A DNA stretch of 37,363 bases, from positions 1 through 37,363 of the forward strand of contig JAGOLA010000005.1 of NCBI GenBank assembly GCA_017994375.1, given 5' to 3'. Each line of letters begins with the position of its first letter. Positions within the stretch are counted from its first letter, which is position 1. The translations under genes and the position numbers were made by a program. Of this stretch, positions 1 through 37,363 are shown one piece after another. A model generated the notes under the pieces. It had not been told where the DNA came from and made no database searches. It worked only from the letters and a program-made list of their open reading frames with translations. Source of the DNA: Candidatus Omnitrophota bacterium (GTDB lineage Bacteria > Omnitrophota > Gorgyraeia > Duberdicusellales > 4484-171).

Positions 1-111
1 CTTCTACACAGTCGCCAATATAACAATAAGAGCGCGTCTGCTGGCCATCTCCCCAAACTTCTATGGTATCTTCTTCTTTAGCTAAAGCAATTTTTCGGCA
101 AATAGCTGCCG
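1..111. repeat. Left arm of a 111-bp perfect inverted repeat (probable chimeric end)
   Basis: Bases 1-111 are the exact reverse complement of 466-576; position 1 pairs with 576 and position 111 with 466, and identity stops at 112. The other arm lies inside the epimerase gene. The last bases of this arm (105-111, gctgccg) are also the expected coding bases for the conserved Ala-Ala-Asp before Met-Gly-Gly, so the switch point falls in a short shared sequence. That pattern fits a microhomology fold-back made during amplification, sequencing or assembly at a contig end. A genuine inverted duplication is possible but less likely, because it would destroy the epimerase. Confidence 0.9.
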
Positions 112-851
112 ATATGGGTGGTATTGGCTATATCAGCGCTTTTCATGCCGTTATTTTACGTAATAACGCTTTGATAAATTTACATATGCTGGAAGCAGCT
201 TATCGGGCTAAGGTTAAGAATTATCTTTATACCAGTTCAGCTTGCGTTTATCCGCAGTACTTGCAGAAAGTTACCGCGGCAAAAAACCTCAAAGAAGAAG
301 ATGCTTATCCGGCTGATGCCGAACCAGGCTATGGCTGGGAGAAGTTATTTTCGGAATTAGCCTGTCAGTATTATACCGAAGATCATGGTTTTAAAACCCA
401 TGTGGTTCGTTTCCACAATATCTTTGGTCCTTTAGGAGCTTATGAAGGCGGCAGAGAAAAGTCACCGGCAGCTATTTGCCGAAAAATTGCTTTAGCTAAA
501 GAAGAAGATACCATAGAAGTTTGGGGAGATGGCCAGCAGACGCGCTCTTATTGTTATATTGGCGACTGTGTAGAAGGCATATATCGTCTGATGCAATCGG
601 ATTATACTAAACCTCTTAATTTAGGGCAAGATAGGTTGATAACTATAAATGAGCTGGTAGACATAGTTGCTAAAATAGCCAATAAGAAGATAACTAAAAA
701 ATATGATTTAACCAAACCCCAAGGAGTAAGAGGTAGAAATAGCGATAATACTAAATTACGCCAAGTGCTTAAATGGGAGCCCGAGATAACCTTAGAAGAA
801 GGCTTGCAGCATACTTATAATTGGATAAGTAAGCAGTTGAAGCGAAAATAA
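63..851 (+). CDS. GDP-mannose 3,5-epimerase, 5' end lost to a chimeric junction
   Basis: Extended SDR sugar-nucleotide epimerase that converts GDP-D-mannose to GDP-L-galactose and/or GDP-L-gulose. From residue 15 (Ala codon at 105) the protein closely follows the plant-type family: ADMGG, then SSACVYP with the catalytic Cys at 61, the YxxxK pair at Tyr90/Lys94, RFHNIFGP, GGREK with the second acid/base Lys at 133, WGDGQQTRS, and GVRGRNSD near 221-228. The N-terminal Rossmann glycine motif is missing. Residues 1-14 are encoded by the inverted-repeat arm and match nothing in the family, so the ATG at 63 is not the real start and roughly 80-100 natural residues are absent. It heads a polysaccharide gene cluster, which fits a role supplying an L-sugar donor. 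Identity of the intact part is secure; which product predominates is not. Confidence 0.88.
   Translation: MVSSSLAKAIFRQIAADMGGIGYISAFHAVILRNNALINLHMLEAAYRAKVKNYLYTSSACVYPQYLQKVTAAKNLKEEDAYPADAEPGYGWEKLFSELACQYYTEDHGFKTHVVRFHNIFGPLGAYEGGREKSPAAICRKIALAKEEDTIEVWGDGQQTRSYCYIGDCVEGIYRLMQSDYTKPLNLGQDRLITINELVDIVAKIANKKITKKYDLTKPQGVRGRNSDNTKLRQVLKWEPEITLEEGLQHTYNWISKQLKRK
466..576. repeat. Right arm of the 111-bp inverted repeat, inside the epimerase gene
   Basis: This is the source copy of the repeat. It encodes the conserved epimerase stretch from the Pro-Ala-Ala segment to the Gly-Asp-Cys-Val-Glu segment in the correct reading frame, so it is the authentic locus. The copy at 1-111 is the misplaced one. 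Confidence 0.9.
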
Positions 852-891
852 ATTTAACTATATTCTTGTTGTTTAAAATTATTTTTTATAA

Positions 892-1950
892 GTGGAAAAA
901 ATTGATAATAATAAATTTCCCTTAGTGAGCATAGTTAATGTCAGCTGGAACGGGAAAGAGCTCCTTAAGAAATACCTGCCAAGTCTTAAAAATCTTAGTT
1001 ACCCTAATTATGAAGTTATAATCGTTGATAATGCTTCAGTAGATGGAAGCGCCGAATTCGTAGAAGAAAAATACCCCGAGTTTAGAGTTATAAGAAACAA
1101 AACTAACTTAGGCACAGCCCAAGGTAGTAATGTTGCTATAGATAAGGCCAAGGGTAAATATCTTTTCTGGATCAGTAACGATATGGAGTTAGATCCTTTT
1201 ATTTTAGATCATCTGGTTAATTGTTGCGAACTAGACAGTAGTATTGGTATTTGTACCGTTAAGATGTTACGAATAAAAGAAGAAGAGTTTACTTCTGAGA
1301 TTGATAGTGTAGGAGCAGATATCGATATTTTTGGCTTTCCGGCTTCACGAGGAATAGGTGAAAGAGACATTGGACAATACGATTATTTTAGCGAAGTATT
1401 TTTTTCTTTCGGCGGAGCAATGTTTATAAGAAAAGATTTACTTTCTTTAGTTGAAGGGTTTGACCCTGATTATCTTACTTTAACTGATGATATCGATCTT
1501 TGTTGGCGGACGCATTTAGCCGGTTTTAAAGTAGTAGTAGAACCGAAAGCCTTTTTGTACCATCGGGTGAGCGCCACTCTATCCAAAAGCCATAACCGGG
1601 CCGCCAAAAGATACCTTTCGGAAAGAAACACTCTAAGAACTTTACTTAAAAATTATTCTTTAGGTTATCTTATTTTGATTCTTCCCAGCTATCTTTTTAT
1701 TTTGTTGCTTGAGATAATATTCTTTACCTTAATAGGAAAGTTTGATATCGCTAATTCAGGGTTAAAAGCTTTAAAGTGGAATTTAGAAAATTTAAGCGAT
1801 ACTTTTTATAAAAGAAAAAAAATTCAATCTACCAGGAAAGTTAGCGATTCCAAGATAGTAAGTATGATGCTAAAAAGATCGGAAAAGTTAAGATTATTTT
1901 TCGATTTTGTTCTTAATCACCGAGCCGAAAGATGGAGTAATTATTTCTAA
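892..1950 (+). CDS. GT2 family glycosyltransferase (rhamnosyltransferase-like)
   Basis: GT-A fold inverting transferase that would add a sugar from a nucleotide donor to a growing surface glycan at the cytoplasmic face of the membrane. Residues 10-45 carry the GT2 opening (VSIVNVSWNGKELL, then VIIVDNASVDGS). An acidic metal-binding stretch follows at about 95-101 (SNDMELD), then the GGAMFIRKDLL acceptor loop and the DDIDLCWR motif typical of the WbbL-like branch. A hydrophobic segment near 253-278 may anchor it. The start is GTG with no Shine-Dalgarno site in the 40-bp gap. The donor and acceptor cannot be read from sequence. Confidence 0.85.
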   Translation: MEKIDNNKFPLVSIVNVSWNGKELLKKYLPSLKNLSYPNYEVIIVDNASVDGSAEFVEEKYPEFRVIRNKTNLGTAQGSNVAIDKAKGKYLFWISNDMELDPFILDHLVNCCELDSSIGICTVKMLRIKEEEFTSEIDSVGADIDIFGFPASRGIGERDIGQYDYFSEVFFSFGGAMFIRKDLLSLVEGFDPDYLTLTDDIDLCWRTHLAGFKVVVEPKAFLYHRVSATLSKSHNRAAKRYLSERNTLRTLLKNYSLGYLILILPSYLFILLLEIIFFTLIGKFDIANSGLKALKWNLENLSDTFYKRKKIQSTRKVSDSKIVSMMLKRSEKLRLFFDFVLNHRAERWSNYF

Positions 1951-1958
1951 GAGAGTTT

Positions 1959-3149
1959 ATGACAAATTTAAAAAATCTTAAATTTTTATTAGTTGGCCAG
2001 TTAAAGACCAGCCGCACCGAAACTTTGGAAGATTATCTTAAAGAAAGAGCCGGGCATTTAGCAGTCATTGGCTTTATGAGCCCTTTTGCTTCTTATAACG
2101 AGGCTCGTTGTACTAGCTATGATAACAACCTCAAGAAAAAAGAGTTTTTTCTACCGAGCTTTATTATAAAAAAAGTTTACAGTTGGAATAAACCTTTAAT
2201 GGTATTTTCTTTTCTTTTATACGTTATCATTGTTTTTAGTTCAGTCCGGCGCCTAAGACAAAAATTTGATGTTTTTATCGGCGTAGCCACTTTTTCTTCT
2301 TTATTAGGGATAATTCTAAAAAAAATGGGATATGTCCAAAAGGTAATATACTACTGTATCGATTATTATCCCCGGCAAAAAAAAGTTAATTTCGACAGTC
2401 TAATTAATATTATTTACCGCTATATCGATGCTTGGCTAATTAAGAAGGCTGATATTATTTGGGAGATATCGCCGAAAATCAAAAAGGGGCGTTTTCGTTA
2501 TGCTAAAATAGAACCTGATAGTTATCAGAGTCTAATTGTTCCTTTGGGCTATAGTAGCAATATTCAAAGAGATTGTCCCTTTGAGCAACGAGAACGTTGG
2601 ACTTTAGGTTTCATCGGAACATTATCACAAAACCAGGGATTGCAATTAGTTATCCAAGCAATGCCAGAATTAATAAAGCAGTTCCCCGAGATAAAAGTCA
2701 AAGTTATCGGTCACGGCCCTTATTTTTTACCTTTGAAAGAATTGGCACAAAGATTCAAAGTGGAAGATAGGTTTATTTTTCACGGCTTTATAAAAGATGA
2801 AGAGAAGGTTTATGACATTTTATCTACCTGTATGGCTGGTTTAGCAACTTGGACCAACGAAGAAGACGATAATTCTTTATATGCTGATCCTGGTAAACCT
2901 AAGCTATACGCCCTTTTAGGATTACCGATTATTATTACACGAGGTCCTTATGTATCGGATCTAATTTACAAGCTAAAAGCCGGAGAAGTTATCAGTTATG
3001 ATATTAACGATTTTATAGCTGCGGTTAAGCAGATATTTAAATCTAAGGAAAATTATTTATTATACGAGAAAGGGTTAGAAGAATTTAGAAAATATTGCTT
3101 AGCCGATAAGATATTTGACGAGACTTTTAAACAAATTCAAATTCTTTAA
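1959..3149 (+). CDS. GT4 family glycosyltransferase
   Basis: GT-B fold retaining transferase of 396 residues. The C-terminal half has the usual GT4 elements: LGFIGTLSQNQGLQLVIQA near 216-235, KVKVIGHGP near 248-256, FIFHGFIKDEEKVYDIL, then a donor-site region where the common E-x7-E is replaced by DPGKPKLYALLGLPII. The N-terminal half has a hydrophobic stretch near 80-97 that may be a membrane contact. It begins 8 bp after the upstream transferase with a weak purine-rich site (aagagag) before the ATG. Likely works in the same glycan pathway as its neighbours; sugar specificity unknown. Confidence 0.8.
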   Translation: MTNLKNLKFLLVGQLKTSRTETLEDYLKERAGHLAVIGFMSPFASYNEARCTSYDNNLKKKEFFLPSFIIKKVYSWNKPLMVFSFLLYVIIVFSSVRRLRQKFDVFIGVATFSSLLGIILKKMGYVQKVIYYCIDYYPRQKKVNFDSLINIIYRYIDAWLIKKADIIWEISPKIKKGRFRYAKIEPDSYQSLIVPLGYSSNIQRDCPFEQRERWTLGFIGTLSQNQGLQLVIQAMPELIKQFPEIKVKVIGHGPYFLPLKELAQRFKVEDRFIFHGFIKDEEKVYDILSTCMAGLATWTNEEDDNSLYADPGKPKLYALLGLPIIITRGPYVSDLIYKLKAGEVISYDINDFIAAVKQIFKSKENYLLYEKGLEEFRKYCLADKIFDETFKQIQIL

Positions 3150-3153
3150 TTGT

Positions 3154-4920
3154 ATGAAAAATTTCGTGGTTCTCTTTTTTTTTATTTTATTATTCTGTTT
3201 GTTTACTTTTCCTTTGATGATAAATTTTAATTCTTATCTTCCCGGTTTTTTTTCTACTGATGAATCTTACACTATAAGTTGGGACGCTTGGCGGATAAAG
3301 GCTTCTCTAGCTAATAATACCTCTATCAAACAGACTGACCTTATTGCTCATCCTTTTGGGATAGATTTTTACACTAATAAACCTATTGGATATCTATGGT
3401 TTTTAATGGGATTAGTTCTTTCCTTATTTACTACTCCAATTCTTACTTACAATATTCAAGTTTTTATTAATTTTTTATTAACAGCTTTTTTTACTTATTT
3501 ATTGTCCAAGTTTTTAACTAAAAACCGTCTGGCAGCTATTTTATCGGGTATTATTTTTGGCTTTTCTCCTTATATGTTTGTCCGTTCCTGGCAGCATTTA
3601 GGAGAAACTTATCTTTGGCCAATACCACTTTTATTATGGAGCGCGCTACAACTTAAAAAGGATAATACCCTAAAGATAAAAATCATCTTTATATTAAGTA
3701 TTATATTTACTACTTTTAATTTTGATGTTACTTATTATTCAACTATAATCGGTATAACTTTTATATCTTATCTCTTAGTTAACCGAAAAGATAATAAAGG
3801 TTATATAAAGCGCATAGTTTTTTTAGTTTTAATTACTGGCCTTCTGCTTGTTCCGCAGTTTTATACTATTTTTAAAAATGTTATTTTTAAAGGCGAAAGC
3901 TCAGCTTCGGCTTTTAATCCCTACTATCGGCCTTTTGAGGATTTGTTTATCCAGTCAGCCCGGCCCTTAAGTTATTTTCTACCTCCCGTTAGTCATCCTT
4001 TATTTGGCAATTTTACTCAAAGATTTGTGGGTTCATCACTATACGGAGTTAGTTTTACCGAGCATACTCTTTATCTGGGCTGGTTTGCGCTTATTTTAGC
4101 TTTCATAGCTATAAAATTATGGAGAAGATCAAAGCACAAAAGAAGTGCGGTATCAAAAGAGCCTTATATCGGTTTTTTTGTCCTATTATTACTGGTTTCC
4201 TGGTTATTTTCACAACCTCCCTGGTGGCAAATCCGATCACTTAAAATTTTTATGCCTTCATTTTTTATGTATAAAATTTTACCGATGTTTAGAGCTTATT
4301 GCCGTTTTGGAGCGATAGTTATGTTTTCGGTAGCAGTATTAGCTGGATATGGGTTAAAATTTATTCTTGATAGATTTAAGGGCAAGGTCGTAAAATCTTT
4401 AACCGCTAGTTTATTTTACAGCCTAGTTTTGTTTGAATTTTGGACTTGGCCGCCTTATAAAGTTATTGATGTATCCAAAGCACCGGCAGTTTATTATTGG
4501 TTAAAAAATGAGCCTGGCGAATTTATAATTGCTGAATATCCTTTAGATATCGATTTACCTAGCGAGATGTATAAATTCTACCAGACTTTTCATAATCATC
4601 CCATTATTAACGCCACGGTCCCTGGAACTTATCCTAACAAGATAGCTAAAACAATTACTAAGCTATCCAACAGATATGCTACTTCAGTTTTAAAATGGCT
4701 GGGGGTAAAGTATGTTTTAGTCCATCGCCAATACTACTTAGATACCGAAATCACTGATTGGATAGAAGAACTTAAAAAAATTCCCCGAAATTCCGGCTTA
4801 AAATTCGTAAGAAGTTTTCCTGCTGAAGTATGCCCGGCTGATATGAAATGTATTCAGAAAAGCGGGCCTATAGATGTTTATGAAGTCATAGCAAAACCCC
4901 AGCTTCCAAAATTGCCATAG
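3154..4920 (+). CDS. Polytopic membrane protein, GT-C glycosyltransferase/YfhO-like
   Basis: A 588-residue protein with about ten or more hydrophobic segments, beginning with one directly after the start. The first extracytoplasmic loop carries acidic residues (STDESYTISWDAW), as in GT-C enzymes that use a polyprenyl-phosphate sugar. A soluble C-terminal domain of about 130 residues follows the last helices (KVIDVSKAPAVYYWL onward), a layout common in YfhO-like and related transferases. I chose the ATG at 3154, 4 bp after the previous stop, over an upstream TTG at 3115 because the TTG would add a charged stretch before the first helix and overlap the upstream gene. GT-C membership is by fold and layout only. 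Confidence 0.6.
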   Translation: MKNFVVLFFFILLFCLFTFPLMINFNSYLPGFFSTDESYTISWDAWRIKASLANNTSIKQTDLIAHPFGIDFYTNKPIGYLWFLMGLVLSLFTTPILTYNIQVFINFLLTAFFTYLLSKFLTKNRLAAILSGIIFGFSPYMFVRSWQHLGETYLWPIPLLLWSALQLKKDNTLKIKIIFILSIIFTTFNFDVTYYSTIIGITFISYLLVNRKDNKGYIKRIVFLVLITGLLLVPQFYTIFKNVIFKGESSASAFNPYYRPFEDLFIQSARPLSYFLPPVSHPLFGNFTQRFVGSSLYGVSFTEHTLYLGWFALILAFIAIKLWRRSKHKRSAVSKEPYIGFFVLLLLVSWLFSQPPWWQIRSLKIFMPSFFMYKILPMFRAYCRFGAIVMFSVAVLAGYGLKFILDRFKGKVVKSLTASLFYSLVLFEFWTWPPYKVIDVSKAPAVYYWLKNEPGEFIIAEYPLDIDLPSEMYKFYQTFHNHPIINATVPGTYPNKIAKTITKLSNRYATSVLKWLGVKYVLVHRQYYLDTEITDWIEELKKIPRNSGLKFVRSFPAEVCPADMKCIQKSGPIDVYEVIAKPQLPKLP

Positions 4921-4946
4921 ACTATTCTTCATTTATTCGAGTTTTA

Positions 4947-4977
4947 AACTAAAACTAGGCTGAATAAAGTTTTAGTT
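4947..4977. repeat. 10-bp perfect inverted repeat in the 3154-gene/5042-gene gap
   Basis: The arms aactaaaact (4947-4956) and agttttagtt (4968-4977) are exact reverse complements with an 11-base loop. The stem is AT-rich and followed by only a short T run (aatttt), so it would be a weak intrinsic terminator or a small operator. Nothing else recognisable was found in this 121-bp gap except a weak promoter-like TTGAAT (4976) with AATAAT (4998). Confidence 0.5.
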
Positions 4978-5041
4978 GAATTTTCACCATTTCATGAAAT
5001 AATAAAGAATTCAACGACTTGTAAGCAATAAAATATATTTT

Positions 5042-5809
5042 ATGCGATGGTTCAAATTAATTTTCTGGTTAGTTATTCTGCTAATAGGCGTATCTTATCT
5101 TGCAGGTCTATATATTAGCCACCCCAAAACTATTCTTAAAAATCTTATTATCGGTAAGACAGCCGATAAAATTATCTTTAAAGTCAGTTATGCTGGTTTT
5201 ATGCCTCTCGGTGCAGGAGTTGTGGAGAATAACGGTATAGAAGATTTTGGTAAAGAGGAGGCCTATCATGTAAAAGCTATTGCTTGGTCGAATTCTCTCA
5301 TCAATTTTTTAGGTAATAAAATAGAAGCTGAAGTCCATTCTTTTATTGATACCGATAAATTTTATACTTTAAAGTTTATGGAAAAAGTTAGTGTCGGCGG
5401 CGAAACCAAAGAAGAAAAGAGCATTATCTATGACCAGATAAAGCATATTATGAAGAAAGACGGCGAAGAAAGAGAAATTTTAGCCGAGACTCACGACCCT
5501 TTATCGCTTTTATTTTATCTTATGCGGCAAGATTTAACCTTAGGCAAAACCATTGATTTAAATATTAATACTAATCAGAAAAATTACCGCTTTTACGGAA
5601 AAATTGTTGAAGAAAAAACCATAACTGTTGGTAATAATATATTTAAAGCTTATATCTTAAAAGGAAAGGTCCAGAGAAGAAATAATAGCCTTAGGCATTC
5701 TTCCGAATTTACGGTTTGGTTTATCGATAAACCCCAAAAAGTTCCTTTTCTGATAAAAATATTTACTAATATCGGGCCTATTACTGTCAGACTTGCCGAA
5801 ATAGATTAA
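5042..5809 (+). CDS. DUF3108 domain protein, membrane-anchored
   Basis: Protein of 255 residues with one N-terminal membrane segment (about 6-26) and an exported domain resembling DUF3108: KISYAGFxPLGAGVVE-like opening near 48-62, a mid-domain DPLSLLFYLM, and a C-terminal WFIDKPQKVPFLI strand pair. The biochemical role of DUF3108 is not known; the domain is usually periplasmic in Gram-negative bacteria. It sits among glycosyltransferases, so a role in envelope glycan export or assembly is possible but unproven. A second DUF3108 protein lies next to lpxA at 27453-28163. Confidence 0.7.
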   Translation: MRWFKLIFWLVILLIGVSYLAGLYISHPKTILKNLIIGKTADKIIFKVSYAGFMPLGAGVVENNGIEDFGKEEAYHVKAIAWSNSLINFLGNKIEAEVHSFIDTDKFYTLKFMEKVSVGGETKEEKSIIYDQIKHIMKKDGEEREILAETHDPLSLLFYLMRQDLTLGKTIDLNINTNQKNYRFYGKIVEEKTITVGNNIFKAYILKGKVQRRNNSLRHSSEFTVWFIDKPQKVPFLIKIFTNIGPITVRLAEID

Positions 5810-5837
5810 GTTGGCTTCTTAAAATTTTTGAATACTT

Positions 5838-6704
5838 ATGAGATTAGCATTAATCTATAATAAAGAGAACGACTCTACTTTAGGCGCTTATATCGAAAGA
5901 GTATTAAAAGAAAGTAGTATAAATTGTACTCATTTCTGGACCAGTGCTGCTGAACAAATACCTTTTGGTTATGATCTTTACTTTCGTATTGATCATGGCG
6001 ATTATAAATATGACATTTCCGATAAGTTACGTCCCGCAATATTTTACGCTGTAGATACCCATCTTAAGAAACCCTACCGTAGGATCAAACAACAAGTTAA
6101 GCATTATGATATTATATTTTGTGCCCAGAAAGAAGGTCAAGAAAAGCTTAAAAGAGAATTAAAAATAGATGTTCAATGGGTTCCTTTGGGTTGCGATCCT
6201 CAAATTCATAAAAAGATAGCTATTGTCAAAAAATATGATGTTGGTTTTGTAGGTTCAGAAGCCCGTAAATTTCCACGGGGAAAATTAATAGATCTTATCA
6301 GAAAGAATTATCCTTGTAGTTATTTAGGTGGAGCGGATTTTAGAAAAATGAGCGAAATTTATAGCTCTTCCAAAATAGGATTTAATTATTCCATTTCCAA
6401 TGATATTAATATGAGAATTTTTGAAATTATGTCTTGCGGAACGTTATTACTTACTAATTATATTAAAAATAACGGTTTTGAAGAGTTATTTGAGAATAAA
6501 AAAAATGTCTTAATATATCGTAATAGTAATGAGCTTTTAGACTTAATAGATTATTACTTAAAAAATGACTCCGAAAGAGAGAATATTGCCAAAGAAGGCT
6601 ATAAATTAGCCACGGATAAATATACTTATTTTAAACGTCTACAGGCTATATTTAATTATACTGCTTTTAAATTTGGCGGTAAATTTAATAGTCTAAGAAT
6701 ATAA
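5838..6704 (+). CDS. CgeB-like glycosyltransferase
   Basis: A 288-residue GT-B type protein of the CgeB/DUF3880 plus Glyco_trans_1_2 kind. Visible features are a short Rossmann start (MRLALIYNKEND), a central WVPLGCDPQIHKK, the KYDVGFVGSEARKFPRGKLI segment near 133-153, and the donor-binding end NMRIFEIMSCGTLLLTNY near 191-208. In this family such genes occur in spore-coat and surface-glycan clusters. It lies 28 bp after the DUF3108 gene and 14 bp before a GT2 gene, in the same direction, so it is probably co-transcribed with both. Substrate not predictable. Confidence 0.78.
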   Translation: MRLALIYNKENDSTLGAYIERVLKESSINCTHFWTSAAEQIPFGYDLYFRIDHGDYKYDISDKLRPAIFYAVDTHLKKPYRRIKQQVKHYDIIFCAQKEGQEKLKRELKIDVQWVPLGCDPQIHKKIAIVKKYDVGFVGSEARKFPRGKLIDLIRKNYPCSYLGGADFRKMSEIYSSSKIGFNYSISNDINMRIFEIMSCGTLLLTNYIKNNGFEELFENKKNVLIYRNSNELLDLIDYYLKNDSERENIAKEGYKLATDKYTYFKRLQAIFNYTAFKFGGKFNSLRI

Positions 6705-6718
6705 CTATATCGATTTTT

Positions 6719-7801
6719 ATGGATTCATATCTTTGCGATATAATAATGCTTACTCATAATAACTTGGATACTACTAAAAAATGTTTGGAAAGTTTTATAT
6801 CCAGCACCAAAATACCTTGCCAGTTGATTATAATAGATAATGCCAGCAGCGATGGTACTCCGCAATACCTTTTATCTTTGCAGAATAAGAAAGATTACCC
6901 TTTAAAAGTTATTTTAAATGGAGAAAATAAAGGTTTCATAAGAGGTATTAACCAGGGAATCGCAATTTCTAAGGCGCCTTATGTTTGTTTGGCTAACAAT
7001 GATTTAATATTTACTACCGGCTGGTTAGATGAGATAATTTTACTTTTTGAAAAGAATAGCCAAATCGGTATTTTAAATCCTAATAGCAATAATTTAGGAG
7101 TTTTGCCTATTTCCGGAGCATCTTTGGCGGAATTTTCCGAAAAATTAAGGAAAAAATATAGCGGCGTTTTCATCGAGATGCCTTTTGATATCGGTTTTTG
7201 TATGGTTATAAGAAGAGAGCTCATAGATAAGATAGGCGGATTAGCCGAAGAGCTCTGCCCGATGTTTTTTGAAGATAGCGACTATTCTTTGAGAGCGCAT
7301 CAAGCCGGGTATTTAGTAGGCGTAGCGCGCGGTTCTTACGTTTTGCATAAAGAGCATGTTAGCATAAGCCAATTAGGTCCGGAAAAAGAAGAAATATTTA
7401 AAAGAAGCCGAAAAACTTATTTAAAGAAATGGGGAAAAGCATTAAGAATAGCCTGGATACTAGATAGTTATGAAAAAGTAAAGAGTAACCTGCTGGAAGC
7501 TATCAGGCTAGCTCGAGAGGGAAATTATATTTGGTTTTTTACTAGAGAAGAGCTAATCCGAGAGGACATTTTTAAGGCTAGTCATTTCTTTGAGCATAGC
7601 GGTATTCAATTTATAAAGTTTAAAAATTTTGTAGATTTGGCATGGAAGATATTTAAGAAGAAGAAAAAGTATGATTTAATTATTACCGACAGCAATTTCT
7701 TACAGAAAGTTTTTAGAAAACTTAATTATAATGTCGATAGCTTAGCGGATAAAGAAGTAATAAATAAAATTAAATTTTTTGATAAAGAGGTTAAGTTATG
7801 A
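6719..7801 (+). CDS. GT2 family glycosyltransferase with an unassigned C-terminal domain
   Basis: Residues 5-245 form a GT2 domain: CDIIMLTHNNLDTTKKCL, LIIIDNASSDGTP, then CLANNDLIF as the metal-binding acidic motif and FFEDSDYSLRAHQAGY as the acceptor/base region. From about residue 246 to 360 there is an extra alpha/beta segment (starting ALRIAWILDSYEKV, then YDLIITDSNFL) that looks like a small Rossmann unit and that I cannot assign. The TGA stop overlaps the ATG of the carbamoyltransferase by 4 bp (ATGA), so translation of the two is probably coupled. Confidence 0.83.
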   Translation: MDSYLCDIIMLTHNNLDTTKKCLESFISSTKIPCQLIIIDNASSDGTPQYLLSLQNKKDYPLKVILNGENKGFIRGINQGIAISKAPYVCLANNDLIFTTGWLDEIILLFEKNSQIGILNPNSNNLGVLPISGASLAEFSEKLRKKYSGVFIEMPFDIGFCMVIRRELIDKIGGLAEELCPMFFEDSDYSLRAHQAGYLVGVARGSYVLHKEHVSISQLGPEKEEIFKRSRKTYLKKWGKALRIAWILDSYEKVKSNLLEAIRLAREGNYIWFFTREELIREDIFKASHFFEHSGIQFIKFKNFVDLAWKIFKKKKKYDLIITDSNFLQKVFRKLNYNVDSLADKEVINKIKFFDKEVKL

Positions 7802-9504
7802 AAATTTTAGGTATCGGGCCTTCGATGATGCATGATCCGGCCAGTGCTTTGCTTATTGACGGTAAAGTTGTTGCTGCCGCCGAAGAAGAGAGATTTATCC
7901 GGGAAAAGCATGCTCCTAATAAATTACCTTTAGAGTCAGCGCAATTTTGTTTACGTCAGGCCAAAATTAGCCCGCAAGATATTGATATCGTGGCTTTCCC
8001 TTGGTCTTTTGAGGCTTATCAGCGTTTTAAATTTCAATACTTCGAAAGAAAACTCTTTGATAGTCCTGATAGGGCTATCAAAGCTTTGTTGAAAACAAAA
8101 AAGATATGTCAAGATAAAGCTAATATTGCCAAAGAGACCTGTGAAAAATTAGGCATCGATGATAAAAAAATAAGATTTGTAGAACACCATTTAGCTCACG
8201 CTGCCAGTGCTTATTATTTTTCCGGCTTTAAAGAAGCCAGCGTGCTTTCTATAGACGGAAGCGGAGAATTTACGGCTACCTTAATAGCGAAAGCCGAAGG
8301 GAAAAATATCGTTAAATTAAAGGAAATAATTGTCCCGGATTCTTTGGGCTTATTTTATTCTACTCTTACCGAATACTTAGGCTTTAGCAGTAATGACGGT
8401 GAATATAAATTAATGGGTATGGCTCCTTACGGCGATTATTCTAAGATAGATTTTAGCCAAATAATCAAGTGGAGTAATAGAAAAAAAGCTTACCGCTGTA
8501 GCGATAAATATATTTGGGTTAAACGTAGCAGAAGATATTTGAAAGATAAAATGTATTCTCGTTTATTGGTAGAAAAATTTGGTTCACCCCGCCAAGGTGA
8601 TGACTTATCTGAACCTTATATCCATATTGCTGCCCGTACCCAGAAAGATTTTGAAAATATAGTTATAGGATTACTTAATACTTATTTAAAAGAAGAACTA
8701 TTAAAGCATGGTAATCTTTGTTTTGCCGGAGGCTGCGCTTTAAACGTTTCTCTAAACCGGATTTTATTAGAACAACCTTTTGTTAAGAACCTTTGGGTTC
8801 AGCCGGCTTCTCATGATGCCGGTGCTTCTTTAGGAGCCGCGGCTTATATCGCTTCCCAGTTAGGTGAAAAAATCCTGCCGTTGAATGATGTTTATCTTGG
8901 CCCGGAATTTGATAATAGAAGTATAGAAAAAGAAATTAAAAAGTTTGGTTTCCCTTTTAGTTTAGAAAACGATATCAGCGTAAAAACATCTTCTTTATTG
9001 CAAGAAGGCAAAATAGTCGGCTGGTTCCAGGGCCGTATGGAATTCGGGCCGCGGGCTTTAGGCAATAGGAGTATTTTAGGTAATGCTACTATCGCCGGCA
9101 CGGCCGATAAGATAAATGCTATTATTAAATTTAGAGAAAAATGGCGTCCTTTTTGTCCCTCTATGCTTAAAGAGAAATCTTCGGAAATTTTAAATTCCAG
9201 CCATCCGGCAGAATATATGACCATAGCCTTTTTAGTTAACGATAAGTGGCGTAAAAGAATTCCCGAGGTAGTACATGTTGACGGGACTTGCCGGCCTCAA
9301 GTGGTAGATAAAGATACCAACCTTAAGTTTTACCGGCTGATAGAAGATTTTTATCATAAGACTACGATTCCGGTAGTAATCAATACCTCGTTGAACAGAC
9401 GAGGAGAGGCGATGGTTTGCTCCCCCTATGATGCTCTACTGATGTTTAAAGAAAGTGGACTGGAGTATTTAGCAATAGGGGATTTTTTAGTTACTAAAAA
9501 ATAA
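7798..9504 (+). CDS. NodU/TobZ-family O-carbamoyltransferase
   Basis: Enzyme of 568 residues that uses carbamoyl phosphate and ATP to carbamoylate a hydroxyl group, here probably on a sugar. The N-terminal ASKHA/Kae1-like part starts with GIGPSMMHDPASALL and has the metal-binding HHLAHA motif at 130-135, then SIDGSGE. The LGLFYSTLTEYLGF and GEYKLMGMAPYG stretches and the FAGGCALNVSLN nucleotide-site motif are all present. The C-terminal carbamoyltransferase part has WFQGRMEFGPRALGNRSIL and VINTSLNRRGEAMV. Length is normal for the family. It shares an ATGA junction with the GT2 gene and has a purine site (aaagagg) upstream, which links it to the glycan cluster. Confidence 0.92.
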   Translation: MKILGIGPSMMHDPASALLIDGKVVAAAEEERFIREKHAPNKLPLESAQFCLRQAKISPQDIDIVAFPWSFEAYQRFKFQYFERKLFDSPDRAIKALLKTKKICQDKANIAKETCEKLGIDDKKIRFVEHHLAHAASAYYFSGFKEASVLSIDGSGEFTATLIAKAEGKNIVKLKEIIVPDSLGLFYSTLTEYLGFSSNDGEYKLMGMAPYGDYSKIDFSQIIKWSNRKKAYRCSDKYIWVKRSRRYLKDKMYSRLLVEKFGSPRQGDDLSEPYIHIAARTQKDFENIVIGLLNTYLKEELLKHGNLCFAGGCALNVSLNRILLEQPFVKNLWVQPASHDAGASLGAAAYIASQLGEKILPLNDVYLGPEFDNRSIEKEIKKFGFPFSLENDISVKTSSLLQEGKIVGWFQGRMEFGPRALGNRSILGNATIAGTADKINAIIKFREKWRPFCPSMLKEKSSEILNSSHPAEYMTIAFLVNDKWRKRIPEVVHVDGTCRPQVVDKDTNLKFYRLIEDFYHKTTIPVVINTSLNRRGEAMVCSPYDALLMFKESGLEYLAIGDFLVTKK

Positions 9505-9529
9505 AACTTATTATTTTTTCAAATATCTT

Positions 9530-10879
9530 ATGGCAGCAGAAAAAATTTATACTATTTTAGAATTAAACAATAGAGTACGGGATTTAATTAAAGAGGGATT
9601 TCCGCAGGCAATATGGGTTTGCGGAGAAATCCAGGGTTTACGGCCGGAGCGCAATAAAAAACATATTTATTTTGAATTAGTCCAGAAAGAAGAACAATCC
9701 GACCAAATAACCGCTAAAGTTAAAGTCGCTCTTTTTTTCGGAAAACAAGCGTTTATACAACAACGTCTAAAACAAGCCGAAGATGCCTTTGAATTAAAAA
9801 ACGATATCGAGGTGAAGTTGTTATGCGAAGTAAGCCTGCATCCGCCGACCGGCCAGTATAGTTTGGTAATTATAGATATCGACCCGATTTATACCTTAGG
9901 CAAAGTTGCCCAGAATCGCTTAAAGATAATCGAAGAGTTAAAAAAAGAAGGTTTATTAGAGAGAAATAAATTAGTTCCTCTATCAATAGTACCGTTAAGA
10001 ATCGGTTTGATTACCGCTTACGATTCGGCTGCCTACCATGATTTTATCAACGAGATAGCTACATCCGGTTACGGTTTTAAAATATTGACTTTCAACTGTC
10101 ATATGCAGGGTAAAGCGGTAGAAAAAGATGTAGTAAAAGCGCTGGATTTTTTTAATAAAATGAGTCAAAACGATTTGGAAGCAGTAGTAATTACCAGAGG
10201 AGGAGGTTCTACTGCTGACTTAAGTTGGTTTGATAGTAAAAAAATTGCCGAAAAAATAGCTGTTATGGATTTTAGCGTTATAACTGCTCTTGGGCATCAA
10301 ATCGATTTTACTATTTCCGATATGGTAGCACATACTTCTTGTAAAACTCCCACTAAAGCCGCTCAATTTTTGGTAGAAAGAGTAAGAGATTTTTTAGAGA
10401 ATATTAAAGAGCTTGAAAAACAAATTTTATCGGCAGGAGAAAGCTTTGTTTCTATCCAAAAACAGAACCTTCAGAATTTAACCGTAAAAGTAGAAAACGT
10501 ATCAACGTCATATTTTCGTCTTCACCGGGAGGACCTTATTGATAAAAAACACCAAATTCTAAGTATTTTGAAAGTTTTTTTAACCGAAAGCCGGGAAGAT
10601 ATCAAACGTAAAACAACTGTTTTGAATACCGCTATCGATAAAATATTTCAATATTCTAAAGATAACTTGAAATATGCCGAGGAAAAAGTGAAAATCTTAA
10701 ATCCTAAAAATATCTTAAAGAGAGGCTATTCCATAACTTTTAAAGCCGATAGCCCGGTCAAATCTATTGATGAACTAAAAGAGCATGATATAATCAAAAC
10801 TATCTTATATAAAGGCAAGATAGTTTCCGAAGTCCAAAAAAAGGAGAGAGAAGATGGCAAAAAAACCGATGACTTATAA
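9530..10879 (+). CDS. xseA: Exodeoxyribonuclease VII large subunit
   Basis: Large subunit of the ssDNA-specific exonuclease VII, which degrades single strands from both ends during repair. It has an N-terminal OB-fold (about 6-105, with AIWVCGEIQG and HIYFELVQK) and a catalytic domain with RIGLITAYDSAAYHDF, the VITRGGGSTADLSWFD motif near 221-236, and TALGHQIDFTISDMVA. A coiled-coil region follows (about 285-390) and the end has the usual ILKRGYS motif. It overlaps xseB by 26 bp. The starting ATG has no Shine-Dalgarno site in the 25-bp gap after the carbamoyltransferase. Confidence 0.96.
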   Translation: MAAEKIYTILELNNRVRDLIKEGFPQAIWVCGEIQGLRPERNKKHIYFELVQKEEQSDQITAKVKVALFFGKQAFIQQRLKQAEDAFELKNDIEVKLLCEVSLHPPTGQYSLVIIDIDPIYTLGKVAQNRLKIIEELKKEGLLERNKLVPLSIVPLRIGLITAYDSAAYHDFINEIATSGYGFKILTFNCHMQGKAVEKDVVKALDFFNKMSQNDLEAVVITRGGGSTADLSWFDSKKIAEKIAVMDFSVITALGHQIDFTISDMVAHTSCKTPTKAAQFLVERVRDFLENIKELEKQILSAGESFVSIQKQNLQNLTVKVENVSTSYFRLHREDLIDKKHQILSILKVFLTESREDIKRKTTVLNTAIDKIFQYSKDNLKYAEEKVKILNPKNILKRGYSITFKADSPVKSIDELKEHDIIKTILYKGKIVSEVQKKEREDGKKTDDL

Positions 10880-11072
10880 CGAAGCTCTTTCTCAGTTAAA
10901 TGGAATACTGACCGATTTAGAATCCGAAAGAATCGATGTCGATGAAGTATCTTTAAAGGTCAAAAAAGCCGTAGAACTTATCCGTTTATGTAGAGAAAAG
11001 ATAGAGAAAACCGAATTGGAAGTTAAAAAAATAGTAAATGAATTCGATAAAGACTTAAATAAAGAGAGTTGA
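10854..11072 (+). CDS. xseB: Exodeoxyribonuclease VII small subunit
   Basis: A 72-residue helical protein with the family signature (YNEALSQLNGILTDLESERIDVDEVSLKVKKAVELI). Several copies bind the coiled coil of the large subunit. The ATG is preceded by a clear Shine-Dalgarno run (aaggagag) lying inside the 3' end of xseA, so the small subunit has its own ribosome loading as well as coupling. The 97-bp gap downstream (11073-11169) shows no recognisable gene or strong hairpin. Confidence 0.95.
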   Translation: MAKKPMTYNEALSQLNGILTDLESERIDVDEVSLKVKKAVELIRLCREKIEKTELEVKKIVNEFDKDLNKES

Positions 11073-11169
11073 TTTTCCCGAATTTATTAAATTTCCTGAA
11101 TAAGGCACCTGTTTTTGTCCATCCAATCCTAACTAAAGAGATAAAAAATATAAAAAGCTTCGATATCTA

Positions 11170-12726
11170 ATGCGCGAATTTAAAAAGATTTTTTTCTTAT
11201 TAATTATATTTGTTATTGCTTTTAGTGCTAGGATTATATATCTTAATCAGATAAAAGAAGATATCGCCTTTCAATATCAAGTCGCAGATTCCGCAGATTA
11301 TCATGCTGCCTCTATTAACTTAGCGAATAAAACTTCGGGAGAATATTATTTAGGTATTGGCAGAGTCCTATTTTACTGTTATTTTCTTGGCCTTATATAT
11401 AAATTCAGTAACTGTAATATCTATTTAGCTATATTGATACAATCGATAATAGGCGCTTTTATTTGTTGTTTTATATATTGGCTAGGGAAAAAGATATTTG
11501 ACCGTAAAACAGGGCTATTATCGGGTATAATCGCAGCTTTATATTGGCCTTTTATAGCCTTTAATGCTAAAACTCTTCCGGTAAATTTAGCAATATTTTT
11601 TATTTTACTTACTTTAATAGCAGTGTATAAATTTACGGTTAAAAAAAAGGTATTTTGGCTTGTTTTAAGCGGTGTATTGCTTTCTTTTTCTGTTCTTGCT
11701 AGGCCCAATATTATTTTGTTTTTACCAGTAATAGCGTTATGGATTTTATTTGATCCCTCTTATAAAAAAGATAGTTTAAAGAAAAGATTAAATTACGCCT
11801 TTCTTATGATAGGTGGTTTCCTATTATCTACTATTATTTTTGTGGCGGCTGATTATCGTCTAAGGCGGGAGATTATTCCTTTACACAGTCGTTTTGGCCT
11901 CGGTGTATATTTAGGTTCTAATATTAACCATGTTGATATCATGCCTGGTTATCGTTGGAAAAAATTAAGGATGTACGAAATCAATGAAAAAAAGCTTGTT
12001 ACCAGCAGACAAAGGGATATATTTTGGTTGAATAAGGTTAAAGAGTCAATTGAAAAAAGTCCTAGCCAATACTTTAAAGGACTCCTTGAAAAAATTTATA
12101 TCCTCTGGGGAGACTATGAATTTAGCCCTAACGAAAGCATCAATTACTTTAGAGAACAATCAAAATTTTTATCGTTATTGCCCATAGGCTTTGGTTTCAT
12201 CGGTGCTTTTTCAATCGCCGGAATGGTTTTAGCTTGGCGTAAGTTTAGAAAAATTGCTTTATTAATATATTTATTTATAATCACCTATCAGATTTCGCTG
12301 CTTCTTTTTTTACCTTTGAGCCGCTATCGGCTACCGGAAGTACCGTTTCTAATATTATTTGCTAGTTATGCTTTTTTAAAATTAATAGATTATTTAGCTA
12401 AGAAAGAATGGTCTAAAGTATTAAAATGCATAGTTTTTATTCTACCTCTTTTTATTTTAATGAATTTAGATTTATTTAAATACTCTTTAGAGCATTTTGA
12501 GCGGATACATTACGAAAAAGGATGTATATACCTTAGGCATTTAAATAAGCCCGTTGAGGCTTTAGGAGAGTTAAAAATAGCTTTAAAAAAACATCCTTTT
12601 GATGCTGATATATATAATAGTATTGGTGAAGCTTATAATCTTCTGGGAGATTTTTCTAATGCTAATATAGTTTATAATAAATCGCAAGATATCGTAAGGC
12701 AATATAGCGGACCCTGGGAAAAGTAA
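11170..12726 (+). CDS. GT-C-type (GT39/ArnT-like) membrane glycosyltransferase with TPR-like tail
   Basis: Protein of 518 residues with one helix at the N-terminus (about 7-24), a first outer loop holding acidic residues (ADSADYHAAS), and many further hydrophobic segments up to about residue 435, a layout typical of dolichyl/polyprenyl-phosphate-sugar transferases. Two helical repeats at about 455-512 (AIYLRHLNKPVEALGELKIAL-like, then IYNSIGEAYNLLGDFSNANIVY) look like TPRs. No start-proximal Shine-Dalgarno site is visible. It is cut off from the first glycan cluster by xseAB. Donor and acceptor unknown; TPR assignment rests on helix pattern alone. Confidence 0.65.
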   Translation: MREFKKIFFLLIIFVIAFSARIIYLNQIKEDIAFQYQVADSADYHAASINLANKTSGEYYLGIGRVLFYCYFLGLIYKFSNCNIYLAILIQSIIGAFICCFIYWLGKKIFDRKTGLLSGIIAALYWPFIAFNAKTLPVNLAIFFILLTLIAVYKFTVKKKVFWLVLSGVLLSFSVLARPNIILFLPVIALWILFDPSYKKDSLKKRLNYAFLMIGGFLLSTIIFVAADYRLRREIIPLHSRFGLGVYLGSNINHVDIMPGYRWKKLRMYEINEKKLVTSRQRDIFWLNKVKESIEKSPSQYFKGLLEKIYILWGDYEFSPNESINYFREQSKFLSLLPIGFGFIGAFSIAGMVLAWRKFRKIALLIYLFIITYQISLLLFLPLSRYRLPEVPFLILFASYAFLKLIDYLAKKEWSKVLKCIVFILPLFILMNLDLFKYSLEHFERIHYEKGCIYLRHLNKPVEALGELKIALKKHPFDADIYNSIGEAYNLLGDFSNANIVYNKSQDIVRQYSGPWEK

Positions 12727-12765
12727 ATTTAATATATAAATTAGCGGTGTCTAAAGAACTAATAG

Positions 12766-12794
12766 TTGACCTGATTATTTAATTCTGATACAAT
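12766..12794 (+). promoter_or_regulatory. Sigma70-type promoter P1 upstream of rpsO
   Basis: TTGACC (12766-12771), 17-bp spacer, then TACAAT (12789-12794). A TG one base upstream of the -10 (12786-12787) makes it an extended -10. Predicted start near 12801, giving a leader of about 57 bases before the rpsO ATG. Confidence 0.65.
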
Positions 12795-12821
12795 ACTAAA
12801 ACTTTTGATTTTTAATAGCAG

Positions 12822-12850
12822 TTGACAGAAAAGCGTACAAGATATATCAT
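12822..12850 (+). promoter_or_regulatory. Sigma70-type promoter P2, positioned for a leaderless rpsO mRNA
   Basis: A consensus TTGACA (12822-12827), 17-bp spacer, then TATCAT (12845-12850, five of six). The expected start, about 7 bp beyond the -10, is at or next to the rpsO ATG (12858), so transcripts from P2 would be leaderless. The TTG of this -35 box also opens a longer, unlikely rpsO reading frame. Confidence 0.65.
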
Positions 12851-12857
12851 ATTTACT

Positions 12858-13121
12858 ATGATTAGCAAGACCGAAAAGAAAAAGTTAATCGAAAAGTTCA
12901 AAGAACATGTGGAAGATACTGGTTCGACCGCAGTACAAGTGGCTTTATTGACAGAGAGAATAAGCTATCTTACCGAACACCTCAAGCAGCATAAGAAGGA
13001 TTTTCATTCCCGCCGGGGGCTTTTAATTCTTGTGGGAAGGCGTCGCCGTCTTCTTACCTATCTAAAGAAGAAAGACCCTCAAAGTTACGAAGAGGTCGTA
13101 AAGGAGCTTAAAATTAAATAG
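12858..13121 (+). CDS. rpsO: 30S ribosomal protein S15
   Basis: Small-subunit protein that binds the central domain of 16S rRNA. The 87 residues match S15 throughout: [16 protein letters not shown], then [12 protein letters not shown] and [16 protein letters not shown] chose the ATG at 12858 because it gives the usual length (E. coli 89); an upstream in-frame TTG at 12822 would add 12 residues and lies in a -35 box. There is no Shine-Dalgarno site before the ATG. The stop is 1 bp before the pnp ATG, the widespread rpsO-pnp arrangement. Confidence 0.97.
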
Positions 13122-13122
13122 A

Positions 13123-15204
13123 ATGACCGCCTCATTATCTATTCCTAATCTTGGAAAGAGTTCTTTTGTTTTTTCTACGGGAGAATGGGCTAAACAAGCC
13201 AACGGCAGCATTTGTGCTTCTTATGGGGATACCGTAGTTTTAGCTACGGTTTGTATGTCTGAAGAAGCTGCCGATAACAAAGATTTCTTTCCTTTAATAG
13301 TAGAGTACCAGGAAAAAACTTATGCTATGGGCAAGATCCCCGGCGGATTCTTTAAAAAAGAAGGCCGTCCGAAAGACGAAGAAATACTTACCGCTCGTCT
13401 TATCGATAGGCCATTACGCCCACTTTTCCCCAAAGGTCTTACTAACGAAGTTCAAATAATTGCTATGGTTTTATCCAGCGATGGCATAAACGATTCCGAT
13501 GTCTTAGCCGTAAATGCCGCAAGTTGTGCTCTTCTTATTTCCGACATCCCTTTCAAGAATCCGGTTGGCGCCGTAAGGGTAGCTAAAATTAACGATAAGT
13601 TAATGGTCAATCCTACTTACGAAGAAAGACAGAATTCTGTTATGGATTTGGTAGTAGTAGGAACCGAAGATAAGATAGTAATGTTAGAGGGAGGATTTTC
13701 TGAGATAAAGGAAAAAGATGTTTTAGAAGCGATAAACTTTGCCCATCCTTTTATAAAAGAGATAATCAATATTCAGAAGAAGCTTCAAGAAAAAGTCGGT
13801 AAAGAGAAAAGAACACCATTATTATCGGTAGTAAACCCGGATTTATTAAGTCAAGTAAAAGCTAAAGCTGAAGCTAAATTAGAAAAAGCCTATGGCTTAA
13901 TCGGTAAAGAAGAACGTCAAGATGCTGCCAAGGAGATTATTTCTTCTTTAACGACAGAGCTAATGACAAAAGAATCCGAAGTTTGCGAAGACGATATTAA
14001 AAGAGCTTTTTTTATCTTAGAAGAAGAAATTTTACGTAAAAAGATATTAGAGGAAGAAAAGCGTCCTGATGGCAGGGGGCTTTCCGATATTCGGCCTATA
14101 AAATGTGAAGTAGGAGTTTTACCGCGCACTCATGGTTCAGCTATTTTTACCCGTGGTCAAACCCAATCTTTAGCCGTCATTACCTTAGGTACTAGTTCCG
14201 ATGAGCAGTTTATTGAAACTTTAGAGGGGGAGACTTCCAAACATTTTATGCTTCACTATAGCTTTCCTCCTTTTAGCGTAGGAGAAGTAAAATCTTTACG
14301 AGGGCCTTCGCGCCGGGATGTCGGTCATGGAGCTTTAGCAGAAAAAGCTCTTTCACCGGTCATACCTCCTAAAGAAAGTTTTCCTTATACTATAAGGGTA
14401 GTTTCCGAGATTTTAGAATCTAATGGTTCTTCCAGTATGGCTTCTGCCTGTGCGGCTTCTTTATCTTTAATGGATGCCGGCGTTCCCATAAAAGAGCCGG
14501 TCGCTGGCATAGCAATAGGATTAATAACTAAAGGCGAGAAATTTAAAATACTTACCGATATTGCCGGAGCTGAAGACCATTATGGAGACATGGATTTTAA
14601 GGTAGCTGGCACTCGAGGCGGAATAACCGCGATCCAGTTAGATACCAAAATAGACGGTTTAAACTATCTTCAGATAGAAAAAACTCTCGAGAGAGCTAAG
14701 ATAGCCAGAGAAGCTATTTTAGAGCAGATGAAGAAAGCTCTTTCAGCTCCCCGTCAAACCCTTTCGGTTTTTGCTCCTAAAATAAGTTCTTTTGAAGTGA
14801 ATCCGGATAAAATCGGAGCGATAATCGGTCCAGGCGGTAAAATAATAAAGAGAATCCAGCGAGAAAATAATGTTACAGTAGATATTGACGATGAAAAGGG
14901 AGTGGTTTCAATAGCAGCCGATACCATAGATAATTTAAATAGAGCGGTACAACAAATAAAGAATTTAGTTAAAGAAGTGGAAGTCGGCGATATTTACGAA
15001 GTTAAGGTAGAGCGCATAGTTAACTTCGGCGCTTTTTGTGAAATAGCTCCCGGTAAAAGCGGTCTATTACATGTTTCTGAGCTTTCCGATAATTTTGTTA
15101 AGGATATCACAGAGTTTTTAAAAGAAGGCGATATCATAAAAGTAAGAGTAATCGGTGTTGACCCTCAGGGAAAAATCAGGTTAAGCTTAAAACAGGCGAA
15201 GTGA
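13123..15204 (+). CDS. pnp: Polyribonucleotide nucleotidyltransferase (PNPase)
   Basis: Phosphorolytic 3'-5' exoribonuclease that degrades mRNA to nucleoside diphosphates. At 693 residues it is full length: first RNase PH domain (about 10-225, with GGFFKKEGRPKDEEIL), the helical linker, second RNase PH domain (about 305-540, with RPDGRGLSDIRP, FPPFSVGE and the active-site DIAGAEDHYGDMDFK), a KH domain with GAIIGPGGKIIK, and a C-terminal S1 domain (GDIYEVKVERIVNFGAFCEI to the end). No good Shine-Dalgarno site is seen; an aaggag (13102-13107) lies too far upstream, so reinitiation after rpsO is likely. Confidence 0.98.
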   Translation: MTASLSIPNLGKSSFVFSTGEWAKQANGSICASYGDTVVLATVCMSEEAADNKDFFPLIVEYQEKTYAMGKIPGGFFKKEGRPKDEEILTARLIDRPLRPLFPKGLTNEVQIIAMVLSSDGINDSDVLAVNAASCALLISDIPFKNPVGAVRVAKINDKLMVNPTYEERQNSVMDLVVVGTEDKIVMLEGGFSEIKEKDVLEAINFAHPFIKEIINIQKKLQEKVGKEKRTPLLSVVNPDLLSQVKAKAEAKLEKAYGLIGKEERQDAAKEIISSLTTELMTKESEVCEDDIKRAFFILEEEILRKKILEEEKRPDGRGLSDIRPIKCEVGVLPRTHGSAIFTRGQTQSLAVITLGTSSDEQFIETLEGETSKHFMLHYSFPPFSVGEVKSLRGPSRRDVGHGALAEKALSPVIPPKESFPYTIRVVSEILESNGSSSMASACAASLSLMDAGVPIKEPVAGIAIGLITKGEKFKILTDIAGAEDHYGDMDFKVAGTRGGITAIQLDTKIDGLNYLQIEKTLERAKIAREAILEQMKKALSAPRQTLSVFAPKISSFEVNPDKIGAIIGPGGKIIKRIQRENNVTVDIDDEKGVVSIAADTIDNLNRAVQQIKNLVKEVEVGDIYEVKVERIVNFGAFCEIAPGKSGLLHVSELSDNFVKDITEFLKEGDIIKVRVIGVDPQGKIRLSLKQAK

Positions 15205-15219
15205 ATTCGCCTTTCTTTA
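15194..15219 (+). terminator. Possible intrinsic terminator overlapping the pnp stop
   Basis: Arms aggcgaa (15194-15200) and ttcgcct (15206-15212) form a 7-bp GC-containing stem with a 5-base loop, followed by a short T-rich tract (ttcttt). The pnp stop codon (15202-15204) lies in the loop, so ribosomes would compete with folding. The short T tract makes termination partial at best. Confidence 0.5.
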
Positions 15220-15262
15220 ATAAAGCCATTGGTTTTAGTTAATAATTCTTTTAGCGGTAAAA

Positions 15263-17503
15263 ATGCGGCAGCTTTCATCTTTTTTGCAAAGCGCTATTCT
15301 ATTTCTTTTATCGTTTTTATTTTTTTTAAGCCTAGTTTCTTATAAAACTAACGATACTTCTTTACTTGTTTTCCCTCCCTCAGATTCCGTATCTAACCTT
15401 ATCGGCGTAAGCGGAGCTTATTTATCTACTTTACTTTTTTTTATTTTTGGCTACGCTGCCTATTTTTTTCCCTTTTATCTATTTTTTTTAGGTTTAAGTA
15501 AACTGAAAGTTCTACGTTTTTGGGGTTTAGCCAGAGGTCGAATAGTAAATACGATTGCTTTTATTTTATTTATTATATTCTTTTCGGGTTTTTTAGGTTT
15601 ATTTTTTAAATTGCCGCCTCTTGCCTTCGAGAATTCCGGCGGTATGACTGGATTTTTCCTTGATAAATTTTTCGAAAAATATCTAGGTTTTTACGGCTCT
15701 TTTATAACTATTATTTTGTTAATGACGATAAATGCTATTTTATTGTTTGGTTTTTTCTTTATTGATGTTTTTAAGGCTATAGTTGCTTTAGCAATAAAAT
15801 CAGCCTCTTTTTTAAAAGAACTTAAGGACAAAAAAGAAGATATAATCCCCGCTAAAAATAAAAAACAGAAATTAAATGCAAAAGAAGTTTTAAAAGATTA
15901 TAACAATAAAAGATTAAAAGAAGTAACTCCGGAGATAAAAGTTTATACTCCCAAGGTAGAATTAGGAAAGAAAGATCTGGAAATTTCCAAGGAAAAAAAA
16001 CCTTTTATCTCTATTCCGAAGCCTCCTTCTGCCGATAAAGAGGAGATAAAAAAGAAGATGGAAGAAGTCGAAGCCAAAGGCGGTAAAAGCTTTGATCCCG
16101 TTACTTATAAATTGCCTCAGCCCAGCTTAATTAAAGTCCCGCCTTTTATTGAACAGCGCGGTCTTAAAGAAGATATCGAAATTAATATCAGGAATTTAGA
16201 GGAGACTCTTTCTGATTTTTCGGTGGAAGCCAAAGTAGTTAGCGTTCAAAAAGGACCGGTAGTAACTATGTATGAATTACAGCCGCAAGCCGGCACCAAA
16301 ATACAGAAAATTTCCGCTTTAGCCGATGATATAGCCTTAGCGATGAAATCTTCTTTGGTACGCGTAGTTGCTCCTATACCGGGACGAGGAACCGTAGGCG
16401 TAGAAATTCCTAACGCTACTACACAACTAGTATTTTTAAGGGAGGTCTTAGAGGAAAAAGTTTTCTTAAAGTCTTCTTCTAAACTTACTTTAGCCATAGG
16501 TAAAGATGTTTCTGGTAATCCAGTAGTAGCTGACCTTGGCGATATGCCGCATCTTCTTATTGCCGGAGCAACTGGTTCCGGAAAGACGGTATGCGTTAAC
16601 TCCTTGATTTCATCGATACTTTTCAAAGCCCGGCCGGATGAAGTAAAATTTATTTTAGTAGATCCTAAAATGGTGGAACTAGCACCTTTTGCTGGTATAT
16701 CACACTTAATACACCCTATTATTTCTGAAGCTAAAAAAGTTTTTTCGGCTTTAAATTGGGCAGTAGAAGAAATGGAACGCCGTTACCAATTATTATCCGA
16801 AGCTGGCTGCCGAAACATAGATGCCTATAATCAAAAAGCCGGAAAACTTCCTTTTATCATAATAGTTATCGATGAATTAGCAGATCTTATGGCAGTAGCC
16901 CGGGAAAATATCGAGCTAACTATTCAACGCTTAGCACAGCTTTCTAGGGCAGTAGGGATTCACCTTATTTTGGCAACTCAAAGGCCTTCGGTAGATGTAA
17001 TTACCGGTGTAATTAAAGCTAATTTTCCAGCTCGGATATCTTTTAAGGTAGCGTCTAAAGTTGATTCTCGGACAGTTTTAGATATGATGGGAGCGGATAA
17101 ACTTTTAGGTAAAGGCGATTTACTGTTTTTAAAACCCGGTGCGGTAAAACTAATTCGGGCTCAAGGGTCTTATATTGATGACGAAGACATCGAAACGCTC
17201 ACTAATTTTGTAAGAGCACAGGGCCGTCCGGTTTACGAAGAAGCTATTATACAGGCAGATAAAAATAAGTCCTTAGATATTGGAAGCGATGAGCTATTTG
17301 AAGAGGCGGTCAAGATAGTATTAAGCGCTCGTCAAGCATCTGGCTCTATTTTACAAAGACGAATGCGAGTAGGCTATACCCGTGCTGCCAGGTTACTGGA
17401 TCTTATGGAACAAGAAGGAATAGTCGGACCTTTTTGCGGCAGTAAAGCCCGCGAAATCTTGGTAGACCCAGATAGCTATTTAAGAGAAAAAGGGTTGTTA
17501 TGA
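15263..17503 (+). CDS. ftsK: DNA translocase FtsK/SpoIIIE
   Basis: Septum-anchored ATPase that pumps DNA during division and resolves chromosome dimers. It has 746 residues: four hydrophobic segments within about 1-180, a charged linker, an alpha/beta motor with Walker A GATGSGKT at 435-442 and the Walker B region IIIVIDELADLM, then HLILATQRPSVDVITG and FRVSSKVDSRT-like FKVASKVDSRT. A C-terminal winged-helix gamma domain (about 680-746) has SASILQRRxRxGYxRAARL-like SGSILQRRMRVGYTRAARL, which reads polarity sequences. The gamma domain predicts KOPS-like oriented sites. The stop overlaps the next ATG by 4 bp. Confidence 0.96.
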   Translation: MRQLSSFLQSAILFLLSFLFFLSLVSYKTNDTSLLVFPPSDSVSNLIGVSGAYLSTLLFFIFGYAAYFFPFYLFFLGLSKLKVLRFWGLARGRIVNTIAFILFIIFFSGFLGLFFKLPPLAFENSGGMTGFFLDKFFEKYLGFYGSFITIILLMTINAILLFGFFFIDVFKAIVALAIKSASFLKELKDKKEDIIPAKNKKQKLNAKEVLKDYNNKRLKEVTPEIKVYTPKVELGKKDLEISKEKKPFISIPKPPSADKEEIKKKMEEVEAKGGKSFDPVTYKLPQPSLIKVPPFIEQRGLKEDIEINIRNLEETLSDFSVEAKVVSVQKGPVVTMYELQPQAGTKIQKISALADDIALAMKSSLVRVVAPIPGRGTVGVEIPNATTQLVFLREVLEEKVFLKSSSKLTLAIGKDVSGNPVVADLGDMPHLLIAGATGSGKTVCVNSLISSILFKARPDEVKFILVDPKMVELAPFAGISHLIHPIISEAKKVFSALNWAVEEMERRYQLLSEAGCRNIDAYNQKAGKLPFIIIVIDELADLMAVARENIELTIQRLAQLSRAVGIHLILATQRPSVDVITGVIKANFPARISFKVASKVDSRTVLDMMGADKLLGKGDLLFLKPGAVKLIRAQGSYIDDEDIETLTNFVRAQGRPVYEEAIIQADKNKSLDIGSDELFEEAVKIVLSARQASGSILQRRMRVGYTRAARLLDLMEQEGIVGPFCGSKAREILVDPDSYLREKGLL

Positions 17504-18258
17504 TTAAAGAACTTTGCTGTAAGTTAAGGGATAAAAGAAAGGAGCTTGGCTATAGCATTGAATATGTCGTCGAAAAAACTAAACTTTATCCTTCGGTGAT
17601 ACTAGATATTGAAAATTGTAATTTATCTAAAATAAATACTACTTATATCAAAGGTTTCATAAAAATTTATGCTGCCTTTCTAAAAATAGATATTGGTACC
17701 AGTTTAGAAGAAATAACTTCCTTAGAATCGCCGTTAAAGAAAGTTAGAAAATCGTCTTCGCGTAGAGTAAACTGGCCGTTAGAAAATATTAAAAATATCA
17801 AAAAGAAATTATCACCGACTTTAAAAAGTAATCTTTTAATATTTATAGCCGGTATTATTATTATTGGGATCATATTTTTAAGCGTTAAATTTACGTTAAT
17901 AAAAATATTTTCTTTTTTCAAATCTAAACCGAAAGATAAAATAGAAGCTAAAATAGAGCCTAAAACAGAAAGTACTTTTGTTTTACCCGAGAACTTTGAA
18001 GAGCTAACTGTTACCTTAACGGCAAAAGATAAATGCTTTTTAAAAGTAATAGCCGACGGTAAGCTTTTATTCCAAGGGCTGCTTGATAAAGGAGTTACCG
18101 AGACATGGAAAGGAACTAAAGAATTAGAGTTTAAAATTAGCGATGGTTCGGCAGTTTATTTAGAAATAAATGGCAAAGCCGTCCCCACCTTAACTACCAG
18201 CCGTAGGCCGATAAAAAGTTTAAAAGTAAATACTTCAGGGATCACAGTTGAAAAATAA
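17500..18258 (+). CDS. rodZ: RodZ-like cytoskeletal adaptor (HTH + TM + DUF4115)
   Basis: Membrane protein that in known bacteria links MreB to the cell wall machinery. The 252 residues have an N-terminal HTH_25-type domain (about 3-70, KLRDKRKELGYSIEYVVEKTKL then IKGFIKIYAAFL), a basic linker, one membrane helix (111-131), and an exported C-terminal beta domain of the DUF4115 type (about 168-250, VTLTAKDKCFLKVIADGKLLFQG). It shares ATGA with ftsK; a weak AAGGG precedes the start. An ftsK/spoIIIE - rodZ - pgsA - cinA neighbourhood is conserved in Firmicutes as well, which supports the call. No mreB is in the window. Confidence 0.85.
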   Translation: MIKELCCKLRDKRKELGYSIEYVVEKTKLYPSVILDIENCNLSKINTTYIKGFIKIYAAFLKIDIGTSLEEITSLESPLKKVRKSSSRRVNWPLENIKNIKKKLSPTLKSNLLIFIAGIIIIGIIFLSVKFTLIKIFSFFKSKPKDKIEAKIEPKTESTFVLPENFEELTVTLTAKDKCFLKVIADGKLLFQGLLDKGVTETWKGTKELEFKISDGSAVYLEINGKAVPTLTTSRRPIKSLKVNTSGITVEK

Positions 18259-18259
18259 T

Positions 18260-19516
18260 ATGAGAAAAAAATTCTCTATTATTTCTTTGGGCTGTTTTCG
18301 TAATACCTATGATTCCGAAATTATAGCCAATAAATTTTCTAAGCAAGGCTATATTTTCAATAATCAGAAAACCTTTCGTCTTGGGCAAAATCAAGATCTT
18401 CTGTTAATAAATACTTGTGGTTTTATCGATAAGGCTAAGGAAGAGTCTATCGATATTATCAAAGAGGCCGTATTGCTTAAAAAAAAGAAGAAAGTTAAGA
18501 AAATTATCGTATTTGGATGTTTAGTACAAAGATATCAAAATACTCTTAAGCGCTTTTTCCCCGAGGTTGATGAGTGGCAGCCGGTAGTCAGTTTTTCGCC
18601 TAATTTTACTAAAAGAAAAAAAATAGAACGTTCTTATTTTGATTTTTTGAAAATTTGTGAAGGATGTATTAATAAATGCAGCTTTTGCGCTATTCCTCTG
18701 ATTAAAGGAGAACTCCATAGCCGCTCTAGCGATGAAATTATTAAAGAGGCTAGATATCTGGACCGACAAAAGATAAAAGAATTAAACATAATCGGCCAAG
18801 ATATTACTAGCTGGGGAAAAGATTTAAAAGAAAATAACAATTTGACCGATTTGCTAAAGAAAATCCTTGCTAATACCAAAAATATAAAATGGATAAGGCT
18901 AATTTATACTCATCCACGTAACTTTTCCGACTCGTTGATAGAACTGATAGCTAAGGAAAAAAGAATTTGTAAATATATCGATTTACCTATACAGCATATA
19001 AATGACAGAATTCTAAAGCTAATGAACAGAGGTATTACTAAAGAAAAAATTATGTCTTTAATCCGAAAAATAAGAGAAAAAATACCGTCTTGTGCTATTC
19101 GGACAGCAGTGATTGTTGGTTTTCCCGGTGAAAAAGAGGAGGAATTCCGGGAGCTACTAAATTTTTTAAAGGAAACAAAATTTAATCGCCTGGGGGCTTT
19201 TATTTATTCGCGGGAAGAAAATACTCCTGCCTATAATTTCTCTTCTCAAATACATTATCGTACTAAAAAAAGGCGTTATAATGAAGTAATGTCTTTACAA
19301 CAAAAAATAGCCCAACAACTTAACAGTAGTTTTATCGGAAAAAAAATGAAAGTACTCATCGAAAAAATAGAGGAAGGATTCGCTCTGGCCAGAACCGAAT
19401 ATGATGCTCCCGAAGTTGACGGGGTAGTTTTTATTAAGAAGAGAGGGTTGCAGGCAGGAGATTTTTATCAGACAAAAATAATCGATGCTTACGGATACGA
19501 TTTAGTAGGAGTGTAA
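18260..19516 (+). CDS. rimO: Ribosomal protein S12 methylthiotransferase RimO
   Basis: Radical-SAM enzyme that methylthiolates the conserved Asp of ribosomal protein S12. The 418 residues have the N-terminal cluster ligands Cys12 (SLGCFRN), Cys53 (NTCGFID) and Cys87 (FGCLVQR), the radical-SAM CxxxCxxC at Cys136/140/143, and a C-terminal TRAM domain (about 355-418). RimO rather than MiaB is indicated by NTCGFIDKAKEES and the FCAIPLIKGELHSR/IGQDITSWG stretch. I chose the ATG at 18260, 1 bp after the rodZ stop; an upstream TTG at 18248 would lie inside rodZ. The upstream neighbour and translation registers fit one transcription unit with ftsK-rodZ. Confidence 0.93.
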   Translation: MRKKFSIISLGCFRNTYDSEIIANKFSKQGYIFNNQKTFRLGQNQDLLLINTCGFIDKAKEESIDIIKEAVLLKKKKKVKKIIVFGCLVQRYQNTLKRFFPEVDEWQPVVSFSPNFTKRKKIERSYFDFLKICEGCINKCSFCAIPLIKGELHSRSSDEIIKEARYLDRQKIKELNIIGQDITSWGKDLKENNNLTDLLKKILANTKNIKWIRLIYTHPRNFSDSLIELIAKEKRICKYIDLPIQHINDRILKLMNRGITKEKIMSLIRKIREKIPSCAIRTAVIVGFPGEKEEEFRELLNFLKETKFNRLGAFIYSREENTPAYNFSSQIHYRTKKRRYNEVMSLQQKIAQQLNSSFIGKKMKVLIEKIEEGFALARTEYDAPEVDGVVFIKKRGLQAGDFYQTKIIDAYGYDLVGV

Positions 19517-19542
19517 AGTTTTTTGAAGATAGCAAGCGAGGA

Positions 19543-19571
19543 TTGTCTTTTATTTTTAAATAGAGTATACT
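19543..19571 (+). promoter_or_regulatory. Promoter-like sequence just upstream of pgsA
   Basis: TTGTCT (19543-19548), 17-bp spacer, TATACT (19566-19571). The start would fall near 19578, only about 6 bases before the pgsA ATG at 19584, and there is no Shine-Dalgarno site, so the mRNA would be nearly leaderless. The -35 matches four of six. Confidence 0.5.
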
Positions 19572-19583
19572 AATAAGTATTTT

Positions 19584-20150
19584 ATGAATACACCTAATAA
19601 ACTTACCATTACACGTATAATCTTAGCTTTCATTTGTATCGGCCTAATTCTTAAAGGAGGTTTTATCTCCTTATTATTGGCTTTCGGTATTTTTATCTTA
19701 GCTTCACTGACAGATTTTTTAGATGGTTTTTTAGCTAGAAAAAAAGGGTTAATTTCTGATCTAGGACGTCTTCTAGACCCCATAGCCGATAAGATACTAA
19801 TTATCGGAGTATTTTGCGCTTTTTTGGAATTGAGGATTATAAACAGTTGGGTAGTGAGTTTAATAATGTTTCGAGAATTTATCGTTACCGGTTTTAGGCT
19901 TTATGGCCTAAATAAAGGGATTGTCTTAGAAGCCAGAAGATTCGGTAAACACAAGACCTTTTCGCAGGTTTTAGGCATAAGCATTATTTTTATAACCCTT
20001 ATTTTATCTCAAAAATTTTCTGAAGCCGGCTTTGTTATTTTTCTTCAGTATAAACTAATTCCTTTAGTTATGTGGTACATTGTCATAATTACTCTTTTTT
20101 CAGGGGGATATTATTTTTGGGTTAACCGCCGAGCGATAAGGACATTCTAG
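19584..20150 (+). CDS. pgsA: CDP-diacylglycerol-glycerol-3-phosphate 3-phosphatidyltransferase
   Basis: Integral membrane enzyme of phospholipid synthesis that makes phosphatidylglycerol phosphate from CDP-diacylglycerol and glycerol 3-phosphate. The 188 residues start with NTPNKLTITRI, which is typical of PgsA, and contain the CDP-alcohol phosphotransferase motif D-G-x2-A-R-x8-G-x3-D-x3-D in DGFLARKKGLISDLGRLLDPIADK. About five or six hydrophobic helices are evident. The product is the substrate of the next gene, pgpA, which starts 24 bp downstream. Confidence 0.95.
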   Translation: MNTPNKLTITRIILAFICIGLILKGGFISLLLAFGIFILASLTDFLDGFLARKKGLISDLGRLLDPIADKILIIGVFCAFLELRIINSWVVSLIMFREFIVTGFRLYGLNKGIVLEARRFGKHKTFSQVLGISIIFITLILSQKFSEAGFVIFLQYKLIPLVMWYIVIITLFSGGYYFWVNRRAIRTF

Positions 20151-20174
20151 GAAACGCAAAACAAAAAGCGTAAC

Positions 20175-20651
20175 ATGAAGAATATATCAACAAGAGATCA
20201 AGTTGCTTTATGGTTAGCTACTCTATTCGGAATTGGTTATGTTCCGTTATGCTCCGGTACCGTTTCTTGTGTAGTAGCGTTCCTGTTTTTTATCCTTATA
20301 AAAAATAAAATTTATTACTTTATTTTTACTGCTATTTGGTGTCTTCTCGCTTTTTTATCATCGGGTCGCGCCGAGGAGATATTTAAGAAGAAAGATTCTA
20401 AGAAAATCGTTATCGATGATTTTTCCGGAATGCTGATTACTTTTTTATTTATTCCTAAAAATATGGATTTTGCTTTTTTAGTTTCAGGGTTTTTTCTTTT
20501 TCGGATGTTAGATATGTTGAAAATACCGCCAGCCGATAGGTTAGAATATTATAAAGGGGCAAAAGGAATTGTCGGAGATGATTTAGTAGCCGGTATCTAT
20601 GCTAATTTGATACTTCAGACAGTAAAATTGCTATTAAATATTTTTTCGTAA
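20175..20651 (+). CDS. pgpA: Phosphatidylglycerophosphatase A
   Basis: Membrane phosphatase that removes the phosphate from phosphatidylglycerol phosphate, completing phosphatidylglycerol synthesis after PgsA. The 158 residues have the PgpA signatures: ATLFGIGYVPLCSGT near the start, KIVIDDFSGML, FRMLDMLKIPPADR and KGIVGDDLVAGIYANL. Three or four membrane segments are visible. Its last 37 bp overlap the 3' end of the oppositely oriented thpR gene, so the two transcripts are complementary at their ends. Confidence 0.94.
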   Translation: MKNISTRDQVALWLATLFGIGYVPLCSGTVSCVVAFLFFILIKNKIYYFIFTAIWCLLAFLSSGRAEEIFKKKDSKKIVIDDFSGMLITFLFIPKNMDFAFLVSGFFLFRMLDMLKIPPADRLEYYKGAKGIVGDDLVAGIYANLILQTVKLLLNIFS

Positions 20652-21163
20652 ATCGGCCCATAAGATGTTAGGATACTTTTAAATAATACTATTTCTTTTA
20701 CTAAAAATTCTTCCTTAAAAATTATCTTTCCAAGCTCGTTTTTTAAGGATTCGATATTATCGGGGTTCTTTATCCTGGCCAAAGTAATATGAGATTTGAA
20801 CCTACCTTTTTTCTTAAAACCGATTTTTTCCAATAAAGATTCCAAAGTTTCAGCTATCGATTCCAGTGTATTTTTCGTTTTAGCCTCAATAAAAAAAACT
20901 CCTGGCCTTTTTTCATTAGGGAAAAATCCGAAAGTACCTAAATTGGCACGGAAAGCTTTAAAACTTTTTGCCGTTTTATCGACAATTTCGGTAATTTTAT
21001 CTAGTTCTGTTTCTTTGATTTCGCCTAAGAATTTTAGAGTAAGATGAAGATTTTGGCTTTTAACCCAATTAACGTTTAGTTTTAAATCTTGTAGCGGCTG
21101 GGTTATTTTTGCTATTTTTTCTTTTATCTCGAAAGGTAATTCTATGGCTATAAAAGTCCTCAT
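20615..21163 (-). CDS. thpR: RNA 2',3'-cyclic phosphodiesterase (2H family)
   Basis: Two-histidine phosphoesterase, formerly called 2'-5' RNA ligase, that opens 2',3'-cyclic phosphates on RNA. The 182 residues carry the two catalytic motifs HLTL (40-43) and HITL (125-128), with the usual start MRTFIAIELP. It is the last gene of the uvrD-pncC-thpR operon; its ATG overlaps the pncC stop by 4 bp. Its 3' end runs 37 bp into pgpA on the other strand. Confidence 0.93.
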   Translation of the reverse strand: MRTFIAIELPFEIKEKIAKITQPLQDLKLNVNWVKSQNLHLTLKFLGEIKETELDKITEIVDKTAKSFKAFRANLGTFGFFPNEKRPGVFFIEAKTKNTLESIAETLESLLEKIGFKKKGRFKSHITLARIKNPDNIESLKNELGKIIFKEEFLVKEIVLFKSILTSYGPIYEKIFNSNFTV

Positions 21164-21627
21164 CGTATGGTATCATAAATCAAATCTATCAAAAGATGGC
21201 TAGCTTTTTTTCTGATGTTATCTCTTCTGCCTTTTAGGGTATTTTTTTTGGTTTTTATTTTGCCTTTAAAAGCTATCCCCAGAAAAATTGTTCCTACCTT
21301 AGAGCCGATTTTTGCTTGTGGGCCGGCGAAGCCGACTAAAGATGCGCCAATATCGCTTTTGAATTTTTTACGGATATTATTAGCTAAAAGGGCGGCTACT
21401 TTAGCACTAACTCCTTGAGTTTCTTTTATAATTGTAAAAGGCAGCTGTAATAACCTATTTTTTGAATCTAAAGAATATACTACTATAGCCCCTTTGAAGA
21501 CTTTAGAGCAACCCGGTATTTTGGTTATAAGATAAGAAGCATAGCCGCCGCTACAAGATTCGGCTAAAGCCAGAGAAAGCTTTTTTTCTCTTAAAATGCT
21601 TATAAGTTTATTCAATTTCTTCATCAT
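21160..21627 (-). CDS. pncC: Nicotinamide-nucleotide amidase (CinA C-terminal domain protein)
   Basis: Hydrolyses nicotinamide mononucleotide to nicotinate mononucleotide and ammonia in NAD recycling. The 155 residues are the CinA C-terminal domain alone: LALAESCSGGYASYLIT at 20-36 with the catalytic-site Ser/Cys region, GAIVVYSLDSKNRLL, and SLVGFAGPQAKIGSKVGTIFLG. The N-terminal competence/MoCF-like domain of full CinA is absent, as is normal in PncC-type proteins. The start ATG lies inside the last 20 bp of uvrD and the stop overlaps thpR, indicating one operon. Confidence 0.9.
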   Translation of the reverse strand: MMKKLNKLISILREKKLSLALAESCSGGYASYLITKIPGCSKVFKGAIVVYSLDSKNRLLQLPFTIIKETQGVSAKVAALLANNIRKKFKSDIGASLVGFAGPQAKIGSKVGTIFLGIAFKGKIKTKKNTLKGRRDNIRKKASHLLIDLIYDTIR

Positions 21628-23590
21628 AAATATCTGGTTTTTTAAAATTTTCCTCTATAGCCAACTCTTCATAGGTTTCTTTGGGTAGCTCATGCAAAAA
21701 CATTGAAGGACGACTGATAACGATGCCGTTTCTGGAAGAATATTTAGTTTGAGGGTAGCTTATATACAAATTAGTTTTAGTCCTAGTAGTTGCTACGTAA
21801 AACAGCCGCCGTTCTTCTTCCAAAGCTTCTTTAGTAGAAAAAGATTTAGGATGAGGGAAATCATATTCGCAGAATCCAATAATAAATACCGTCTCCCACT
21901 CTAGCCCTTTAGCCTGATGTATAGTGGAAAGAGTTAGAAAATCTTTTATATCTTGGCTTTTTAGGAGAGTTTCGCCTTTAAACTCTTCAAAAGAGCTTAA
22001 ATCTAACAAAAAATCTTTTACCGAAGAGTAATCAGAAGCCAGTTTAGTTAACTCTTCTAAGTCTAATATTCTATCTTCGGGATTATCAAATGATAGATAG
22101 CAGTAGTTTTTATAATTTTCTAAAATTTTTTCCAAAGCTTCTTTAGGATTTTGAGTCTTATTTAATGCTTTCATTATCGATAGAAACTCTTTGAATCCTT
22201 GACGCTGGCGTTGGGGTAATTTTTTTTCAATATTCTCATTTTTTATGCCTGACATTAAACTGTTCCAAATTTTATAAGCGGAACTTCTGCCGATTCCTCT
22301 ATGAAGACAAATAGCTCTTTTGAAAGAAAGTTCGTCTTTATCATTTAATATTATTTTAAGATAGGAGAAAACATCTTTAATATGTGCTTGTTCGAAAAAT
22401 CTTAATCCTCCTCTTATGAGGTAAGGAATATTTCTTTTTAATAATTCCATTTCTAATTCTAAAGCTTGGAAACGGGAGCGAAAAAGGACCGCTATATTAC
22501 CGAGGTTAATGCCTTCGGAGTTTAGCTCTACTATTCTTTGAGCAACGAAGCGGGCTTGCTGGTAAACATCTTTAGTTTTTACCACGTAAGGTATTGGGCC
22601 GTTAGATTTCGTTGCCTCTAAAGTTTTAGGAAATTGATTAAGATTATGCTTAATTATTTCATTAGCTAAAGAGAGTATCTCAGGGCTAGAACGATAATTT
22701 AACTGTAATTTAAATATCTTTGTATTTTCAAAAGTTTTTGGAAAATCTAAAATATTATTAATATCCGCAGCCCTAAAAGAGTATATTGATTGGGCATCAT
22801 CTCCGACTGCCAGGATATTTTTATGGTAAAAAGCCAAGCGTTTAAGTATTTCAAATTGCAATTTATTGGTATCTTGATATTCATCTACAAGTATATACTC
22901 AAATGTTTTAGAATATTTTTCGCAAACTGCGGGATCATTTAAAACCTTCAGCCATTGCGATAAAAGATCGCTAAAATCCATGATGTTAGCTTCTTTTTTT
23001 TTCTTTTCGTAACAGGAAATTACTTTGATAATTAAAGGAGTATATTCTTCTATGTGAGGATAAAATTGAGCGTTAATTGTTTCAATATCCTTCTGAGAAT
23101 TTATAGCTAAATTATATATATTGTATATGATGTCTTTTTTAGGAAATATTTTTTCGCTCTTGTTCAGTTTTAAATCTTCTAAACAGTCTTCGATTAAGTC
23201 TTTAGCATCTTCTTTATCGACGATAGTAAAATTTGAAGAATACCCGATAAGCTTAGATTCTTTTCTTAATATGATATTACCGATATGGTGAAAAGTTCCG
23301 GCCCATAAATTGGTGAGGCTAGATTTAAGCAATAGTTCAGCCCGATTAATCATTTCGTTAGCGGCCCGGTTGGTAAAAGTCACTAAGAGGATATTAGGTT
23401 TTAGAACGCCTCTTTCTAAGAGATAAGCTAAACGATATATTAAAACCCGGGTTTTTCCGCTGCCGGCTCCGGCTAAAACTAAAGATGGTCCTTTAGCTTC
23501 TTCGACAACTTTTAATTGCTGAGAGTTGAGGCTTTTCTCGTAATCGATGATAGAATTATTTAAAAATGGTTCTAATCTATAAGTTTTCAT
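21608..23590 (-). CDS. UvrD/PcrA/Rep-type superfamily 1 DNA helicase
   Basis: 3'-5' DNA helicase for repair or replication restart. The 660 residues have SF1 motifs in order: LNSQQLKVVEE (Q motif, 21-31), Walker A GAGSGKT (41-47), TFTNRAANEM (Ia), the DEYQDTN motif II, GDDAQSIYSFR (III), LQLNYRSSPEIL (IV), STIHQAKGLEWETVFI (V) and EERRLFYVATTRTKTNLY (VI). The protein ends soon after the helicase core with an acidic tail, so the long PcrA C-terminal RNA polymerase-binding domain seems reduced or absent. On the - strand a TATAAT (23671-23666) sits about 75 bp upstream of the ATG and may be its -10. Confidence 0.93.
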   Translation of the reverse strand: MKTYRLEPFLNNSIIDYEKSLNSQQLKVVEEAKGPSLVLAGAGSGKTRVLIYRLAYLLERGVLKPNILLVTFTNRAANEMINRAELLLKSSLTNLWAGTFHHIGNIILRKESKLIGYSSNFTIVDKEDAKDLIEDCLEDLKLNKSEKIFPKKDIIYNIYNLAINSQKDIETINAQFYPHIEEYTPLIIKVISCYEKKKKEANIMDFSDLLSQWLKVLNDPAVCEKYSKTFEYILVDEYQDTNKLQFEILKRLAFYHKNILAVGDDAQSIYSFRAADINNILDFPKTFENTKIFKLQLNYRSSPEILSLANEIIKHNLNQFPKTLEATKSNGPIPYVVKTKDVYQQARFVAQRIVELNSEGINLGNIAVLFRSRFQALELEMELLKRNIPYLIRGGLRFFEQAHIKDVFSYLKIILNDKDELSFKRAICLHRGIGRSSAYKIWNSLMSGIKNENIEKKLPQRQRQGFKEFLSIMKALNKTQNPKEALEKILENYKNYCYLSFDNPEDRILDLEELTKLASDYSSVKDFLLDLSSFEEFKGETLLKSQDIKDFLTLSTIHQAKGLEWETVFIIGFCEYDFPHPKSFSTKEALEEERRLFYVATTRTKTNLYISYPQTKYSSRNGIVISRPSMFLHELPKETYEELAIEENFKKPDIYDEEIE

Positions 23591-23743
23591 TGGAATTTTT
23601 TTAAGCTTATTATCGGTGTAGCTATCTTACCACAAATAATTCAAAATAAAAATGTTGATAAAAGGATTATAAACAGTTATACTTATCTACAAGTCAGATT
23701 AGGGCATAATTTGACAAAATGAAGTGAGTAGGCATAACTTATC

Positions 23744-23784
23744 CCACACCCAGAAAGAGCAATAATAAAAATCTCTGGGTGTGG
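23744..23784 (+). repeat. Hairpin 1 in the leader of the double-ACT gene
   Basis: Arms ccacacccaga (23744-23754) and tctgggtgtgg (23774-23784) are exact reverse complements, an 11-bp GC-rich stem in an AT-rich region, with a 19-base loop. A TTGACA (23711-23716) lies just upstream with a poor -10 candidate, so the hairpin would fall at or close to the 5' end of the mRNA. No T tract follows, which argues against a simple terminator. Confidence 0.6.
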
Positions 23785-23798
23785 AGTAATTCGACTAC

Positions 23799-23834
23799 AG
23801 TCTTTTTCGGCACGCTTCGCGTTTGAAAAAGACT
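23799..23834 (+). repeat. Hairpin 2 in the leader of the double-ACT gene
   Basis: Outer arms agtctttttc (23799-23808) and gaaaaagact (23825-23834) pair over 10 bp; an inner acgc/gcgt stem with a 3-base loop extends the structure. It ends about 12 bases before the strong Shine-Dalgarno site AAGGAGGT (23847-23854). It could act in translation control or mRNA stability. It matches no riboswitch class that I recognise. Confidence 0.55.
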
Positions 23835-23859
23835 AAGTCTCATTAAAAGGAGGTATCTG

Positions 23860-24258
23860 ATGAAAGCTAAAAAAGGGGGAGAGATCATTTTTACTACTGA
23901 CAACAAAGTAGGCAAATTAGAAGAAATAGCCAGGTCTATTAAAGACAATGGGATAAATATCCGAGCGATTTCTGCCTGGGTAATTGACGGCAGAGCTTTT
24001 TTCCGTTTAGTTTCTTCCGATAATGCCAAAGCCAAAGAAGCTTTACGGAATCTAGGCAAAGATATAGATGAAAAAGAAGTCGTTATCGTAGATATACCGG
24101 ATAAAGTCGGCCAACTCTTTACTCTTGCTTCTAAACTAAAAGATAATAATATCGATCTTAAACATATATACGGAACAACTTCTCAATCAGAAAAAACAGC
24201 AGCTATTATTTTTTCTTCGGATAATAACGATAAAGCTTTAAAGATTATTACCGGTTAA
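23860..24258 (+). CDS. Tandem ACT-domain protein
   Basis: Stand-alone regulatory-type protein of 132 residues made of two ACT domains: about 6-70 (IIFTTDNKVGKLEEIARSIKDNGINIRAI) and about 73-131 (EVVIVDIPDKVGQLFTLASKLKDNNIDLKHIYG). ACT domains usually bind amino acids at their interface and control a partner enzyme. No enzyme domain is fused. The start is secure: AAGGAGGT lies 5 bases before the ATG, the best ribosome binding site in the window. The gene is alone between two hairpin-bearing gaps and may be a single-gene unit. Ligand unknown. Confidence 0.85.
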   Translation: MKAKKGGEIIFTTDNKVGKLEEIARSIKDNGINIRAISAWVIDGRAFFRLVSSDNAKAKEALRNLGKDIDEKEVVIVDIPDKVGQLFTLASKLKDNNIDLKHIYGTTSQSEKTAAIIFSSDNNDKALKIITG

Positions 24259-24265
24259 TAAAGTC

Positions 24266-24289
24266 TGCCAAGAATTTTATTCTAAGGCA
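24266..24289 (+). terminator. Weak hairpin after the ACT gene
   Basis: tgcc/ggca and agaat/attct pair around a ttt loop with a small internal bulge, beginning 7 bases after the stop codon. There is no T tract directly after it, so it is a possible 3' end stabiliser or Rho-assisted end rather than a clear intrinsic terminator. Confidence 0.3.
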
Positions 24290-24311
24290 AGCTAGCCGTT
24301 GATTTTATACG

Positions 24312-24353
24312 TAGGATAAAGCTTATTAAAATGGCGGTACTCGCTTTATCCTA
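24312..24353. repeat. 11-bp perfect inverted repeat before the GH1 gene
   Basis: Arms taggataaagc (24312-24322) and gctttatccta (24343-24353) match exactly across a 20-base centre, 15 bp upstream of the GH1 ATG. A TATTAT (24357-24362) follows at leaderless distance from the ATG. The position suits an operator for a repressor, or an mRNA hairpin if transcription starts further upstream. No known operator consensus is recognised. Confidence 0.55.
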
Positions 24354-24368
24354 AGATATTATTAGTAT

Positions 24369-25580
24369 ATGCAAATTAAGTTTCCTTCTTCCTTTCTTTG
24401 GGGGGCAGCTTTATCCAGTTATCAATGTGAAGGAGACAATGAAAATTCTGACTGGTGGGATTGGGAAAGAAAAAGAGGGATAGAAAGATCGGGTTTAGCT
24501 TGCAATCATTATAATTTATTTAAAGAGGATTTTAAATTAGCTCGCACTTTAAACCTTAACTCGTTAAGGTTGTCAATAGAATGGGCCAGAGTTTGTCCGC
24601 AACCGGATACTTTCTCTCAAGAAGAATTAGAACATTACCGTTTAGTAATAGAAGATCTGATCAAGCAAAGATTAAGGCCTTTAGTTACTCTACATCATTT
24701 TACTAATCCTATCTGGTTTTCTCAAAAACAAGGCTGGCTCGCCGCCCGTAATGTCGATCATTTCCTTTTTTACCTTAAAAAAATAGCTGAGACTTTTAAG
24801 GATAAAGTAGATTTATGGCTAATCTTTAATGAGCCGTTAGTATATATTTATAATAGCTTTATCCGCGGAATTTGGCCTCCCGGTGAAAAGTCCTTAAGAT
24901 TAGCTAAGAAAGCTTTAAATAATATCATAACTGCTTATCTTATCGGCTATCAGGAAATAAAGAAATTGAACCAAAAATATTTTTTAAGTTCCCAAGTCTC
25001 TTTCGCTAAACATATCAGGGTTTTTTCAGGATGCCGAGATTTTATTTTTTTTCTAAATTCACTAAGTGCTTTTTACCGCAGTAAGCAATTTAATTTTTGG
25101 CTTATCGATAAGCTTTGTAATAAACGCAGTTTGGATTTTATTGCCGTAAATTATTACTGTAAAGAATATGTTCAATTTAGAGGTTTTTTGGGTCGAGAAT
25201 GCCCAGATATCGGGCATAAAGAGATAAAAAATACCTTAGGCTGGGATATTTATCCCCAAGGGCTATATAAAATTCTTTTAAGTTTAAAAAGATTTAAACT
25301 ACCCATAATAGTTGCCGAAAACGGTACTTCCGAAATAAAAGATAGCCTCTATGAAAGTTACCTGATACAACACTTAAAGAGTTTAGCTAAAGCTTACTTA
25401 TGTAAGGTAGATATCCAGGGGTATTTCTGGTGGTCGCTGTTGGATAACTTTGAGTGGGATAAGGGATTTAAACATCGTTTTGGTTTAGCTGAAGTCGATT
25501 TTAATACTCAAAACAGAAAGATTAGGCCATTTGCCGCAGTTTATGCTAGAATATGCCGGGACAATGTTATTGAAATTTAA
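24369..25580 (+). CDS. GH1 family beta-glycosidase
   Basis: Retaining beta-glucosidase/galactosidase-type enzyme with a TIM barrel. The 403 residues have the N-terminal FPSSFLWGAALSSYQCEG, the acid/base Glu155 in FNEP, the nucleophile Glu317 in AENG, and the substrate-site WWSLLDNFEW near the end. It is about 40-60 residues shorter than usual GH1 enzymes, with loops in the middle missing. No signal peptide, so the substrate is intracellular. There is no Shine-Dalgarno site before the ATG; a TATTAT 6 bp upstream may make the mRNA leaderless. Exact sugar specificity is not predictable. Confidence 0.9.
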   Translation: MQIKFPSSFLWGAALSSYQCEGDNENSDWWDWERKRGIERSGLACNHYNLFKEDFKLARTLNLNSLRLSIEWARVCPQPDTFSQEELEHYRLVIEDLIKQRLRPLVTLHHFTNPIWFSQKQGWLAARNVDHFLFYLKKIAETFKDKVDLWLIFNEPLVYIYNSFIRGIWPPGEKSLRLAKKALNNIITAYLIGYQEIKKLNQKYFLSSQVSFAKHIRVFSGCRDFIFFLNSLSAFYRSKQFNFWLIDKLCNKRSLDFIAVNYYCKEYVQFRGFLGRECPDIGHKEIKNTLGWDIYPQGLYKILLSLKRFKLPIIVAENGTSEIKDSLYESYLIQHLKSLAKAYLCKVDIQGYFWWSLLDNFEWDKGFKHRFGLAEVDFNTQNRKIRPFAAVYARICRDNVIEI

Positions 25581-25591
25581 ATTATTCTCTT

Positions 25592-27430
25592 ATGGAGTTT
25601 AAAGATTTAAAGTTTATCCTTGATAATATTACGCCATTTAATAAGTTAAGTAAAAATAATCTTAGAGATTTTATCGCTATCTCTAAGGTAAAAGAGTATA
25701 AAAACGATGAAATTATTTACCGCGAAGGTGGAGAACCAGACTGTTTTTACATTCTTCTTAAAGGAAGAATAGTAGTTTCAACCTATAAAGATCATAAGGA
25801 TTCCGATATCGATGTCCTTAAACGCGGCACCTGTTTTGGTATGATTTCTCTTTTCACCGACGAACCACATTCTGTTACCGCTAGATCCATAGAAACATCC
25901 TATGTTTTACAGGTAGAAAAAAGCGAATTTAAAAAGTTTTTAGAAAAGAACCCGCTTATCTCTTTAGATTTATCACGTATGCTTTCACAAAGAGTTAAAG
26001 CTAGGTCAAAACCAAAAACCATATTTCAGTCGAAGAAGATAGGAATTATCCGGGAAGCTTCTGTTGGTGAAAGCGATTATATTTCCGATTTAGCTAGAGA
26101 GTTAAAGAATCAAACTAAGAAAAAAGTTATTGCTTTACAAATTGCCTCTGACTCTAAAACTCATAAAAGCAAGATTCTCTTAACCAAAAACTTTCAGGAA
26201 GAGACAGCCGAGAGTTATATTGTAAAAGGAGACAGCGACACCATCTATATAACTATAGATAGCCGAGATAATTTCTTTGCTTTGCTTAATTTTATATCCG
26301 AAAGGTACCATTTTGTTATTTACGAAATACCGCATAGGTTTTTAGAGGAAAATTATTACGGGCTGGTAAATCCAGTTCAGCAGTTACATTTTCTTATTTA
26401 TTCTCAAGAAGAATCTTTAGCTTCCGAGGCTTTATATATCCAGAATTTAAAAATAAGAGCTTTATTGAGCCAGGAAAAAATTAAAATTATTTTGCTGGAG
26501 CCAAAACAAAAAGAGGATTTAACCTTTGAAAGAAAACAAGAGTTGCTGGGCCACCCTATTTATGCCACTTTGCCTTTTCATAATAGTAGTGATTATAAAG
26601 GGGCTTTACGCCGGATATCCCGAGAAATAGGCGAAGTAGTATTAGGGGTAGCTTTAGGTAGTGGTGCTGCTTACGGTTTCTCTCATATCGGAGTTTTAAA
26701 GATTTTGGAACAAGAAAAGGTCACTATCGATATTATCAGCGGCTCAAGCATGGGGGCGGTAGTAGCAGCATTTTGGGCTGCTGGTTTCTCTTTCAGCGAT
26801 ACCGAACGCTTCTGTGCCGAAATCGGCAAAAAAATCGGTTCTTTTTCCATTATGGGGTTGAGTTTTCCTTTTCGGGGAATAATGAAAGCCGGACGCTTAG
26901 AGAGTATCTTTAAAAGCATTTTTAAGAGTCTAACTTTTTACGACTTAAAACACACTCTTAAAGTAGTCTCTTTTGATTTTGCTAAAAGAAGCACCGTAAT
27001 ATTATCCGAAGGCTTCATCTATAAAGCCTTAGCAGCTAGTTGTGCCTTCCCGGGTATTTTTGAGCCCATTAAATTTAGAAAAGATATTCTTTTAGACGGA
27101 GGAGTCCTAAACCCTTTACCTACAGAAATATTGGTAGGCTTTAACGCTAATAAGATAATAGCTTCTAATATAACTCTCTCTAAAGAACAGGCTTATAAAG
27201 AGTATCGGAGGCGTAACCAGTTGGGTATACTGGATTTTATTTTTGGCAGTATCGAAACTATGCAGCAAAAATTTATCGAACCAGCTTTAAAAATGGCTGA
27301 TGTAATTGTACATCCTAACCTAGAAGGTTTAGGCTGGACAGAGTTTAACCGGATAACAGAGTTTATCAAAAGAGGCGAAAAAGCGACTTTAGAAAAGATA
27401 GAAGAGATCAAGGAATTAATAAATGCTTAA
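25592..27430 (+). CDS. Cyclic-nucleotide-binding, patatin-like phospholipase (NTE-type)
   Basis: Three-part protein of 612 residues. Residues about 10-130 are a cNMP-binding domain (EIIYREGGEPDCFYILLKGR, GTCFGMISLFTDEPHSVTARS). Residues about 147-345 look like a ParA/MinD-type Rossmann fold: KIGIIREASVGESDYISDLA where a P-loop would be, FVIYEIPHRF, then LLGHPIYATLPF; the Lys-Thr of a working P-loop is not present. Residues 350-540 are the patatin lipase: GSGAAYGFSHIGVL oxyanion region, GSSMG with nucleophile Ser386, and DGG with Asp502. It would hydrolyse acyl chains of phospholipids in response to a nucleotide signal. It starts 11 bp after the GH1 stop. Confidence 0.87.
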   Translation: MEFKDLKFILDNITPFNKLSKNNLRDFIAISKVKEYKNDEIIYREGGEPDCFYILLKGRIVVSTYKDHKDSDIDVLKRGTCFGMISLFTDEPHSVTARSIETSYVLQVEKSEFKKFLEKNPLISLDLSRMLSQRVKARSKPKTIFQSKKIGIIREASVGESDYISDLARELKNQTKKKVIALQIASDSKTHKSKILLTKNFQEETAESYIVKGDSDTIYITIDSRDNFFALLNFISERYHFVIYEIPHRFLEENYYGLVNPVQQLHFLIYSQEESLASEALYIQNLKIRALLSQEKIKIILLEPKQKEDLTFERKQELLGHPIYATLPFHNSSDYKGALRRISREIGEVVLGVALGSGAAYGFSHIGVLKILEQEKVTIDIISGSSMGAVVAAFWAAGFSFSDTERFCAEIGKKIGSFSIMGLSFPFRGIMKAGRLESIFKSIFKSLTFYDLKHTLKVVSFDFAKRSTVILSEGFIYKALAASCAFPGIFEPIKFRKDILLDGGVLNPLPTEILVGFNANKIIASNITLSKEQAYKEYRRRNQLGILDFIFGSIETMQQKFIEPALKMADVIVHPNLEGLGWTEFNRITEFIKRGEKATLEKIEEIKELINA

Positions 27431-27452
27431 ATATAAGTAGGGTGCAAAAACT

Positions 27453-28163
27453 ATGAATATTACAAAAGTTATCTTTTTCTTTTTGATTTCATTAGGAATT
27501 ATGAGTTTTTCTTTAGCTCAAGATATGGATACTCGCCTCCAAAAAAATAAAAAGTTTCTTTATAAAGTCTCTTTTAACGGTATACCTTCGGGCTATATAG
27601 AGTGGGAATATTTAGGCAAGGAAGTAATTTTAGATAATAAAGAAGCTTACGTTTTACAGGTTAGTTCTGATACCAAAATACTTAAACTGCTGAATTTAGC
27701 TAGCAAAGAACAAGTTTTTTTAGATAGTCAAACGCATCTTCCTCTTTGGGTTAAGAGAGATATTGTTTTTTTTGGGAAAAAAGAATTAATTGAAGAAATT
27801 TATAATCAAACCAAAGGCTACGTTACCATAAAAAAAAGTAATTCTAAAACCGAAGAAGATATTTTATATCAAAAAAAACCTATACATAATATTTTAGAGC
27901 TTCTTTATTTTTTTCCGCTGGGGGTAGAATTAAAAAGTAACAAATGGATGTCTTTTAACCTTCCTAACCAGAAGGTACAGATAAAATTGATAGGAGAAAG
28001 AAAAGTAGTTTCGGGAGAAAATACTTTAAGCGCCTATTTTCTTATTGGCAGAGGAGCTAAACGGTTCAGTTTGTGGTTAGATAAGGATAACAGGTTGCCT
28101 CTGCGAATGGAAATTATTTTACCGGTAGGAAAAGTTATTATTTTACGGACCGAAAATAATTAG
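27453..28163 (+). CDS. DUF3108 domain protein, exported
   Basis: Protein of 236 residues with a signal peptide (about 1-22, ending SLAQ before Asp), so periplasmic. The mature part has the DUF3108 pattern: FLYKVSFNGIPSGYIEWEY near the start, HNILELLYFFPLG in the middle, and FSLWLDKDNRLPLRMEI at the end. It is related in layout to the membrane-tethered DUF3108 protein at 5042-5809. It lies 22 bp after the patatin gene and 7 bp before lpxA, which suggests an envelope-lipid role, but the function of the domain is unknown. Confidence 0.72.
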   Translation: MNITKVIFFFLISLGIMSFSLAQDMDTRLQKNKKFLYKVSFNGIPSGYIEWEYLGKEVILDNKEAYVLQVSSDTKILKLLNLASKEQVFLDSQTHLPLWVKRDIVFFGKKELIEEIYNQTKGYVTIKKSNSKTEEDILYQKKPIHNILELLYFFPLGVELKSNKWMSFNLPNQKVQIKLIGERKVVSGENTLSAYFLIGRGAKRFSLWLDKDNRLPLRMEIILPVGKVIILRTENN

Positions 28164-28170
28164 TTTTAAA

Positions 28171-29013
28171 ATGATACACTCGACGGCAATTGTTGATAAA
28201 GATGTTATTCTCGGAGAAAATACCGAAATCGGACCTTATAGTGTAGTAGAGCCGGGCGTCCAATTAGGAAGAGCAGTTAGAATTGGGCCTTACGTACATT
28301 TAAAAGGCAATACTTATATAGGCGATAATACCTTTATCGGCAGCGGTAGCGTTATCGGAGAAGCTCCACAGATATTAGGTAAAAAGGAATCTTTAGGCAA
28401 AGTTCATATCGGTAAAAATAACATTATTAGAGAATACGTCACTATTAATTCTTCTTCTTCTTTAGAAAAAGCTACCGTTATTGGTGATGATAATTATTTG
28501 ATGGCTTTTTCACACTTAGCTCATGATTGTAAATTAGCTAACAGTATTGTAATTTGCAATGGTTCTTTGATTGCCGGCCATGTAGAAATTCACGATAAGG
28601 CTTTTGTCTCCGGTAGCGTAGTAGTCCATCAATTTGTAAGAATCGGCAGGTTAGCAATGGTCGGCGGTCTTTCGCGGGTGAATCAGGATATTCCTCCGTT
28701 TATGATGGTAGTAGGAGATTCCCGAGTATGGGGAATAAACGCCGTGGGTATAAAACGGGCCGGTTTTAAACAATCAGAATTAGCTATTATAAAAGATTCT
28801 TATAACTACTTATACCGCAAGAAACTACCGCTTAAAAATGCTTTAGCTAAGATAAGGGAAATCAAATCGCCGTTCAGCGAAGAGATAGCACTTTTTATTC
28901 TTTCTTCTCAAAGAGGCATCTGCGGCCCTAAAAAAAGTACTCTTTGGGAGAAGTTATTTTTAGACTACCCTTATTTCTTAAGGACGAGAATACCCTTTCC
29001 TTATAAATATTAA
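28171..29013 (+). CDS. lpxA: Acyl-ACP--UDP-N-acetylglucosamine O-acyltransferase
   Basis: First enzyme of lipid A synthesis, transferring a 3-hydroxyacyl chain from ACP to UDP-GlcNAc. The 280 residues start with IHSTAIVDKDVILGENTEIGPYSVVEPGV, followed by left-handed beta-helix hexapeptide repeats to about residue 190, the catalytic His118 in FSHLAHDC, then the helical C-terminal region (VGIKRAGFKQSELAIIKDSYNYLYR). Slightly longer than E. coli LpxA (262). It shows that the organism makes a lipid A-type outer membrane. No other lpx gene is nearby. Its last 4 bp overlap the 3' end of trmI on the other strand. Confidence 0.94.
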   Translation: MIHSTAIVDKDVILGENTEIGPYSVVEPGVQLGRAVRIGPYVHLKGNTYIGDNTFIGSGSVIGEAPQILGKKESLGKVHIGKNNIIREYVTINSSSSLEKATVIGDDNYLMAFSHLAHDCKLANSIVICNGSLIAGHVEIHDKAFVSGSVVVHQFVRIGRLAMVGGLSRVNQDIPPFMMVVGDSRVWGINAVGIKRAGFKQSELAIIKDSYNYLYRKKLPLKNALAKIREIKSPFSEEIALFILSSQRGICGPKKSTLWEKLFLDYPYFLRTRIPFPYKY

Positions 29014-29771
29014 GCCAGTATTTTAGTGGCGAAGATTATCCATCCGGTGTGCGAAGGCATTCTTTGTTCGGGCCGGGTTTTACCTTTTCGGACTAAAATT
29101 CTTCTTAAATGTATTTCCATCGATTCGATATTGATAAATTTTTTTTCTTCTAAGGTAAAAACTGTTTTAGTAAGCTGTTCGAAACTGGGGCATATGGTAG
29201 CTAGGCGTGAGCCGCCTTTTAAAGAAGCATAAGCAGCATCGATTAAATCCCAAGGGCTACCGATATCAATCATTACAAAATCAACTTCTTTTTCGTCAAA
29301 ACTGTCGATAACTTCCCGGTGTTTAAATTCCACCCAATCTATCAGGCCATTTTTCTTTAAATTATTACGGGCATTCTCTAAAAATTCTTCGTTTTTTTCA
29401 TAGCTATAGACTTTTCCGTCGGGCCTTACAAAGTTAGCCAAGGCCGTAGTTAAAGCGCCGCTTCCGGAGCCGGATTCAATAACTTTAGCTCCAGGATAAA
29501 TATTAGCACGAACAAGAATCATACCAATATCTTTAGGATAAAGAATTTGGGTTTTTCTTTTTGTTTTCATAATCATCTCATAAAGATACGGCTTTAGAAG
29601 ATAAAAGCTGGCGCCTAAATTAGTTTCGATTTTTTCACCGAATTCCTTACCAATTATATCCGCTATCTTTAAAAAACCTTTGTTAGTGTGGAAAGTTTTT
29701 TCGCCGACTTTAAGAAGAAAGTTTAGCCTTTCGTCATTATAGAGAAATACTAGGTCATCTTTATTTATCAT
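29010..29771 (-). CDS. trmI: tRNA (adenine-N1)-methyltransferase TrmI (m1A58)
   Basis: AdoMet-dependent enzyme that methylates N1 of A58 in the tRNA T-loop, stabilising tRNA. The 253 residues have a small N-terminal beta domain (about 5-60), then the methyltransferase with ILYPKDIGMILVRANIYPGAKVIESGSGSGALTTALA (AdoMet-binding glycines at 101-105), YSYEKNEEFLENARNNL and the DFVMIDIGSPWDLIDAAYASLKGG motif IV stretch. The end, with RPEQRMPSHTGWIIFA, is typical. Convergent with lpxA, 4-bp overlap. Confidence 0.92.
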   Translation of the reverse strand: MINKDDLVFLYNDERLNFLLKVGEKTFHTNKGFLKIADIIGKEFGEKIETNLGASFYLLKPYLYEMIMKTKRKTQILYPKDIGMILVRANIYPGAKVIESGSGSGALTTALANFVRPDGKVYSYEKNEEFLENARNNLKKNGLIDWVEFKHREVIDSFDEKEVDFVMIDIGSPWDLIDAAYASLKGGSRLATICPSFEQLTKTVFTLEEKKFINIESMEIHLRRILVRKGKTRPEQRMPSHTGWIIFATKILA

Positions 29772-30036
29772 AAAATCAATAATACCATCTTAAAAACATC
29801 TTGCAAGAATATATTGTTTGTATTAAACTTTAGATAGTTTCTAAGCCATAAAATAAAATTTTTATTGAAAAAATTAAGAGAATATAAAGATGTATATAGT
29901 CTTTGCCGAAGGCGAAGGGTTCGAGCTAACCCTAGAGAAGAAACTTATTGTATCCATCGTTAGCAATGTCTTAAGATAAAAGTTTTGCTGACAGAGCCAA
30001 GTAATGTAATCAAGATAAACTATAGTTGGGTGAGAG
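29772..30036. other. 265-bp intergenic region with tandem small hairpins
   Basis: Divergent gap between trmI (-) and the PGM-family gene (+). Two adjacent hairpins are visible: ttgcc/ggcga around gaa (29903-29915, one G-U pair) and agggtt/aaccct around cgagct (29916-29933). A weak TTGCAA (29801) with TAAACT (29824) could be the forward promoter. A 29-codon ATG frame at 29890-29979 exists but has no ribosome site or family match. It looks like an untranslated leader; it resembles no known riboswitch or tRNA. Confidence 0.4.
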
Positions 30037-31230
30037 ATGAAGTATGTAATGATCGTTCCCGATGGAGCTAGTGACTATCCTATCGATATTCTGGAAGGGA
30101 AAACGCCTTTTGAAGTCGCCGAAACTCCTTTTATGGATTCTTTAGCTAAAAAAGGTTCATTAGGGCGCATCAAAACAGTACCGCGAGGTTTTACTCCTTC
30201 TAGTGATGTGGCTAATCTAGCTTTATTAGGCTATGATCCTAGCCTTTATTATACCGGTAGAGGCCCTTTGGAAGCAGCCAATTTAGGAGTCGACTTAGAT
30301 AAGGAAGATTTGGCTTTTCGTTGTAACCTTATTACCGAATCCGAAGGTAAACTCTTTGACTATAGCGCTGGCCATATAACCGATAAAGAAGCAAAAGTTA
30401 TTATGAAAGATATCAATGATGAACTGGGGAAAGATAATATCCAATTTTATTTCGGAACCAGTTATCGCAATATAATGGTTATTAAAGAAGGATGTAAATT
30501 AGGTTTAGAAAAACTAAAATATTTTGCTCCCCACGATATTATGGGGCAGGAGATTTCGCGATATTTACCGCACGGCAAAAATAGCCAGATTATAATTGAC
30601 CTTATGAACCGCTCTAAAGAGATTTTGTCTAAACACGAAATAAATAAAGTTAGGATAGATTTAGGCGAAAGCCCGGCCAATATGATTTGGCTTTGGGGTT
30701 GCGGTCCTAAACCGTCTTTACCGAATTTTAAAGAACAATTCGGCCTTAGCGGAGCAGTTATCTCTGCTGTAGATCTTATAAAGGGAATTGGTAGAATAAT
30801 CGGTTTGGAAGTTATAAAAGTACCGGGCGCTAACGGCTACTACGATACCAATTATAAGGGGAAGGCAGAAAAAGCTCTGGAAGCTTTAGACCATTGCGAT
30901 TTTGTATTTATCCATATTGAAGCTACCGACGAAGCCGGTCATAATCAGGATTTACGCATGAAGATAACTTGTATCGAAAGAATAGATAAGATGGTGGTAG
31001 GCACTATTGTTAATAAGTTAAAAGATAAAGATTTTAGAATTTTAATCACCCCCGATCATCCTACTCCGGTTTCTAAAAGGACCCACACTGACGAACCCGT
31101 CCCTTTTTTAATTGCTGGTTCCGGAATAGCGAGCGGCGGTTTTTCTTCCTATTCGGAAACTGAAGCCCAAAATAGCTCCCTTTATTTTAATAAAGGCATC
31201 GATTTATTAAATTATTTTTTTCATAAATGA
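30037..31230 (+). CDS. Archaeal-type cofactor-independent PGM family protein; possible homoserine kinase
   Basis: Alkaline-phosphatase-superfamily metalloenzyme of 397 residues. It has the ApgM layout: MIVPDGASDYPI metal site, FTPSSDVANLALLGYDP nucleophile Ser loop (near 54-60), YTGRGPLEAANLGV, KVPGANGYYDTNYKGKA, FIHIEATDEAGHNQD and ITPDHPTPVS metal ligands. The family interconverts 2- and 3-phosphoglycerate, but one subfamily of the same length is proposed to be an alternative homoserine kinase and tends to sit near lysC. Here lysC lies two genes downstream, so both readings are open. The start follows GGGTGAG. Its stop overlaps cstA by 4 bp. Confidence 0.85.
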   Translation: MKYVMIVPDGASDYPIDILEGKTPFEVAETPFMDSLAKKGSLGRIKTVPRGFTPSSDVANLALLGYDPSLYYTGRGPLEAANLGVDLDKEDLAFRCNLITESEGKLFDYSAGHITDKEAKVIMKDINDELGKDNIQFYFGTSYRNIMVIKEGCKLGLEKLKYFAPHDIMGQEISRYLPHGKNSQIIIDLMNRSKEILSKHEINKVRIDLGESPANMIWLWGCGPKPSLPNFKEQFGLSGAVISAVDLIKGIGRIIGLEVIKVPGANGYYDTNYKGKAEKALEALDHCDFVFIHIEATDEAGHNQDLRMKITCIERIDKMVVGTIVNKLKDKDFRILITPDHPTPVSKRTHTDEPVPFLIAGSGIASGGFSSYSETEAQNSSLYFNKGIDLLNYFFHK

Positions 31231-32798
31231 GCATATTAATTTTTCTTCTCGCTATCGGTTTGCTTATCTTAGGCTATATTTTTTATGGCAATTACATCGT
31301 TTCTATATTTGGCATAGATAAAAATAAAATAACACCTGCTTTAGCTAAAGAAGACGGTGTGGATTATGTTCCGGCTAAGAATTGGCTGGTTATTTTCGGG
31401 CATCATTTTGCTTCTATAGCCGGCGCTGGCCCGATAATCGGCCCGATTTTAGCTTATATTTATTGGGGTTGGCTCGGAGCTATGGTTTGGATAATTTTAG
31501 GAACTATTTTTATGGGGGCAGTCCATGATTTTTCTTCGCTTTTTATATCTTTAAGGGAAGAAGGCTTTAGCATTGGTCAAATTGCCCAAAAATACGTATC
31601 TAAGAGAGCCGGCACATTTCTTTTAATTTTTTTGTGGTTTGCTTTAATAATAGTTATTGCTATTTTTGCCGCTATTTGCGCCAAAAGTTTCATCGATCAA
31701 CCGGCAGTAGTAGTTTCTTCTTTAGGGTTAATACCAGTAGCTATAGTGGTAGGATTTTTGATTTACCGTTTAAGAGTCAATCTTGTTTTATCTACCTTGT
31801 TGGGAATTGCTGGCTTAGGTTTTTTATTAATTTTAGGCCAAGTTAAGCCTTTGGTATTAAACATCGAAAACCCTTATTTTTTATGGGTGCTAATTCTTTT
31901 AGTTTATGCTTTCTTGGCCTCGATAATTCCGGTAAATATTCTTTTACAGCCCCGTGATTATCTATCTAGTTTTTTACTTTTCTTCGGTATAACGGTTGCT
32001 TTTATCGGCTTATTATCTAAGTCGTACTCTATAAGCGGAGCAAAACTAATACAATTTCAATCCGAAGCCGGCTATATCTTTCCGATGATGTTTATAACTA
32101 TTGCTTGCGGAGCTATTTCCGGTTTTCATTCTTTAGTTGCCAGCGGAACTACCTCTAAACAGATTGCTAGTGAGGGTGATGCTAAAAAAATAGGTTATGG
32201 CGCCATGGTTTTAGAAGGAGTTTTAGCTTTATTAGTTTTATTTGCGGTAGCTTTTGGTTTAAAAGATATACCCCAAGGAATAAGCGAACCGGCAGAAATC
32301 TTTTCTTTGGGCTTTGCCAAGATAGTATATTTCTTGGGAGATTATGCTAAATATTTGGCTTTAGTAATACTTAATGCTTTTATTCTTACTACTTTGGATA
32401 CCGCTACTAGAATAGCCCGTTTTATAACACAAGAGCTGTTTAACATTAATAATAAATGGTTAGCCACCGCCTTAGTTGTTCTTTCCGCAGGTTATTTAGC
32501 GCTGATGGATAAATGGAAACTTCTTTGGCCGATATTCGGTGCTTCTAATCAATTGGTAGCCGGATTGGCTTTGATAGTAGCCAGCGGTTGGCTATTTTGT
32601 AAGAAAAAAAAGTATTATGTAACCTTCATTCCCGCTATTATAATGATTGTAATTACGATTTTAGCTTTAGCTTTACAAGTAAAAGGATTTTTAGCCGATA
32701 AAAATTATCTTTTGTCTTTGATAGGGTTTATTTTAATAAGTTTTGGTATTTTAGGTATTTTTGAATTTAGGAAGATGATAAAATGCAGAATAAGCTAA
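31227..32798 (+). CDS. cstA: CstA-family carbon starvation/pyruvate transporter
   Basis: Integral membrane carrier of 523 residues, about 13-15 helices, from the CstA/BtsT family, whose characterised members import pyruvate or peptides. Family features: FGHHFASIAGAGPIIGPILA near the start, WIILGTIFMGAVHDFSSLFISLREEG, FHSLVASGTTSKQIASEGDAK, and NAFILTTLDTATRIARFITQELF. It is shorter than E. coli CstA (701) and lacks the long C-terminal extension, as in many anaerobe homologues. It is joined to the upstream gene by ATGA and overlaps lysC by 16 bp, linking carbon uptake to amino-acid synthesis. Confidence 0.88.
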   Translation: MSILIFLLAIGLLILGYIFYGNYIVSIFGIDKNKITPALAKEDGVDYVPAKNWLVIFGHHFASIAGAGPIIGPILAYIYWGWLGAMVWIILGTIFMGAVHDFSSLFISLREEGFSIGQIAQKYVSKRAGTFLLIFLWFALIIVIAIFAAICAKSFIDQPAVVVSSLGLIPVAIVVGFLIYRLRVNLVLSTLLGIAGLGFLLILGQVKPLVLNIENPYFLWVLILLVYAFLASIIPVNILLQPRDYLSSFLLFFGITVAFIGLLSKSYSISGAKLIQFQSEAGYIFPMMFITIACGAISGFHSLVASGTTSKQIASEGDAKKIGYGAMVLEGVLALLVLFAVAFGLKDIPQGISEPAEIFSLGFAKIVYFLGDYAKYLALVILNAFILTTLDTATRIARFITQELFNINNKWLATALVVLSAGYLALMDKWKLLWPIFGASNQLVAGLALIVASGWLFCKKKKYYVTFIPAIIMIVITILALALQVKGFLADKNYLLSLIGFILISFGILGIFEFRKMIKCRIS

Positions 32799-34018
32799 GA
32801 AAAAAATTAATTGTTCAGAAATACGGTGGTTCTTCGGTAGCGAACGTAAAAAGAATCGAAAACGTCGCTCGTAGAATTATTTCTTATGCCCGAGGAGGAA
32901 ATAAGGTAGTGGTAGTTATCTCGGCTATGGGCGATACTACCGATGACCTTATAGATTTAGCTAAAAAAATTAACCCTTCCCCTTCGGAGCGGGAAATGGA
33001 TATGCTAATATCTACCGGAGAGCAAATATCCTGCTCATTATTAGCTATGGCTATCCACAAAAGAGGAACTAAAGCCATTTCGTTTACCGGGCCTCAAGTG
33101 GGGATTATCACTGATACTGATCATACTCAAGCCAAAATACTTAAGATAGAGACTAACCGTTTAAAAAGAGAATTAGCTGGAGGAAATGTAGTGATAGTAG
33201 CTGGCTTTCAAGGTTTGAGCACAGCTTTAGAGATAACTACCTTAGGCCGGGGAGGTTCAGACTTAAGTGCCGTAGCTTTAGCAGTAGCTTTAAAAGCAGA
33301 TATTTGTGAGATATATACCGATGTCGACGGTATTTATACCGCCGATCCTAGAATCATTTCTAATGCTAAAAAATTAGATAAAATAACTTTTGATGAGATG
33401 CTTGAAATGGCGTCGCGCGGCGCCCAGGTTATGCATACCAGAGCAGTAGAAGTTGCCAAAAAATTCAATATTTTCTTGCATGTAAGAAGTAGTTTCTCGA
33501 AAAAGGAGGGAACAGTAATTATGAAGAAAACATCATCTATAGAAGAGCCGGTAGTAAGGGGAGTCGCTCTTACCGAAGATGCAGTCAAGATAACCCTTTG
33601 TGATTTGCCCGATAAGCCGGGAATTGCCGCTTATATTTTTAATAAATTAGCTGCTAAAAGTATTAATGTAGATATGATTGTTCAAAATGTGAGTCATAAG
33701 AGAATAACCGATATATCTTTTACCGTCGCTAAAAAAGACGGGGCTAAGACACTTAAGATATCTAAAATGATTTCTAAAGATATTGGAGTCGGCGATATCC
33801 GTTCCGACGAAAATATCGCTAAAGTTTCTTTAGTAGGAGTAGGTATGCATTCGCATTCTGGTGTAGCAGCCAAGTGTTTTCTGGCTTTAGCGAGAAATAA
33901 AATCAATATTGATATGATTTCTACTTCAGAAATAAGTATTTCTTGTGTAGTAAAAAAAGACGCTGGTAAAAAAGCTTTAAGATCTTTGCATAAGGCTTTT
34001 AAACTGGATAAATTATAG
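32783..34018 (+). CDS. lysC: Aspartate kinase
   Basis: Phosphorylates aspartate, the first step to lysine, methionine, threonine and diaminopimelate. The 411 residues have an amino-acid kinase domain (about 8-245: VQKYGGSSVAN, STGEQISCSLLA, TTLGRGGSDLSAVALA, YTDVDGIYTADPR) and two ACT domains (about 265-335 and 345-411: KITLCDLPDKPGIAAYIFNKLA; KVSLVGVGMHSHSGVAAKCF) for feedback inhibition. An internal in-frame start (Met247 at 33521) has its own Shine-Dalgarno site and would give a separate ACT-only beta subunit, as in Bacillus and Corynebacterium enzymes. AGGAAG lies 10 bases before the ATG. Confidence 0.95.
   Translation: MQNKLRKKLIVQKYGGSSVANVKRIENVARRIISYARGGNKVVVVISAMGDTTDDLIDLAKKINPSPSEREMDMLISTGEQISCSLLAMAIHKRGTKAISFTGPQVGIITDTDHTQAKILKIETNRLKRELAGGNVVIVAGFQGLSTALEITTLGRGGSDLSAVALAVALKADICEIYTDVDGIYTADPRIISNAKKLDKITFDEMLEMASRGAQVMHTRAVEVAKKFNIFLHVRSSFSKKEGTVIMKKTSSIEEPVVRGVALTEDAVKITLCDLPDKPGIAAYIFNKLAAKSINVDMIVQNVSHKRITDISFTVAKKDGAKTLKISKMISKDIGVGDIRSDENIAKVSLVGVGMHSHSGVAAKCFLALARNKINIDMISTSEISISCVVKKDAGKKALRSLHKAFKLDKL
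33501..33523 (+). promoter_or_regulatory. Internal Shine-Dalgarno and start codon for a LysC beta subunit
   Basis: Inside lysC, aaaaggaggg (33501-33510) precedes an ATG at 33521 that is exactly 246 codons downstream of the lysC start, so in frame. Translation from here would give a 165-residue product (33521-34018) that holds only the two ACT domains. The Shine-Dalgarno run is stronger than that of lysC itself. Spacing (about 11 bases) is slightly long. Confidence 0.65.
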
Positions 34019-34027
34019 GGAGGAAAT

Positions 34028-35386
34028 TTGGTATTTAAGAGCAAACGCCGCGAGGAAAGAATTACTTTTAGATTTCCGATTAGATACGAAAGGATGTCTT
34101 TTGACGGTAACCTTAGCATGCCGGTTACGGCTATGGTACGTGACCTAGGCTTACAAGGAGCGAGTTTTTACGCTCAGGAAAAATTAGAGTTAAACTCTAA
34201 AGTAAAGATGAGTTTTACTCTTCCGGGAGAAGAAGAGTCGTATCTTTTTGGAAGAGTAGTAAGAGTTTCTTTAAGCGATGAACCGGAAATGGAATATACT
34301 ATCGGCGTAGATATTGAACAATTAGATCAAAAAGGTGCTGAAGCTATAGGCAAGTTTTTGCTCAAACTCAATATGCACAATGTCTTAGATAATATAAAGT
34401 TGACGAATGTTATGGATATTCATTTCGTGGCCGGATACCCTTTAATAGTAAAAAGATTGGGAAAATTGGAATTGCTTGAAGGTGAACCTTATGATGAAGC
34501 TACTCTAAGAAATTTATTGTTAGGTTCCTTGGATAGCCAACGGTATCGCGAATTTTTAGAGCACAAGGAGCTCAATTTTATTTTTACTCATCGTAAAGGA
34601 GTAAGATTCAGAGTTAATCTTCATCTTCAGCTAGGTAAGGTAGAGGGGGTTTTTAGGGTTATTCCTACGCAAGTTCCGATACCAACTCGTTTGGGATTTC
34701 CTTCCATTGTAGAAGAATTGCTTGGCAATACTAACGGTTTAATTTTAATTGCCGGTAGAACCGGTTCGGGTAAGACTACTACTTTAGCTTCGATGGTTGA
34801 CTTTTTAAATAATAAACGGGAAAATATAATTATATCTATAGAGAAACCCATTGAATACATACATACCAACAGAAAATCTATTATTAAACAGCGAGAGGTT
34901 GGTAAAGATACCGATTCTTTTTATGAGGCGGCTAAAAATGCCCTTCGCCAGGATCCCGATATCTTAGTCATTGGTGAGATTTTAGACCAGGAAACTATGG
35001 ATGTTGCTATTACTGCTGCTGAGTCCGGAGCATTAGTGTTGACAACTATACACGCTCCTACTTCTTCTCAGGCTTTGGATAAGATAACTTCCTTTTTTCC
35101 TCCGCAAATTCAACGGTATATTTTAGGACGGTTATCTTTAGTCCTAAAAGGCGTTATCACTCAAAATCTTATACCGCGGTTAGATAAGAAAGGCTTAGCT
35201 TTGGCAGCGGAAATATTAGTAGTGAATAGTGCTTTGAGGAATGTAGTAAAAGACGGCCTTTGGGCTCAAATTCCCACGGTTATCCAGGTGGGAAAAAAGA
35301 TAGGTATGCAATCGATGGAAGAATCTTTGGACAGCCTTTATCGTAAAGGCATTATTGATATCGGTTATTTAAGAGATTATCTATGA
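34028..35386 (+). CDS. PilZ-PilT fusion: type IV pilus-like secretion ATPase
   Basis: The 452 residues join two domains. Residues about 5-110 are a PilZ-like beta barrel with the c-di-GMP-type RxxxR region (RREERITFRF) but DLGLQG where D/NxSxxG is expected, so the Ser is replaced by Gly. Residues 115-452 are a PilT/PilU-type ATPase: N-terminal PAS-like part (VMDIHF), Walker A GRTGSGKT (243-250), Asp box, Walker B DPDILVIGEILD, His box TTIHA, and the C-terminal IGMQSMEESL. PilT drives pilus retraction. The start is TTG, but a strong site (gggagg, 34018-34023) 4 bases upstream supports it. No pilus genes are nearby. Confidence 0.85.
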   Translation: MVFKSKRREERITFRFPIRYERMSFDGNLSMPVTAMVRDLGLQGASFYAQEKLELNSKVKMSFTLPGEEESYLFGRVVRVSLSDEPEMEYTIGVDIEQLDQKGAEAIGKFLLKLNMHNVLDNIKLTNVMDIHFVAGYPLIVKRLGKLELLEGEPYDEATLRNLLLGSLDSQRYREFLEHKELNFIFTHRKGVRFRVNLHLQLGKVEGVFRVIPTQVPIPTRLGFPSIVEELLGNTNGLILIAGRTGSGKTTTLASMVDFLNNKRENIIISIEKPIEYIHTNRKSIIKQREVGKDTDSFYEAAKNALRQDPDILVIGEILDQETMDVAITAAESGALVLTTIHAPTSSQALDKITSFFPPQIQRYILGRLSLVLKGVITQNLIPRLDKKGLALAAEILVVNSALRNVVKDGLWAQIPTVIQVGKKIGMQSMEESLDSLYRKGIIDIGYLRDYL

Positions 35387-36963
35387 TGAAAAAAATTTTA
35401 ATTTATGATACTACTTTAAGAGACGGTTCTCAAACCGAAGGTATATCTTTTACTGGCCAGGATAAAATTAACATTGCCAAAAGATTGGATGATTTTGGCA
35501 TTGATTTTATTGAAGGAGGATGGCCTTATTCTAACCCTAAAGATAAGGAATTTTTTAAATATTTCAGGAAGAATAAACTTAAAAAAAGTAAATTAGTTCC
35601 TTTTGGTTCTACTGCCCATCCTTTAAGTCCTGCCGGTAAGGATAAAAACCTTATTAGCTTAATTGAATCTGATACTGAATATGTTGCTATTTTTGGGAAA
35701 AGCTGGGATTTACATGCCAAAGGAATTTTAAAAATAAGTTTAGAAGATAATCTTAAGATTATCTTTGAGAGTATAAAATTTTTAAAGAGCCAAGGTAAAA
35801 AAGTATTCTATGATGCAGAGCATTTTTTTGACGGCTATAAAGCTAATCCCGAATATGCCTTAAAAACTTTAAACGTTGCTAAGGATGCCGGATGCGATAT
35901 GCTAGTTTTATGTGATACTAACGGCGGCACTTTACCGTGGGAAATAGAAGAGATAGTGGATAAAGTAAACCAAAAACTTTGCCTTAAAGAATTCGGAATT
36001 CATTGTCATAATGATTTAGGTTTAGCAGTAGCTAATTCTTTAGTTTGTATCGAGAAGGGTTGTTCTCTTGTCCAAGGTACTATGAACGGTTATGGAGAAA
36101 GATGCGGAAACGCCGACTTAATCACTATAATCGGTATATTGCAATTTAAAATGTCAAAAGCTATTTCAGTTTCAAAGAAAATTAGCGAACTTACTCACTT
36201 ATCACATTATATTAGCGAAGTATGTAATATGGTGCACCGTGATAATTATCCTCTTGTTGGTAGGAGCGCTTTTACTCATAAGGGAGGGGTACATATTGAT
36301 GCAGTAATAAAAAACCCCTTAGCTTATGAACATATGGACCCTTCTTCAGTAGGTAATAAGAGAAAATTTGTGGTATCGGAGTTAGCCGGCAAGTCGACTT
36401 TAGTAGTTAAAGCTAAAGAATTAGAATTTGATTTAGACAAAAAGTCCCTTAAGGCTAAAAAATTGCACCAATTAATCCAAAAGTTAGAAAATCAAGGTTA
36501 TCAATTCGAGGCTGCCGAAGGTTCTTTTAAGTTATTACTGCAAAAAGAACTCAATAAGTGTAAAGATTTTTTTAAGCTTTTAGGTTTTAAAGTAACAGTA
36601 GAAAAACGGCACGATAATAAGTTAATTTCGGAAGCAACGATAAAGTTAAAGATCAATAATAAATTAGAGCATACAGCTTCGGAGGGTGACGGCCCCGTGA
36701 ACGCTTTAGATAATGCTTTAAGAAAAGCCCTTTTGCAATTTTACCCTACTCTTTCTCAGATGCACCTTACTGATTTTAAAGTAAGAGTGTTAGATGAAAA
36801 ATGCGGAACAGCAGCTAAAGTCCGGGTTTTAATCCAATCGCAGGATCAAAACGAAAATTGGTCGACAATCGGCGTTTCCGAAAATATTATTGAAGCTTCT
36901 TGGCAAGCTCTCCTTGATTCCGTCGAATATAAACTGCTTAAAGATTCCCGAAAGCAAAAATAA
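35383..36963 (+). CDS. cimA: Citramalate synthase
   Basis: Condenses pyruvate and acetyl-CoA to (R)-citramalate, the first step of threonine-independent isoleucine synthesis. The 526 residues have a TIM-barrel (DTTLRDGSQTEGISFT at 9-24, then CDTNGGTLPWEI, FGIHCHNDLGLAVANSL and NGYGERCGNADL) and a C-terminal regulatory domain (about 410-520, like LeuA dimer domains) that usually binds isoleucine. YDTTLRDGSQ followed by EG and the 526 length separate it from LeuA and NifV. It overlaps the PilZ-PilT stop by 4 bp (ATGATGA). The acetolactate synthase that follows completes the same pathway. Confidence 0.93.
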   Translation: MMKKILIYDTTLRDGSQTEGISFTGQDKINIAKRLDDFGIDFIEGGWPYSNPKDKEFFKYFRKNKLKKSKLVPFGSTAHPLSPAGKDKNLISLIESDTEYVAIFGKSWDLHAKGILKISLEDNLKIIFESIKFLKSQGKKVFYDAEHFFDGYKANPEYALKTLNVAKDAGCDMLVLCDTNGGTLPWEIEEIVDKVNQKLCLKEFGIHCHNDLGLAVANSLVCIEKGCSLVQGTMNGYGERCGNADLITIIGILQFKMSKAISVSKKISELTHLSHYISEVCNMVHRDNYPLVGRSAFTHKGGVHIDAVIKNPLAYEHMDPSSVGNKRKFVVSELAGKSTLVVKAKELEFDLDKKSLKAKKLHQLIQKLENQGYQFEAAEGSFKLLLQKELNKCKDFFKLLGFKVTVEKRHDNKLISEATIKLKINNKLEHTASEGDGPVNALDNALRKALLQFYPTLSQMHLTDFKVRVLDEKCGTAAKVRVLIQSQDQNENWSTIGVSENIIEASWQALLDSVEYKLLKDSRKQK

Positions 36964-36978
36964 AAGCTAGCCTTTTAT
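36960..36978 (+). terminator. Weak AT-rich hairpin over the cimA stop
   Basis: Arms ataaaag (36960-36966) and cttttat (36972-36978) pair around a 5-base loop and include the cimA stop codon. A second small stem, gacag/ctgtc, lies within the next 35 bases. Only one G-C pair and no T run after it, so termination would be inefficient. Confidence 0.25.
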
Positions 36979-37037
36979 TCTTGTAGACAGCAGCTAAATC
37001 TGTCAAAATACTCAATTATCAAGGTCTTAATTTCATA

Positions 37038-37065
37038 TTGTTTTTTCTTAAGCAGGTGATATAAT
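37038..37065 (+). promoter_or_regulatory. Extended -10 promoter for ilvB
   Basis: TTGTTT (37038-37043), 16-bp spacer, then a perfect TATAAT (37060-37065) preceded by TG at 37057-37058. Expected start near 37072, leaving a leader of about 47 bases with AAGGGGGA (37096-37103) 15 bases before the ATG. No attenuator-type leader peptide rich in Ile, Leu or Val is seen. Confidence 0.65.
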
Positions 37066-37118
37066 TTAACAACATTATTATTTAAAGATTATATTAAGGG
37101 GGAATTCTCTATAATTTT

Positions 37119-37363
37119 ATGAAGATTAAGGGTGCTAAAATATTAATCGATAGTTTGATTAAAGAAGGCGTAGAGGTTATTTTTGGGTATCCGGGAGGAT
37201 CAGTCATACCTTTTTTTGACGCTCTCTACGATGCCCCTATAAAATTTATTTTGACTCGCCACGAACAAGCCGCAGCACACGCTGCTGATGGTTATGCCCG
37301 TTCTACCGGTAAAGTTGGTGTCTGTGTGGCTACTTCTGGGCCGGGAGCCACTAATCTTACCAC
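37119..37363 (+). CDS. ilvB: Acetolactate synthase large subunit, cut by the window end
   Basis: Thiamine-diphosphate enzyme that joins two pyruvates, or pyruvate and 2-oxobutyrate, in branched-chain amino-acid synthesis. Only 81 codons are visible. They show the family N-terminus: [33 protein letters not shown], then the catalytic Glu in [20 protein letters not shown] and [14 protein letters not shown]. The gene runs off the + end. With cimA just upstream and no threonine dehydratase in view, it would act in citramalate-fed isoleucine synthesis. Confidence 0.95.

Follow-up and report, generated by a model that had tools for sequence, protein, structure and literature searches.

A patatin lipase of Omnitrophota with a cyclic-nucleotide-binding fold and a MinD/ParA-type middle domain whose P-loop is intact in some relatives and broken in others

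The window analysed here is a stretch of 37,363 nucleotides from a Candidatus Omnitrophota bacterium (assembly GCA_017994375.1, contig JAGOLA010000005.1). Its plus strand holds an open frame of 612 amino acids, uninterrupted by a stop in the ORF reading, whose product comprises a CRP/cNMP-fold domain, a middle domain (about residues 140-350) and a patatin lipase domain, in this order (Table 1). This arrangement had been proposed in an earlier note made from the sequence alone, and both Pfam and structure prediction agreed with it. A Pfam scan of the 612-residue protein matched no domain between cNMP_binding and Patatin. The full-length AlphaFold2 model, built with 26 input sequences, reached a pLDDT of 82.9 and a pTM of 0.71. 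The genome carrying the contig (1.43 Mb in 136 contigs, 89% complete) gave a single match to the lipase protein, which was of full length.

Table 1. Features of the lipase gene and its neighbours; positions are those of the window
Feature	Position	Strand	Basis
GH1-family glycosidase gene, 12 bases upstream of the lipase	24369..25580	+	PF00232, 7.4e-71
ORF, 612 aa: CRP/cNMP-fold domain, MinD/ParA-fold domain with broken P-loop, patatin lipase	25592..27430	+	ORF, Pfam, model
CRP/cNMP-fold domain, residues 34-120	25691..25951	+	PF00027 (cNMP_binding), 1.3e-20
His93, where canonical cNMP domains have the phosphate-binding Arg	25868..25870	+	alignments
Middle domain, residues 140-352, MinD/ParA fold	26009..26647	+	model, fold matches, sequence profile
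P-loop remnant, residues 154-161, Arg154/Glu160 for Gly/Lys	26051..26074	+	alignments, codons
Walker B-like strand, residues 241-247 (FVIYEIP), acid Glu245	26312..26332	+	alignment; model strand 241-245
Patatin lipase domain, residues 354-514	26651..27133	+	PF01734, 2e-29
Ser386, nucleophile position (GSSMG)	26747..26749	+	Ser in 106 of 106 rows
Asp502, dyad position (DGG)	27095..27097	+	Asp in 105 of 106 rows, the remaining row being cut by a contig end
DUF3108-like gene, 22 bases downstream of the lipase	27453..28163	+	DUF3108, 2.4e-4, below the curated cut-off
lpxA, lipid A biosynthesis acyltransferase	28171..29013	+	NF003657, 5.3e-86, over the cut-off

The genes for the glycosidase, the lipase and the DUF3108-like protein lie tightly together (24369-28163) as a block that is kept in much of the window's clade. 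Of the 24 named loci with upstream sequence, 22 had a GH1 homologue ahead of the lipase, and a DUF3108-like homologue lay downstream in 15 of all 25 named loci, with two of the other ten almost devoid of downstream sequence. In 20 more distant loci we found a GH1 homologue only twice and a DUF3108 homologue in none; the block is thus characteristic of that part of the phylum to which the window belongs. One block of this composition would suit glycolipid turnover, and a joint role of the three genes in such a process is possible, but with GH1 in only 2 of the 20 distant loci the idea would be valid at most for the window's clade. The DUF3108 match exceeded the cut-off in two of the four orthologues scanned, and the product of the window's DUF3108-like gene has a hydrophobic N-terminus resembling a signal sequence. 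The earlier note had placed the lipase next to lpxA: lpxA does follow close downstream, but the DUF3108-like frame lies between the two. Further along, the window encodes a CstA-like carbon starvation transporter (31227-32798, 523 amino acids), for which roughly the first 350 positions of the Pfam model match best.

An alignment scan of genome records returned 25 loci, 23 of them from Omnitrophota/Omnitrophica, one from Candidatus Susulua and one filed as 'bacterium'. At E up to 1e-20, 49 of 58 relatives had a match to the protein, and at E up to 1e-10 so did 268 of 285 phylum genomes, many of these matches being to the lipase domain alone; rows in which we read all three domains in full layout belong to at least 29 family codes. 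Scans with the single protein confirmed none of 78 genome-contig stretches, and the viral-contig scan confirmed none of 103. In the plasmid collection, a single record reached a query coverage of at least 80%; it came from Methylobacterium bullatum, at 22% identity. A control search for patatin, which does not reveal domain layout, gave matches in 9 of 14 named genomes. Among the titles and abstract beginnings of open-licence PMC papers, we found none describing a protein that joins patatin and cyclic-nucleotide domains with a P-loop, MinD or Rossmann domain.

For residue-level comparison we used 106 aligned Omnitrophota rows, namely the best-scoring and longest matches together with 60 stretches picked from the phylum search; as shorter and weaker matches were excluded, the set does not sample the family at random. 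After two rows that duplicated others exactly and one truncated by a contig end (L027) had been dropped, 103 distinct homologues remained. The lipase domain of the window protein has all the patatin hallmarks, that is, the oxyanion-hole glycines (GSGAAYG), the GSSMG serine and the DGG aspartate, and the best match of the whole model was the patatin lipase PlpD (5fya, 1.4e-18).

We then modelled the middle domain (residues 140-352) alone with AlphaFold2, which gave a pLDDT of 87.3 and a pTM of 0.85. The top Foldseek match was 3ea0, a ParA family ATPase (1.2e-8), followed by nitrogenase Fe protein, FlhG and MinD. VIA-align likewise placed 3ea0 first (Z 18.5, rmsd 2.8 over 197 residues), with MinD 4v03 at Z 17.4 and other MinD chains near 16-17. 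Sequence led to the same family: a profile of 28 members found 3ea0 at 6.4e-8 and MinD chains at about 2e-4 to 3e-4. The P-loop motif is not the source of the 3ea0 profile match, because that match begins behind the P-loop. Taken singly, 9 of the 28 members matched AAA_31 and 9 matched CbiA, the ParA/MinD models of Pfam, while the window protein matched neither. AAA_31 was also matched by all of ten chosen distant members (E up to 0.1), six of them over the Pfam cut-off. The ParA/MinD strand order that the earlier note had read in the middle third is therefore borne out by fold prediction, fold search and sequence profile. On the strength of model and profile, we consider the fold assignment right and descent of the domain from a MinD/ParA ATPase probable. 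It is the least conserved part of the protein (mean top-residue share 0.42, versus 0.56 and 0.60 in the other two domains), which would also fit a mere spacer.

In the window protein the P-loop of this domain is broken. The loop reads R154-E-A-S-V-G159-E160-S161, so that, aligned with its relatives, Arg154 (CGG) replaces the first glycine of GxxxxGK[ST] and Glu160 (GAA) replaces the lysine; Gly159-Glu160-Ser161 thus stands where MinD/ParA ATPases have an intact GK[ST]. The same alignment confirms the earlier observation of ASVGESDY (residues 156-163) at the P-loop position without the Lys-Thr pair, and the suspicion that such a loop no longer works was sound, as Arg154 and Glu160 rule out a canonical P-loop function in this protein. 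MinD and ParA also carry a signature lysine five residues ahead of the P-loop lysine; the corresponding residue here is Glu155.

Across the family the picture is different. Among the 106 rows, 58 have GK[ST], nine GR[ST], three K[ST] without the glycine and 36 none of these. Scoring only GK[ST] as intact, and hence both the nine GR[ST] and the three glycine-less rows as not intact, we counted an intact P-loop in 56 of the 103 distinct homologues. The four rows nearest to the window by tree path (L002, L004, L003 and L005) are all among them. The domain had been called degenerate, and this holds for the P-loop of the window protein; degeneracy throughout the domain family is rejected by these counts. 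Relatives with an intact P-loop, which the earlier note had named as evidence against its own reading, do exist, and they count against domain-wide degeneracy, not against the fold.

To place these states on a phylogeny, we used a tree of the quick type, calculated from the N-terminal and lipase columns with the middle domain left out and rooted with an outgroup (L129) on a very long branch. By parsimony, the P-loop state changed at least ten times, and well-supported branches make five of these changes unavoidable. Its distribution over the tree is strongly clustered (none of 500 shuffles gave as few as ten changes), so that the changes represent events in a few clades. Parsimony changes have no direction and leave gain and loss inseparable; since the loop is broken in many different ways, we infer that they were losses. 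Judged from sequence, loss of the P-loop thus appears to be lineage-specific, and in our reading the domain was once an ATPase, whose site has decayed in the window's lineage and repeatedly in the family. One clade (L092, L095, L088 and L093) has a longer acidic stretch (for example GDALTKDDTALY) in place of the P-loop and His or Pro in place of the Walker B acid, which would represent a different, separate route of ATP-site loss. Two further rows, L064 and L079, have one in-frame stop each inside the search match (TAA in G294 and TAG in G250, respectively); as their reading frames run for 668 and 702 amino acids, the stop is likely to fall close to where the match ends.

Other positions were compared between rows with and without the loop. 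At the Walker B position, every one of the 56 intact rows has an acid (Asp or Glu), compared with 27 of the 47 others, as would be expected if the intact rows bind Mg-ATP; the association is not independent of ancestry, the sign test being non-significant with only five independent pairs on well-supported branches. The signature lysine occurs in just 3 of the 56 intact rows, so that the MinD mechanism may not apply even to intact members. The Ser386/Asp502 dyad is intact in rows with a P-loop as well as in rows without one, which suggests that the lipase enzyme outlives the ATP site.

Could the broken loop of the window protein be an artefact, or belong to a gene in decay? The source is a draft genome in 136 contigs, and single changes could turn lysine codons into GAA. 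However, two diagnostic positions (154 and 160) are altered, all 612 codons are open, the lipase residues are intact and independent P-loop losses occur in many other genomes. We therefore reject an assembly error and regard this explanation as highly improbable. A second alternative accepts the loss and supposes that the middle domain still binds something at this place, be it a nucleotide without the help of the lysine or another ligand, for instance a metal or iron-sulphur centre or the head group of a lipid. In its favour, Gly159, Ser161 and the acidic Glu245 are retained, as is a confidently modelled fold (pLDDT 87), but the first glycine and the lysine are both gone, with the charge reversed at the lysine position, and the rows that lack any loop count against a shared ligand at the P-loop place. 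Such residual binding is unlikely.

The third alternative concerns the signal. The N-terminal domain has the CRP β-barrel fold of canonical cNMP domains, and CRP and PKA regulatory chains match the full-length model. In CRP and PKA, an arginine of the pocket holds the cyclic phosphate and a glutamate holds the ribose. Both are absent from the window protein, whose pocket loop is FGMISLFTDEPHSVT: His93, which aligns with the arginine of cGMP-dependent protein kinase chains, takes the place of the former, and Met84 that of the FGE glutamate. Histidine stands at the arginine position in 106 of 106 rows, and the glutamate is kept in 20 rows and replaced in 86. A class III cyclase was present in 5 of the 34 genomes of the relatives set, and a search for this class found none in the window's own, 89%-complete genome. 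The earlier note had proposed that the middle domain relays a cyclic-nucleotide signal to the lipase. In favour of cAMP or cGMP binding one may cite the strong PF00027 match (1.3e-20), the cyclases of the five relatives and a layout like that of PNPLA7, in which, according to PMC5704489, cAMP analogues act via the third cNMP domain to send the protein to lipid droplets. The same paper reports that PNPLA7 activity did not change, and PMC9319352 likewise describes NTE activity in vitro as unaffected by cAMP. Together with the pocket residues and the cyclase search, this weakens the proposed relay, which we now regard as doubtful; canonical cAMP or cGMP sensing by the N-terminal domain is unlikely. 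Because an invariant histidine replaces the phosphate-binding arginine, the domain is probably not the usual cAMP/cGMP receptor and may instead bind another anion, ligand or protein. As a caution, a cNMP-fold domain is not always a cAMP receptor.

Our preferred reading, to which we assign a probability of about 0.5, is that of a sensor-switch-lipase protein whose switch was once a MinD/ParA ATPase and has become a pseudo-ATPase coupler in the window's lineage. The protein would be a cytosolic, NTE-like lipid hydrolase in which a switch connects a sensor with an effector. The middle domain of relatives whose loop is intact is most likely to bind ATP and to form a face-to-face dimer like that of MinD, and ATP binding and hydrolysis would set the assembly of the lipase and perhaps its contact with a membrane. 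In the window's lineage, with the ATP site lost, the domain most likely persists as a pseudo-ATPase, either a folded coupler or a constitutive dimer interface. The state of the sensor could be passed to the patatin domain via the conserved last helix (residues 333-347, with Arg341 and Arg344), and the Ser386/Asp502 dyad would then cleave an acyl lipid.

The layout as such is already known, since the window protein follows the order of the neuropathy target esterase (NTE) family, namely cNMP domain, linker and patatin. New are a readable and partly intact MinD/ParA module, the invariant sensor histidine and the gene block. In the excerpts of the literature that we consulted, the function of the NTE-type region between the cNMP-fold and lipase domains goes unexplained. 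One excerpt (PMC9319352) gives residues 727-1216 as the minimal active fragment of NTE, which is longer than the patatin domain and, we infer, spans the linker side.

Whether the middle domain is the same as the linker of NTE proteins, of which the Omnitrophota would have kept an older form, deserves separate consideration. Pfam describes its NTE_Ploop model (PF24179), sited between PF00027 and PF01734, as 'P-loop like', and both linkers thus sit between a cNMP and a patatin domain. PF24179 matches six of six alphaproteobacterial linkers (best 1e-30), and one alphaproteobacterial NTE-like protein covers 84% of the window protein in tblastn. Against identity, PF24179 recognised neither the window protein (E up to 10) nor any of ten distant Omnitrophota linkers (E up to 0.1), and in 38 Omnitrophota genomes it found no lipase locus, its two weak matches lying on contigs without the lipase. 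Profile-profile comparison (hhalign) of the Omnitrophota linkers with the six alphaproteobacterial ones was not significant, the two runs aligning differing stretches with probabilities of 0.8% and 0.6% (E 0.07 and 0.1). The alphaproteobacterial profile retrieved no ParA chain from PDB sequences; its best hit (E 0.2) was of another kind. We consider identity of the two linkers possible, at somewhat under even odds: a single module could have decayed to different degrees in the two groups, or two modules could have been recruited separately to one position. That the Omnitrophota proteins represent the ancestral NTE state, the NTE linker, which in animals, fungi and most bacteria can be read no further than 'P-loop like', having begun as a working MinD-type ATPase, is a tentative proposal to which we would give about one chance in three. 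If true, NTE would be an ATP-gated, dimerising lipase whose gate was repeatedly dismantled, and in the disease protein PNPLA6 the coupler would be a pseudo-MinD domain. A MinD/ParA domain that is intact in some members and broken in close relatives amounts to a natural experiment: their comparison could show whether ATP gates the lipase, what is left after loss of the ATP site, and whether this module also forms the linker of the eukaryotic proteins.

Among known systems, the NTE family (PNPLA6/PNPLA7, yeast Nte1 and bacterial NTE-like proteins) is thus alike in joining a cNMP fold, a linker of about 200 residues and a patatin domain. It differs in the linker, which in Omnitrophota is ParA/MinD-like, often has an intact P-loop and goes unmatched by the NTE_Ploop model, and in the cNMP pocket, where the Omnitrophota proteins have histidine for arginine whereas six of six alphaproteobacterial homologues, in an alignment read by eye, have the arginine. 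Bacterial patatin lipases of the PlpD and CapV/CapE types share the catalytic domain but have different accessory domains and a different trigger; CapE, by its entry titles, is a patatin lipase switched by a cyclic dinucleotide. The MinD/ParA ATPases (3ea0 of Chlorobium tepidum, MinD 4v02/4v03 and FlhG 4rz2) resemble the middle domain in fold across its whole length and in sequence profile. They are free proteins, whereas the Omnitrophota domain is fused between sensor and lipase, and they differ from it in the P-loop, which is broken in the window protein and in 46 other rows among the 103. TadZ and CpaE are atypical MinD/ParA proteins with altered P-loops, and 3fkq, which we take to be TadZ, matched the middle-domain model at a VIA-align Z of 15.5. 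They too retain the MinD/ParA fold despite a changed P-loop, but TadZ has a receiver-like domain and serves pilus assembly without a lipase.
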